Source: Brachionus manjavacas
Lineage: Eukaryota; Rotifera; Eurotatoria; Ploima; Brachionidae
Assembly (NCBI GenBank): GCA_019054805.1
Contig: JAHQIY010000005.1
Span: forward strand, 5,067,501 to 5,131,500
Direction: 5' to 3'
Length of the DNA: 64,000 nucleotides
Each line of letters begins with the position of its first letter. The stretch's first letter is position 1. Below the pieces are notes generated by a model. That model ran no database searches, was not told where the DNA came from, and worked only from the letters and a program-made list of their open reading frames with translations. Shown here in pieces: positions 1 through 64,000 of this stretch. The translations under genes and the position numbers were made by a program.

Positions 1-632
1 TAAAAGGCATTGTCTAGATACCCCTGATTATTGGCACTATATTAAAAGCTAGGTCCACCTACAACTCGATTCCCCGAGTTTCGCTAAGTGAGTTTTTCAA
101 GAATTACTATAAAAATTAAATTTTACTGCCGCAATAGATTAAAAAAAAATAAATTAATTTTTTCCTTCATTGACAATAATTATTAAATTAATTTAAATTG
201 ATAAAAATTTAATTTAAATCAATTTTCAATTTTAATATGAATCAAATATCTTAAATCTTAAAACCACCATAAAATATTTATTTCTTTTAAAAAGAAAGTT
301 TATTTAAATTTCTTTATTTTTTTTTAATTAAAATTAAGATTTAAACTTGGCACAGATAGTTCTTGGGAACATTTTTTAAAGAATTAGTCCAAACTTAAAT
401 CAATTATGACATGGATTAGTTGGTAAAAAGTGAAAGAGCTAAAGCTTAATTTCTAGATTTTCTAGGTCTAAATTTATAACCTAGATAAATCCTTAATTTA
501 AAATGTTATCATCTATTTAAGAAATTTTCTGTGAATATTTTTTTAAATCCACATGCTGAGCAGGAGCTTCCGGGTCTGAAGAACCAAGCATTTTCAACAA
601 CCCCACATGATAAGTAATAGAAAATGATTAGT
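1..632. other. Presumed TMEM107 intron, no gene recognised
   Basis: Mostly A/T. Three islands stand out for higher GC: 1-110 (with a perfect 6-bp hairpin AACTCG...CGAGTT near 62-79), about 347-470 and 548-612. They have no convincing ORF, and I could not match them to a tRNA or rRNA. Confidence 0.3.
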
Positions 633-638
633 ACTTAC

Positions 639-1005
639 ACAGAGATAATTGGAATGAATTGAATAATGTGATGCCAAGTGTGAATGTAACAAGTTCGAAT
701 AGAAGAAGACCTATTGAAATTGATAACCCAACAATGAATCTATTGAAAAATGGTTAAGAGTTGTTTTTTTTATTCATTAAAATTACTGAGTATTCAAAAG
801 ACTCTGGTCTTGATACAATACTGGATCACAAGAATTCACATTTTCTTCCTTTTAAAGAATATTTCAGTTATTTTTATATATTTGTATTTTTGCTGTTGAT
901 GATATTTACTCTATTTATTAAGACGCTAATTAAAATGATCATATGGGCCATCATGCACATAAACCTTGATGGAACGAGACCATTTCTAACAGATTTAAGA
1001 CCCAT
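639..1005 (-). CDS. TMEM107: TMEM107 (ciliary transition-zone membrane protein), 5' part, exons 1-3
   Basis: Three exons read on the minus strand: 1005-910, 848-787 and 739-639, with GT-AG introns of 61 and 47 bp and consistent phases. The conceptual protein begins MGLKSVRNGLVPSRF, matching the vertebrate start MG..GLVPSRF. It continues with a first membrane segment around MMAHMIILISVLI, a luminal loop containing N-S-C-D-P, and a second segment GLSISIGLLLFELVTF followed by LFNSFQ, which aligns with the family segment GLFAVELAGF...MFNSTQ. About 86 of roughly 140 residues are present. A good donor (GTAAGT) follows at 638, but I could not find the exon for membrane segments 3-4 in 1-632, so it probably lies beyond the window. 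In known animals TMEM107 sits in the MKS module of the ciliary transition zone. A long plus-strand ORF at 761-1174 is its shadow. Confidence 0.8.
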
Positions 1006-1914
1006 TTTGCGAAAAAATAAAATCAACTTTTTTCAAATTTTTTTAAAATTGCATTCATTAGAGAAGAAAATGGTAACTATGACAGCTCATTTGACACTAT
1101 TAAGATGCTACTTTTTTTGTCTTTTCTTAATTTTATCGGACAGCAAGACTGTTAAATACGATTCATCAAATTAAAATTTATTATTAATTTGAATAAAAAT
1201 TAAAACTAAACAAGAATTTAAACATCACACTACAGTCCAATAGATAAATTCAATCTTTACAGATGCTTTAATTTTTTTTAAATTTCATTTGAATTTCAAG
1301 ATATCTATGTAAAAATGAAATTTTTGATAATTAGTCTATTTTTATTCTATTTTTATTAATAATTTTTTATAATTAATAATTTCAATCATTTAATAAAAAA
1401 AACTTTGATAAAAAATCTTGCGCTTCCCTCAACAGATATTGATTTATAACTTTAACTTTAACCATAATTTGATTCTTTGAACACTTGTATTGTATTTCAA
1501 CCAACTTTTTACTAACGATTAGAGCATTAAACTTATTTTCACAAATTAAATAAAATAGTGATGGGAGTTTTCTCTTTGGTTTAGTTAACTAAAAATAAGT
1601 AGACTAAAAATTAAAATCAAAAACTAAGCGAACATGAGAATTTAGCTTAGCTATAACTGATTTATAATTTTCTTTATTTAAAAACAATGAGCATTTTAAT
1701 GATAAACCAGTCGACTAGAATAAGTTAAGCAATTTTCAAACTCTCACTTTTATTGAAACATTTAAGCATATCTCTTTCTTTTCTTAACTTATTTTAAATA
1801 TTTTATGGAATATTTTTAAAGAAATATTATCGAGAAAAATTAATTAATTTATTTTAAAAATATTTTATTAATAAATTTATTTTAAGTATAAAGTTTATTG
1901 TCGTAAAGAATCAT
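1006..1914. other. Gene-free AT-rich stretch upstream of TMEM107
   Basis: No coding exon or RNA gene recognised on either strand. It should contain the TMEM107 promoter, since the start codon is at 1005 on the minus strand, but no clear core element is visible. Confidence 0.4.
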
Positions 1915-2805
1915 TCTACAACGCTTTCAGCACTGAAACTCTAAAAACCAAAAACCACAACTATCACCAAAAATTTTTGATAACAACCCATATGATGTTT
2001 TCAGCTGTCACAAAATAAACAAATTGCTCTCTGAGCTTGAAACTCACAAATCAGTCGGATCTGATCTGGGTCACTCTAAAGTCTTAAAAGAACTCAGTGT
2101 TCTCCTCGGTCTTGTCCTGTCATTTCTTTTCATCAAATATTTCAATGAAGGTGTTTCCTAGCCATATGATGAGAGTCAACGTGACGCCAATATTCAAGAA
2201 AGGCGTGAAAAGTGTCCCAAATTACCGTTCTATCTCACTAACTTCAATAATAGGCAAAATTATAGAGAAGCTAATCCATAATGAAATTGCTTTGTCTTTG
2301 CAACACAATTCTTTTGGAAAGTCTAGACTTGATCACTAAAGCCATAAAATGAGGTTTTCAAGCATTAGTTATGTTCCTTGACTTTGCCATGGCTTTCGAC
2401 AGTGTGGGAAACAAATAACTGCCAGCCAAACTTGAATGCTATGACTTTTCCGGCTCAAAGATTTTCTTACAAATAGAATGCAAAGAGAAAATGCTGTAAA
2501 TCAAGCTCAAAATGGCTAAATGCCCTTAGAGGTGTGCCTCATGGATCGATCCTTGAACCATTACTGTTTATAATTTTCATAAACGACATTACAGAATCAG
2601 TACGAAATGAATGTAAACTTTTTTCTGACGACAGCAAACTTATCTCCACAATACATAATTAAGAAGATATAGACAATATATTAAACTGGGCTGACACTTG
2701 GCATATGAAATTTAACCAAAAGAAATGTAAAATTATGCGATTTAATAATAATAATAAAAATAAAGCTATGATGTGCTATGCACATGAAATGAGGTTTTAG
2801 CCTCA

Positions 2806-5768
2806 TCATAATAGCTTGCTAAAGTCAATTTTATCAATTTTGTTTTTAAAAGTATCTATAGAAGTTGAGTTTAAAATGTCTTTGTCCAACCAATTCCAAG
2901 CGTTTACTACTCTGTTACTGAAGAAATTATATCTCTGATCACAATTTTTAACCAGTTGTTTCTCCAAAATGAAGTCATGGCGTCTTGGGATTGTTCTGAG
3001 CGTACTTTCTTTGTTTTTGAAGACCAAGGGCTTGAACCAATTGATATTATCCAGACCTTTTACAATCTTGAACATCTCAATTAAGTCTCCTCTAAGTCTT
3101 CTAATTTCTAAAGTTATCAAGTTTAAGCCAACTTATCTACCGTGATAGCTTAGTTTGCTTAATTCTGGTACGAGTTTGGTCGCTCTTCTTTGGACTGATT
3201 CCAACACTTTTATATCTTTCTTTAGATATGGATTCCAAACTTGAACACCGTACTCTAAATGAGGTCTCACATAAGCCTTGTATAGCCTCCTTACCGTTTC
3301 TTTACTTTTGAATTTAATTGTACGTTTGATTGAGCCCAAGACAGAATTTGCTTTGTTAGCCGCGGCATTTACCTGAATTGACCATTTTAAATTGTTCGTA
3401 ACAATCACACCTAAGTCACGTTCGCTTTCTGTTTTCATTTAGGGCATGTTGTTTATTGTGTAATTGAATTGAGGATTATTTGAACCACAGTGCATGACCT
3501 TGCATTTCTCGTCATTCAATTTAATTAACCAATCGTCCGTCCATTTTGAGACTTTGATAAGATCGTTTTCAATACCAGAGCAGGATTTCGCATTGTCTAT
3601 AACTGACATTAATTTTGAATCGTCGGCGAACATTTCACAAAGGTTGTTCAACAGTTTTGGCAAATCATTAATGTAAATTAGAAACAAGATCGGCCCTAGA
3701 ACTGATCCTTGTGGAACTCCACTTGTTACTTCGATCCAATCAGAGACAGATTCTCCCAAAACAACTCTTTGTCTTCTGTTTGACAAAAATGCTTGTATCC
3801 ATTTAATTATAGAACTGTCAAAGCCGTAACATTTGAGTTTATGCATAAGACGTTTATAAGGGACTGTGTCGAATGCTTTGGCAAAGTCTAAATAAATAAT
3901 GTCCAAAGCCAGTCTCAGATTCAATGTCTGTGACATAAAATCAACTGTCTCAAGCAAGTTTGTAGCACAAGATTTTTTGTTCACAAATCCATGTTGTCTA
4001 ATGTTAATCAAATTGTTTACTACCAGAAAGTCAATCAGGACATTTTTTAAAAGCCTCTCCATAACCTTGCACAGAATGGATGTGAGTGACACAGGCCTAT
4101 AGTTTGAAGCCTGAACTCTGCACCCCTTCTTAAACAAGGGAGTTACATTAGCTTCTAGCCAGTTACTCGGAACTGAAGAGATCTTAAAGGACTTGATGAA
4201 CATAATGGAAAATGGACGAGCCATGGCCTCAGCAGTCTCCCTAATAACCCAAGGGTGTATACCGTCTGATCCTAGAGCTTTGTGCTTTTCGAGCTGCTTT
4301 AGCTGTCTCAAGACATTCTCTTCTGAGAAAACAATGTCTGGATCGATTGTCACTGTCTTATCGGTAAGATTGTACATAAAAGCTGTTAACTCGGGCTCAT
4401 CTTTAATGAAAACTGATTCAAACTGTTCATTTAAGATGTTACATAGATCTGATGGTTCAGTTTTCAGATGACCAGTTTTATCTCGAAGGGCTTTTATCTG
4501 GTCTTTAACAGCCATCCTTGAGTTAATATGAATAAAACAATTTCGGGTTATTCTTACAGCGTGTGACAAGACTTTTTTCAAACGTTTTTAGATCGTTTTT
4601 AATGAACATTTTACCTTTTTTTTAGTTGCTTGAAAGAATCGAAAACTCGTGGATTTTTTTTTGATGCTAAATACCTAAACCATGAATTCTTTTTTTCGCG
4701 TAATAGTTTTTTACTAGATATTGAAATCCATGGGCAATGCGGCTTAGATGACCTTTTTCGAAACGGTATGTGCTTTTTGCATAAGTCATTATAAACTCCT
4801 AAAAATGATTCGTACGATGATTCAACGTCTCTTTCTTCAAAAAGCTCAAACCAATTGATTTTTTTTAATTCATCTGAAATCGATTTATATTTGCCCCTTG
4901 AAAAATCGAAACGCCGACTATCGAAATTGTTAAACAGTGACAATGTTGAATATTTAAATGTTAAAATGTGATGTCCCCTTGAAAGGTCACCTAGAGCCGG
5001 CTTGTGTTCCAGCTCAATGATTCTTTCTCGGTTTGAAGTTAATATTAAATCTAAAATATTTGTGCTTGTATAATCGTTTAATTGAAATGTGTTATCCTCG
5101 ACAACTTGACTCAAGAATGAGTCCTGCAAATTTTCTTCAAAAATTTGACTCGGTAAGTCGAATGGAGTGATTTCATGAAAATCGTCATTCTTCGACCATT
5201 TAATTGATGGGAAATTGAAATCACCACAAACGACTAGGCTACTTTAACGACCCGCATATACAAATTTACTTGCTTTGTTTAATACTAGATTAATTCTTAG
5301 GTCAGACTCAGAGGTAGAGTTTGGTGGTCTATAAAAACACCCAACAAGTATTCTATCCGACTTGTTACGAATTTCACACCAAACACACTCCTTTAAGTCA
5401 TCGTGTAACTCCAGTGATTCAACAGTCAGCCCATTTAGAGCTTCCTTCACAAAAATACAGACGCCACCTCCTCTTGAGCCCCTGTCTCTACGATATACTG
5501 AGTAACCATTAATGTTAGTTAGAGACGTCTCTCCGAACCAAGTTTCAGAGACAAGAACAACGTCGGGTTCTTCAACTTCGATTTCCGCTTCTAAATAAGT
5601 CATTTTGTTGTCTAGTGAAGTTGCGTTTGTATACCAATATTTGAGAAAGTTTCTGTTGATAGCAGGCTCACGATTTAAGTCAAGTTTTCGAGGTAAACGT
5701 TCGGGAATTTTATTATTTATTGAAACTTTATTTGTTAATGAATTGTTGTATTGACAATTACGATGAAA
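2806..5768 (-). pseudogene. LINE ORF2: APE endonuclease plus reverse transcriptase, lightly damaged
   Basis: Reading from 5768: 'YWYTNATSLDNKM', then the APE-type endonuclease (5603-4611: 'DVVLVSETWF', 'GYSVYRRDRGSRGGGVCIFV', a GDFNFP region, 'LDLILTSN', 'SRGHHILTFKYS'). Next is the RT (4581-3439: 'ALGSDGIHPWVIRE', 'NYRPVSLTSILCKVMERLL', 'QHGFVNKKSCATNLLE', 'YLDFAKAFDTVP', 'SGVPQGSVLGPILFLIYIND', catalytic FADD). The C-terminal domain ends with 'VRPHLEYGVQVWNPYLKKD' and 'FFSNRVVNAWNWLD'. Breaks seen: a stop/shift around 5244-5129, a stop near 4611, a shift near 4560, a stop at about 3436 and a shift near 3125. The catalytic residues of both domains remain, so this copy was recently active. 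Confidence 0.88.
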
Positions 5769-6443
5769 TCAAACTGAACTTGTCTTGATCTTAACGACCT
5801 CAAAGTTACGTATACCATATCTAAAACCAGTAACTTTACTAGCATTACTATCATTTAGTTCTTTTTTCTTTGCAATTAATATTCTACTGAGTTCCCTCTC
5901 AGCAAATGTCTGGTCTGGATTGATATAAATGTTTGCATACTCTTCTTTTTGTTTTAACTCTTTGGAACATTTCAACAACTCAATTTTGCTTTGTTTATCA
6001 TCTAATTCCACTAAGACTAGAGTACTATCTACTGTAACGTTTTTCCGTTTAAATCTTCTAACAAACTTCACTTTATGATTGTTAAAACCGATCGACTCGA
6101 CGATCCTCTTTACGAGATTAATGTCTTCATCCTTATTTTCATTGTGTTTAGAGCCAAATTTCAAAACATTTTTACTTTTCCTCTCTTCTTCACATCTTTC
6201 TAAACGCATAGCATTTAATATATTCTTTTCCACACCGGCCATTTTATCTTTCTTAAATAAATCAGAAAACAATCTTGGTTGCGTGTTGGACGTTTTATTT
6301 TCTTTGAGTTTTTTGTTTTCTGTTTCCAGCTCTTTACATTTTGATTCCAACCCTGCAATCCTCGCCACGAGGCCATCGATTAGTAGCTTCTGTTCAGCTA
6401 CATACGCTTCAAAATCGGTCTTTTGTACGGTTTTTTGCACCAT
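5769..6443 (-). CDS. LINE ORF1 protein, intact coiled-coil type
   Basis: 224 codons. The N-terminal 20-65 region is a heptad-rich coiled coil (LLIDGLVARIAGLESKCKELE), followed by a basic linker and a C-terminal domain resembling the RRM/CTD fold of LINE ORF1 chaperones (F-V-R-R-F-K-R-K and 'IYINPDQTFAERELSRIL'). There is no CCHC zinc knuckle. Such proteins bind and chaperone LINE RNA. It opens the inner LINE, 30 bp from its 5' edge; ORF2 begins directly downstream. The function is inferred from position and architecture, not from a recognised domain hit. Confidence 0.7.
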   Translation of the reverse strand: MVQKTVQKTDFEAYVAEQKLLIDGLVARIAGLESKCKELETENKKLKENKTSNTQPRLFSDLFKKDKMAGVEKNILNAMRLERCEEERKSKNVLKFGSKHNENKDEDINLVKRIVESIGFNNHKVKFVRRFKRKNVTVDSTLVLVELDDKQSKIELLKCSKELKQKEEYANIYINPDQTFAERELSRILIAKKKELNDSNASKVTGFRYGIRNFEVVKIKTSSV

Positions 6444-7559
6444 TCGAATAAATTATTAAAATTTTTTTTTTTGATACGATTTGGCTCAAAAGGCACCCTT
6501 CAAATACCTTTCACCATGAAAATTGATGCTTCACACAGTCATGTGTTAGAACAGACATCCGTAGAAAGAAATTTAGGTATCATGATTAATAGTAAGCTTA
6601 AATGGACTGAGCAGATAGACAAGGCAATCCAGATGGCAAATGGAGTCCTTGCTCAACTCAAAAATGCCTTTAAATTTTGGACAACGGACAACTTTAGAAG
6701 ACTCTTCGCTGCGTTTGTTAGACCTCATCTTGAATACTGTACAGCAGCTCGGAACCCTTTGCAAAAAAAATACATTAAAATGCTGGAAAAAGTCCAACGT
6801 TGAGCCACCAATCTGGTGTCTGGTCTCAGAAATATCAATAATCTCTCAAGATTAGCTAAAATCGGTATCCCTACGCTTGAAAATTGAAGGAAAAGAGGGG
6901 ATGCAATCCAACTTTTCAAAATTGTCAGTATTCAGAGCATTGTTCACCTGCATGCCTTCGCAGATTAAAGCCAAACTCCAAAAATCAATCACTCATCGAT
7001 GAATCTACTTAAAAAAACAAGTCTAAGGAAGCAACTCTGCTTTTCAAAACCTAGAGAAAACTTCTTTACGAACAGAGTAGCCTCCTTATGGAACGTGCTA
7101 CCGGACACTGTAGTTTCTGCAAATTCAACAAATGCATTCAAAGACAAGTTTGACAAATACAGATCTCAGCAATTGGCGGCTAATGATACTACTACAGTCG
7201 AATAACCCATTGGTTATTCTTCTTCATCTGATTCTCATATCAGATTGTAGTCTCTACTTCATATCATATCATATCATATCAAATACATTATTAATAAAAA
7301 ATATTTCAGTTTGATTTTAATAAATTCAAAATAATAAATTTATATCTGACATAAGCTAATTATTTCGTTTTTTCATGGCTAAAATTTTTTGATATTCAAT
7401 CTTTTTCCAAAATTATAGAAATCTATTTATTGAAAAAAAAAATTAAATTTAAGATAAAGTAATTTTTTATTATTTTAATTAGCTAATTTTTTGCATCTTT
7501 CTTTTGCTAGACCATTTGGCTCAGAGTACCAACTTTTAAATTAAGATATAATTAAAAGA

Positions 7560-8175
7560 CTACTAACACGACATGGCCAGTATTTCTATTCGAGGCACTC
7601 TTTCTGTTCGGCACGGCTTCCACCGCGAATCATTCTAGCGTTCGGTTAACTGCCACTTAAGGAAAATTTGAACCTAACCAAGTGTTTATATCGTCTTTGC
7701 TCTTGAATATCGGTGTTCGCTTGTTTGTTGATTGGGGCCACGAGCCAGCTGTGAATATCCATCGCATGGTTTTAAACATGAAAACTAATACCTGCCACGC
7801 GGTGGAAGCCGTGCCGAACTGAAACAGTGCCTCGAATAGAAATACTGGCCATGTCGTGTCGAAAGAAAAGTCGTAGTAACTTCGCAAGGTCGTAAACAAT
7901 CTTTCATAAGAAGATTGACTACTTGGTATTGATTCTGTAGGAGGATTAAATCGGATATCTTGAGTAAAGTTATCCTGGAAGCTCAACACAGCTTCTTCTT
8001 CATTGTTCCTCGCCCAATAGTAGATTTTCCTGCTAACCATAAATATTAGCGCTACGTACAAGGTACAAATCTCTTTGATCATTCTAGCGTTCGGTTAACT
8101 GCCCCTTATCGGGCGCCAATGTTAAGAATCGGGTTTTAATAAAAGACTCTTTTATAAATGTGCTTTATTCCCTCT
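7560..8175 (-). mobile_element. LTR-retrotransposon remnant, broken and incomplete
   Basis: On the minus strand an LTR-like end (polyadenylation-type AATAAA, closing in ...AACA near 8121) is followed by TGGCGCCCGA, which looks like a lysine-tRNA primer-binding site. A leader and an open region of about 140 codons (8082-7657) of unassigned, possibly gag-side, coding follow. Within the remnant a segment of about 60 bp is present as an inverted pair (about 7569-7628 and 7797-7858), and a segment of about 30 bp as a direct pair (about 7629-7660 and 8078-8108). The family cannot be decided. It is an old, rearranged fossil. Confidence 0.55.
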
Positions 8176-8795
8176 AAGTTGAAATTAATCTTGTTTTTAT
8201 ATTAAAATTACTAAAGAAAAGAGAAGTAAGTTTTGCTGGCATAACATATATTTTTAAATACATTTTATTATTTTTAATTTAATTTATCAAAAAAGGAAGA
8301 ATTTTAGTTAAATTTTTATTTAGAAATCACAGCGCCCAAAAAATGGAAACAAATTTTTTTAAATCTTAATTTTTAAATTAAATTAAAAAATTTCTTAAAT
8401 TTAAATTTTCAATCATGTTAGGTTATTTAAATATTTTAATTTTATTAAAAAGTTTTCAAAATTAAAATTTTCTTGGTAAACGATATTGAAAATAAGAATT
8501 AACTCCAAAAACAAGGCTATAATTTTGATTTGTAAAAAAACAAAGTTCATTTTTTAAAATTAATATTTCTTATTTAAAAATTGCGTAGTTGATCTACAAA
8601 AACAATTAATAATAAGAATTTTATAGACATTACTTTATTAGATCAGAAAATTTGAATTTAAAAAAAATTAAGCTTGATTTAATTTATTTTATTTATCTTC
8701 AGAATTTTTGCTAAACAAAAAAATCAATTTTTATCAAAAAATACATTCAACTAAAAAAGCTTCTTTGATTGACAGAATTATTCGAATTTATAATT
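8176..8795. other. AT-rich intergenic DNA
   Basis: No gene seen. The left part may still belong to the LTR remnant; the right part is the 3' flank of msrA on the minus strand. Confidence 0.4.
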
Positions 8796-9398
8796 TTAAA
8801 TTAAATATTCCTTGTAGGTCTTCAAAAATTTTTCAACTTTTGGTCTAACTACAGCAGCGCAATATCCTTGACCGGGATTTTTGTTGAAATAATCCTGATG
8901 ATAATTTTCTGCTGGAAAAAATTTTTCAAACTTGGTAACTTCGGTGACAACTTTGGACTTAAGTTTTCCACTGGCATTAAGCTCATCGATCAATTTTTGA
9001 GCGAGTGTTTTTTGCTCATCGTTGTGATAGAAAACTGCAGACCTGTATTGGGTACCGACATCGTTTCCTTGACGATTTAGTTGAGTAGGATCGTGAACAA
9101 AGAAAAAAACCTCAAGTATTTTCTCTGTATCGATCACTGTAGGGTTGTACTCGACTTGAACAACTTCGGCGTGTCCAGTTGAACCCGAGCAAACTGACTC
9201 GTAAGTGGGATTTTGTGTGTGTCCGCCAGAATAGCCCGAAACAGCGCTCTGAACCCCTCTAAGGCGTCGAAAAGCTGTTTCAACGCACCAAAAACATCCT
9301 GCGCCCAATGTAATTTTTTGCATCTTTAGTTCAGATTCAGTTAAAATTATCTCAAAATAAAGCAATATTAATACTCTTTTTATATTAAAATGTTTCAT
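8796..9398 (-). CDS. MSRA: Peptide methionine sulfoxide reductase MsrA
   Basis: Single-exon ORF of 200 codons. It reduces methionine-(S)-sulfoxide in proteins. The catalytic GCFWC motif is at residues 34-38. The family blocks 'GYSGGHTQNPTYESVCSGSTGHAEVVQVEY', 'FFFVHDPTQLNRQGNDVGTQYRS' and 'FFPAENYHQDYFNKNPGQGYC' follow in order, and the length is normal. Two starts are possible. The first Met (9398) adds a hydrophobic 25-residue leader (KRVLILLYFEIILT) that could be a signal or mitochondrial sequence. The second (9323) gives MQKITLGAGCFWC, typical of cytosolic or bacterial forms. Lack of introns, while neighbours have several, is noteworthy; origin by retroposition or transfer cannot be judged from sequence alone. 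Confidence 0.95.
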   Translation of the reverse strand: MKHFNIKRVLILLYFEIILTESELKMQKITLGAGCFWCVETAFRRLRGVQSAVSGYSGGHTQNPTYESVCSGSTGHAEVVQVEYNPTVIDTEKILEVFFFVHDPTQLNRQGNDVGTQYRSAVFYHNDEQKTLAQKLIDELNASGKLKSKVVTEVTKFEKFFPAENYHQDYFNKNPGQGYCAAVVRPKVEKFLKTYKEYLI

Positions 9399-9681
9399 AA
9401 CTAGAATTATATAATCACTGTATAAATTAATAAAAATTGCAATTTATGTAACGTGATTGATAATTTATTAAAATTAAATTAAAATTTTTTAATATCTTAG
9501 TCAATTTTTTAAGTCAAGGATGTAATATCCAAAAAATGAAAAAAAATTTGCAACTAAAATATTTTAAATTATTATACATTTGACTTGATTGAACACGCCG
9601 GTTTCGTATAATTGCTTAAAAATTGCACTATATCTTTTCTGAATAAATTGTTTTTTTTTTAATTTTCATTTTCAGAAAAAA

Positions 9682-11553
9682 ATGAGTGAACAAGATCTTG
9701 AAAAGGTAAAATTGTCTAAAGAGGATCGCATTGCACTTCGCAAACTCGGAAAAACGCAAAATCAAAAAAAATCGGATGAAAAAGTCGAAGATGACTTTGC
9801 CAAAGAATTTTATGGTATAATGCCGCTTATTCAGTCCAAAGAAAAAGTGGATCGTGTTTTAATTGATGTTGGTGACTTGAACTCGAATTTGGTTGATACC
9901 AAAGTTTGGGTCAGAGGAAGACTTTTTGTCTCCAGAAAAACAACAAGTATTCAAATGCGCAAATTAATTTTTTCTAATATTTAAAATTGAATTAAAAAGA
10001 TAAGCAGTGTTTTTTCACTATCAGACAAAGATTCCATACTATACAAGCTATTGTATCTGTTGGCGAAAAAATTAGTAAACCAATGGTAAAATTTGTTTCC
10101 GAGTAAGTGAATGAATTTTTGGTGATGAAAAAAAAATAAATTAAAAATAAACTTAGCATCACCAAAGAGAGTATAATTGACGTTGAGGGTTTTTTGAGAA
10201 AATCTCCGACTAAAATTGAGTCATGTACCCAAAACGATGTTGAACTCCAGGTAACTCAAGTATTCGTGGTGAGTCAAGCCGAGCCACGTCTGCCTCTTTT
10301 GATAGAGGATGCAATGAGACCAGAAGTTGAAGCTGATGATTTGTCTGTGGCCAAACAAGACACTAAATTAGACAACAGAATTATTGATCTCAGAACCCTT
10401 ACTAATCAGGCCATTTACAGAGTAGAGGCCGGTGTTTGCCGATTTTTCCGTGAAACTCTAGATGCACAGGGATTTGTTGAAATTCATACTCCCAAGATTA
10501 TAAATGCCGCATCTGAAGGTGGCGCCAATGTTTTCAAAGTCAGTTATTTCAAGAGTTCGGCATTTTTGGCTCAATCTCCTCAATTGTACAAGCAAATGGC
10601 AATTGCTGCCGATTTTGAAAAAGTTTACACAGTAGGATCTGTTTTCAGAGCCGAAGATTCCAACACTCATAGACACTTGACTGAGTTCATTGGCCTTGAT
10701 GTTGAAATAGCCATTAAATACCACTACCATGAAGTACTGGAAATAATTGGTAATTTGTTTACAAGCATTTTCAAGGGTCTGGAAAAAAAGTATTTAATTG
10801 ATAATTGAAAATAAAAAAAAAAATTTTAAGAAAATTTATTTTTTAAGTTTTGCCAAAGAGATTGAAACTGTTAGAAAACAATACCCTTCTGAACCGTTTC
10901 AATTTTTAGAACCAGCGTAAGAATAGTAATAAGGAATTGGCATTTTGTTTATGATTTTATCTATTTTAGATTGCGCTTAGAGTACAGCGAAGGTGTTAAA
11001 ATGTTGAACGAAAATGGAGTCGAAATGACTGATGAAGAAGACTTGAGTACAGCTAATGAAAAATTTCTAGGAAAATTAGTTAGAGAAAAAGTAATAGCTT
11101 ATACGATATTTAAATAGAATTTTGCTTCAATTTTTTTAATCTAGTATGGAACTGACTTTTTCATCTTGGATAAATATCCATTGGCTGTTAGACCATTTTA
11201 CACAATGCCTGACCCAAACAATCCGGTAAATACGTCTGAAACATTTTTTCAGCTTTATTCCTAATTTTTCTGTGAAGAAATTCTCAAATTCGTATGATAT
11301 GTTCATTCGTGGTGAAGAAATACTGTCTGGCGCTCAGCGTATTCATGATCCAGAATTTCTAAGTGAAAGAGCTCAGCATCACGGTATTGATTTAGAAAAA
11401 ATAAAACCGTACATTGATTCCTTTAGGTATGGATGTCCGCCTCATGCCGGTGGTGGCATAGGTTTGGAAAGAGTGGTAATGCTCTACTTGGGACTAAACA
11501 ACATCAGAAAGACTTCTATGTTTCCAAGAGATCCGAAAAGACTTACACCTTAA
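9682..11553 (+). CDS. DARS1: Aspartyl-tRNA synthetase, cytosolic (7 exons)
   Basis: Exons 9682-9946, 10000-10102, 10157-10789, 10848-10916, 10970-11090, 11145-11225 and 11278-11553 join in frame to about 515 residues; animal enzymes have about 500. It charges tRNA-Asp in the cytosol, in animals within the multi-synthetase complex. The N-terminal part has the lysine-rich extension and the OB-fold anticodon domain ('[11 protein letters not shown]', '[18 protein letters not shown]'). The class II core follows: motif 1 '[11 protein letters not shown]', 'SEGGANVF', motif 2 '[15 protein letters not shown]', and motif 3 '[15 protein letters not shown]', ending '[13 protein letters not shown]'. Introns are about 50-55 bp with GT-AG ends. 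A polyadenylation AATAAA lies near 11598. No defect seen. Confidence 0.97.
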
Positions 11554-11798
11554 AAAATAGCGAAGTCTATTTTTAAATATATATAATTTTAAGCTTAAAT
11601 AAAATCATTTAGTTGATATTAGTCTTTAGTTTTTTAATTTATTTTACACTCTTCCCTAAACCTATTTTGAAGTGATTTCGAAGTCAATTTGATGACAAAG
11701 AGTAATTTACATTGATGAAAAATTTTCCTATCGCTTCAAAGTAACATCACAAGTGAAGATTGATGTAGCATCGATTCATAATCATTAAGATGATTTTA

Positions 11799-11916
11799 TT
11801 TGAAACAGACTTGTTTTTAAGTCACAAGTCTTAAGTCAAGTAAAGTCAATGACTTAAATTTTAAGTTTTAAGACTTAAGACTTGTGACTTACTTGTAACA
11901 AGTCTGATTTGAAACA
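11799..11916. repeat. Hairpin MITE, family A (AAGTCACAAGTC ends)
   Basis: Near-palindromic 118-bp unit: the left arm TGAAACAGACTTGTTTTTAA is mirrored by a right arm ending CAAGTCTGATTTGAAAC, with repeated AAGTC/GACTT words between. A second, longer copy is at 44005-44334. Confidence 0.7.
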
Positions 11917-12351
11917 AATGTTAAATTAAATTTTCGTTTCTGTAAAATTTTTTTTATTATTTTTAAAATTTTTTGAGTAAATTAAATGAAAGTTTAATAA
12001 CTTTCATAACTTTTAGCAAAATTTCGGAAAAAAATCATTCTACTTGTTCACAATGAATAATATTAAAATTCTTTACCAGCAACTATCGGTGTCTATACAA
12101 AGACTAAGTTATTCAAAATGAATTAAGAAAAAACATTTAAAGAATCTTGAGAAAAACAAAATCCAAAAATAATAAAGGTTGTTTTAAAGCAAATTTAATA
12201 ACTTAGATTTTTGTTTAATAATTTTTTTTTGTGTTTTCTGTCAAGTAAAAAATTTTAAAATAAATTTTGTTAAATTTAAAAAAAAAAATTAACTAAAATT
12301 TTATTTTACTCGACATTTTTTAATTTCGTCTTAGTTCGGTATTGAAGCGGA

Positions 12352-12571
12352 GCAAAATTTATGATCAAATTTCAAAAATTTCAAATATGCTCAAAATTTT
12401 TTAAATTCGTAAAATCATCATTTGCAAAATTAAATGTGGCTATCCCCTTTTTTCAAATTTAAAAATGTGATTTTGGAAGCTTAAAAAATTCCGAAAACTG
12501 CATTGCAATTAATTTCGCAGTTAAAAAATTTCGAGCAACCTTGAAATTTTGAAATTTAATCATAAATTTTA
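12352..12571. repeat. MITE-like inverted repeat, about 53-bp arms
   Basis: Left arm 12352-12404 (starts GCAAAATTTATGATCAAATT) matches the reverse complement of right arm 12519-12571 with a few changes. The central spacer is about 115 bp. No coding capacity. Confidence 0.6.
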
Positions 12572-13000
12572 CTTATATTGACAAGAAGGTATTAACAAGT
12601 TTCTGAAATTAAATGTTCGAACCAAATGAGCCATATTAAGGTGGGGATTAGGGAATTTTACATAATTAAATTGTGTACATTCGTGTATCTGACAAGCGTA
12701 CTTTTCAATTTTTTTTATATTTTTAGTATATTTCATATTTTCTTGAATATAATTTTTTAGAAATTTATAATTTGTGGAAAACTTAAAGGAAATTTAATTT
12801 TATCCAAGTATTGGAAAAATTCAAAATTTGCATGTGGCAAGTTCAATTAATTATCTTCAATAAACCTAAAAGTTAAAAAAAACAAAAATAGAGATGGTTT
12901 TATTAATAAAAATCAAACAAGATAAAAATTAAAATATCTTTTTTAAATGAATTCTTGATTTGAACTACTTCTTTTAAATTCCTTTTTTGTTTTACTAAAA

Positions 13001-13356
13001 AAATATTTATTTTATATTTTGTTTAAAATTTAGTGTAGTGGTTAAATTTGGCGAACTTTGGTTCCTTGGGCATAGTACAAGTCTCAAACATCAACTAAAT
13101 TAAATTCTAGAAATTTTATATTTTTTTAAAGTATTCAACTCTATCTAATCAATAATTTCCAAAAAACAATAATCTTTAGAATTTGAGGTTTTGCTAATCT
13201 GAATTTTTTTATACGGTTGGAATTTTTTGTTATATTTTTTGAAAAATTAGATCTAACTGAGAATTATCCTGTGCTCAAAGAACCAAAGTTCTCCAATTTA
13301 AACCACTTCACTAAATTTTTTTTTATAAATTTTAAACAAAATATGAAATAAATATT
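13001..13356. repeat. MITE-like inverted repeat, about 85-bp arms
   Basis: The left arm (13001 to about 13090, with AATATTTATTTTATATTTTG and later GAACTTTGGTTCCTTGGGCA) is matched in inverse orientation by about 13256-13356 with small indels. The centre is non-coding. Typical of a short non-autonomous DNA transposon. Confidence 0.65.
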
Positions 13357-13838
13357 GTGAATATAAACAAGGATTGGTGCTACAAATTAAAAAAAAATGC
13401 ATGGAATAATTGATTAAATTGTTTGATTAATACTTTGTTTTCTTAAAAATTAAGAAACAAAATCGAAAACAACAATTAAAATATAATGAGCTTTATTTGG
13501 TTAAAAATTCAAGAAACATTTTCTATAATTCTCTTAAAAAGTAAAAAAAAGTATTAAAGATAGTTCAGTTTGTAAAATGATAACCTGAAAAACAATCAAA
13601 TGAATAAAATTTATTAAAAGAGATATTTTTAATTATTTCATGTTTGATTTTTATTAAAAAAGATTTTTTTTAACCATGTATCTTTAGTTTTTTTTCACTT
13701 TCAGTTTTATTTTAAAATGTTAAAAAAAAACTTATTTAAAATTTTTTCGTGTTTTTTGTGCTGAATTTCACAATAGTTTTCATAAAATTGAGAAGCTCCT
13801 TTATTTATGATAATAATAAAATGACTAAATGATATTTT

Positions 13839-14030
13839 GTCAATTAATATATATATATGTCAATTAAAACAAGATAATTCGTCAGTTATACTAGTGTCAA
13901 TCCAAAAAAAATAAATGTCATTTAAATAAATGTTTTGTCAATTATAAAAAATGTTTGTCAATATATAATAAAAAAAATTGTCATATAAAAAAATATATTT
14001 GTAATATAATATAAGATAATCTGTCAAGTA
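13839..14030. repeat. Degenerate 20-bp-period array of TGTCAATTA-like units
   Basis: GTCA-containing words begin at about 13839, 13859, 13881, 13896, 13917, 13937, 13957, 13980, 14001 (as GTAA) and 14023. Spacings are 20, 22, 15, 21, 20, 20, 23, 21 and 22. Most read (T)GTCAATTA or a one-base variant, separated by A/T filler. The array ends about 220 bp before the start codon of the gene at 14254. Confidence 0.65.
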
Positions 14031-14253
14031 AAAAAAATTATTATAAAAGAAAATATAACAAAAATGTTAAGCCTTTATTTTTGCAATGCTTTTGACTAAT
14101 AAAATATAAAAGTCGTTTAGTTTTATTTGTTTTTTAAACCATGAATTTGTTAAATTGACTAGAATTTTGTTCAGTAAGATTTACAATTTTTAATAAACTA
14201 GAATTGAATATCTAAATTCTTTTTCTTGAATTTTTTTATTTTAATTTTGTGAA

Positions 14254-15037
14254 ATGAGCATTTTTAAAAACCAAAAATTAATTGAGATGTTTGAAAAAAA
14301 AATCAATTTCTCAATTGAAAAATTTCACAAAAAAATTTTCAAATTTGAGCGGAGCATTAAGAGGCTGAAGATTAAATGTAACTTGGATATGTATGCGTCT
14401 TCATATCGACTCAAAAAATCTGAAAGGCTCTTGGAACTTTTAGAAAAAGACACTTGTTTAAAAAATAAAAATGCCTTAACTTCGATTAGCAGCGATATCG
14501 AAGATACATCCGAAGGATACTTTACATCAGACACATTTTCACCAAAAGAGAATCCGAGTTTGGAAGATAATTTTTTTAAAGCTCTAGTGCCCATGATAAC
14601 ATTTCATCAAGTTTCCGAGCCGGATAAAGTAGATTCTAAGGAATGCAAAGTCACCTTAATATGGAGTATTTTTGATACTGCAAATGAGAAATTTCTGACT
14701 TGCGAAAATCCGATTATACAAAATATCAAGTTGTATGAGATTTATAGTAGCTGTACAGACTCACTAGACCACGAAGAATTTTATTTTAAACAACTGGAAA
14801 AAAAAGATATTGATAAATCTACAGATTGGGAAATAATTGGAACAGTTGAAATATTCGAACCACCTGTAAAATGGTATTTTATAATTTTATGTTGAAAATT
14901 AATCAAATTTATTTATTTTTTAAAGTAAACTCGAAAAGTGCATGAAAAATTGGATATATTACTTTACGGTAAGAATAAAGTACCGTAATAATGAGTTTAG
15001 TCAATTTTCAAATGTAAAACGAATAAGTCTTATCTAA
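14254..15037 (+). CDS. ATF7IP/MCAF-like protein with C-terminal fibronectin III domain (2 exons)
   Basis: Exon 14254-14873 and exon 14926-15037 are joined by a 52-bp intron (GTATTT...AAAG), giving about 243 residues. Residues 1-75 are basic and predicted helical or coiled coil, then comes an acidic/serine linker. The C-terminal about 100 residues fit an FN3 fold: 'CKVTLIWSIFD', 'IQNIKLYEIYSS', 'DWEIIGTVEIFEPPVKCKL', 'WIYYFTVRIKYRNNEFSQFS'. The pattern W..IG.V...P..C.L...YYF.VR..... is that of the ATF7IP/windei C-terminus, a cofactor of the H3K9 methyltransferase SETDB1. The protein is far shorter than vertebrate ATF7IP, so orthology is inference. Another FN3 protein remains possible. Confidence 0.55.
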
Positions 15038-15639
15038 GTTTTAACTTTTGATTATTTTTAAAGTCTATTTTTTTAAACAACATTCTTGTTTTGACATATA
15101 TATTACTTATTACTAATTTTCAAATGTAAATATTATTTAATAAAGCATTTTTGTAAACAATTTGCCTTCTCGAAATAAAGCTCAACATGCTTTGTCATGC
15201 ATTAAGCTATAGAAAGTGATTTATGATTTAATTGATCGTTTGTTATTTTATTTCTTTAATAAAATTTATTAATTATTATTTATTGGTATTACTTATTATA
15301 AATTTACGCCAATTCTGGAAATGATAAATTAAAAAAAAATTAAGTAAATCAATTAATTTAAATTGAGTTGAAAAGAAAGTTTTTGTTAATTTTTTTTTGA
15401 GAGAAATCTGAAAAAAATTATAAAAAAAATCAACAATTAATTATACACATTATTAATTTAACATTTTAGATTTTATAAAAAGAAATTTAATAATATTATG
15501 TAGAAAAAAACCTTAATTTCATGATTAAAGGCTTGTATTTTATAGCATAAATATTTTGTCTTCCTTTATTTTTGTAAAAATTACCTCTTTTTTTGAAAAG
15601 TAAACTCTGTTTAAAAAACTAATCTAGTAGAAATCAAAA
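15038..15639. other. AT-rich intergenic DNA
   Basis: Nothing recognisable; 3' flank of the FN3 gene and left flank of the LINE debris. Confidence 0.4.
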
Positions 15640-16440
15640 ATTTAGAAGGAGAGTAGGACGGCCTCAATACCTGGACCAAATATTCGAAAACCTCTACTCA
15701 AAATCTAGCAATGCAGGTCTAAATTTTTTACCGCGTTTAATGATTTATTTGATTGTTTTATCTATGCCAAGCTAAAGCTCCTTCAGATCAGAGAAAAAAA
15801 AACAAAATATTAATAAAAAAAAAAAAAAATTTAAAGTAATAATAAGTTAAAATATAAAAGAAAAGAAAATTAAAATAGAAATACTAAAAGTAATTCCAGG
15901 TGGCGTGATGGTCTCTTTTCCAAACTTATACCCAGATTGTCCAAACCATACTAGACACTACTAAAAATCTATTATGAGTCGGCTCTATGCTGACGAAATT
16001 ATCTTATTGAGCCCAGTCGACTTTCATCTTCAAAATCTCTTAAATATTTGCAGTGACTACAGTAGTAAATGGAGGATTAAGTTCAAATTAAATAAATGAT
16101 GCATAATCAGCTGAAGTCCTTCTTTCTTTGAATCTAATTTTTATCTCAATAACTCAATTCTAAAGAAATCTGATCGGATTAATTATCTTGGTATATCCTT
16201 TAGATCTGATCTTTACTTCAACACTCACGCCATAAAGAACTTTAAAAAAGTTCATCGAAACTACTTTGGTTGCTCGTACTTCATGAAAAACATCGATGAA
16301 TACTCTCCGGATCTAAAATCCTTCATCTACAAAACTTACTGCTTATCCCAATTTACCTACGGTCTTGAAAACCTAACTCTCAACTGTCGGACTTATAATG
16401 CCGGCCGACATGGCCGAACAGGCCAGTTTTATTAGAACCG
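15640..16440 (+). mobile_element. Degenerate LINE reverse-transcriptase fragment
   Basis: Reading on plus: 'VGRPQYLDQIFENLYSKSSNAG' (15645-15740), then from 15900 'GGVMVSFPNLYPDCPN', then 'RLYADEIILLSPVDFHLQNLLNICSDYSSKWRIKF' (YADD box as YADE), 'YLGISFRSDLYFNTHAI', and 'LKSFIYKTYCLSQFTYGLENLTL'. Several frameshifts and stops. It differs from the FADD-type LINEs elsewhere and looks like a second family, shared with the element end at 40330-41060 by style. The 15745-15895 part appears to be an insertion of another LINE end. Confidence 0.75.
15745..15830 (-). repeat. LINE 3'-end fragment carrying the GAAGGAGCTTTAGCT motif
   Basis: On the minus strand: T-rich run, then TCTGAAGGAGCTTTAGCTTG, then a tail rich in AAATAAAT. 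The same order occurs on plus at 54835-54893 and 56200-56262, defining a repeat family. Confidence 0.55.
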
Positions 16441-16559
16441 CTGTGCTTTAGTCTCGAGGCTATACTTTTTTAGATTATTGTTTAAAAAAATTCAAAATTT
16501 TCAATTAATATCTTAAATTTTAATAAATATTTTTAATTTCTTTTTCTAAAAAAATTGAG

Positions 16560-17000
16560 TGTTTAATGAAATATTTTCAGTTCCATTACGAAGTAGTAAT
16601 AGTGTCTTTGCTGACAAGACGCCACGATCTCACGCCGTAGTTGACTTCTCTTCGTCTCTCTCGGAGCCGACCAATTTGGCTCCTTGTACCACGTTATGTC
16701 GTCTTTCTCCTGTTGACTTTGAATAGCTGAATTAAGTCACCACGTTGTCGTCTTGTCTCCAGAGATGTAAGACCCATCCTCTCAAGTATACTCACATACT
16801 TCATGCCTTTTAAAGCACTGAGGACTCTGGTTACTCTTCTTCGGACTTTTTTCAAGAATGTCAGTATCTCCTCTGAGATACGGGTTCCAAGTGGACACTG
16901 CAAACTTCAGATGCGGACTAATGTAGGTGCGATAGAGTGAGGCCTATATTTCCACGTCCCTATACACGAATGTATGTTTTAGCATGCCTATTACTTGGTT
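16560..17000 (-). mobile_element. LINE ORF2 C-terminal fragment
   Basis: Minus strand: 'YRTYISPHLKFAVSTWNPYLRGDTDILEK', then 'RRRVTRVLSALKGMKYVSILERMGLTSLETRRQRGDLIQLFKV', the usual C-terminal segment of CR1-like ORF2. 5'-truncated and interrupted by a frameshift near 16865. Confidence 0.8.
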
Positions 17001-17646
17001 TTTTTTCAAATACTGGGCAAAAATGTTTACTTTTCGAAAATTTTTCTTGAGTCTAGATTTGTCGAGTGACCGACTCTTTTGTATAGTTTTGACCTTACAA
17101 TTTCTTTTTTTTTCGCTGGAATCTCAAATATTCAGACATTTTCAATCTGTAATTCTTTATTTAAATTTTTTTTTCAAATTTCTTCTATATTTTAATATTT
17201 TTTTATTATTTTTTAATCTTAAGGAGCTTTTGTTCGTCACAAATAAACAAATTAATTCCCTAATTACATTACTAATGTTTGACGATTTTATTAATTGACC
17301 CGAAATATATTTTATCTATTTGAAAACACTAGAATAGCTCAAGGATATCATTAAAGATAATAAAAAGTAGAGGATAAAAGTGAACCATCTGAAACACCAT
17401 TCTTATTCCAATTTAATATCCCATTGTTAAATAAAATGTAAAAGATCTATTAGCAATTTTTGACCAGTTTCAATTAAAAACTTAATATAATATTTATAAA
17501 ATTAGAAGATTTAAAATTAAGATTAATTTAAGATATTTTTGCAATGATCTAGAGTACTCATTAAATAACATTTAAGTTTCTAATTAAACATTCAAGATTT
17601 AAATTTTGAATTAATTATTTTTTTAAGAATATCAGTAATCGAAAAA
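17001..17646. other. AT-rich intergenic DNA
   Basis: No gene seen; the 3' half is the upstream region of MRPL1. Confidence 0.4.
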
Positions 17647-19062
17647 ATGAACATTGTAAAGAAATTAGGTATTAATTTAATTTAAAGCCAAATTTTTATT
17701 TTAATCGATAAAATTTTCCTCAAGCTGTTGTTCAATCAAAAATAAACTCTGCAAAATATCTAACTGGTCTGAGCCTGGTTAACTTTTATTCAAAAAACAC
17801 TAAAACACATAGAAAAAAGCAACCACATGAAGCTAAAACTCAAGGTAAATGGCTTGGAAAAAATAAAGGGTAATTTAAGTTATTAAATAATTAAAATAAA
17901 AGCTAAGAATCCATTTAAGACAATTAATAGTTGAAGAAACTACAGATAAACTTGTCGCTCAGCGCCAAATTGTGGATCCAGTATGGCTGATGAATGAGTA
18001 CAAAATTCAAAATTTTAATATTGAGGATGCAATTAACTTTCATAAAGAATTGGCTAGACCAGATATGCTAAATAACATCGACGGTTTTCTAAGCGTCAGA
18101 TTCCTTTTGGATATGACTACCAAAAAAAAGGTTAATAAATTCACTCTCAAATACTAAATATTCCATTAAAAAAAATTGTCAACAAAATTTTTTAGACAAA
18201 ATTTATGGATAATTTTAAGAGCACAATTTATTTTCCGCATTTTTTTGCCGATGGTTTTAAAAAAGAAATAGTTGCTATTTGCAAAGTAAAATTTAAAATA
18301 AAATTTTGGAAAAAAAGCATTAAATGATTTTTAGAATGATGCGGAGATCGAAGCATCTCGAAACGCAGGTGCTTTATTCGCAGGGTATTCTGACATTCTG
18401 AAAAAAGTAGTTTAATCAATCTTTTTTTCGATTTTGGTATAAAAAGATTTCTTAGTTTGAGAAGGGTGAAATTTCAGATCAAAGCTATGATTTTCTAGTT
18501 TGTACTCCTGAAACTTTTGAAGACGTAATGCTTCTTAAAAAAAAGATAAACAAGGATAAACTACCGTCAGTAAAAACAAGTAGTTTAAATTTTTTAAAGT
18601 AGAATTTTTTGAGTTCTTATAATAATTAAGATACTGTGACTGAAAACATCGCTCAAATGGTTGAACAATTGCACTTGTCCAAAGATTATGAAACGACTAA
18701 AACAAGTGATGAGCAAGCAGTTTTAAAGACTAAAATTGGACCGGTAAATAATTGTTTGAATCGAAATCATAATTATGAATTAAAAATTTTATTTAGTTAA
18801 ATTTTGAAACGCACCAATTAGTTGAAAATTTAGCAGCCATAATTGAAAAAATTAAGACGCATAAAAAAAATGCCGCGGGTATTTTCAAATTTTTTAAAAT
18901 TTATTATTTAAATTATTTTTTATATTTTATTTTTTAGATTCTTTTATAGCAAGCTGTGTCTTGTTTGCACCACCATCAACTGAAAAGTTTAGAGTGGACA
19001 TTTCCCGTTTTTTGGAGGTAGAAACTAAAGAAAACGAAGAGAAGGAATCTGTTGCACAATAA
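17647..19062 (+). CDS. MRPL1: Mitochondrial large-subunit ribosomal protein uL1m (9 exons)
   Basis: Exons 17647-17668, 17725-17869, 17920-18130, 18196-18285, 18335-18406, 18456-18579, 18631-18743, 18797-18878 and 18938-19062 join in frame to about 327 residues, close to the human 325. The N-terminus (MNIVKKLAVVQSKINSAKYL) is basic and amphipathic, as for mitochondrial import. The body matches the L1 family: 'NAGALFAGYSDILKKF', 'YDFLVCTPETFEDVMLLKKKI', 'NTVTENIAQMVEQLHLSKDY', 'KIGPLNFETHQLVENLAAIIEKIKTHK', 'FIASCVLFAPPSTEKFRVDI'. The acidic tail (TKENEEKE) also resembles human MRPL1. It binds 16S rRNA at the L1 stalk. Introns are 48-66 bp. The first exon of 22 nt is inferred from phase and the presequence. 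Confidence 0.9.
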
Positions 19063-20098
19063 TTGATTTTATGAATTATGGAAAATAAAAATTTAAATTT
19101 ATATTAGTTATTTTTTGAAAAATTAAGTATCTTGAAAAAAAGCAGGGTTTATAGATTTGATTTCTGGATAAATAAATCATCTAAAGGCTTCGTCCAAATT
19201 TGATAATTAATCAAAATTAATCTTTTTTGAATGATTCATTTTTTTCTAAAAATCTTATTTGAAAAAAAATTATTTTTATAAGATTTCAGTTAAATTTGAA
19301 TAAATTTTAAAACGTAGCAAGCTTAAAATTTTAAACAATGTTTTCAAATAAACAAAATTGGATTAGTAAATAATCAAAAATTTAAAAAGCATAACAACAA
19401 TGAATCGTATTTTAAGTTTTTATTCAAAATTTTTATTTTAAGGAGAAAAAAAATTAGACTGTGGGGACAATTTGTGCTTGGTAGAAAAAAATATACTAAC
19501 TTCTAAAAATCGAATATTAAAAGTTTAAAATAATATTTTTTAGTCCTTTAATTTTATAGTAATCATTGTACTAATTTATTTTTGGTAGAAATCAAAATAA
19601 TGTTTTTATTTATTTGAGAAGAATATCAATATCTCACTTATTTCCGTATAACTTATTTTTTAAATTAATAAACTTTTTCCTTTTTATTTTTAATTAATGA
19701 GCATCTAAAAAACACAAAAATAACATTATTTTAAACTTTTCAAACTATAATTTTTTATTAATCGTTTCCAAGCAATTACATTATTCGCTTAAAGAAAAAG
19801 CACTATTTACATTTTAACTGTAAATAGTGTTCAGGGAAAAAATAAACAAAAATATTTAAATTTTTATTAGATTTAGCCTTGAATGTGAACAAAAATTACC
19901 ATGCGTCTGAAAACAAATTTTAAATTAGGGGTTCTTTTCGGTAAACAAAGCTTATTGAAAAATAAAAGTAAAATTCTTTTTCGTTAATTAAATGTTCTAA
20001 AAATTTCAAACTGTCTTTATTCTAAACTCGAGGAAAAATAAAAAACAATTAATTTTAGTAAAAATTTCCTAGAATTTTCTCCGAATTTATATCTAAAA
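19063..20098. other. AT-rich intergenic DNA
   Basis: No exon recognised. It contains a perfect 11-bp hairpin at 19801-19829 (separate entry). Confidence 0.4.
19801..19829. repeat. Perfect 11-bp stem hairpin
   Basis: CACTATTTACA and TGTAAATAGTG are separated by TTTTAAC. It may be a small structured RNA, a transposon core or chance; no neighbouring coding signal. Confidence 0.5.
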
Positions 20099-20872
20099 AT
20101 GGATAAACAATCAAACAAAGAAAATTTATATTTTAACACCTTGTCCAATGTGCCAATGTTTGAACAAGGTCATATTACCAACCGTAATTTTTACAAAACC
20201 ACTTACAGTGATGAGTTTCAGAAGAAAAATCGCTTTGTAGATAATCCAAAATTGTTCAAGCCATTAGATTTTAGTGTAACACAAAGTTACGATTTTAAGA
20301 CTCTTTCGGAAAAGCTCGAGGATAAAAACAGCCACGAGATTACTAATAACAGATTTCTAAATAACCAATTTCAAATTGCAAATCCATATAAAACCCCAAT
20401 GATACCGTCCTACATAAAAAGAGATAATTTTTTTCAGTCGAATTCGGAGCGAAACGTGGCCTATTTGCATACTCACACTGGTGGACTGTATCCTATAATT
20501 CCGTCGGACGAAGAAAAGCAAGAGATAAAGCGTCATCATACAAGTTCTTTTGAAAATTTTTTTGCCGATAAATTTACCGAGTCGCATGCAAGTTTTGGTG
20601 GAAAAAAGCCGCTGGTTTCGAGCGCCAAAATAATGTCCCATTTGAAGGAGGACAATATGTATCACACAAATAAAGGTTTAAATATTGGCTTTTTAAAAAC
20701 TAGCAATGGATCACTGATCACATATGTTCCGTACAAAGAGGACAAGGAAAAAAGTGCTGACTACTTTAATTTGGTTTCTAGTGGAGTATTTGATGATGCC
20801 AATAATTCTAAGTTTCAGAACCCAAATAATCAACTAAAACGAAATTCTTCAACAATCAAAAAATACTACTAA
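20099..20872 (+). CDS. Hypothetical protein, 257 residues, single exon
   Basis: Complete ATG-to-TAA ORF without introns. I do not recognise it. It is hydrophilic, rich in N, K, S, F and Y, with no membrane segment or signal peptide, and probably largely disordered. Recurrent aromatic tripeptides (NFYKTTYSDEF, SVTQSYDFKTL, NRFLNNQF, SSFENFF) recall small axonemal microtubule inner proteins, but this is only a resemblance of style. Codon choice is less A/T-biased than the flanks (GAG, GGC, CTC used), supporting a real gene. It lies 1 kb after MRPL1 and 1.7 kb before the golgin-84 3' end. Confidence 0.6.
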   Translation: MDKQSNKENLYFNTLSNVPMFEQGHITNRNFYKTTYSDEFQKKNRFVDNPKLFKPLDFSVTQSYDFKTLSEKLEDKNSHEITNNRFLNNQFQIANPYKTPMIPSYIKRDNFFQSNSERNVAYLHTHTGGLYPIIPSDEEKQEIKRHHTSSFENFFADKFTESHASFGGKKPLVSSAKIMSHLKEDNMYHTNKGLNIGFLKTSNGSLITYVPYKEDKEKSADYFNLVSSGVFDDANNSKFQNPNNQLKRNSSTIKKYY

Positions 20873-21254
20873 GCAAATATTTAATTTTGTAATTTTTTCT
20901 AAAGTTTGATTTTATTAACAATTTTAAAATAGATTTTTTATAAAATGCTTAAAAATTAAATAAAATAATAAAAAAATTTAGTTAATTTTTCGATGCAGTT
21001 TATTGATGAGGCATTACTGGCGGATGGTAACTTTGATCATGTATTTCTGGCTTGTATGTAAAAAGTACAATTATCACCCACAAATGCAGCAAAAACTTTA
21101 AAAAAAAAATTAATTAATAATTTAGGTTTAATTTTAAAAAAAAATAGATTAATATTTATTTTAAATAAAAAAATCAATAAATTGATTAAAAACTAACTTA
21201 TTAGCAAAGTTGCATAAAACTCGCGTAAAATACTGATTGAGAAATATTTATTTT

Positions 21255-21725
21255 TGTTTAAAGGCAATAATAATAATAATAAGCTACGGCAAGCAAGCTT
21301 GCGGAGGCCGTCTACAAGGAGATCGCCTATGGTAGCACATTCAAAAGGAAAATTACAGAAATAAGAGAAACTGATACGATTTTGTAATCTAATAGACATA
21401 ATTGGTAACTTTGATATACAATACAATACACAAAAATAAGTCAAAAAATTAGAAGAAACTGAGAGGGATATTTAATAAAGAAATTAAAAAGAAATATAAT
21501 TAAAATTATCATGCGGTAAAAACTTGGTGGCCGGTTTTAAAAGCATCGTAGCGATTTTTGAATTGATTGACTGAGTCAGCGATTGTGACCGCAGAAGGCA
21601 GGCTATTCCATTGATTGACAACCCTGCTTGTGAAGGAGTTAGCCCTCTGCGATCATTTGGTTGTGGCTTGGCCGGATAGTCTCTTCGTATGCCCCCTGAT
21701 TCCTCTAGCCGACCCGATAAATATT
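21255..21725 (-). mobile_element. LINE 3' end, 5'-truncated
   Basis: Minus strand: 'GIRGHTKRLSGQATTK', 'SFTSRVVNQWNSLPSAVTIADSVNQFKNRYDAF', stop, then a 3' UTR with GCAAGCTTGCTTGCCGTAGC and a (TTA)n tail at about 21268-21284. Standard ORF2 C-terminus of CR1-like LINEs. Confidence 0.8.
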
Positions 21726-22337
21726 AATAATAGAGTAAAAAAAATGTTTTTAGATGTTATTCAAATCTTATTGAATTTGCATAAAAAACTTGATTGATGA
21801 TTCTGAATATTTAAGATAGAACATTTTTGATTTAGTTGCCTTGTTAATGATCTAATGAAAAATTATTAAATTAAAATTAAATATATTTAAATTTAATTAA
21901 ATATATTTAAAATGTATTTAAATTTTTTTCGATTTTATAGACACCGTAGAGACCAAGGTGAAAGTCTTTATTTTTGACGATGCCTTTAAATTTAATTTTT
22001 TGGCATTCATTTACCACTTTTTTTACTAAAATTAATTATTAAAAAAAATACTTTTAACAAAATTTTAAAAAGAGCTGAATAAAATTGTTTTAAAGTTATT
22101 TTCAAGGCTTTAGATCAAATTTTTAACTTGGCTTTTCAATTGATATAGCCTTATCTGTTGATAGATTAAAAGAATAAAAAAATTTATAAAATAAATTTGC
22201 AAAATGTGATTTTCTAGAACTTAGGATCTTTTTTTTAGTAAAAATTCAGCTATCAATTAGATGATTTGACACATTGTTTTGGCTGTGCAATATAATTTTA
22301 GACAAATTCAAAATATGAAAAAATTTAAATTTCTTTA
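21726..22337. other. AT-rich intergenic DNA
   Basis: No gene recognised between the LINE end and the piggyBac-like MITE. Confidence 0.4.
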
Positions 22338-22565
22338 CACTAGAAGACCCGAATTTTCATATACCGTTAAAGCCAAAAATGGGTTTAAAAAACCTTTTTT
22401 TAGATTAAGCTCCAATTAAAAAAAATAGTAAATAATTAAATTTTATTTTTTAAGTCAAATTTATTAGACAATAAAACTGTATAAAAAATTTACTTTTAAT
22501 TGAAGAATTTTTGTGCAATTTTTTGTGAAGAAAAAGAGCTTTAAAAACCCGCGGGTCTTCCAGTG
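22338..22565. repeat. PiggyBac-like MITE (TTAA-flanked)
   Basis: Termini CACTAGAAGACCCG (left) and the inverse of CACTGGAAGACCCGCGGG (right), 228 bp apart. TTAA follows directly on the right (22566-22569) and TTTA precedes on the left. TTAA target sites are the hallmark of piggyBac. No coding capacity. It lies just downstream of the golgin-84 stop. Confidence 0.6.
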
Positions 22566-22582
22566 TTAAGCCAATTCGTGAC

Positions 22583-25500
22583 TTAATAACTTTTAACCAT
22601 TATACAAGAAATGGTCAAGCAATGTGTAAAAATCTAATTTCATTTATTTTGAGCATTTCAATTTCAAAAAAAAATCAACCAGAAAAATTAAAAATTTCTT
22701 ACCATGTAGAAAATAACAAATATCCTGGCAATTGGATATTTTTTGAGAAAAACTCCCAAACGAATGCTAAACTTATCAATTTCACTAGCAGCACGCTTCA
22801 TTTTTCGAGTCATTTCATGATCATAAGGAGACTCTCTAAGCAATTGATATCTGGTAGATACTAGTAGGAATCAGTTAGTTAAATTTAAATATTATGACAT
22901 TTATTTGGTTAAATTACTCGCTTCTTCGTCGTCATGCATTCGAATGGTTGTTGCTTTTTTTGATGAAACAATATTTTCATAATCTTGAAGCCTTTTCTGA
23001 AATAAAATTTTAAAATTTTAAAAATTGGAATTTTTTTCGATAAATACTTCGGCTCGCTCCAGCTGCAGAAAAGTGGAATGCTTCTCAGATTGAAGAGCTT
23101 CAATTAAAGTTTGTTTTTGAATAAGATTTTCAGTCAATAAATGTAAGCGATTTTCAAGCTCTTTTTCTGTAGTTGTTCCCATATTTTTTGTAGTGAGCTT
23201 TAAAAAAAATTGACTAAAAATTTAATTTTCGCTCAATTAATTTTTTGCTTGAAGTAAATTTTACCAACCTGTGATCTCAATTTTTCTATCTCAGCTTCAC
23301 GATCCTGAAGTTTAGAATTTAAACTTGTCTTCTGCTTGGACAACTCTTCATGTGTAAAGTTAAGTTCTTGGCGAAGATTTTTCAAGTCCACTTCAAGATC
23401 TGTTTTAGTTTGCTGATCTCCTTCATTTTGTTCCTCTAAATTTCTGATCTGCTCTTTTAAATAATCAATTTCAATCGAAGTTTGAGATTCCAAATCGATA
23501 AATTCTGATCTTAGAACTTCTAGAGTTGAATATTTGCTCTCTAAATCTTCTTTTAGAGAATCACGTTCCAATATTAACTCATCAATTTCAATAGATTTTA
23601 CTCTTAAGCCAGAATTTTGACCATCTTCTGAATTTTGACTTGCTGTTTCTTTCAAAGTTGCAATCAATCGATCTTTGCTTTGCAAAGTTTTTGTTGCTTT
23701 TAGTTTGTATTCTTCAAATTCTTGCTTTAAATAATTCATTGAAGTCTGAGAGTTTTTGAGCTGGGTAGTCAATTCATTATTCTTTTCTAGATTTAAAATT
23801 TTTTAAATAAAATAAATAAAAAATTTTCAATCTTTCTTTAATTTTAATCTAAATAAAAAATTATCTGTCTTGTTTTTTTTTAAAGTCCAATGGACCTAAT
23901 ATTTTGAAAACTAATATATTGTCATGCGATGAGATGAATAGATGATGAGATTAATCTAATTTAAAATTTTTCTCCGAAAGTTTCATTTTAAATATAATTT
24001 TTTTCAATTAAAAAAATCTAATTTAGTTAAAAATTTATCAGCATCATTTGATCACTTAGCGCATTGAAAGCTGGTTTAGTAAATGGCTTAAAAAACATGC
24101 TAAGAATAGTCAAGTCAAATCAAGAGTAGCTTAAAAATGAAACGTTGATCTGCAACATGATTCATAGAAAACAATTCAGGTGGCTAACAATTCAGGCATG
24201 AATCATTCTTAGTGCTACGAATGTCAACAAACAGAATCCCTATTAAGATCTTTGTATTATGAAAATCTTTAGAGAAAGGAAATTTATGAGTACAATGGAT
24301 TACCTTGAGGAGAACAGTAGAAAAAGAGAAAAAATAAATTGGAATTGAGGGGACGCTTGGACGCCTAAGGGTGAGGATCAAAAAAAAATAAAAAATGTGA
24401 TTCACGCATAAAAAGAAAATTAATTATTTTAATGATGAAAAACGCATAAAATGAATTTATCGAATTTGAAAATCACATAAGTTAAATTGTTAAATCAAAA
24501 TACAATCATAAAAAAACTTAAATAAAATTATTAAGTCAATAATTAAAAAAATATTATTCTTTTATCATTTAAAAGGAATTTTTTGTTTTAATATTTCTCT
24601 AATGTAGATATAACTGGCTCTTGAAAGTTCTAGGTATTTTTATTTTTGTAATTTTATTCAAAAAAGCTTAAAATTAAAATGAAAATCAATTTAAAAAGCT
24701 AAGAACACATTTTGTAAAGGAAAAATAGAATTTTGTTAATTAACATTTAGAAAAATATTTTTGACTAAGTTAATCTGTTTCACATTTTTTTGTTTTTGAT
24801 CTTCACCCGACGCCTTATGCTTTACTGGAAGTAAAAGTTTTTAGGAGAAGAAAAGATTCAATAGACTAACTATTGAAGGGTTAGACTATTACTATATCTA
24901 CTTCCGGAGTAAAATAATCAAATTAATTCCAAAGGTACCAAACATTAACTTATTTAATTGGAAACTCAACAAATTCAATAATAAATAAAAAAATACTTTT
25001 TTCTTCCGATATTTTTTGCTCAATCGATCTTAAATTATTGATTAATGAGTCCTTTTCAGTTTCTAGCCGACTTTGCAAACTCATATATTCTTTCTGGCAT
25101 ATTTAAAATTTAGAATTCCAAGTTGAAATTTTAAATTTTATTAAAATTTACTTGAGCAGAAGCATAGGCCTCCTTTTCTTTATTCAATTCATTTTCTAGC
25201 GCATTTATTTTTTCCTTCAAAGTATCTACCACTTGAGATTGTAGATCACTGCTGGTCGAGTGATCTTTTAATATACGTTCCGATTCCGAACGTAAAGAGT
25301 CAATATCTGCTTTTCGATTTTTCAGTTCGTTATCATATTCATCAAGTCTTACTCTAAAGACAGCCAATTGTGAGTCTTTGCTTTTAATACTTTCGTTCAG
25401 GTCCTCTTCTCTTGACCTCAATTCACGGATTATTCTATCACTTTGGGATACTTGATTTTGATAATTTTCAATTTTTTTCTTAACTTTCAAATAATCATCG

Positions 25501-26033
25501 TCTTTGTCTTTTATTCTTTTCATTAATGCATTTATTTCTTGATTTAAGGAATCGATTTCTTTTTTCAAAAATTTTGTTTCTTGGCTTTGCTCTGGCACTG
25601 TTTTTTCCATTTCATCTTCAGTTTCGTTGCTCTTTGAGCCGACTATAAAATCGATCTTTTCTTCGATAATTTCCGGCTCTGGTTTTTCCAAATCATTTCG
25701 AGAACTACCTTTGCTCAATGGCAAATTTTTCGCATCATTGCTGTTCAAAAAATTAATTAATTCATCGTCTTTATTTGGTTTGTTGAATAGATTTTTTAAG
25801 CTGGTGGTCGATGTGCGGGTGCTCGAGTTTTGGTAAAACTCCGAGCCAATATTACTCACTGATTGAGGGTTTATTGGGTTTGAAGGATTTGAAGGATTTG
25901 TCTCAGTTAGGGAAAAATTTGTTTTTATTTGATTTTTTCTATCATCTTTTTTATGTAAGGCAGTGCTTATACTCGATTGAGTTTGCTGGTCAAGATTGTT
26001 CAAAAGATTTTCGGCAAGTTTAAAAAATGACAT
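22583..26033 (-). CDS. GOLGA5: Golgin-84 (Golgi coiled-coil tether, 7 exons)
   Basis: Exons 26033-25152, 25093-24997, 23786-23269, 23197-23048, 22996-22918, 22860-22703 and 22633-22583 join in frame to about 644 residues; the human protein has 731. The start MSFFKLAENLLNNLDQ matches the golgin-84 start (MSWF.DLAGKAEDLLN..D). A disordered acidic/serine region follows, including 'DDELINFLNS', then a long coiled coil ('SLNQEINALMKRIK', 'SDRIIRELRSREEDLNESIKSKDSQLAVFRVRLDE', 'KATKTLQSKDRLIATLKE', 'ELENRLHLLTENLIQKQTLIEAL'). The C-terminus 'MKRAASEIDKFSIRLGVFLKKYPIARIFVIFYM' is followed by a hydrophobic anchor, exactly the family's tail. It is a tail-anchored cis/rim Golgi protein that tethers intra-Golgi vesicles. 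Introns are short except that between exons 2 and 3 (about 1.2 kb). Confidence 0.93.
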
Positions 26034-27945
26034 CTAAACTTTATAATAAGAATGGTTATTTCTTAGTTTCATAGAAAAAAATTAATGCCACATAATTTAA
26101 GTACTTTCAAACAAAAACTTTAGAGATTATTTTATAATAATTCTAGCTAAATATTATAATTTTGAATTTTTTGTAAATATTAATTTGCCAAATTTTTAAA
26201 ATTTCAAAAATATTTGATCAAAAATAAAAATTGTTGTTTTTTATTTAGAATAAAAGAGTCCTGCACAAAAGTATGATGAGTTAATCACGTTATTATGGTC
26301 AGGTATTTAAGCTCATTTTAAACATGTCTGATCAAAAAAATTTTGACTAAAAACATAAATTTATTCGTAACAAAAAAATAATATGATCCAATATTTTTTA
26401 AATTGATCAGTATAAATAACATTGTGTGATCATTTACTTAAATTTTAATGCTAGTTTAAAAATAAAAAAATAACAAATAATTTTTTAAATTATTTAAATT
26501 TTATTTAATTTCACCTCTTTTTCGTTTTATATTGAACACATTGCACTACACAAGGAAAAAAATTACAGAGATAGAAGAACTAAAATAAAAAATGTTAGGT
26601 GGTAATGTCCAGGTCCTAATGCAGCATCATCCCTCCAAAATCAATTCATTCAAAGAGTTCAATTTTATGTGTATCGAATAATTTCTTCTTCATTTTAATT
26701 TATAGATGTGTTATATAATGTTACAAAAAAAATAATTAGATTTAAGTCGGAATTCACTCTTAGTTTGTGAGTCTTTATTTTATTTTATTTAAAAAAAAAA
26801 AATGCCATATCAGAGATGGGTCAGAAGAGAAATAATGCAACCACAGAAGACATAGTTTGTAATGCTTGCTGGTTCCATCTGATATCGTTTTGTCAAATAG
26901 ATACCAAGTTCGCGTTCATCATTTATTTGCTCTGTTGGTGTAAAATTGGTTAGATTAATAGAAAATTATTTTAATTTTTTAACATTAAATAAAAAAATGA
27001 CTTTATCAGACATTTCAAAATTAAAAAGTTAAAAGCCTAATTATTAAAGCGGTGTTAAATTCACAAAGTCGATAAGAAAGCTTAATATTAATATATAGAA
27101 ACAAATTCACATAAAAACTTTTTTTTTGTCATTCTGTAGTTCAATCATGTAGAAAAACAAAGTTAACACCAAAGACTAAAACTCCTGATATTAAATAAAT
27201 CTAAAAATAATTATTAATGCTTTAGAATACTTGTAGCAAATAGTTTCACTGGATGAAACATTTTAGTTTTTAGTTTTAGGATTTTAAACTCTTTTTTTAA
27301 ATTTTTAAATTCTATAAATAAAATCTGAATTGTTTTTTTAGATTATTCTAATAAAAATAGCAATACTAATATTTAGACATTTTGCACAAATAATTTCACT
27401 GCACATTTTTCTAATTTAGAAGATCAATTAAAAAAAACAATATTACTAACAAAATTACTAAGATAGAAAATTTTAAAAGCTTTGATATTTAATATTTGAA
27501 TCTGTCAGAGCAAAACTTGGAAAAAAAGTGAAAATCAAAGCTTCTGTTTTAGGTATTAATTTTGATTTAGGATTTTTACAAATTTTGCCAAACAAATGTT
27601 AATGAAAATTATAGATCAACTCAAGACAAAACAAGTCCGAATATATTCTTATGGTACATATAAAAAATTTACAACGAATAATTCTATAATCCAAGCTCTA
27701 AGCTTTTTTTAAACTTTTTGAATCAAAAAGTGGAATCTTAAATCTAATTTTGTCACTCGTAAACAAAATTTAATTACCAATTGAAGGAAAAATTATGCAT
27801 TAAAATTTCTTCGTAATATTTCACGTGAAATTAAATGTGCTTTGTAGTTATAAAATGATTTAAATACTTTTATTAAAAAATATCAGAAATATTTACTCTT
27901 TTTTCTCTAGATTAAAACTTTTGAAATTTTTTATAGATTTCTAAA
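26034..27945. other. Intergenic, AT-rich, divergent promoter space of golgin-84 and DHRS12
   Basis: No host exon recognised. Contains the LINE shred at 26800-26945. Both neighbouring genes point away from it, so their promoters lie here. Confidence 0.4.
26800..26945 (-). mobile_element. Small degenerate LINE ORF2 shred
   Basis: Minus strand reads 'DERELGIYLTKRYQMEPASITNYV', resembling the 'ERDLGVIVTNNLKW' segment of the LINEs in this window. Short and decayed. Confidence 0.4.
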
Positions 27946-29119
27946 ATGTCATTGTATCGAAATGTTGTTTGGGCATCTAAAGGTAATGCTTAGTTTATAA
28001 AAAGGGTCAATTAATGTTTAACTAAATTTTAAATAAAGGTTTTATGGAATATACCAAATCAGGATATGAAAAAGCAGCCAAATCTTTCAATCCGTCTGAT
28101 CTAGAAGTGGACCTGTCGAAGAGATCAATTATGGTAACTGGAGCTAATTCTGGCATCGGAAAAAGCTGTGCAATGGAAGTTGCCAAGCGAGGAGCCACTG
28201 TCCACATGGTTTGTCGAAGTAAAGAAAGAGGAGAAACAGCCCAAAATGAGATTATTTCCAGCACCAAAAATAATGTAATAAGCATTCAAAATTTAACAAT
28301 ATTTTTATCTGTTTTTTTTTAAGAATGTTTTTCTTCACATTGTTGACATCTCCCAGCCAAGACAAGTGTTTAAATTTGCCAAAGAGTTTGCTGATTCAAA
28401 TAAGCCATTGAATATTTTAGTAAATAATGCTGGCTGTATGATTAATGAGAGACAATTAGTAGAAAATAACATCGAAGCTAATTTTGCAACAAATACTCTC
28501 GGAACTTATATTTTGACCAAAACTTTGATACCAACTATTGCCAAAAATGAAAAGCCTAGAATTGTATTTAAAAAAAAAGAAACTTTGTTTAAAACTAAAT
28601 TAATTCTTTTTATTTAGTTCATAGTGACTTCGGGTGGAATGTTAGTTCAAAAATTAGATTACGAAGATTTAAATCATGAAAAAATGAGAAAATTCGATGG
28701 TACATTGGTCTATGCCCAAAACAAACGTCAGCAAGTAATTTATTGAAAAAAGAAATATTATAAAAAATTGAAATCTTGAAATTAAGGTTGTAATGAGTGA
28801 ATATTTTGCTCGTAAACATCCAAATATTTACTTTGCCACAATGCATCCTGGATGGTCAGATACCCCAGCGGTTCAGACATCAATGCCTTCGTTTAGAGAA
28901 AGAATGGCCAACAAACTTCGTACACCAGAACAAGGAGCAGATACTCTTGTTTGGATGTGCTGTTTTAATAACTTGGAAGAATTCGAAAATGGAAGTTTTT
29001 TCCAGGATCGTCAAGCAGTTTCTAAACATCTGCCTTTGGCTTGGAGCAAGAACACAATCGAAGACGAAAACAAATTCGTCGAAAAATTGGATGCTCTCTA
29101 TGACAGATTTTCAAATTAA
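27946..29119 (+). CDS. DHRS12: Short-chain dehydrogenase DHRS12 (5 exons)
   Basis: Exons 27946-27982, 28039-28274, 28324-28563, 28618-28734 and 28787-29119 join in frame to 320 residues. The protein starts MSLYRNVVWASKGFMEYTKSGYE, nearly the vertebrate DHRS12 start. The cofactor motif TGANSGIG is at residues 46-53; 'NILVNNAGCM' and 'NFATNTLGTYILT' follow. The catalytic S...YxxxK is present as 'TSGGMLVQKL...YAQNKRQQ', then 'MHPGWSDTP'. Family members are NAD(P)-dependent oxidoreductases with unsettled substrate. Introns are 49-56 bp. No defects seen. Confidence 0.95.
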
Positions 29120-29301
29120 TTTCAGTCATTTTTTATTTTTAATTATTTTTATAATCTAGCCAGTAAATTCAACCATTAACTTATATTTTTTTAAAATAAA
29201 TTTGTATCAGTTAAATTCTTTTAATTAATCCTTTAGCTTGATATGTAACGATATCATCTGCGGAGATCTAAAATATATTGTGACAATTACAAATTTTAAG
29301 A

Positions 29302-30070
29302 ATGCAAATATTGAACAAGCTTGAAAAAATTTTAAAAAGTGAGTCAAAAATTTGTTTGAAAAGATGAAAATTAATCAAATTTAAAACAAAAAGTTTCGAG
29401 TCAAAGCCGACACTTGAGCCAGCTGAGGGGTCCATCAATAGAGAATCAAAAATTGATAAATTTGTGTCTGATAAGCAGCACAGAAAAGCCATTAATCAAG
29501 TGTCCTTCAATAAAGAGTTTTCAGCTTCCGATTAATGATTTTAAAATAACTGATATAATTAAACGTCATGAGTTGACATTGCCAGAAATTAACAAAAACA
29601 AAGAAATTTTTGACCCGATTTTGAGGTTTCAGATCGAAAAAGAATTGCCAAAGCCTAATCAAGATCTAAATAAACCAATGCATTGCGGCAAGCCGCTGTA
29701 TAGCGAGACTAAATGGCGATCGCGGAAAATGAATATAAAAAAGAGGAAAAAATATCAAAAAAAGCTTTTTTTTGTAATTCAAAAGCGCAAGCAAGCTAAA
29801 GAAAAACGCTACAATAACTTGCTAGAACTTTATAAAAAAATTCATGAGAAAAAAACCGAAGTTTTCGATCCGGTTCGATTTGTCAATCGTGAATTGGAAA
29901 AGGCAAAATTTTTCGGCTTCAAATGTAATCCTATTTATGATCAGTATAGAGATATTTTAGATCAAAAATTCAAAACTTTTAATCCGAAATATTTTAGAAA
30001 ATTTGAAGACGTCAAAAAGCCATTGCACATAAAGCTAGAGGAGGAAATGAATCAAGAAAATAAAAACTAG
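29302..30070 (+). CDS. AURKAIP1: AURKAIP1 / mitoribosomal protein mS38 (2 exons)
   Basis: The 3' exon 29394-30070 contains the diagnostic C-terminal block 'RSRKMNIKKRKKYQKKLFFVIQKRKQAKEKR' (the family has K-M-N-x-H-K-x-x-K), which wraps around small-subunit rRNA in the mitoribosome. The ORF lacks an ATG at its left edge. A short upstream exon 29302-29338 (MQILNKLEKILK), spliced by GTGAGT...AAAAAG, restores a start and gives an amphipathic mitochondrial presequence (total about 237 residues). The first exon is therefore inferred. It begins only 182 bp after the DHRS12 stop on the same strand; they may share 3'/5' control DNA, but no operon signal is seen. Residues 130-215 extend past the human protein. 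Confidence 0.82.
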
Positions 30071-31439
30071 TTTATGAGATATTTTCACTTTTTATTTTTT
30101 AATATAAAATACATGATCTTAAATTTTCTCAACCATTAACTAAATATTTATCAATTTATCCTAATTGATGCTTTAAATTTAAAACTAATTATATGCAAAA
30201 TAATATTAAATATTGATTGAAGTTACAAGACTAATGGCAAAATTTAAAAACTAATCAAATAATCATAGAATAAAAATGCATTGTTGATCTGTTCAATGGA
30301 ATTTTTTTTATATTTGATCGTTAAATTATCAAAGGCCCAAAAAAGAATTATTTTTTTGCAATTTAAAAAAAATGTTTTTCATTTCTTTTTTTTGTAAAAA
30401 ATGAATTGACAATTTTCACTGAATTTTCCTCAAAAAATTACATGATAGAATTTTATTGGAAAAATATGTATCTTAAGTTTTTTGACAAAATGTAAATGAT
30501 TTTACATTTTTACATTTTCATATTTTTATATTTTTTTGTAGTATATTAGAAAATTAAGTTCAAATTTTATGGAGATCTAAAATTAAAATTATTTACATTT
30601 TGCTAGTTTTTTAACATTTAACTCTCTCAATTTTTTTTTTAATCTTGTATTGTTATAAAAAAAACCATTTTACAAAAGGTTAAAAAAAAAATCTCTTTTA
30701 TACCAGTGGATTACTATCTCTTGCAAATAAAATTTTTTTTTTATTTTTAACTAATTTTTTAAATATTGCTCTTAGATAATGTGTGCTCGCAAATTAAAAT
30801 AAATATGGAACTCAGCTTAGAATATTTTTACTTTTTTAAAATATTAAATGATCTACTGAAAATAGACTTTTATAAGTAATCATAATTTGTACAAAGATTT
30901 TTATCTTCTTTTTTCATTTTCTTTTTTTGTATCTTTTTTTCCTATGAGGATTAGAACTAATAAATAATAACAATAATTAAATATTATTAGTTTCATATGA
31001 TTTTTTTTTTTTGATTTACTATTTTTAGGTGAGTGATAATATTTGGACATTTTTCTGATGACATTAACTTATAAAATTCTGAAAAAGCTTGTTTTGCTTC
31101 TAAAATTGCTAAAAATCGTTCTTTTTGGGCTTTTTTATATTTTCATTCCTTTGATTAATTTACGCTACCGAAATTTTTGCGAATTTACTTAAATTTGAGT
31201 AAATCTACTAGAATATCAGTAATTTTAGGTTAAATTAATAAAATTGAAAATATCAAATTAAAAAAAAGCTTATATTTTTTATTTATTTTTTATTATTAAA
31301 AAAATAATTTAGGAAAAGTTTTTTCCAGTTTATTTTTTAGTTTTCATCTTAAACAACTTTAATTTATAGTACCTTCACAAAAAATTTTATTTCCTCTTTG
31401 TAAAATGCTCCATTGCTCTTTATTTCACAAAAAAATAAA
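30071..31439. other. AT-rich intergenic DNA
   Basis: No gene recognised. Long homopolymeric A and T runs. Confidence 0.4.
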
Positions 31440-31870
31440 TACAGATTTAACTTTCTATATCTGTATTTATTTCAAATTTCTATCTTTAAATTTAGAAAAA
31501 GGAAAGATGCCGGCGCTTATTCTATTATTCATATTAGATAATTTACTTATAAATATCAAATTTGTTTCCTTGAAATTTTGGTGTTAATGATCTTTTTTTA
31601 TGGGCAATTTGACAACTATATTATACTATATTATTAATTCCAAATCTTCTCGGTGGAAAGAACTATGAATTTTTTCTAATCATTTACATTTATATTTGTC
31701 TTTAGTACTTTGTTAATAGACAAAAAGTCCGCATCAATAAAATACGGCACAAATATCATCTGGATCTTTTTGTTTAATAGTGAAAAATCAATGGTAGTGT
31801 TAAAAAATTTCTTAGTGGTAGATCCACTAGCATTTACACGTCTTAAAATTTATTGAATAGATAGTTTTTT
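31440..31870 (-). pseudogene. Degenerate CDK-like kinase fragment
   Basis: A 25-base exact match to the CDK4/6 gene (31512-31536 against 34110-34134, covering N-M-N-N-R-I-S-A) lies in the same orientation. About 230 bp upstream on the minus strand, 'TTIDF...' and 'DDICAVFY.CGLFV' echo the kinase segment 'STVDMWSLGCIFAELYLHRPLFM'. Its distance to the matched block (about 230 bp) resembles that in the intact gene (about 250 bp). No open reading frame remains. It lies 2 kb from the functional CDK. Confidence 0.45.
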
Positions 31871-32491
31871 AAATTTCTAAACAGAAATTAAGATTTTCCT
31901 TTTTCTTATTTAAAGATAATTTGAAACGCTACAGAAAGTTAAATATGTTTTAATTTTTCATGATGATGATTTTAAAAAAAAATTTCCATTTACTTCAATT
32001 TTTTTATATTTAATTTTTATAATAAAATTATTATTTTTTTTATATTCATTTTCTTATTTTTAATTGTAACAAATGCCTGTCATTTATTACAAAAATCGCG
32101 ACTTCTTGCCTAGAACCAACAAATTTTAAGTGAAAAAAATTTAACTTTTAAAAAAAATTGATCAATTTAAAAAAAAAATTCTAATTCTTTCTTCAACCTT
32201 TGACTTATACAAAAGCTAAAAATTAAGATTTTTTTAAATGATATTTATATCGAGGTCCAGTTTGAAAGTAGGTTTAATTATTTAAAAACTAATTCAATTT
32301 CAACATTAAATGTAATTGATTAGTATGAGGTGGTTTGAAATAGAATTCTTTTTGAAATCTTTTTAAATAAATATTAAATAAAAAATTGATTCTCCAGAAT
32401 TTTTATTAAAAGGGTTTCTAATGGTTTTTATATAAGTTTAAAAAAAGCAAGATCTAAATAAATATGTTAAGATTATTAGCTTTAAAAAAAA
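31871..32491. other. AT-rich intergenic DNA
   Basis: No feature recognised; 3' flank of the secreted-peptide gene. Confidence 0.4.
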
Positions 32492-33050
32492 TTAAAAATG
32501 TTCTCTAAAATTTCTATATCTATTTTGAAAAGCATTTCTTTTTCTAAAATACTCTCTGAATCTTTTCTTTTTAATTAAATTTTTTTTTCGACGTTTGTAG
32601 TCATCTTCTTCACTTTCATAATGGCTATCAAAATCATCGTTATTTGGCCCAAATCGGGAACTCATATTTTCATCACGGTCTAAATAACTACCAGGCTCAT
32701 TCTTAAAATTTGGTTCATTGCTTTGCTTGTATCTTTGTGTCAATCTATCTACAAATTCTCTCAATAATTCGCCTCTTTCATCAGATGCACTTCGTTTTTT
32801 CTTTTCAAAATCATATTGATCTTCACTCTCAGGACTGGAATTTTCGTCCACATTTCGCAGACTTTTTTTCACTTCTGCATTGGATCCCTAGGTGAGTTTT
32901 CAATATTTAAATGTTTTTAAAATAAGTGATGTCCATTTTTTTTTTTTTTAATTCCGTAAAATTTTTGGACATCAGGATAAAGCAAATTACCTTGATAAGT
33001 AAAAAAATTGTCGTACCCAAAAAAACAGATAAAATTATATTTCTATGCAT
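32492..33050 (-). CDS. Small secreted, highly charged protein; possible peptide precursor (2 exons)
   Basis: Exon 1 (33050-32991) encodes MHRNIILSVFLGTTIFLLIK, a typical signal peptide. A 103-bp intron (GTAATT...CCTAG) leads in phase to exon 2 (32887-32492). Total 151 residues. The mature part alternates acidic stretches (SSPESEDQYDFE, NDDFDSHYESEEDD) with basic clusters usable by prohormone convertases: KKKR at 49-52, KRRKK at 118-122, KKKR at 126-129 and RKR at 135-137. It ends in the Arg/Phe-rich segment 'FREYF...AFQNRYRNFREHF'. No cysteines in the mature part. I do not recognise a family. A neuropeptide or cationic-peptide precursor is inference from signal peptide plus dibasic sites. Convergent spacing with the CDK gene upstream is normal. 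Confidence 0.65.
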
Positions 33051-33923
33051 TTTGGCCAGATTTCTTGAGTTTGTGCTTCTCTAAAAGAAAAATATGATAA
33101 GGAAATCTTGATTTTAGAAGCTTTTTTATATTAGATGACTTAATGAAATAAATATGGAAATTATATCTTTAAAAAAATAAAATGATATATTGAAATTGGC
33201 ACAAAAAGTTTAATAATTACTTAAAGCCAATATAGACGGAATTTTAAAATTGTGTAGCAATGAATAATGATGTTACTTAATCTTGATAAAGACCAAATAT
33301 TAATGAATATTCAAATATATCCAAATAAGCGATTTCAGGATATGAACAAAAACGAAAATAAATATTTTTTAAGAACAAGATATGACAGATTTCTATTAAT
33401 TCAGCACACAATACTTCTAATTTATTCTCTGAGAACTTTAAATGGCAAATTTGGTCTCGAATGAAACTTTTATATCAGTTATTTGCCAGAATTAATTATG
33501 ATGTTTAGTCGCAGAATTCTAATTAAATTTCATAGAAAAAGCGATGTAATCAAAAAGCCATATTTATTAAAGAAAAAAAAACAAAGAGCAGGCATCACGA
33601 TCCTATTTGAAGTACTTTAAGTTCAGCAGCCAAAAAATTACATTCAATAAATTTGTTTTTAATTACTTTTTGCTAAGGATTTTAGAAAAATTAAACTTCC
33701 ATCAGTTAGATTTGTTTATCATTTTTTAATTGTAAATATCACGAATTTCTAGTGGAAATTTTAGGAATTCTACACCGAGGCTCAAAAATCAATAACAAAA
33801 GATTGAATTTATTTTAAATTTAGTCAATAATCGAAAAAATTTCTTACAAAAATTCTTAAATTTGACATTTATCAAAGAGTATATTAAAACAAAATTTAAA
33901 AAATTAATATCTGATTTTGAAAA
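33051..33923. other. Intergenic between CDK 3' end and secreted-protein gene
   Basis: Holds the 5' flank and probably a 5' non-coding exon of the secreted-protein gene (acceptor-like TTTTAG near 33075-33080 on the minus strand). A 65-codon plus-strand ORF (33267-33464) has no support. Confidence 0.4.
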
Positions 33924-35406
33924 CTAGCTCTTTTGAGAGCTATTAATTATTCTCTTTCGCTTGAGAATATTTGGTTGAAAGACATTTGTTATGTCTGGCA
34001 ATGAAGCCAAACCATTTTCTTCACAATTTTTCATTTTATTAATTGGAGTCGTATTCTCTTTGGACTCAGTTTCAAATTGTCTGAAATAAAAATGATTAAG
34101 TGCATTCCTGGCGCTTATTCTATTATTCATATTAAAATTAAGCAAATTCCGCAATAAATCCAGACCAGTATCATCAATATTCGGAATTATTTTCTTCAAA
34201 ATGTCTCCGTTTTTGTTCAAGTTTGAATTGGTTGTAAAAGATTTAAGTGGTATTACTGAGTTCACTGGCCAGTCTTGTTCACTTGGTAAGCCCATAATCT
34301 CAAATATTTTGTATAGCTGGTCTATATCGCTTTGACCCATAAAAAGTGGCCGGTGTAAGTATAGCTCTGCAAATATACAGCCAAGACTCCACATGTCCAC
34401 GGTTGATGAGTAGGTTGAATGAAGAAGAACTTCAGGAGATCTATACCACAGAGTCACCACAACTGATGTCAACACTGTGGTAAAACTATAAATTCGAGCC
34501 AATCCAAAATCAGCTATCTTTATGGTACCATCTTTGGTAACTAGTATGTTTTGGGGCTTCAGGTCTCTCTGATTAAAAAAAATATTACATGATAAATTTA
34601 AATTGTAAGAAAATTTAGTGGCCTAAAGTCATGTGATTCAGTTAAAAACTGAACAAAAAATCTTTAGTAAAATATGTTCGATAAATTAAAAATACATTTT
34701 TTTAATTTTAAAATTGATTATTAAAAATAACAAAAAATCTTTTTTCTATCTAAAAATTTTGCTTGAATTTTTTCAATGATCACCTGACTTTCAAATTAAT
34801 CAATCTAAATTTATAAACTATTTGAAGCATAGAATTTAACATTTTTATGTAATAATTATTTTTTTCTATTTTTGAAATCAAGTAGAAAAGAAATATTTAT
34901 AACAAGTTTTTAATTATTAAATTTTGTTCATGATTAATCATTTTAACTTTAATCAAAAAAAAAAACTTACTCACATGAATTATTCGATTTGTGTGTAGGA
35001 AATCAACACCGGTTAGCATTTGTTGCATGAGATCGTAAATTTTTTCTAGTTTTAAACTAGTGCTAAAATTGGCAATGTAATTGTTTAGATCATAATCAAT
35101 AAATTCAAAAATTAGGATAACACTTTGTTCGGATGGAAGTCTGGGTCCATTAATAACATCGAGTAATTTAACAATGTTTTTGTGGTCATATTTTTCTAGC
35201 TGTCTTAAATAAGCTATTTCGCGAATTGTACTGACTGGGAGGCCTTCCTCGGTAATCTGAATTCGAATGCGCTTCATTGCAACAATATTTGAGGTTTTCA
35301 AATCATAGCCTTTATAGACAGTACCATATGCACCGGTACCAACGACCGAAATTTCTTCATACAGAGGCTGATTGCTTAAAGGTGAATTTTTTGCACTCAT
35401 TGCCAT
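33924..35406 (-). CDS. CDK6: Cyclin-dependent kinase 4/6 (2 exons)
   Basis: Exons 35406-34975 and 34568-33924 are joined by a 406-bp intron and encode 358 residues. Gly-loop GTGAYGTVYKG; catalytic Lys in VAMKR; cyclin-binding helix PVSTIRE, the CDK4/6 variant of PSTAIRE; HRDLKPQN (split by the intron after His); DFGLARIYSF; 'VVVTLWYRSPEVLLHSTYSSTVDMWSLGCIFAEL'; and 'IFEIMGLPSEQDWP'. The pattern LT.VVVTLWYR and the GLP..DWP insert are specific to CDK4/6, which pairs with cyclin D to phosphorylate Rb at G1. The C-terminal about 45 residues are a lineage-specific tail ending in a basic 'LKRKRIINS' stretch that may be a nuclear signal. The assignment to the CDK4/6 group is firm; 4 versus 6 is not meaningful outside vertebrates. 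Confidence 0.95.
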
Positions 35407-37925
35407 AGCTAATAAAATTCAATCAAAAAATTTCACTAATTTTAATTCTAATAAAAAAAATTCAAATTTTAATATATCAATGAAACAATTTTAAGCATAA
35501 AATTTTCAACTTGGTCAAAAAGACAAAATTAAAAGCATTTGAAATTAAGATTTACAAATAATTCAACAATAACAGTTGTTATTAATGCTTTTTGACTGAT
35601 CGGATAAATTATTTTTTGATCTTTAATTTCGAATTGGAAAACATAACATAAAAGATCAAAATTTGATTCAGAAAAAAATTGCTTAAAAAATAATTATTTA
35701 ATATTACAGTAAATCTTTGTTTTTTTAATAACGTAATACACATGAAATTATGCTTAATTTTGTTAATCATTTGCGAAGGCTTTGTTTTTTACTTCATTTT
35801 TTTCATGAAGACCGTTAAAATATAAAGTAACAATTTTAATCGAAAGATTGACTTGAATTAAATTAAATTGTTATAAAAAATGCTTACAAAAGAAAATTAT
35901 TACTGAATTTTTTAAATGTTCTATTCTCAAAATTTTTAAAAAATTAAAAAATATTTCTATCAAGAAAGTCTGAAATGTTGTAAAAAATACAGCCCTTTTT
36001 CTGCTTAAAAGCACTTTTTTTATTTTTTTAAAAAGTCATCGGCAAAATTTCAATGCAATAAAAATTAATTAATTTATTAATTGTTTTCTGTGTAATCTAT
36101 ATTATTAGGAAATTGGAAAATTTTCATTGAAAAATTCGAAGAAAAAATAACAAAAATTCTTCGGATCTTTTTACATATTTTTTTTCATGTCGGTTTTTAT
36201 AATTTTTTTAATTCTATGATTAAAAAAAATTTAATTAATTTAAAAGCAAAAATTTGTCACATATGTTTAATTTAATTATTTGGTCAAGGAGATGCTATAC
36301 ACTAAAACTATAAAAAGTAATTCTGGTGAAATATTTTATACAATAATATTACATAATAATCTTCCAAATTAAATTAAAAAAAATTATTAAATTTTTTAAC
36401 TTGATTTCTTTTGTTGAAAATAGATGATTTATAAATTAAAGAAAATTAATTAATTTAATTAATGAATTTGGGGAAAAAAGCTGTAAAGATCAACTCAATG
36501 CAGTAGCCTTTGAGTAAGTTAGAAGCCGTCACTTAAATGATACTGAAAAGGAATTAAGCACGTCTCCAATTTGAAAAGCATGGAACATTTAATTATAAGA
36601 AAGCAGTCAAGAATATTATTGAAGATAAAATAAAAGATTCATTTTATTAAACTAAGATAAATGTACAATAATATGCAATAAGCTCAAATATAGAGTGATA
36701 ATTAACTAAAATCACCTTAAAATTTTTAATAATTATTCAAAATAAAATTTAAAAAATTAAATTTTTGGGAAAATTTTGTTTATTATAAAATTATAAAAAA
36801 TACACCAATAGAATAAGATAAAAATGTTAAACTTGTTAGATAAACTAATTAATTAATTAGTTGATTGAAATTTTGAAAAAAATTGAACAGATTGAATATA
36901 ATCATACCAAATAGCATACAACCAACACCAATCATGTTAACAAAATAAACTTGGTTTTCATACTTACAAAAATAAAAATACAAATTTGAAAAAATTTCAA
37001 CCAATAAATAAAATCAAAATCTATAAAAGTAATCAATTCATTATTTAATCAATTAGGTTTTTTAATTTAATTTATCAATTAAAAAATTGTCAATTTAGTT
37101 GAACACCAAAAAATTGAAATATGTTTCATTAATGAACCCAAAATGCTCAAAATTTACCTAATAAGCCAAAAATTTATTAGACGAAGACTAGCTTGGACCA
37201 AAATTTCAATATTTTTCCTATTCTGGTTTTAATTAAATTCATCCGATTTCAAAATTTTCACTCCTATAAATGCAGTCAACAATTCCATCCGAACAAGACA
37301 TGAATTAATAATTTTAATAAACAAGTTAAAAACCATCCACGTGCAAGATAGACTAAGGCGATTAAGATAAAAACTTGGCAAAGTCCTGTGCATAGATTTG
37401 AACTTAAAAGCAGAATTCGATTTAGATAACTTTTCTGTTTAAAAGAGCCGAAAACGAAAGTTTAATAACACACTAATTAGAATTGTAAAGCCGATAATGC
37501 TTTTGAATTATAAGTAGACTCTCCAACAGGTATTTCAAGTTCATAGAATTTTTTTGCTAAAAAATGTGTGATACACTTTTTTTCCATGAATAGGGCTTAT
37601 TAGTCACCAAAACTCCACAGGACGGCTTAGTCTATCTATTCATACTTGCGTTTATCACACGTATCAAGGTATTTTTCTTCCAGGTAACCATGAAAAATCA
37701 GTTATAAAATTTAACCAACTATTCAATTAAGTTCATTTTTTGTTTTTTTTTTGATGAGTGACTTAACATTCACTCAATTTAACTTATCTGATTCAAACTC
37801 GTTTCTTTTTTATCCTTCCTGCTTTAATAATTGATTTGTATTCAATTTAGAAATTAAAAAATAATATAAAAACTTGAAAAAATCTTTTGGTAAGAAGCAT
37901 CTAAAACTTGGAAAAATAGAGAAAA
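35407..37925. other. Intergenic, divergent upstream region of CDK4/6 and the T-box gene
   Basis: No exon recognised over 2.5 kb. The part 37140-37700 is less A/T-rich than the rest and holds a TATAAA at about 37265 and GATA-type words (AGATAA near 37365, TTATCT near 37784). Another TATAAAA word (about 37864) lies 60 bp before the T-box start codon and could be its TATA box. None is proven. Confidence 0.35.
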
Positions 37926-39404
37926 ATGATCGGATCAGTTCAAAACAATTCATCTGAATATGTTTACCCAGAGAATCAGTCGCTTGAGACTCCGTGTAAT
38001 TCTTACGAATTCCAAAATTACCAATCTTCGTACATTGAACCACAAAATTCCTCTTCCTACTACTATCCTTACCAAAATCAATACGACTATTCCCAATACA
38101 CCAGCAACAATCAATACAGCTACATTTACAACTATGACAATTCTTACTATTCTAGCAACGCTCAGTTTTATCCTCAATATTATCAGGACTCTCAAAATTT
38201 GGAAAGTTTTTCTTCTGTCTCCTCTCCAAATTCAAGCACCTCACCATCTATAACAAGTGTCAAAGAACCAGTGCAGGATAAAGTAAAAAAAGTAAAAAAA
38301 ATTGATAAACAAGAGAAAAAGGATGCCCCAACTAGCCAGACTACCAAAAATCAGTCCGATTCAACTTTTGGAATCAAGCTCAGCAATAAATCACTATGGG
38401 ATAGATTTAACGCTCATACCACTGAAATGATCATCACAAAACAGGGCAGGCGCATGTTTCCGACACTTCAGTATTCAATATTTGGTTTAGAGCCGGAAAA
38501 GAAATACAATGTGTTTGTGGACATTGTGCAAGTTGACGAGAACAGTTGGAAATTTCAAGGTGGTAAATGGGTCCCGTGTGGTGCTGCAAACAGTTCAAAA
38601 ACCACCACAAACAATACTAAAACGAGTATTTATTTGCATCCGGATTCGCCAAATACTGGTGCTTTTTGGATGAAACATGAGATCGCATTTGGTAAACTTA
38701 AACTCACAAATAACAAATCTAATGGAGACGGTCAAATGGTATTGAATTCAATGCATAAATACATTCCAAGGATACATGTTAGTTTGGAAAATGATTCGAA
38801 AAATGTCAAAACCTTTACTTTCATGGAGACACAGTTCATAGCTGTTACTGCTTATCAAAACACTGACATAACACAGTTGAAGATTGACAATAACCCATTT
38901 GCCAAAGGATTCAGAGAGAATTCTGAGCGAACGTACGAAAATTCCATTTTGATTTCAAGTCACATGATTGACTCGACCAAGCATAAAAATCCTGATTCCT
39001 CGCTACAAAATATTACTTTTAACAATTCACAAAAAATTAACCCATACCAAAATGCATACTATCCAACAGTCAAATCAGAATATCAAACCGAATCGAATTT
39101 GTGCACATCAACTCCTAATTTTAATCGACAATTACCATCTTCTTTTAAATTTTCGCCTCAGTATTCAATGATCAATAATGGCCACGTATCATCACCTCAA
39201 TCGATGGCAATGTACCAGTTTCAAGCTCAGCATTTAGTGAACACTTCAGTGAACACGAGTGCAAAGAGAAAAAGATCGAGCCAAGATGAGGAAACAACTG
39301 AAAAGCAAAATAAATATCAATGTACTAATGTTTATAATGTTAATAGCTATAATATAAATTCACCTGTTGCCTCTTCATATGGTTCATTGTCTTTATCTAT
39401 GTAA
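37926..39404 (+). CDS. TBR1: T-box transcription factor, T-brain/Eomes type, intronless
   Basis: One uninterrupted ORF of 492 residues. Residues 30-95 are Tyr/Gln/Asn-rich, low complexity. A basic linker ([13 protein letters not shown]) precedes the T-domain at about 149-333: '[34 protein letters not shown]', '[11 protein letters not shown]', '[11 protein letters not shown]', '[28 protein letters not shown]', '[27 protein letters not shown]'. [21 protein letters not shown] and the complete [21 protein letters not shown] are those of the TBR1/EOMES/TBX21 subfamily. A nuclear-type KRKR lies in the C-terminal part. It binds T-sites and regulates development, in other animals neural, apical or mesendodermal fates. 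Absence of introns is unusual for a T-box gene, which normally has several in the T-domain. Confidence 0.93.
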
Positions 39405-39762
39405 AATTCTTTATTCATTTTTGCCTTCGAAACGTTTTAGATTTGTATTTATTTTTAAAATTTCATTTTTTTATTATGTTAAGAAAACGTTTATTTAATT
39501 TTTAAATTTATTTAAATAATAAAAAATATAGCAAACAAATTTTTTTAATACTTTATTTAGCAAACATAAGCTTTTGACTAATTTTTTCAAAATAAATCAT
39601 AAATTTTGATCTAAATTTAATTTAAAAAAATTCAAAATTAATCAAATATTTAATTTTAGTATATTTAAGATTCTTGCTTTTTCGATTCAATGCAATGAAT
39701 ATCTAGCAAATGATATTTAATTGCAATGAGGAATACACGCTTAGAATCCTAAATTTTTCCTG

Positions 39763-40079
39763 TTTAATTCTGAGTTTTGTGAAATTCAGTACAAAATGAA
39801 AAAAAAGAACAGAAAAAATGCTTAAAATTAGTTTTAGATGCAATTAAGTGCAACATTCCAATACCAAGGTCTGCTAAATTTGCAGAGTTTAGCAGAAATT
39901 AAATCTCAATATAATTGAGCGTAGTTTATTTTGCAGAGATTTTGCACATCATTTGCAGACTATTATAGTTGATGCAATTTTGAATGTTGCACCATGCTGT
40001 AAAACTAGTTTTTAAACTTGAAAAAAATTTATTTAATTTTTTTGTTATTTTGTACTGAACTTCACGAAACTTAATTCTG
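39763..40079. repeat. MITE with long imperfect inverted repeats (GTGAAATTCAGTAC family)
   Basis: The left arm (39763 to about 39862) contains GTGAAATTCAGTACAAAAT, then TTAGTTTTA and GTGCAACATTC. The right arm (about 39977-40079) has the inverse of each in mirror order. The core has repeated TTTGCAGA words. The terminal word recurs near 13759-13780 (inverse) and 51645-51660. Confidence 0.65.
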
Positions 40080-40329
40080 GTATAAATCACTTGACTTTTT
40101 TATTTTTTACCAATTTATACACCGTGTGCAAATATTTTTCGAAATACTTGAAATTTTTTTTTAATATTTGCTCTGTAAGTTACCAATTTGGAAAATGGGC
40201 CAAGGAAAAATTTATTTTGCCAAAGCAAGATTATATTAATTTCAAATATAATTTAATATAATAATTTTTTATATCATCCTAAAATGAATTCAAGTACAGA
40301 AGCTTTTTTTTTCTTTACATTCTCAAGTA

Positions 40330-41060
40330 ACTTATTTTGTATTATTATTATTATTATTATTATTTATTGATTTAAGCCTCATAGGCAAAATAAAAAAAAA
40401 AGAAAAAAAAAGAAAAAGTTAAGTTCTTCAAATTCTACAAAATTTGAAAATAAAAATAAAAATAATCTATTCACAAATTTGAAATAATTATATATAATTT
40501 AAATTATCCAAAAAAAAAATAAAAATAAAAATTATGTAAAGAAATATACTTTTAGTAAGTCGTTTAAAATTTTAAACAAACAAAAAAAAATTTGACCATT
40601 TTCGAACTCTTTTTCGATTTTATACATGACCAGATTGACCGAATCAACCAACCCGCGATTTTTTTCTGCAAATATGTGCTCAAATATCAAAAAAGACATC
40701 CTCGATTTATAGTCGGTAACATTTATATGTATTTTATTTTCCAAACTTATATTTATTTGATTATGACTATGATTTACTACCCAGTTTACACAGTGAGGTA
40801 TTTTTTGCCTAAAAATAACAGATTTTTCTCTTAAGTAAATCAATAAGTCATAACACATCTTGCTATTTTCTAATTGTTTAAGAAAAAATATCTTGTGCTT
40901 TAAATAGATTTGTTCAGTTTTTTCCACCTTTAGGGCCTCTAGCAAGGGTGCAGTTCTTGCATACTTTTTGACACCAGAAACTCTTTTAAGTAGCAAATTT
41001 TTCCGAATTTCAAATTCTCTAAGTTTTTTGTCAATAATTAGAATAGGATCTAGGTGGTAC
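40330..41060 (-). mobile_element. 5'-truncated LINE end with (AAT)n tail
   Basis: The minus-strand coding part (41055-40532) reads 'LDPILIIDKKLREFEIRKNLLLKRVSGVKKYARTAPLLEALKVEKTEQIYLKHKIFFLKQ', the C-terminal tail of a YADD-type LINE ORF2. It is followed by a 3' UTR, GCCTATGAGGCTTAAATC, and a clean (AATAAT)n tail at 40337-40365. The long tail points to recent insertion. Homology of the coding part is from memory of family style; the tail structure is directly seen. Confidence 0.65.
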
Positions 41061-41299
41061 CTAAAAATCGATTTGTATATTTTGTATATTTTTAATTCTT
41101 TTCAAATTAATTGATCTCTATTCAAAATTGAATATGTATTCATTTACAATATTTTAAAGAATTTCCACGTTCCAGAAACATGATATATTAAAATGATACA
41201 CGTAAAAATGTAATATTATTGGCATCATCCGCATTACTTAGAAGTTCAAGAGCTTTTCATCGAGACATGGTTCAAAAAATTACAATTTATTCTAGGAAT

Positions 41300-41430
41300 C
41301 AAAATCATAATTAGCCATATCTTTGATTTATTTTACAAAAAAAAAGACAATATTTATGGAGGGTTCAAAAAATTCCTCTCCCGGTTTAACGTTTACTTTT
41401 TTTTTCAGCATGAAAATAAAATTATTTTGT
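41300..41430 (+). repeat. Dispersed repeat copy 1 (CTCTCCCGGTTTA family)
   Basis: About 130 bp ('TTTGATTTATTTTACAAAA', 'GACAATATTTATGGAGGGTT', 'CCTCTCCCGGTTTAACGTTT', 'CATGAAAATAAAATT') match, with small changes, the reverse complement of 58740-58870. Confidence 0.6.
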
Positions 41431-42655
41431 AATAAAAATTAATTATTTATATTATTTTTTGATTTTAGTTTTGCCATTTTGAAAAAAAAAAAAAATTCAT
41501 TAAAGATTAAATTTTTGGAAAAACAAGCAAAAGAAGTAACAAAAAGGGTAAAAAAAACCCTCCGGTTTTTGAGTGTTAAAATTTAAATAAAATCAACGGC
41601 TTTCTGATATTACTATAAACCAAAGAAATAATTCAAAATTTTGTTAAAATGTAAAAAGCATAATGATCTATAATATAACAAAATTCAAAGGATCTGCAAT
41701 AATTCTATGTTGTGATATTTTTTCACTTTAAATTTTGCAAAGAATTTTGATTCACCTGTTAAAATAAAGAATTCAAATTTTGGCACAATATATCATTTGG
41801 AACTAAAAGCAAAGTTTTATTAAAAATATAAAATAAATGGCTAAAAAAGTCTTGTTTAAAACCAAAAAATTCAATTTTTAATCTTTAAAAATTTAAATTT
41901 TTTAATGAGCTTATTAAAATCTTGGATCTCAAACGGCATATTTCTAATCAAGCTTCTTTTCTATTTGTATTCGCCGAATTTAAGAAACCAATGCTGTTTT
42001 ACAATTTTAAAATTTCCATTAAAGAATTTAGCCCAAAAAATGCAGTTGGTATTTAAAGATCACACGGTCCAAACTTGTAAAGATCAAAAATGTACTATTA
42101 CGTACTTATCCAACAGTATCAAACTAGAAATTAAAAACTAAAATTAGAAATTTATATTTAATGCCATTTTAAACCAACATTTAAATTAAAAACCTAGTTT
42201 TAGGTTTCTAGAAATTTTATATAACGCCTTTAAAATTTACTTGTGATGTTTGATTGATCTCGCTCTTAAATCAAAGTGTGAGCAGTACATATTCCTCAAT
42301 TTAGGAGTCTATTTCGAAACTAATTCATTCTAATGTCAATTACAGCTACCAAATCCTTCTAAATCCCAATCTTCATCAAATTGATTGCAATCATTCTCAA
42401 AATCAATTTTAAAATTCTGTGGTAGCTTTGTTAAAATAAATTTAAACTTAGAGTCGTAAGAAAATAGGACTCCATAGAGAATCGTTCTATGTAAAAACAA
42501 AAGAAAAACGAAACCAGAATTGTCAATCAATATACCGAATTAAAAAAAATATGTAAAATCGAAAAGGAAAGAAGCCTACATCTGAGTTAAGTTTTAATTT
42601 AAAAGAATTTTGGAACCAAAACTGGCTTGAGTTAATTAATAAAATTTAAAATAAT
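41431..42655. other. Intergenic with two weak ORFs
   Basis: A 78-codon plus ORF (41905-42141) and a 64-codon minus ORF (42530-42336, ending 'ENDCNQFDEDWDLEGFGSCN' with an acceptor-like ACATAG before 'TILYGVLFSYDS') are present. The latter could be a terminal exon of an unseen gene. Neither is recognised, and I do not call them as genes. Confidence 0.3.
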
Positions 42656-42659
42656 TTAG

Positions 42660-43125
42660 CCTTTACAGAGGAAAATAAATGAAATGAAACACAACCAAAG
42701 ATACGTTTAGTCAAATATTATCATTATTTAAAGATGGTAACGAGTTTAATACAGAAATAAAAAAAGATAAATCTTTGAAAATATCTTAACTAAAAATTTT
42801 AGTTCTCATCTCGATTTTACTCGATCTGAGGATAATTGTTAGATTTCTCAAATAACAATAGATTTCTTAGATAATCTTAGAAATAATTTAAACGGGTCTA
42901 TTACTCTTTTAGAAATGAAAAATGTCTTAGAAAAACTAAAAGAGGTTGCGGGACATGGTCTAGATCGTATCGACAGTCTAGTGTTCAAAAATTTACATTT
43001 AGAGACTTTATTTGAAATAAGTGAACTTTGTAACATGAGTTCAAGACTAGGTCAAGTCCCAAAATCCTTGAAAATATCTTCTTTTTGCAGACAATTCGGC
43101 TCCTTTTTTAATTTTTAATAAAAAA
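42660..43125 (+). mobile_element. Decayed LINE reverse-transcriptase fragment
   Basis: 'LDNLRNNLNGSITLLEMKNVLEKLKEVAGHGLDRIDSLVFKNLHLETLFEISELCNMSSRLGQVPKSLK' (42865-43070) has the layout of the region just before RT motif 1 of LINEs (K-L-K...G-x-D-x-I...V-F-K-N). Upstream frames are broken. Confidence 0.5.
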
Positions 43126-43397
43126 AGAAATCTCGAAAACATGATTAAAAAGTACCTTAAAGATTTATATTAATAAGAAACGTGAACACGTATATTTTGA
43201 AGTAAATTAGTTAAGTAAATAGCTCTTTATTAAATTGTAATTTTTTTTTAATTTAAAAAAAATATGTTTCAATTTACCAAAAACAATTCAATTTAATAAA
43301 AATAAAGAATTAAAATATGATTTGTTTGAAATAATTTTCAAATTTTCTTCTTTGTTATTAATTTAAAAAATTTAAATCAAAAATAATTTTTTTTTTC

Positions 43398-43670
43398 TAC
43401 CCTAGTGGATAATAAGGGAGGCGCTCAATTCCTTTTCAAGTACCTTTTTGAGCAACGGCTACGGTCTGACACAGAGGCTACGACATCGAGTTGATCTTCT
43501 TCAGCGTAATTTACTACCCAGTTGAAACTGGACCCGCTTTTTTATTATCAGAGGGGTCTAAACATTTGATCCGTACTGCAGAGATTAAAAAAAAATTCTC
43601 CCTCAGATGATTTTAAACCTTTGACTCTCTGTTTGTATGTTAAACCATTCAGCTATACGAGTTCAAATAG
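43398..43670 (-). mobile_element. tRNA-derived SINE
   Basis: Reading the minus strand from 43670: a tRNA-like head with an A box (TAGCTGAATGG) and a B box (AGGTTTAAAATC) about 45 bases apart, then an unrelated body. The body's 3' half (GAAGATCAACTCGATG, CTCTGTGTCAGA, CAAAAAGGTACTTGAAAAGG) recurs at 59065-59215. Head plus body plus a second copy define a SINE. Pol III would transcribe it from the internal promoter. Confidence 0.7.
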
Positions 43671-44004
43671 AAAATTTAGCAAAATTTAAAAAAATTTTAA
43701 TTACCATCAAAATTTATTTGGTTTTACTACAAGCTTGTATGTCATATAACAATCCATTTATGCATTTTTTAGATTGTTACAGTTGCTGAAATATTTTAAT
43801 TCTCATTTTTTTTCATTTAAAAAATAGTTTAAAAACCATAAAGCTGGTAATAATTTGATTAAAATCATAATCAAGATTAATTTTTATGAATCATGAAAAT
43901 TTAATCATGAGTGAATTTACCAAATTTTTTAAAATTTCTTAATATTTTGAAGTTAAAATGGTAAAAAAAATTGCACTTGAATTGTTTTATAAATTAGGTT
44001 TAAT

Positions 44005-44334
44005 TTGAATCAGAGTTGTTTTTAAGTCACAAGTCTAAAGTCAAGTCAGGTCAATGACTTGATAAAATTTTATTTTTATAGTGAAGTTTAGTCAAGTGAA
44101 CTAATTATCTGATTTTTAAACTAAAAAATAAGTATGATTTTTTATTTAATCCAAAAAAAGTTTAGTTTTAAAATCAGAAAATTAGTTGACTCGACTAAAC
44201 TTCACTAAAAAAATGAAAAAAATTTTTAAGACATTGGCTTTGACTTAATAAAAAAAAATTTAAGTCATGACTTTGACTTAAATTTTTGTGACTTAGACTT
44301 AAAACTGTGACTTTAAAACAAGTCTGATTTGAAT
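44005..44334. repeat. Hairpin MITE, family A, second copy, with an inner element
   Basis: Left arm TTTGAATCAGAGTTGTTTTT then AAGTCACAAGTCTAAAGTC; the right arm is the inverse (ending CAAGTCTGATTTGAAT). Same family as 11799-11916. Its centre is occupied by the element at 44080-44206. Confidence 0.7.
44080..44206. repeat. Inner MITE, 46-bp inverted repeats
   Basis: AGTGAAGTTTAGTCAAGTGA... at 44080-44125 and its inverse ending ...CTCGACTAAACTTCACT at 44206 agree at about 42 of 46 positions, with a spacer of about 35 bp. Confidence 0.75.
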
Positions 44335-47300
44335 GCAGTGTTTTAATTTAAAAAAAGTTTAAAGTAAATCAAAATATTTAAATCATGATAAGAAAATTTT
44401 ATGTTTCTTGCATGGCGTTATTTTAAAAAAATAGCAATGTCCCTTTAAATTAAAAAATGCAAAATATTATTCAAGGAAAGAAAACAAATTTTTATATTGA
44501 TTTAGAAATTTTCATTTGAAGATTTTTATTTGAAAACGTTTAAAGAATTTTAATCATTTTTGGCTTAAAGCGGTAAATTTTGTAAAAAACAAATTACTGA
44601 AATTTATTTATTATGAATACTTCAAAATAAAAGAAAATTATTTAAGCTTAATTGAATATTTTAATAATTTATCGTTATTAAATTAGCAGTAATCAAGTTA
44701 TAATGATTTGAAATACTTAATAATCAAGTTATGCAAATACGAAATTTGTTTTTGAATGGAATTTATTATTCAAGAATAAATTTTTTTAACAAATCAAAAA
44801 AAAATGTATTGTTAATCGAAAATTAATTTGAAAATTTTTTGAAAGATAAATTAGAACTTCAATTTTTAGGCAACATTTATCTTTAATGATCGTTAATTAG
44901 AGTTATTGTCAAAAACTAAGATCTTTGAATAAAAATAATTATTTAAAATTTGTTAAAGACTCCTCAAGTCTAAGATATAAGTAAGGCGAAAAATTCTTTG
45001 GCTGCTATTTTTAACTTGATTCTATCTAATTAAAAAAAAAGTTTCAAAAAATTAGATAAAGTTTTAAATACTTAATGATTAAATTGTAATTTTTTCCTTT
45101 AAAATAGGATTTTTTTATTTCTAAAATTATTTTTCAAAAATTAAATTAAAGAAGCAAGATTTTTTTTGGGAATTTCATAGATAAACCCTTAAATAACTAT
45201 TAAAATAAAAGAACATTAAAAACAACATAAAATAATTTTCCAAAAGAATTTATTTTATCAAAATTTCTGTTTAAAATTATTTAAAGATATTTTTAATCTT
45301 TCGCATTTTAAATCGCGTACCCCGACATCAGAAATTTTTTCATTATTTTAATTGATAAGAATAGAATTGTGATTGCATTTTTGACAGCTTTTTAATTAAT
45401 CTTTTGCTTATAAAATGGTTCTAAATAATCAATTTAAGTATTTATAAAATACATTTCCTCTTCACCTGTATTTAGTCGAAAACTAATGTGATCGTTGTTT
45501 TAGGCTGACTTATTAAACAATTTAAATACTACTTGAGTAATAAACTAATATATTAGTTTTAGCTATCAATTTCCTTCTAATTATTGACTTCAATGATGAG
45601 AACTTAAATTATTGGTGTTTTTATTTATAAATAAAGTTAATAGAATTAAAATATTTATTAATTTCAAAGATAAATTATACGAAATTTGATGAAAAAAGGG
45701 TTTTCAAAATTAAGCTTTGATTAAAGTTGGTTTAATTCCAAATTAATAGTGTCAGATTACATTTAAAATAAAAACTCAAATAAAGCCTATTTCAAGGTCA
45801 AAATATATATTTATTATTCCCTTAAGAATTAATAAAATGAAGAACTCGAAAAAAAAAATTTCAAAAAACTTAAGTAGTTATATTAAAAAACAAACAAAAT
45901 TCTATTTGGATAAAAGCCTAAATTTAATAATTAATTTGGTAATATTTCTCTTTAATTTTATTAAGTGATAATTCGATTTTTTCATCGAAATTAAGGAATT
46001 TTAAATTTTTTCAAAGTATAATAAGAATGTTGTTAATTGCGTAAAAAAACTAGAGAGCCCAATAAAGTAGATGGATCTTGAACAGAAATTAATTTACTTT
46101 ATTAGCTATAACGTGTTTAAGCAAGCGAAAAAAAAAATAGAATAAGGAAATTAGATATGTCAGCCCGGTAGATAATTTAATTTCCCCATAAAATCAGTAT
46201 TTAGTCTTCGAAGCCGGAATTTTGAAATCTCTACATTCCAAATGCAATACATGTAATTAATTTCTAAATTAATTCTTTTTCAAATTTTTCAATTACATCC
46301 TCAAGTCTATTATTCAAATTAGGCAAATTTAAAAGTTTTTATTATTCAAATGAACAATTTTAGCAATAAAGAAGGACAAAACTTTTTGAATAAAAAATTG
46401 AGTTATCTAAGAAATCGTGATACTTAAAGCATACATTTTGACCAAAAAAATGAAATCAATCAGGCTCATAAATTTATCGTAATTGCAAACAAATAATTTC
46501 AATCAATTGCATAAAGATTAAAAGAAATTTTTTTTTAATTTTTCATGAAATATTTGATTTAAGTCAAAAATTATATCAATTATGTGGGATAAAGCAAAAA
46601 AAGAAATTTATCATAAATTTTTTGTGTTTATTATATTTTTATTTTGAATATAGAATCTTGTTTAGTTTTGTTTACATTTTAGGAATAGACTAGATTCTTT
46701 TCATAATGCTTAATCGAGAATGCACTTAGTTTCTATAAAAAAAATGCATTAATCTTTTCTGTTCAATTTGAGGTTCGATCATAAAAAATTTCATTGTCAG
46801 ATAAATTTATTCAATATTTAAAATTTTTACATATACAAAATTTTTTGGATTTAATCGATTCCTTGGTATTAAATATTTAAACATATATAACACATAAACT
46901 GCTTGAAATATTCTATTCAAAAAAATTATTTTTTTTTTAAAAAGTTTAATTTCTTGTTAAGATCGTGCCTGATCTTAAGACTCATTTCCGATTGAATGGA
47001 AAACTTGCTAAGGCAAATGAGTCGGCTGTGTAATTAAAACTTAATAGCTGATTATCCTGTTTCTTTTTTGAAGCTAAATCAACAGGCAGTTTTCATCCTA
47101 ATAGATTTGGAAAATTTTGCTCAATTTTTTTCATCAACAAAAGCGCCTCGTTTTCAACTAAACATCTAATTTAACTAATGATAAATTAAAGTGAAATTTA
47201 AAAGCCAAACATGATTTTTCGCTTTAAATAGTAATTATTTTTTCAAACTAAAATTTAAGATAATTGCCTTTTTTCAATTAAAGCATCTTGATATGATATT

Positions 47301-47870
47301 TTTTTGCTCTAAAACAATTTGTCTAAATATTAATAGAATATATTTTCATTATGATTAGGTTTTAAAAAAGCTTAAAATTTTGACGCATGCTGAAAATCAA
47401 TTCTAATAATAAAGTTAAGCTACTAAGACTTTCTAAATGATTTCTTTCCACTAATCGCTGGTTTATTGAGATAAACTTGAATTTGAACCTGGGGGAAAAC
47501 TTATTTGTACTCGACATTTTAAAAGCTTATATTAAGTTATTAATAATGAGCAAAAAATGAAAAGTAAATTATTGATTCTTAAAGCGGTCTTTGAGAAATA
47601 TATGAAAAACTACTTGAAATTATAAGTCAAGTTAATGAAGCCATTAGATTAGTCATTTTTTCCGAGCTGACATTTCTCAACTTTTTCAATTCAAACAAAA
47701 AATGTCACTCACTGTTAATTTGGAAAATTTCAAATTTGCTTTCATCTGATTCTTAAAACTAATTGAATTTTAAAAATCGCATTAAGATATGCTTAAGGAA
47801 TTAGTCTAAATGAATTTTTTTAAAGGATTTATTTATTAGATTAAAGGAAATGGGGTAATAAAATTCAAGA
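44335..47870. other. 3.5 kb AT-rich gene-free DNA
   Basis: No exon, RNA gene or transposon body recognised. The 3' end is the upstream region of the gene at 47871. Confidence 0.4.
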
Positions 47871-48953
47871 ATGAGCCAACGACTGGGTCAAGACAAGGAC
47901 TTTGCTCACATGAGAGAATCAAGCTATTTCACAATGATAAAAGGTGAGACAAAAATGAGCACTACAAGCCTAATACCAAGTCTGAACTATTTTATTCTGC
48001 GTGAATCAAGTCGTGCCAAACTAAGCCAAGTGGATTTTCTGACAAAGTGCAATCCGGAAAAAAATCGAACTAAATCTGAGCCCAGCGCCCTAAAAAGAGC
48101 CATCAGTGAACCAAATTTGATCATGGACCGAACCGACTGCTTTTGCTCAATTGACAAAAAATACAAAAGTTTAAGATTATTCAAAAAGCGATTTAATATT
48201 TTCATATCAAGTTTTAATTTAATAAAATTTTTAAAATATGTAATTACATTTCGTCATTGTCGCATGTCCAACCAGGCCAGGAAAAGAACCCGGAAAAGAG
48301 CGACTATGGGCAGATCGATAAGTCTAGATTGGATAGACAAAAAAACATTTCTTATCTACAAAGTGTCACATCAATTGTCAAAAAGATCTAAATTAAAAAA
48401 TCCCAATGAGAAAAATAAAAAAAAATACTCGGACTGTAAAACCTTGTCGATTAAATCGATGGGCTCACTTACGGAAACTGAAAATGGTCCTGGGAATACA
48501 TCGCGTTCACATTCGTGTTTTACGCCGTATTCGACCAACATCAGCCTCAAAGCATCCTTGGCCAATCTCAACCGAATAAAGCATCACGACATACTTGAAG
48601 AGGCAATTTTGAATTTAAACGAAATCGGCGGTGTCACTTCTTTTTTCAAGTCTTTTAAAAAATCCGAGTCAAAACGCAGCTTCTTGAGCTTTAGGAGCAT
48701 AAATTATGACTCTAAGCGAAAAAAGAACAGTTCCTGCTTGAGCATAAATGACAAAATTGATTTACGCGACTATGTAGATAAAAAATCTGAAATAAGCGAC
48801 AATGTTTTGCATAGATTCCTCGAGAATAAACGAGCTAATGCCAGACGCTTTGCAATATGTGCTCGAATAGATAAGTTGGATCACAATAAGGAGCTCATTA
48901 ACTTCATGGAATATTTGCTGAGAGAAGATTATATCCAAAATTTTTTGATGTAA
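47871..48953 (+). CDS. Orphan basic protein, 360 residues, single exon
   Basis: Complete ORF ATG to TAA without introns. I do not recognise a family. It is rich in K, R and S with Ser-Glu-Pro and R-x-x-S motifs (TKSEPSALKRAISEPNLIMD, RKRTRKRATMGRSISLDW) that look like kinase or 14-3-3 sites. A short hydrophobic patch 'FNIFISSFNLIKFLKYVITF' (about 108-127) may be a membrane or amphipathic segment. The C-terminal 60 residues are helical and charged. Codon use (CGA, CTC, GGC, GAG) is richer in GC than the flanks, so it is probably a real lineage-specific gene. Confidence 0.6.
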   Translation: MSQRLGQDKDFAHMRESSYFTMIKGETKMSTTSLIPSLNYFILRESSRAKLSQVDFLTKCNPEKNRTKSEPSALKRAISEPNLIMDRTDCFCSIDKKYKSLRLFKKRFNIFISSFNLIKFLKYVITFRHCRMSNQARKRTRKRATMGRSISLDWIDKKTFLIYKVSHQLSKRSKLKNPNEKNKKKYSDCKTLSIKSMGSLTETENGPGNTSRSHSCFTPYSTNISLKASLANLNRIKHHDILEEAILNLNEIGGVTSFFKSFKKSESKRSFLSFRSINYDSKRKKNSSCLSINDKIDLRDYVDKKSEISDNVLHRFLENKRANARRFAICARIDKLDHNKELINFMEYLLREDYIQNFLM

Positions 48954-51012
48954 ATTTTTTGTAATAAATTATTAAATTCAAATTCTTTTTCTTTGTTAGC
49001 ATCCTTGGTAACATGACTATAGGAAAAATGAGTTCATCGATTAAATCCTTATTAATTTTTCGATTAGCATAAAACACCGAAAAAATTATTAACTATAGCT
49101 AGTTTTTACTTAATTAAAAAGAACAACATTTTTTTTATAAAGCTCTTTTAAAACCAATTAATATCCATAGGGTATTTCATAGAAGTAATTTTTTCTAGAA
49201 AGTTGACCATTTATTTTAATTCATCAAAAATATTTTAATTCACCCATCAAAAGAAAGAGGTTCTAAATCTTAAATTTTAGACGAAAAAATTATGACTATA
49301 GATCAGCCACACAACATTGTAATTTCCTTCTAGGAAACAAGAAATAAACTTGATTGGAAAGAAAGTTTTTTCTTAGTTGAAGCTTTGGATTCTTTGTCGA
49401 AACCACTGAAAGTTTCAGCGTAAATCCGAGAGAGCTAGAAAAATGTTTGATGGGTTTTGATATTGTTAAGAATAGGGTCTCAACATTGGGAACAAAATTA
49501 CCCAAAAAAACCCAAAAAGTTCAACCATTGAAATAATCTGCATTTTGAAAATTTGGACCAAATATATAAAAAAACTTCAAGAGTTCTATGACACATTCAT
49601 TTTACGTAATTTTACATAAAATTACGTTAAATGACGTAAAATAACTAGCATTTACGGGATATCAAAAGGGGTCCAAAGGTGGAATTTTTTCCTAAATTTT
49701 GGGAAAACAAATTCAAGACTTAATTTCGGTCGTGTTTGAATGAAAAAAAATTACCCTTATATTCGTAATTTTTCAGTAAATTTTCGATTTTCAAATGGAA
49801 AAAAGGTAAAAATTTTCATAAAATAAATTGAATTCCAAAGCCTTAAATTGTTGGACTATTCATCTTCTTTTTATTTAATAATTTCTCATATATTCAAAAT
49901 CCGAGAAAATTTTTATTTACGTTAAACAGCTTCCTGATAGAATTTACAAACCACTTTTAGTCAGAAGAAAAAAAGTTTAAAAGTTTAAATTTTTATTCTG
50001 TTATTTTATTTCAAAAATCAGAATGCAGAAATAATAGCTTTCATTATTGCCATTTTTGAGAACTTAAGCATAGCATCTGTAAAGAAGTAGAGTGTTTTTC
50101 GACTCATAAGGCTCATCATTTTTTATAATTTTCGGCTTTTTTTAGAAACATAAAAATTTTTTTTCAATTTCAAAAAAATGCTGAAAAAAATGAATCAATT
50201 TGTCTTTAAATATCATTCTCAATTATTCTCAAACTTCCAGGTTTAATTAGTAATTTTTAAATTAGAAAGGGGTTTGAATGAAATGTTACTTTTATTAGAA
50301 ATGAAGTTTGAAAAGTACTCAGGCATGTTGGAAAGGAACAAAGTCCTTCTTTTTATCCAAATCTTTATAAATTTATAATAATTTTTATGAAAAAAAATTA
50401 ATAAAGTAAAATATTTAAGATTAACTTAGCATGCTAATTAGTTGCTGCTTAACTTTTATTCTTTTCAAAAATTTAAAAAATGTAATCAAAGAGTTAATTT
50501 AAAATTTTTTTAAAGCCTTTTTATTTTTTTTAGCAAACATGGTAGCGACGGTTCTGGAAAACATCATAAGATAAATAAAAAAATTTCAATTCAATTTTTT
50601 TTTTAAGCCTTTTTAACTTTAAATTTCTCTCAATTTAATATTGAGATTTTTTTAATTAAGCAGAGGAATTAATCTAAAAATAAATTGTTTTATCAAATTT
50701 AAAAAATTTTTATTATCTTTTTAAGAAAATAATTATGTTATTTGTACAACAAATTTAAATATAAATTAATATAATTATCTAATTTGATTAGAATAGAAGC
50801 GAACAATTATTTTAAATAAAAAAGAACGATTAAAAAAATTGTGCATGAGCAAAATATGAATAATGATATTTTTTAGATTTTATTTTTTTTTAAGTTTCTA
50901 TTTGTTTAATGAATAAACTTTTCATAAAGACCAAATTTTTAGAATAAAAAAAAAAAAAATTGATACTTTATAATTTTTAATTTTCTTATATGCTGTAGAT
51001 ATTTATTGTATT
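48954..51012. other. AT-rich intergenic DNA
   Basis: No gene recognised. Near 49598-49642 there is a small cluster of TTACGTAA-like words in inverted order, reminiscent of transposon ends. The last few hundred bases are the promoter region of the galactosyltransferase gene. Confidence 0.4.
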
Positions 51013-53197
51013 ATGCGATTAAACCGAGGTTATTCAGTTGTTTTTAAATTCTTAATTATTCTTATTTTAATTAAAGTAATAATTTTTTTAAATAAAAAAC
51101 CTAATAATTATTCAAATTCAAAAATTGTGATTAAAAGAAAAACAAATATGATATCAGCTAATTATACAATATCACAATGTGATATTAGCTTCATAAATCC
51201 TCACGAAAACGTTTCGATTGTAACAAATTTCACGCAACATTTTCAGCCATTCCAAACCGAAATAAATTACGATCGAACAAAAGAAGACTTGGGTTTTATG
51301 GAAAATATAAAAATGGGTGGACAGTTTGAACCAAAAGATTGTGAGGCTGTCAGTCATGTTGCCATAGTCATTCCATACAAAAATCGTGAACACAATCTCA
51401 GAGTGTTCTTGTACAACATGCATCCTTTTCTCCAAAAGCAAAGCCTGAGCTACACAATTTTTGTAGTCGAGCAAGTGAACAGTGACAAATTTAACAAAGG
51501 CAGAATAAACAATGCTGCTTTCATTGAAATCATCCAAAAGCCAACCAAAAATTTCACCTTAGCATCCGATTTTGAATGCATTGTTTATCATGATGTAGAT
51601 CTACTTCCCGCAAGTAAATTTTCTTCATTCTTCATGATTCTGTAAAATTCAGTACAATAGAACAGAACATTAAAAAAATCGATAAAAATCACATTTCTTT
51701 TTATCTAGAAGAAATAATTGTCTTGTAAGTAGAATACAATTCATAAGTCTTGCTTTTTCTCAATGAATTTTCGGCATATATGAGTCTTGTTAACCTTTAT
51801 GATCGTAAACATAAAGCGCACAATATTATACATGACATGTTTAATCGATAAGATAATATGTTTAATCTTATTTAAGCTTACTGACAATATGTATACTATT
51901 ATACAAATTTTGTATAAAAGTATACAAAATTTAATTTTTGAATTAACCAAAAACTGTATTTTTTTATATATTTTTAATATTATTTTATATTTTTTTATAT
52001 ATATTTTTTATTTTTTTTTATTATTATATATTTTATATTTTTTAAAGTGAAATTTTTTTTTTTAATTAATTTTACTTTCCATTTTATTTGTCAAATTTAT
52101 TTTGGTAATTTCAGCTCTGTTAATTTTCTGTTAAAATTTTTTTTCAATGCTATTAACAATACTATTTTCGGTTAATGCAAAAATTAAATTTTGTATACTT
52201 TTATACAAAATATGTATACTAGTATACAAATTTTTTATAATGTCAGGAAGCTTGTATACGATTAAACATGTCATGTTTGATATTATACACTTTATGTATA
52301 CGATTATACATGCCTTAAAAATAGGTTAACAAGACTCATCTATACCGAATTTTCTTTTAAAAAATTTGCAAATTAAACAAGAATTAGTTACTTTTTTGCG
52401 AAGGATTTAAAGGAATATAAAATGAGAATATAAAAAAGTAAAAATCTTTTTTTTACTTTTTTTTAATTTTAATCATTAGATATAAAGAGCAAAAATAAAA
52501 TTGATTTTTTGTAATTTTAATCTTATTGTCTATCAATGAGTGCTTGCACTTGACTAGGAAGCTAAAGAGATTGAGGCAAAATTTTTTTTTTTTTTAGGTT
52601 TCTGATTTTACAACAAAGACAAAGATTTACTTGATTTTCTAAAAAAAATTTTGACTCTTTTGAACTGAGTTTTAAAAAACCATATTCATAAGCATTAATT
52701 TTTTTTCGTTCATTTAGGTTATATGAATTTGTATACTTGTCCTGAAAAGCGACCCAAGCATTTATCGATTCTAGTCGGAAAAATTGACTATCGAAGTTTT
52801 TATCCCATTCTCATTGGGGGTGTTTTATTTTTTAAATTTGAGAATTATCTCCAAGTAAATGGTTATTCGAATAGATTTTGGGGATGGGGTATCTAAAAAA
52901 AATATAATTTTGCATATCTAAAATTTTGTTTGTTTAGGAGGTGAAGATGACGACATGTATTATAGACTGGAAGGGACTCGTTTGGGATTTGATAGACCTT
53001 TAAATAACACTATTTATAAAATGCTTAAGCATACAATTCAAAAACGTAATATGAAGCGTTTCCAAATCTTAAAGGAAATTAAGAACAAATACTTCGATGA
53101 TGGTTTGAACACTGTCAATTATAAATTAAAATCTGTCACAAAATACCGGTTATTTACCCATCTTGTTATTGACGTCGGTCAACTAGATTTGTATTAA
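51013..53197 (+). CDS. Beta-1,4-galactosyltransferase, copy 1 (3 exons)
   Basis: Exons 51013-51613, 52718-52888 and 52938-53197 join in frame to 343 residues. Type II Golgi protein: cytosolic RLNRGYSVVFK, membrane anchor 'FLIILILIKVIIFL', stem, then catalytic domain. Family motifs: 'CDISFINPHENVS', 'VAIVIPYKNREHNLRVFLYNMHPFLQKQ', 'VVEQVNSDKFNKGRINN', metal-binding DVDLLP, 'NLYTCPEKRPKHLS', 'NGYSNRFWGWGGEDDDMYYRL' and 'DGLNTVNYKL'. It transfers galactose from UDP-Gal to GlcNAc-type acceptors with Mn2+. The first intron (about 1.1 kb) holds a 580-bp MITE. A tandem paralogue lies 6.4 kb downstream. All catalytic residues that I can check are present. Confidence 0.93.
51770..52349. mobile_element. 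MITE in intron 1 of galactosyltransferase copy 1
   Basis: The arms of about 170 bp are inverted copies: the left begins TTCGGCATATATGAGTCTTG TTAACC and the right is its inverse (GGTTAACAAGACTCATCTAT ACCGAA). Inside each arm are repeated TATAC/GTATA words (for example TTTTGTATAAAAGTATACAA). The middle 51945-52185 is A/T-rich and non-coding. It would fold into one long hairpin in the pre-mRNA. Confidence 0.8.
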
Positions 53198-53512
53198 AAT
53201 TTTTGTTATCAATTTTTAAATAAAAATATTGATTCTTAGTCTTAACTCTTAATTTGAAAAAATTTGATAATAACTTTTGAATTTATCAAGAATACGTATT
53301 CAAACTTCATTTGAATTTAGATAATGCATTTAAAAATTAAAATTGATTTTTAGTTATATTGTAAAAATTAGAAAAAAATTTTGTTTGAACATGGAAATTT
53401 TTTATTTAATAACTATCAGAAAAGACAAATCATAAAAAAATTCATTTTCAGTGAGGGATTGATTACTTTGCACGAAACTAGTGAGTTTGAGTTGTTCAAC
53501 CAAGATGTTGAG
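53198..53512. other. Short AT-rich spacer
   Basis: 3' flank of galactosyltransferase copy 1; no feature. Confidence 0.4.
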
Positions 53513-55330
53513 TTTTTTTTATTTTATTGTTTATCTGAAATGGTTGAACCGCGGAGTTCAGCAGCAGTTCACTAACGTACCAAGCTATGGCAGATGTCTT
53601 TGACTAGTTGAAAATTCGTCATATTTTTTCTTAAAAATATTGAGTATTTCAGCATTTTCGATATTTCCCGGTAAATTGTTCCAGGCAGGTACCACTCTAG
53701 TTGTGAAAAAATTGTGTCTTAAAGTTGAACGGATGGAACCAGTCTACAATATTAAGATTTTATTAATTTTAAAGTATTAGTTTGGATCACTCCTTTTTCT
53801 TCCAACTTCTAGAGTTATTAATCCAAGTTTTTTATCGCGATCTTAACAACTCATGTCCTGATGGTTAGAACGAGCTTTGTGTCCCTCCTTTGGTCATTGT
53901 GAATTTATTTAACTCCTTGTTTCAGATAGGGTTCCAAACTGTTGAGCCGTATTCCAGAATGGGTCGCACGCACAAAGTAAATAGTATTTTGAAAAGTCTT
54001 GTGTCCAAATTTTCATAAAATTTTTTTTAACTTTTCGTGGACAAAATTTTCTTTGAGGATGAGTGCAGAAACATACCCCTTCCATCTCAGGTCATCTTGA
54101 AGTTTTACTTCTAGATTTCGTTCTAATTTTGTGTTTCCTAAAACAAACACCATGTCGTCGATTTTGAACGAGTACACATGGTCTTAGTGAAGTCTTTTTG
54201 TAGCTGATCTGCATGATTTTACATTTGTCTAAGTTGATGTCCATGTTCCATTTTACAGTTCATTCTAATAATATATTGATGTTGAATTGTAATTTCTGGC
54301 GGTCTTATGGATTTTTGATTGAACTGAAAAACTTGCTTTTGTCAGCAAACATTTTACAGAGAATGGATAATCCGTTTGGCAAGTCACTGATGAAGATCAA
54401 AAACAATATTGGGCTTAAAACAGACCCATGTTGTACACCGCTCAGAGCTGGTTTCCAAAGGGACGATATACCACCAAGAACTACTCTCTTTTTTCTTTTG
54501 GAAAGAAATGCAATCAGATAACAAAATATTTTATCCTTGAATCCAAAAGTTTCCAATTTGCCAATCAACTCTTTTGGATCCTCGGTTGTGACCATGTCGA
54601 AGGCTTCCATAATGTCTATAAATAAAATGCAAATTCTCTATCCGACTCCATTGTGTAATTACTACCTAACAATTTCCTGAACTATCAGACATTTAAACAT
54701 GTCTAACCTCTAGCTATTTCAACTTAACGTTTTTAATTTTTTTTTCATTATTTAATCCTTTTTTTATCTTATTTAACTTTATTTTTAATTTAGTTTATTT
54801 TTGTTTTTTATTTTTTTTATTTTATTTTATATATATTTATTCTAAAGGAGTATTAGCTCGGTACAGATTTACAAACAAATAAATAAAATTCTCAAGTTAA
54901 GCACTCGATTATAAAGTCGATTGATTTTAAAAGAATTATGGCACAAGACTTGGATTTCATGATACCGTGTTGACTATTCGAAATTAGGTTGTTTTTATTT
55001 TTTAACTCAACAAAAAGATTTTTTGTGATTTTTGTCATTGTTTTGCACAAGACAGATGTAATTGAATTAGGCCTGTAGTTTGAAGGTTGAATTTTGCTGC
55101 CTTTTTTGCTAATTTGCGTTTTGTTTGCTTGGCCCAAGGTGGTAAGAAAACAGCACTGACTTTTTGAGTGTCTAGGCTTGCGAATGCTGTAAAATTTGTC
55201 GTTTAAAATACTGACAATTTCTTGTTGATTTGATTGTTAAGATCGGTTTGTGATCTGATATCATCTTTGAATACAGTTTGACTTTTTAAGTATGAGTACC
55301 AAATTCTTAAATTCGTTTTGCAGATTGTTG
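53513..55330 (-). mobile_element. CR1/L2-like LINE, 5'-truncated, interrupted
   Basis: Minus strand from 55330: 'LRIWYSYLKSQTVFKDDI', RT motifs 'KKGSKIQPSNYRPNSITSVLCKTM' and 'ISNSQHGIMKSKSCAIILLKSIDFIIECL'. After an inserted segment (54638-54885): 'FIDIMEAFDMV', 'LSKRKKRVVLGG', 'SGVQHGSVLSPILFLIFISDLPNGLSILCKMFAD' (FADD as FADK). The C-terminal 'FFTTRVVPAWNNLPGNI' at about 53640 is followed by an A-rich tail near 53513-53530. Multiple frameshifts. Confidence 0.82.
54638..54893 (+). mobile_element. Inserted 3' end of another LINE, with target-site duplication
   Basis: The insert runs from about 54638 to a tail ...ACAAACAAATAAATAAA and is bordered by the shared word AAATTCTC (54630-54637 and about 54886-54893). 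Near its end is TTCTAAAGGAGTATTAGCTC, the 3' motif also seen at 56200 and, inverted, at 15765. Removing it restores the contiguous RT sequence of the host LINE. Confidence 0.75.
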
Positions 55331-55984
55331 CTAAATTAAAATCAATTAATGAATCTAATAAATTTTTAATAAAAATTTTGAAAGCTAAAAATTTTAATAA
55401 AATAATTAAAAATAATGCTATATCAAATGATTATCTATTTTAAAAAAGTCTAAATTTGGGAATTAGACTAAGCTAAATTTTTTTCTTTTTTATTTTATTA
55501 AGCCTGTTTTTCTTAAAGATTTAGATAAATAATTAATTAAAATTTTAGCAAAATCATGCCGACAAAAAATTTCTTAAAAATCATTTAGCAAGCATATAAT
55601 AGCTAAAAAACTAAAATTATTAACACTCCTAATGATATAAAATGTTCTTTATTTAATTCTTATTATCTATTTTTATAATTTTCTAGATGATATCAAAGAA
55701 AATATTAAGGAGCGAATGACAGTAAGATTTATTGACAACCTTATTGTCACTATAGAATATACGATTTCTGCAATTATAGGTCTTACCATATCTCATTCTT
55801 TTGTCTGCATATGATATAAAAAAGATATACCATAGAGTGAAAATTTCTATTTATAGATTATTACAGCTTAAATTAGAAAAAAAATTTGAAAACTAAATAA
55901 TTTTTTAAATTGGTAACTAATAAGTTGAACCCATATCATTCATTTAATTTATTGATTAATTTAGTGTCATTGGTATAATAACAA
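55331..55984. other. AT-rich spacer
   Basis: A possible short exon (after TTTTCTAG at 55678-55685, 'DIKENIKERMT', donor GTAAGA) was noted, but no partners were found. No gene called. Confidence 0.3.
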
Positions 55985-56262
55985 GTTAATGCTTTTTGTG
56001 GTAGTGTTAATTGTGTTTGAGTTGAAAGATTCGAAATGATTTGATTTAGTTTGTTATGATCATATGATGGGTTCAAATTTGTATACGAATATGAATTATA
56101 TAAATGTCTCTAAAGTCTTTGCTTAATCATTATTCAATTAAACTTTATTTGCATTTTTTTTTGCTTATTAACACTATTTTAATTTTTTTTTTAAATTTAT
56201 TCTGAAGGAGCTCTAGCTCAGAACAGAAAACAAATAAATAAATAAATAATAAATCCTTAATC
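55985..56262 (+). mobile_element. LINE 3' UTR fragment with (AAAT)n tail
   Basis: Ends TTTATTCTGAAGGAGCTCTA GCTCAGAACAG, then an AAATAAATAAATAAATAA tail. Same 3' motif family as 54638-54893. The coding part is not preserved. Confidence 0.6.
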
Positions 56263-56282
56263 ATAATAATTTTAAAAAATGT

Positions 56283-56520
56283 CTATTACTGATTCTTTAG
56301 TGCCAGAGTCTCACTCGAATAATCACTAAGACGACTCAATTAATGACGTGGTTGTTGTACCTTTAAAAAAGCGTGATAAGGGTATTGTGTATGAGTTTGT
56401 TCAAGAAACTAACGAACAAAATTTCATGTCTGACTTTAATACAGAAAAAAACGCAATCGAATTTATCAGTCTTATTAATAAATTTGTCAGCAAAAACAAA
56501 ATATTTCAACAAACTTAATA
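56283..56520 (+). pseudogene. Unidentified ORF fragment, possibly N-terminus of a MULE-type transposase
   Basis: From an ATG near 56281: 'MSITDSLVPESHSNN', one in-frame TAA, then 'DDSINDVVVVPLKKRDKGIVYEFVQETNEQNFMSDFNTEKNAIEFISL'. 'KKR.K.IVYEFVQE' is how many rotifer and insect MULE/FLYWCH-type proteins begin, but this is recollection, not a search. It ends before the tRNA gene; nothing of a catalytic domain is present. Confidence 0.3.
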
Positions 56521-56600
56521 AAAAATATAAAAAATTTAGAATCAAAATGAAAAAAAAGTTTTCGTATTTTAAAAAAAGATTTTGATATAAGTATTTGTAT

Positions 56601-56672
56601 TCCCATATGGTCTAGTGGTTAGGATTCCTGCCTTTCACGCAGGCGGCCCGGGTTCAATTCCCGGTGTGGGAA
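56601..56672 (+). tRNA. tRNA-Glu (TTC)
   Basis: 72-nt cloverleaf: acceptor TCCCATA/TGTGGGA, D arm with TGGTCTAGTGGTTAGGATT (A box), anticodon loop CTTTCAC within CCTGC...GCAGG giving anticodon UUC, T arm CCGGGTTCAATTCCCGG (B box), no intron. A T7 run at about 56677-56683 is a proper pol III terminator. All stems pair apart from one G-U in the acceptor. Confidence 0.97.
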
Positions 56673-56859
56673 AACTTTTTTTGCTTGCAAATAATGTTTA
56701 AAAGTATCAAACAAAATTATTTTTGATTCATTTTTCTTTTATTGATTAAAAACGATAGTAGATCAAAAACACAATATTAATAAAACATGATAATGAAAAT
56801 AAACAATATTTAATTTCCTTATCAGGCTGTAAAGTTTTTATCTCACAGATGTATTGACT

Positions 56860-57530
56860 TTTGTAGTAATCATTTCGGTGAGCTTTTTTTTGATGTTGAC
56901 CTCCAAGTTACCACTGGTTATTTTACCTTCCGTAGCTCTTCAGGTATCCATTGAAGATCTGTTCAGTATAAAAGTTCCTATCATTCTAAGTAATAGCTGA
57001 CTGACTTTAATGCTAGTAGGAGTCTTGCAAAGTCACCTATTGCTTTAGCTACTGTAAATGTCTTTATGCGTTCCCTTTGTTGCAATGATGATACTCTCTA
57101 ACGATGAGTTTCTTAAAGCTTACGGACTCGTGTGTGCATTGATCGAAAATGTTTGCTGTTTTTTATCTCTCGAATGATACTCTCAAAGAATATTAGACTG
57201 GGCTAAATATTGGTCGGTTTCTCTGTGTATTGAAGTGCAAAGTGATGGACCTTAGCGACAAGAAGTCTAAATACATGTGGTGGTTGAGAAAATTTGGTTT
57301 AGGGATGGTCAAGAGAACAAATAAATTACTAAACACTGAATTTGTAAGTAAACTTTATAACTATCTTGTGAGATCACATATGGAATATGGTGTAAAGATT
57401 CGGAATAAATATCTAATTAAATACATTGCTATGGGGCATCGTGAATTTCCATACAAAAATACCAATACAAAATTTAAATTCTTAATAAAAATCTGGATTT
57501 TGAACTACAGATTTTTTTCTAAGCTTTAAG
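56860..57530 (+). mobile_element. Decayed LINE ORF2 fragment
   Basis: Around 57200-57420: 'WAKYWSVSLCIEVQ', 'KVMDLSDKKSKYM', 'LYNYLVRSHMEYGVKIRNKYLIKYI', corresponding to the 'KCKVMHCG' and 'LYKAYVRPHLEYGVQVWNPYLKKDI' segments of the LINE at 2751-6472. Upstream to 56860 only traces remain. Confidence 0.6.
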
Positions 57531-58380
57531 AGGTGAAACAAACAATGTTTCATTAAACAGTCCAGTTTAAAGAAAAAATTTAAATAAATGTCTGTCAACA
57601 AATTGTATGTTAACTAAGAATTGAAAAATAAAAACTTTCAAATTAAAACTGTCTAATTTAAAATCATTTAGGAAGCGATGACAGAACTTTAACATTTAAA
57701 TAAAATTTACAAAATGAAAATGTATTTTATTTTTTTGCAATTCTTGGAAAACCGCTTGAAGTTAGAAGATTTTGCTGCAGAATTAGAATCAAAGCTATAC
57801 CTTTCTTAATTTTGGAATAAAGAATGAAAACAAAAATTTTAAAATGAAATAACTTTTTAGCAACTTGAAGTTCATGATCATGATCACATGATCAAAACTA
57901 AAAAGAATAAAATCATCATAAAAATTATGAAAAAATCTTTATTAAAATGTTCTTAAATTAAACACAAAATGTTTATTATATTAATTAAATAAAAAAAAAT
58001 CTTTTTTTTCCCAATAGATCTTTAATTTATTTTTTTAAAATATTAATTTGAAAATTTTTAAGACAAAATTTAAAATCCACATTAAAGCATCCAATTTATG
58101 CTTTAAATGATATTTTAATATTAGTTAAAATATATTACAGCGAAACAAAGTTAAATTTTGTATTGCAAAATTTTAAAATATTGATTTAGATTTTATTTTA
58201 CTTCAGTTAAAATTCATATAATCTTTTTCCTAATTAAAGATTAAACAAATGATGTATAATAAAGTTTAAAAATTTACCATTTAAAAAATTGATAAAAAAT
58301 AGCTTTTTTTTTAAATAAAAAACTAAAAATTTTGATGTGAAATTTACATTTGATCAAAAACTTCAATTCGCCTAATTTTT
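57531..58380. other. AT-rich intergenic DNA
   Basis: No feature recognised. Confidence 0.4.
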
Positions 58381-58599
58381 TTACTTTGAATCTAAAAATT
58401 GTTCTGCAAAATTTATCAGCTGATCGAAACTTTAAACCCCCAAATTAAGTTTTTTAAAAAATTCTGCAATTTAATTTTAATAATTATACATTTAGTGCTT
58501 TGCAGACTTGCAGAGATTTTGCAGAGACTTTATTTGGTTGTTTAAAAGTTTGTATCAGCTGATGCATTTTTCAGAACAATTTTTAGATTCATAGTAAAA
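58381..58599. repeat. MITE with about 57-bp inverted repeats
   Basis: TTACTTTGAATCTAAAAATT GTTCTG ... ATCAGCTGAT (58381-58436) is inverted at 58541-58599. The spacer has TTTGCAGA-type words; GCAGAGATTTTGCA is shared with the core of the MITE at 39763-40079, hinting at a related family. Confidence 0.7.
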
Positions 58600-58739
58600 T
58601 ATTTATTTCATTCTTAATTTTTTGTTTTTCTTCTTTAGTACTTATTTTGCTTATTGCTCAATAAATTTAATTATTTTTGAAGTTTTTTTTTCCACTAAAA
58701 TTAATATCAAAACAATGTTATAATTAATAAACTTTGATT

Positions 58740-58870
58740 AAAAAAAAATTTTATTTTCATGCAAAAAAAAGTATACGTTAAACCCGAAGAGGGGTTTTTG
58801 GATCCTCTAAAAATATTGTCTTTTATTTTGATAAATAAATCAAAAACATGGATAACGATACCTACTTAAT
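58740..58870 (-). repeat. Dispersed repeat copy 2 (inverse of 41300-41430)
   Basis: The reverse complement reads 'TTTGATTTATTTATCAAAA', 'GACAATATTTTTAGAGGATC', 'CCTCTTCGGGTTTAACGTAT', 'CATGAAAATAAAATT', colinear with 41300-41430. Confidence 0.6.
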
Positions 58871-59064
58871 TAAGATAAAAATTATAAAGAATTTAAATAA
58901 ACGGAATTTATTGAAATTTGATTACAGTTCAAATCATCTTATAAATTCATTTTAATTAATAGAAGAAATTAATTGAGATTTATTTATTTAAAAAAAATAA
59001 ATGTATTTGTGAACCAGAGTTTTAAAAGTCATTTGACTTTACTGAATAAAATATAATAATTTGT

Positions 59065-59215
59065 TGCATCTATCCGACGTAATAATAGGTCAGGTACTCA
59101 TCGCCTTTTCCAGTACCTATCTTTTTTTTAACGACGTCTCTGGCACAGAGTTAATTCCATCAAGTAGATCTTCTACACCACTTTTATCCAAATTCATTTT
59201 TTCAGAGATGAAAAA
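59065..59215 (-). mobile_element. SINE body, partial second copy
   Basis: Minus strand: GTAGAAGATCTACTTGATG, CTCTGTGCCAGAGACGTCG, GATAGGTACTGGAAAAGGCG, then CCTATTATTACG, colinear with the 3' half of the SINE at 43398-43670. The tRNA-like head is not preserved. Confidence 0.6.
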
Positions 59216-59604
59216 AGATGTCTTAAACATAATTATCTTGCTTTGATAACTATTTTTTATGAGTTCTTTATAAATAAATATTAGTATCTTTAAACAAAAA
59301 AAAGAGTATTTAAAACCTAATTTTTCTTATAATGAACGGTAAAAATATGCAAAAATATGTTGCTAAAATTCAAATGGAAAAAAGTTTTGTGTCAATTCTG
59401 TAAATAAAATTTAAAGCAGCAAAAAAAAACACAATTAGTTCAAAATTCAAGTATTTTAGCAGAAAAACTAAAAAATTCAATTTAATTTTAAGTCGATTAA
59501 ATAAATAAATAAAATCATAAATAAAATATTAAAAATAATCTAGTATTTCTATTTTTTCTCAATTTAAAAATTCATCCTACTAACGATGTAAAACATAAAT
59601 TTAG
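59216..59604. other. Upstream region of galactosyltransferase copy 2
   Basis: AT-rich, no clear promoter element. Confidence 0.4.
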
Positions 59605-60729
59605 ATGAGGAAAAAGCAGTTTTTTCTGATTTTTTTTTTAATAATGACAATATTTTATTTGCTAAAGATTCAGAATTATATGAAAAAAATTAAATTAGTA
59701 AAAAAAAAAACAAGCTTTAATAAAACAATCTTAGAGTCAAATAATTATTCGAAGCCAAAATGTGATATCAGCTTCATAAATCCACACGAAAACGTTTCGA
59801 TTGTAACAAATTTTACGCAACATTTTCAGCCATTCCAAACCGAAATAAATTACGATCGAACAAAAGAAGACTTGGGCTTTATGGAAAATATAAAAATGGG
59901 TGGAAAGTTTGAACCAAAAGATTGTGAGGCTGTCAGTCATGTTGCCATAGTCATTCCATACAAAAATCGTGAACACAATCTCAGAGTGTTCTTGTACAAC
60001 ATGCATCCTTTTCTCCAAAAGCAAAGCCTGAGCTACACAATTTTTGTAGTCGAGCAAGTGAACAGTGACAAATTTAACAAAGGCAGAATAAACAATGCTG
60101 CTTTCATTGAAATCATCCAAAAGCCAACCAAAAATTTCACCTTAGCATCCGATTTTGAATGCATTGTTTATCATGATGTAGATCTCCTACCCACAATTAA
60201 GCATCAAAATATTAATCATTATGCATATTGGGTTTTTTTAATCTTTAGGCTACATGAATTTGTACACTTGCCCAAAAAAGCGTCCCAAGCATTTGTCAAT
60301 AATTGTCGGTAAGTCTGATTATCGAATTTACTACCCGATACTTGTGGGTGGAGTAATTTTTTTCAAAATTGAAAATTATGTTCAAGTTAATGGCTATTCG
60401 AATAGATTCTGGGGATGGGGTTTGTTCAATTTTTAGCTCTAGTTTTTAAATTAATCAAATTTTTTGAAGGAGCTGAAGATGACGATATGTTTTTTAGACT
60501 TCGATCTTCACATTTAGGCTTCGATCGTCCAAAAAATAACACTATTTACAAGATGTTACAGCATAAAAAACAAAAAAAAAATCCTTTGAGGGTTAAACTC
60601 TTACATGAAGGAAAAAACAAATATCAAAATGATGGCTTAAATTCAGTCAACTATACCCTAAAAGCAATTGTCAGACTGCCTTTATTTACATATATAATTT
60701 TAGATGCCGGAAAAGATGGATCAACATAA
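59605..60729 (+). CDS. Beta-1,4-galactosyltransferase, copy 2 (3 exons, anomalous splice donor)
   Basis: Exons 59605-60196, 60249-60419 and 60470-60729 match copy 1 in exon phase and in length for exons 2 and 3 (171 and 260 nt), giving 340 residues. Membrane anchor 'FFLIFFLIMTIFYLLKI', then the same catalytic blocks, including DVDLLP, 'NLYTCPKKRPKHLS' and 'NGYSNRFWGWGAEDDDMFFRL'. Two oddities. The first intron's donor position reads TTAAGC rather than GT (copy 1: GTAAAT), while its acceptor TTTAG and 52-bp length are normal. And the WGWGGEDDD motif is WGWGAEDDD. Unspliced, the reading frame ends at 60310. It may be a recent pseudogene or a gene using a rare donor. Exon 1 from 59760 on is nearly identical to copy 1. 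Confidence 0.8.
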
Positions 60730-60904
60730 AAGCTTTTCTGTTCTAATTACTAAAAATAAATTTTTAAATAAATTTATAAATTTTTATAATATTTTGTTAT
60801 GTAATCAAATTCTTCCATCAAGTCATCTCAGATTCATTCGATAATTTTTCACACATATTACAATTTCGATGATTAAAATTCATTTTTGAAACAAAGTTTT
60901 CCCT

Positions 60905-61060
60905 GTCCATAACATTTTAGTATTTTTATCAATGATATATCTAAAAGAAATAAAAAAAAAAGTGAATACTCTCTTCTTTTTGCCAACGACTTTGTCACAA
61001 TTCTTCACAGAGTTGGTCAAAAGTCAAAGTTTGAAGGAAAAATAGGGATATTTTAGAGAT
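60905..61060 (+). mobile_element. Small LINE RT shred (FADD box)
   Basis: 'IFINDISKRNKKKSEYSLLFANDFVTILHRVGQ' corresponds to the segment FINDIS...LLFADDLV around the RT catalytic box (here FAND). Isolated remnant. Confidence 0.6.
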
Positions 61061-61409
61061 AAATGAAATTCATTAATTTAAATAAAAAAATCTTTATTTT
61101 TTCTCTATATTCTCTTTAAAATGTTAAATCTGTTCTACCAGTCAAAACGTTTTAGAGATTTTTTGTAGTTTCTTTACAGATTCTTTAAAAATTCTTTAGC
61201 GAATAAATTTTTAAAGAAAATTTTGAGATATTTTTGAGAAGAGATAATTTATAAAATTGTCTCATTCTATATTTTTTGATTTGGTTTAAGTTTTATTTTT
61301 TTTCAAAATATTCTCTCAGTTATTTTTTTTTATGATTTAATATTACTATTATTTAATTTTTATTATTTTATTTTTTTGTTTTATATGTGCCGAATTATTA
61401 TAAATGTAC

Positions 61410-62286
61410 GTACGTAAAATTTTACGAAATTTTTCGATATTTTACGTAAATTTACTTTGGTCAAAAAATGGCCGAATTTTTGTAAATTTTGGTAAATTTT
61501 CACTCAAAAAAAATTCAGAGTTTCTATGGCAAGAAGAAAAATTACGTAAATTTTGACTTTTTTACTTGTAAAATTTTGTAAATTAATAATATTTCACGAA
61601 AAAATGTTTTTTAAAGACATTGTTTGACCTGAAAATAGACCAATAGTTTAAAAAACAAAAGATATATTTATTAGATTTGTGTCCATAGGCTGCATCAGGA
61701 TAATGATCCGAAACACATTTCATACATTTGTGCCCAATTTTTAAAAAATAATTACATTAATTGGGTTTAGTTAAAAAAAAAAAATTCTAAGCTGTTTAAT
61801 TTCTTAGTTTTATATAAGTAAAATCTCCTCCAAAGTCGCCAGATTTGAATCCTATCGAAATGATTTGGAATGAAATGAAAGAATTTGTGAGAAAGAGAAA
61901 TATTCAAAATGATGAGGAAGCAGTTGAGGCAATTTTAGAGTTTCAAAGAAAAATTACTCCAGCTAAATGTCAAGCATACATTAATCATTTAAAAAAAGTA
62001 TTTTTTTTTCAAATATCATAATAAGAATAAAGTAATAATAATTGATGTAGTAAAAATCGTGATAAAAAGAAATGGAGATTGGTCAAACAATATCTTTAAA
62101 AAGCATTTTTTCATGAAATAACATTAATTTACAAAATTTTTCAAGTAAAAAAGTCTTTTGTCAAAAAAAGCCATAGAAACCTTGAAATTTTTTTATGAGT
62201 GAAAATTTTCCAAAATTTACAAAAACACGGTCATTTTTTGGCCAAAGTAAAAAAAAAAGTAAAATCCACGTGTCAAATCACTACTG
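61410..62286 (+). mobile_element. Tc1/mariner-type element with about 200-bp terminal inverted repeats, internally deleted
   Basis: Left repeat (about 61415-61629) and right repeat (62081-62286) are inverted copies (ACTTTGGTCAAAAAATGGCC versus ACTTTGGCCAAAAAATGACC; CATAGAAAC...; TTTACAAAATTTT...; TTTGACC). The right end reads CAGTAGTG next to TA, the expected mariner-type terminus and target; the left end is worn. Between them only the C-terminal third of a transposase remains (entry 61681-62022). Confidence 0.85.
61681..62022 (+). pseudogene. Tc1/mariner transposase, C-terminal DDE part
   Basis: 'HRLHQDNDPKHISYICAQFLKNNYINW', an interruption of about 60 bp, then 'KSPPKSPDLNPIEMIWNEMKEFVRKRNIQNDEEAVEAILEFQRKITPAKCQAYINHLKKV'. 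QDNDPKH carries the second catalytic Asp and SPDLNPIE.W the third acidic residue. The HTH and first Asp regions are absent. The interruption has a GT near its start and AG near its end but does not splice in frame. Confidence 0.85.
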
Positions 62287-62299
62287 TATAGGAAAAAAG

Positions 62300-62720
62300 G
62301 AAGAAACAGTGAGGTAGCAATTACCCGATGGAGTTGGGTACTCGATGTATCTTGATTCGAAACCTTTGTTATATTCTTCCACCAGTCTAACAGTTAATGG
62401 AACAGAATGGCTCAATTCTGCCCTAACATATCTCTCACTCAACTCAAAAAGTCGATTTGAGACTGTTAGTAGTTTAAGTTTATTATATGCCTCATTATGT
62501 AATATATTGGAGGGAGTATCATATCTTATTTTTTGTATAGAAAGAACTGCTTAATTTTAGATTACTTCTATCCTTTTGATATTAGTTTCTGAAAGAGAGT
62601 TCATGCAAGGAAAAGAATAATCTAGAATAGATCCAATCAAAGACTTATAAAGGTTTCCTTAAGTGTTTAAGTCAAGGCCCCATTTTTTATTCGACAAGAT
62701 TTTTAATATATTTAATATTT
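62300..62720 (-). mobile_element. LINE ORF2 C-terminal fragment (YADD-type family)
   Basis: Minus strand: 'LYKSLIGSILDYSFPCMNSLSETNIKRIEVI', 'AVLSIQKIRYDTPSNILHNEAYNKLKLLTVSNRLFELSERYVRAELSHSVPLTVRLVEEY'. Two or three stops or shifts. It abuts the Tc1-like element's right end. Confidence 0.7.
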
Positions 62721-63120
62721 AATATTTTTAATAGATTTATAATTTAGCCTTGAATTGCAATGTTCTTTAATTTTATCTATCATTTAAGAAAAGGTTAATT
62801 TAAAATCAAATTTAATACCTACAGTATTTCCTCACTTAATGTCCCCTGGAAACTACAGAAAACACGTTTAAAACACTAAAGATATCCTATGGGGTATTTT
62901 ATGAAACTCAATATTTTTTTAATTTCTAATTTCCCTGGGAAACTATCTGAAACATGGTAAGGATATTATATGAAACAATTATTATATTTACATTAAGTTT
63001 TTTATAAACATGAATTTTTTTTTTTAAATAAACTATCTGTGAAGTTTATTTAAAAAAAAAAAAATTTTTCTAAAAAAATGGATTTTAAACACATAAAATA
63101 CAATAAATATACAAATGAAA
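62721..63120. other. AT-rich spacer
   Basis: Contains an inverted A/T palindrome around 63015-63070; otherwise nothing. Confidence 0.35.
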
Positions 63121-63124
63121 GATA

Positions 63125-63865
63125 TTAATAATCATCAAAATCAGTTTCTTCATTTGAATCAGTATCCAAATTAATGTCACTGTAATCATTATTGTTGAAA
63201 ATTGGATTGGTCATAATCTTCAATCATGTCAACTTGATTTTTTTCCATAAAAGCTTGAAGCTGAATGTGAAAATCATACATTTTTGATGATCTAATGCCA
63301 CATCGATCAAATGAGTCCCTAATAATATTTTGATCTAATTGTTTCAATATTTCATTCATCCAAACAATTCCTTGTGCATAGCCAGGTGATCTTAAATTAC
63401 CAGCTGAAGTAAAACTTTTCTCCGCATTTATTAGCCAATTTTGCCATTTATCATGATAGGCTTTCTTTAATGGACGCATCCAACTAACGTCAGCAGGCTG
63501 CAATAAATTTGTGAATCTTTTTGGGACACAAATATGTTTGATGTTGTTCTGAGCAAGAGTATTTTTCACTTAATTTGTGCAATGACAAGGCGCTTGGTCC
63601 ATGATCAAAGTTGGATTTCTCTAATCTTTGGAAGCAATTTTAGGGATTATACACCTTTTTAAAACTTCATCGCTAATCACATGCTAATTAAAAGTTCCAG
63701 ATTTGTGATAAACTACCACAACGTTACTTGGCGGCTAAAAATCTTTCAAAGGTTTTGAAATATCGTTAAGCTCAATAAAAAGATAACTTTTCTATTGTTT
63801 ATTTAATTTTATTCTAAATAAGAAAGAAGCCACTCTGAGCCAAAATGGTTAAAATAAAGAAAGAA
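63125..63865 (-). pseudogene. Pogo/Tigger-like DDE transposase, C-terminal half, with in-frame TAA/TAG codons
   Basis: Minus strand: 'KSYLFIELNDISKPLKDF', 'PPSNVVVVYHKSGTFN', 'HVISDEVLKRCIIPKIASKD', 'RNPTLIMDQAPCHCTN', 'KNTLAQNNIKHICVPKRFTNLLQPADVSWMRPLKKAYHDKWQNWL', 'FTSAGNLRSPGYAQGIVWMNEIL', 'IIRDSFDRCGI'. This is the DDE_1 core of pogo/Tigger elements (D-x-A-x-x-H, T..LQP.D, W..W, SFxxCGI). Between the named blocks stand single TAG or TAA codons; after 63189 an acidic tail (NNNDYSDINLDTDSNEETDFDDY) continues in another frame. The N-terminal HTH half should lie beyond the right edge. Confidence 0.8.
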
Positions 63866-64000
63866 AATTTATACGCTATTTATTATTTTTATTATATATT
63901 TAAAATATTGGAATTTAGTTTTATGGTTATATCGCTAAAATAACTTCAAAAGATATCCTCTTTATTTTCCTAATAAGCATTATTTGCTATAAAATTGCTT

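Follow-up and report, generated by a model that had tools for sequence, protein, structure and literature searches.

Two neighbouring genes of Brachionus manjavacas share a nearly identical block in their first exon, whereas silent sites in their remaining exons have diverged almost to saturation. These genes, A (51013-53197) and B (59605-60729), encode GT7-family transferases and lie in tandem on the + strand of the window, i.e. the whole stretch of 64,000 nt analysed here (GC content 26.7%; the assembly comprises 114.17 Mb in 61 contigs). The best explanation, which we regard as very probable, is interlocus gene conversion of the 3′ part of exon 1 between two anciently duplicated genes. Interlocus conversion between neighbours is the accepted cause of such identity plateaus. 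Gene conversion itself is well known; this case is of interest for how sharply silent divergence changes along the genes, and for the recurrence of this contrast across gene clusters.

Gene structure and extent of the near-identical block

The features to which we refer are the following.

51013..51613, + strand: gene A exon 1, with a predicted transmembrane anchor, stem and N-half of the catalytic domain (open frame, spliced model and Pfam; anchor and stem assigned by eye); ends CAA/GTAAAT
51614..52717, + strand: gene A intron 1, carrying a foldback element (51755-51963 / 52155-52364)
52718..52888, + strand: gene A exon 2 (spliced model, homology to B4GALT1 structures)
52938..53197, + strand: gene A exon 3, from the GEDDD motif to the stop (spliced model; end taken from the sequence)
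59605..60196, + strand: gene B exon 1; the expected donor is CAA/TTAAGC, without GT
60249..60419, + strand: gene B exon 2 (spliced model)
60470..60729, + strand: gene B exon 3, with AEDDD in place of GEDDD (spliced model; end taken from the sequence)
51176..51602, + strand: probable conversion tract, copy in gene A (427 nt, 5 differences from gene B)
59759..60185, + strand: probable conversion tract, copy in gene B (427 nt, partner of the gene A tract)
51323..51602, + strand: core of the tract in gene A, equivalent to 59906-60185 in gene B (280 nt, 0 differences)

The spliced model of gene A encodes 343 aa and contains both GT7 domains according to Pfam (PF13733, 133 bits; PF02709, 77 bits); its residues 97-338 match B4GALT1 structures with an E value of 5e-52. 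Gene B would encode 340 aa assuming splicing like that of gene A. When aligned to B4GALT1, gene A has both the DVD and the WGWGGEDDD motif; gene B has kept DVD but contains WGWGAEDDD instead of WGWGGEDDD. An earlier note on this DNA let the two first exons begin at 51176 and 59760. Exon 1 starts in fact at 51013 in gene A and at 59605 in gene B, and the block therefore constitutes the 3′ part of exon 1. The proposal that the tract falls in the N-half of the catalytic domain agrees with Pfam, which places Glyco_transf_7N there.

The two genes had been called galactosyltransferases. The assignment to the GT7 family holds, but galactose is not the likeliest donor sugar, as gene A has a Leu (PILIGGV) where B4GALT1 has a Tyr (VQYFGGV), and the Tyr preceding FGGV is thus absent. 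We take this Tyr to be Tyr289 of the bovine enzyme, a residue that invertebrate GalNAc-transferases naturally lack. The Y289L bovine enzyme accepts the GalNAc analogue UDP-GalNAz, as stated in passages of PMC9261361. Taken together, the substitution, the behaviour of the mutant enzyme and the invertebrate pattern make transfer of GalNAc by gene A likelier than transfer of galactose, as far as can be judged from sequence.

The blocks were compared by aligning them at a fixed offset of 8583. The region 51176-51611 is nearly identical, as had been noticed, with eight differences rather than about seven (51186, 51201, 51231, 51294, 51322, 51603, 51606 and 51610). The last three lie outside the tract, and at all three gene A matches the related genes c372 and c406 on contig C2 (see below). 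A stretch reported as identical from 51325 to 51602 is so indeed, and spans 51323-51602. Downstream of the tract, identity falls to 0.43 (51600-51639) and then to 0.18 (51620-51659); upstream of it, the value is 0.48 (51120-51159). The upstream anchors, described before as unrelated, are better called barely alignable (46 codons, pS 0.58, pN 0.37). For exon 2 the estimate by eye of about 78% identity agrees with the 77.8% measured (40/180 nt differ) over the 60 codons that start with the Pro in DVDLLP and run to WGWG, essentially exon 2; in exon 3, 97/255 nt differ. The tract was also said to end close to the first splice donor. This is correct for gene A, in which it ends 11 nt before the donor; the corresponding site of gene B lacks the GT.

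Divergence is not even within the tract: its 5′ part contains 5 differences in 149 nt and its 3′ part 0 in 278 nt (Fisher p 0.005, for a split point picked after looking at the data). This two-step pattern suggests at least two events.

Silent divergence and alternative explanations

Conversion is supported by the silent sites, at which the divergence (dS) of A and B amounts to 0.061 within the tract but reaches 1.59 for exon 2 and 1.78 for exon 3 (Fisher p 1e-18). The tract value corresponds to 5 of 84.8 silent sites in a block that begins at C56 and stops at the first Leu following DVD; position 51603 is included. In the sub-block from ENIK to DVDL only 1 of 61.2 silent sites differs, and this is the edge position 51603. 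The earlier note had proposed this comparison, with uniform synonymous divergence as the outcome that would speak against conversion; divergence was found to be clearly non-uniform. The longest run of identical codons covers 92 of 288 codons, a length reached in none of 20000 shuffles of the codon columns (shuffled maximum 29). When only codons with an unchanged amino acid were considered, the run comprised 101 of 238, again equalled in 0/20000 shuffles (shuffled maximum 50).

The nearest other paralog, L048, lies on the same contig at a distance of 2.9 Mb. Compared with L048 the tract is saturated at silent sites (pS 0.751 for A and 0.765 for B), which indicates that the block is not intrinsically conserved in DNA. 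In exon 2, dN is 0.09 between A and B, against 0.41 and 0.44 to L048. The exon 2 proteins of A and B are thus nearer to each other than to that of L048, as expected for old sister genes of which one segment has been refreshed; and since exons 2 and 3 are homologous and colinear, B is best seen as a gene in which one segment was replaced, rather than as the result of an exon 1 insertion. Dates are rough, because every distance measured outside the tract comes close to saturation. GC3 in the tract is higher for gene A (p 0.016) and for c372 (p 0.025), both values being uncorrected for two tests. Such an excess would fit GC-biased repair, and we mention it as a weak lead.

An assembly or polishing artefact, by which one gene received the exon 1 block of its neighbour in the assembled sequence, would account for an identity that is very high and ends abruptly. 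We consider it very unlikely, because the two copies have 5 private differences inside 51176-51602, and because the pattern recurs in other clusters with varied lengths, orientations and divergences while being found in 0/28 distant pairs. Moreover, polishing should not make near-identical a block that had diverged like its neighbours (62-78%).

A recent partial duplication could have put a copy of exon 1 beside an older C-half, giving a chimaeric gene. Partial duplications are known in nematodes, according to the sections of PMC3966223 on that subject, plain recent duplication does occur in the present genome (L087/L088, see below), and the poor alignment of the upstream anchors is in its favour. 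Nevertheless, the insert would have had to land in frame and on the same strand, between an anchor and exon 2 of its nearest relative, and the exon 2 dN values given above indicate that B was already the sister of A. We therefore regard this origin as highly improbable. Two open frames on the opposite strand, 121 and 127 aa long, overlie the block and might lead one to think of strong purifying selection on the DNA itself, exerted through an antisense frame, an RNA structure or an enhancer. Such constraint would also be expected in related genes, but tract pS is 0.75 against L048 and 0.62 against c372, which leaves room only for a constraint peculiar to A and B; the probability of this explanation is close to nil. 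Conversion between A and B is accordingly the reading that we follow below.

Near-identical segments in other gene clusters

Contig C2 carries a trio of GT7 genes, at 372, 376 and 406 kb (c372, c376 and c406), that have an internal block in common. The c372/c406 tract is 684 nt long with 3 differences; this is the contiguous length, as a segment of 733 columns bridges two aligned pieces. The c372/c376 tract (351 nt, 3 differences) is nested inside it, and such nested tracts suggest repeated conversion. In the trio dS is 0-0.033 in the core and 0.78-2.9 outside the tracts. Every pair of the trio has diverged stems, and for c372/c406 the same is true of the last exon; the c376 model is without a last exon and gives no usable exon 3 value. 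The 684-nt tract extends 19 nt into the intron, which indicates that DNA and not cDNA was copied there. The end of the A/B tract 11 nt before the donor would by itself permit cDNA-mediated conversion; as a general mechanism this was rejected on account of the intron sequence in the c372/c406 run. The 3′ ends of the A/B and c372/c376 tracts are alike: both fall within the codon for the Leu that follows DVD, at 14 and 12 nt past the C of CAT, respectively, at the border of the donor-binding half. With two cases, the common end may reflect chance or the edge of protein conservation.

Some further similarities among GT7 genes were observed. At 51573-51610, across ECIVYHDVDLLP, about 36 of 38 nt (95%) are common to gene A and the C2 GT7 genes L045 and L047, and the CTA codon for the first Leu is found, among 17 listed sequences, only in gene A and those C2 genes. 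The near-match is suggestive of exchange between contigs, which we do not claim from so short a stretch. The intron at the GEDDD motif (52889-52937 in gene A) separates WGWG from GEDDD in A, B and L048, and GGE from DDD, a few nt apart, in the C2 genes L045-L047. L045 also contains a 967-nt tandem duplication (3374-4335 / 4334-5300; 0 mismatches, 3 gaps) that includes the last exon of a GT7 gene.

Two other GT7 pairs are located on contig C9. The inverted pair L052/L053 shares 647 nt at 99.7% identity, against 67% for the rest. The pair L065/L066, which has PF02709 only and is presumably of the polypeptide GalNAc-transferase type, displays two near-identical stretches around about 180 nt at 57-61% (L065:2448-2623); its best segment was equalled in 5/1000 shuffles. 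A neighbouring GT7C pair on contig C13 (2.031/2.056 Mb) gave no DNA alignment.

Similar plateaus were detected in other families. A four-gene P450 cluster (L067-L070; C1:1658400-1674200) has plateaus in 6/6 pairs, four at 98-99% and two, L068/L069 and L069/L070, at about 95%. In L067/L068 a stretch of 69 codons with pS 0.73 lies between near-identical flanks of 61, 70 and 80 codons with pS 0.06-0.08 and no protein change; we assume that the divergent stretch matches the F-G region. The other P450 pair, L087/L088 (363-2155 / 1-1794), represents a plain recent duplication, the alignment of which covers at least 1796 nt with 3 gaps and no mismatch. This duplication sits beside a P450 gene, and the alignment reaches the end of the compared stretch. 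Among six groups of C1 peptidases a plateau was found for L071/L072 (294 nt, 97.3%) and was absent in the other five, which include L075/L076, with a 77-nt stretch at 96% that was equalled by 2/1000 shuffles, and L073/L074, with a 37-nt stretch equalled by 9/1000.

By group, plateaus were thus present in 4/5 for GT7 (the fifth not being alignable), 1/2 for P450 and 1/6 for C1 peptidases. The GT7 neighbour groups were derived from two Pfam lists and are lower bounds, and this sample was not blind, as the similarity within L052/L053 and L065/L066 was known beforehand; P450 and C1 groups were picked by coordinates alone, the P450 neighbours being sampled in part. By pair, 13 of 22 neighbouring pairs (within about 35 kb) showed a plateau, of 275-1214 nt, one was identical throughout, six were without plateau and two gave no alignment. 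These 22 pairs are not independent, since three come from one trio and six from one four-gene cluster. No plateau was detected in 28 distant pairs, whose members lie on different contigs or are separated by at least about 59 kb. Three of these pairs gave no alignment and four aligned over only 42-54 columns, too short for a plateau; the best distant segment (L071/L084, 44 nt) was equalled by 92/1000 shuffles. Together, these results indicate that conversion of internal segments is common, although not universal, among the clustered paralogs sampled here.

Possible course of conversion and fate of gene B

We propose the following course of events. An old tandem duplication would have produced A and B, whose silent sites outside the tract have since come near saturation. 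Later the 3′ part of exon 1, encoding the nucleotide-binding N-half of the catalytic domain, would have been copied between A and B, the latest copying extending over the ~280-nt core, and probably in more than one event. The copying itself may have been non-reciprocal DNA repair, and may have been repeated. Conversion would halt where the copies stop matching, that is, in the anchor and stem, which evolve fast, and at the intron. The acceptor half and the stem would stay different either through a divergence too great for conversion or through selection that separates them. With flanks near saturation, the tract would have been either re-copied so frequently that no divergence built up, or started anew from a stretch in which similarity had persisted; frequent re-copying would fit the nested and graded tracts better than a restart. 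The dS contrast bears out the recent conversion of the earlier note, although the two-step tract here and the nested or graded ones in other clusters suggest more than a single event.

Some clustered enzyme families of this genome might consist of a framework and cassettes: persistent conversion would keep the catalytic framework nearly identical over very long periods, selection would separate the specificity parts (the acceptor half and stem in GT7; the divergent 69-codon segment in P450), and tract ends would mark specificity boundaries. We put this forward tentatively and think it rather unlikely.

Several of these features have counterparts in known systems. Most measured conversion tracts are 50 to several hundred bp long and identity above 80% is favoured, as given in passages of PMC3924818. 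In Caenorhabditis, as described in parts of PMC3966223, 143 of 7829 surveyed paralog pairs (2%) are affected, KS for fog-2/ftr-1 is 0.28, and conversion is possible across 77% identity if a fully identical stretch adjoins. The same review also describes, for adjacent paralogs arranged either directly or in opposite orientation, nearly identical tracts like those found here; the present flanks, however, are near saturation and plateaus occur in 13/22 neighbouring pairs, a rate not comparable with the Caenorhabditis one since our sample is small, limited to neighbours and partly non-blind (PMC3966223). In mammalian CYP1A1/CYP1A2 some exons are likewise homogenised and others divergent, which passages of PMC3199271 read as possible selection for different substrate use. 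There, however, homogenisation affects the parts equivalent to SRS1 and SRS5, whereas in the P450 cluster analysed here 69 divergent codons lie between homogenised flanks (PMC3199271, same passages). In the mmr-b mate-recognition genes of the Brachionus plicatilis complex the units are repeats within a gene, according to excerpts of PMC3495898; here the unit is an internal block of tandem enzymes.

A tree based on the exon 1 tract alone would make A and B look newborn, while exons 2 and 3 reveal an old pair. Dating of duplicates and family trees in such clusters are consequently unreliable unless carried out segment by segment. The recurrence also allows one to ask whether conversion boundaries are set by sequence mismatch or by functional borders, a question that bears on how duplicate enzymes escape homogenisation.

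The first donor site of gene B (60194-60200) reads CAATTAAGC, compared with CAAGTAAAT in gene A, with TT at 60197-60198. An alternative donor was sought in 60150-60248; each of the three GTs in this interval, when joined to exon 2, leads to an early stop (189, 193 and 211 aa). The read-through open reading frame extends to 60312 and encodes 235 aa carrying the N-half domain only. Exons 2 and 3 of gene B contain no stop, and the amino-acid changes assigned to the time since the split number 12 for B against 11 for A when L048 serves as outgroup, 8 against 6 with c372, and 8 against 4 with c406. Together this indicates that B was probably under constraint until recently. Unless the base is wrong, gene B is probably, on its sequence, a recent pseudogene or the source of a truncated product; an unusual splice would be a further option. 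It is conceivable, though rather unlikely, that with the donor of B lost its intact exons 2 and 3 provide exon 1 of gene A with an alternative 3′ half.

The foldback in intron 1 of gene A is an inverted repeat (74%), fragments of which are present on C1, C2, C3 and elsewhere on C5. A tRNA-Glu (ttc) lies at 56600-56673, in the interval that separates gene A from gene B. The window also includes a T-box gene, reverse transcriptase and endonuclease frames resembling those of a non-LTR element (3439-5603, - strand) and a piece of a DDE_1 transposase (63189-63569, - strand).
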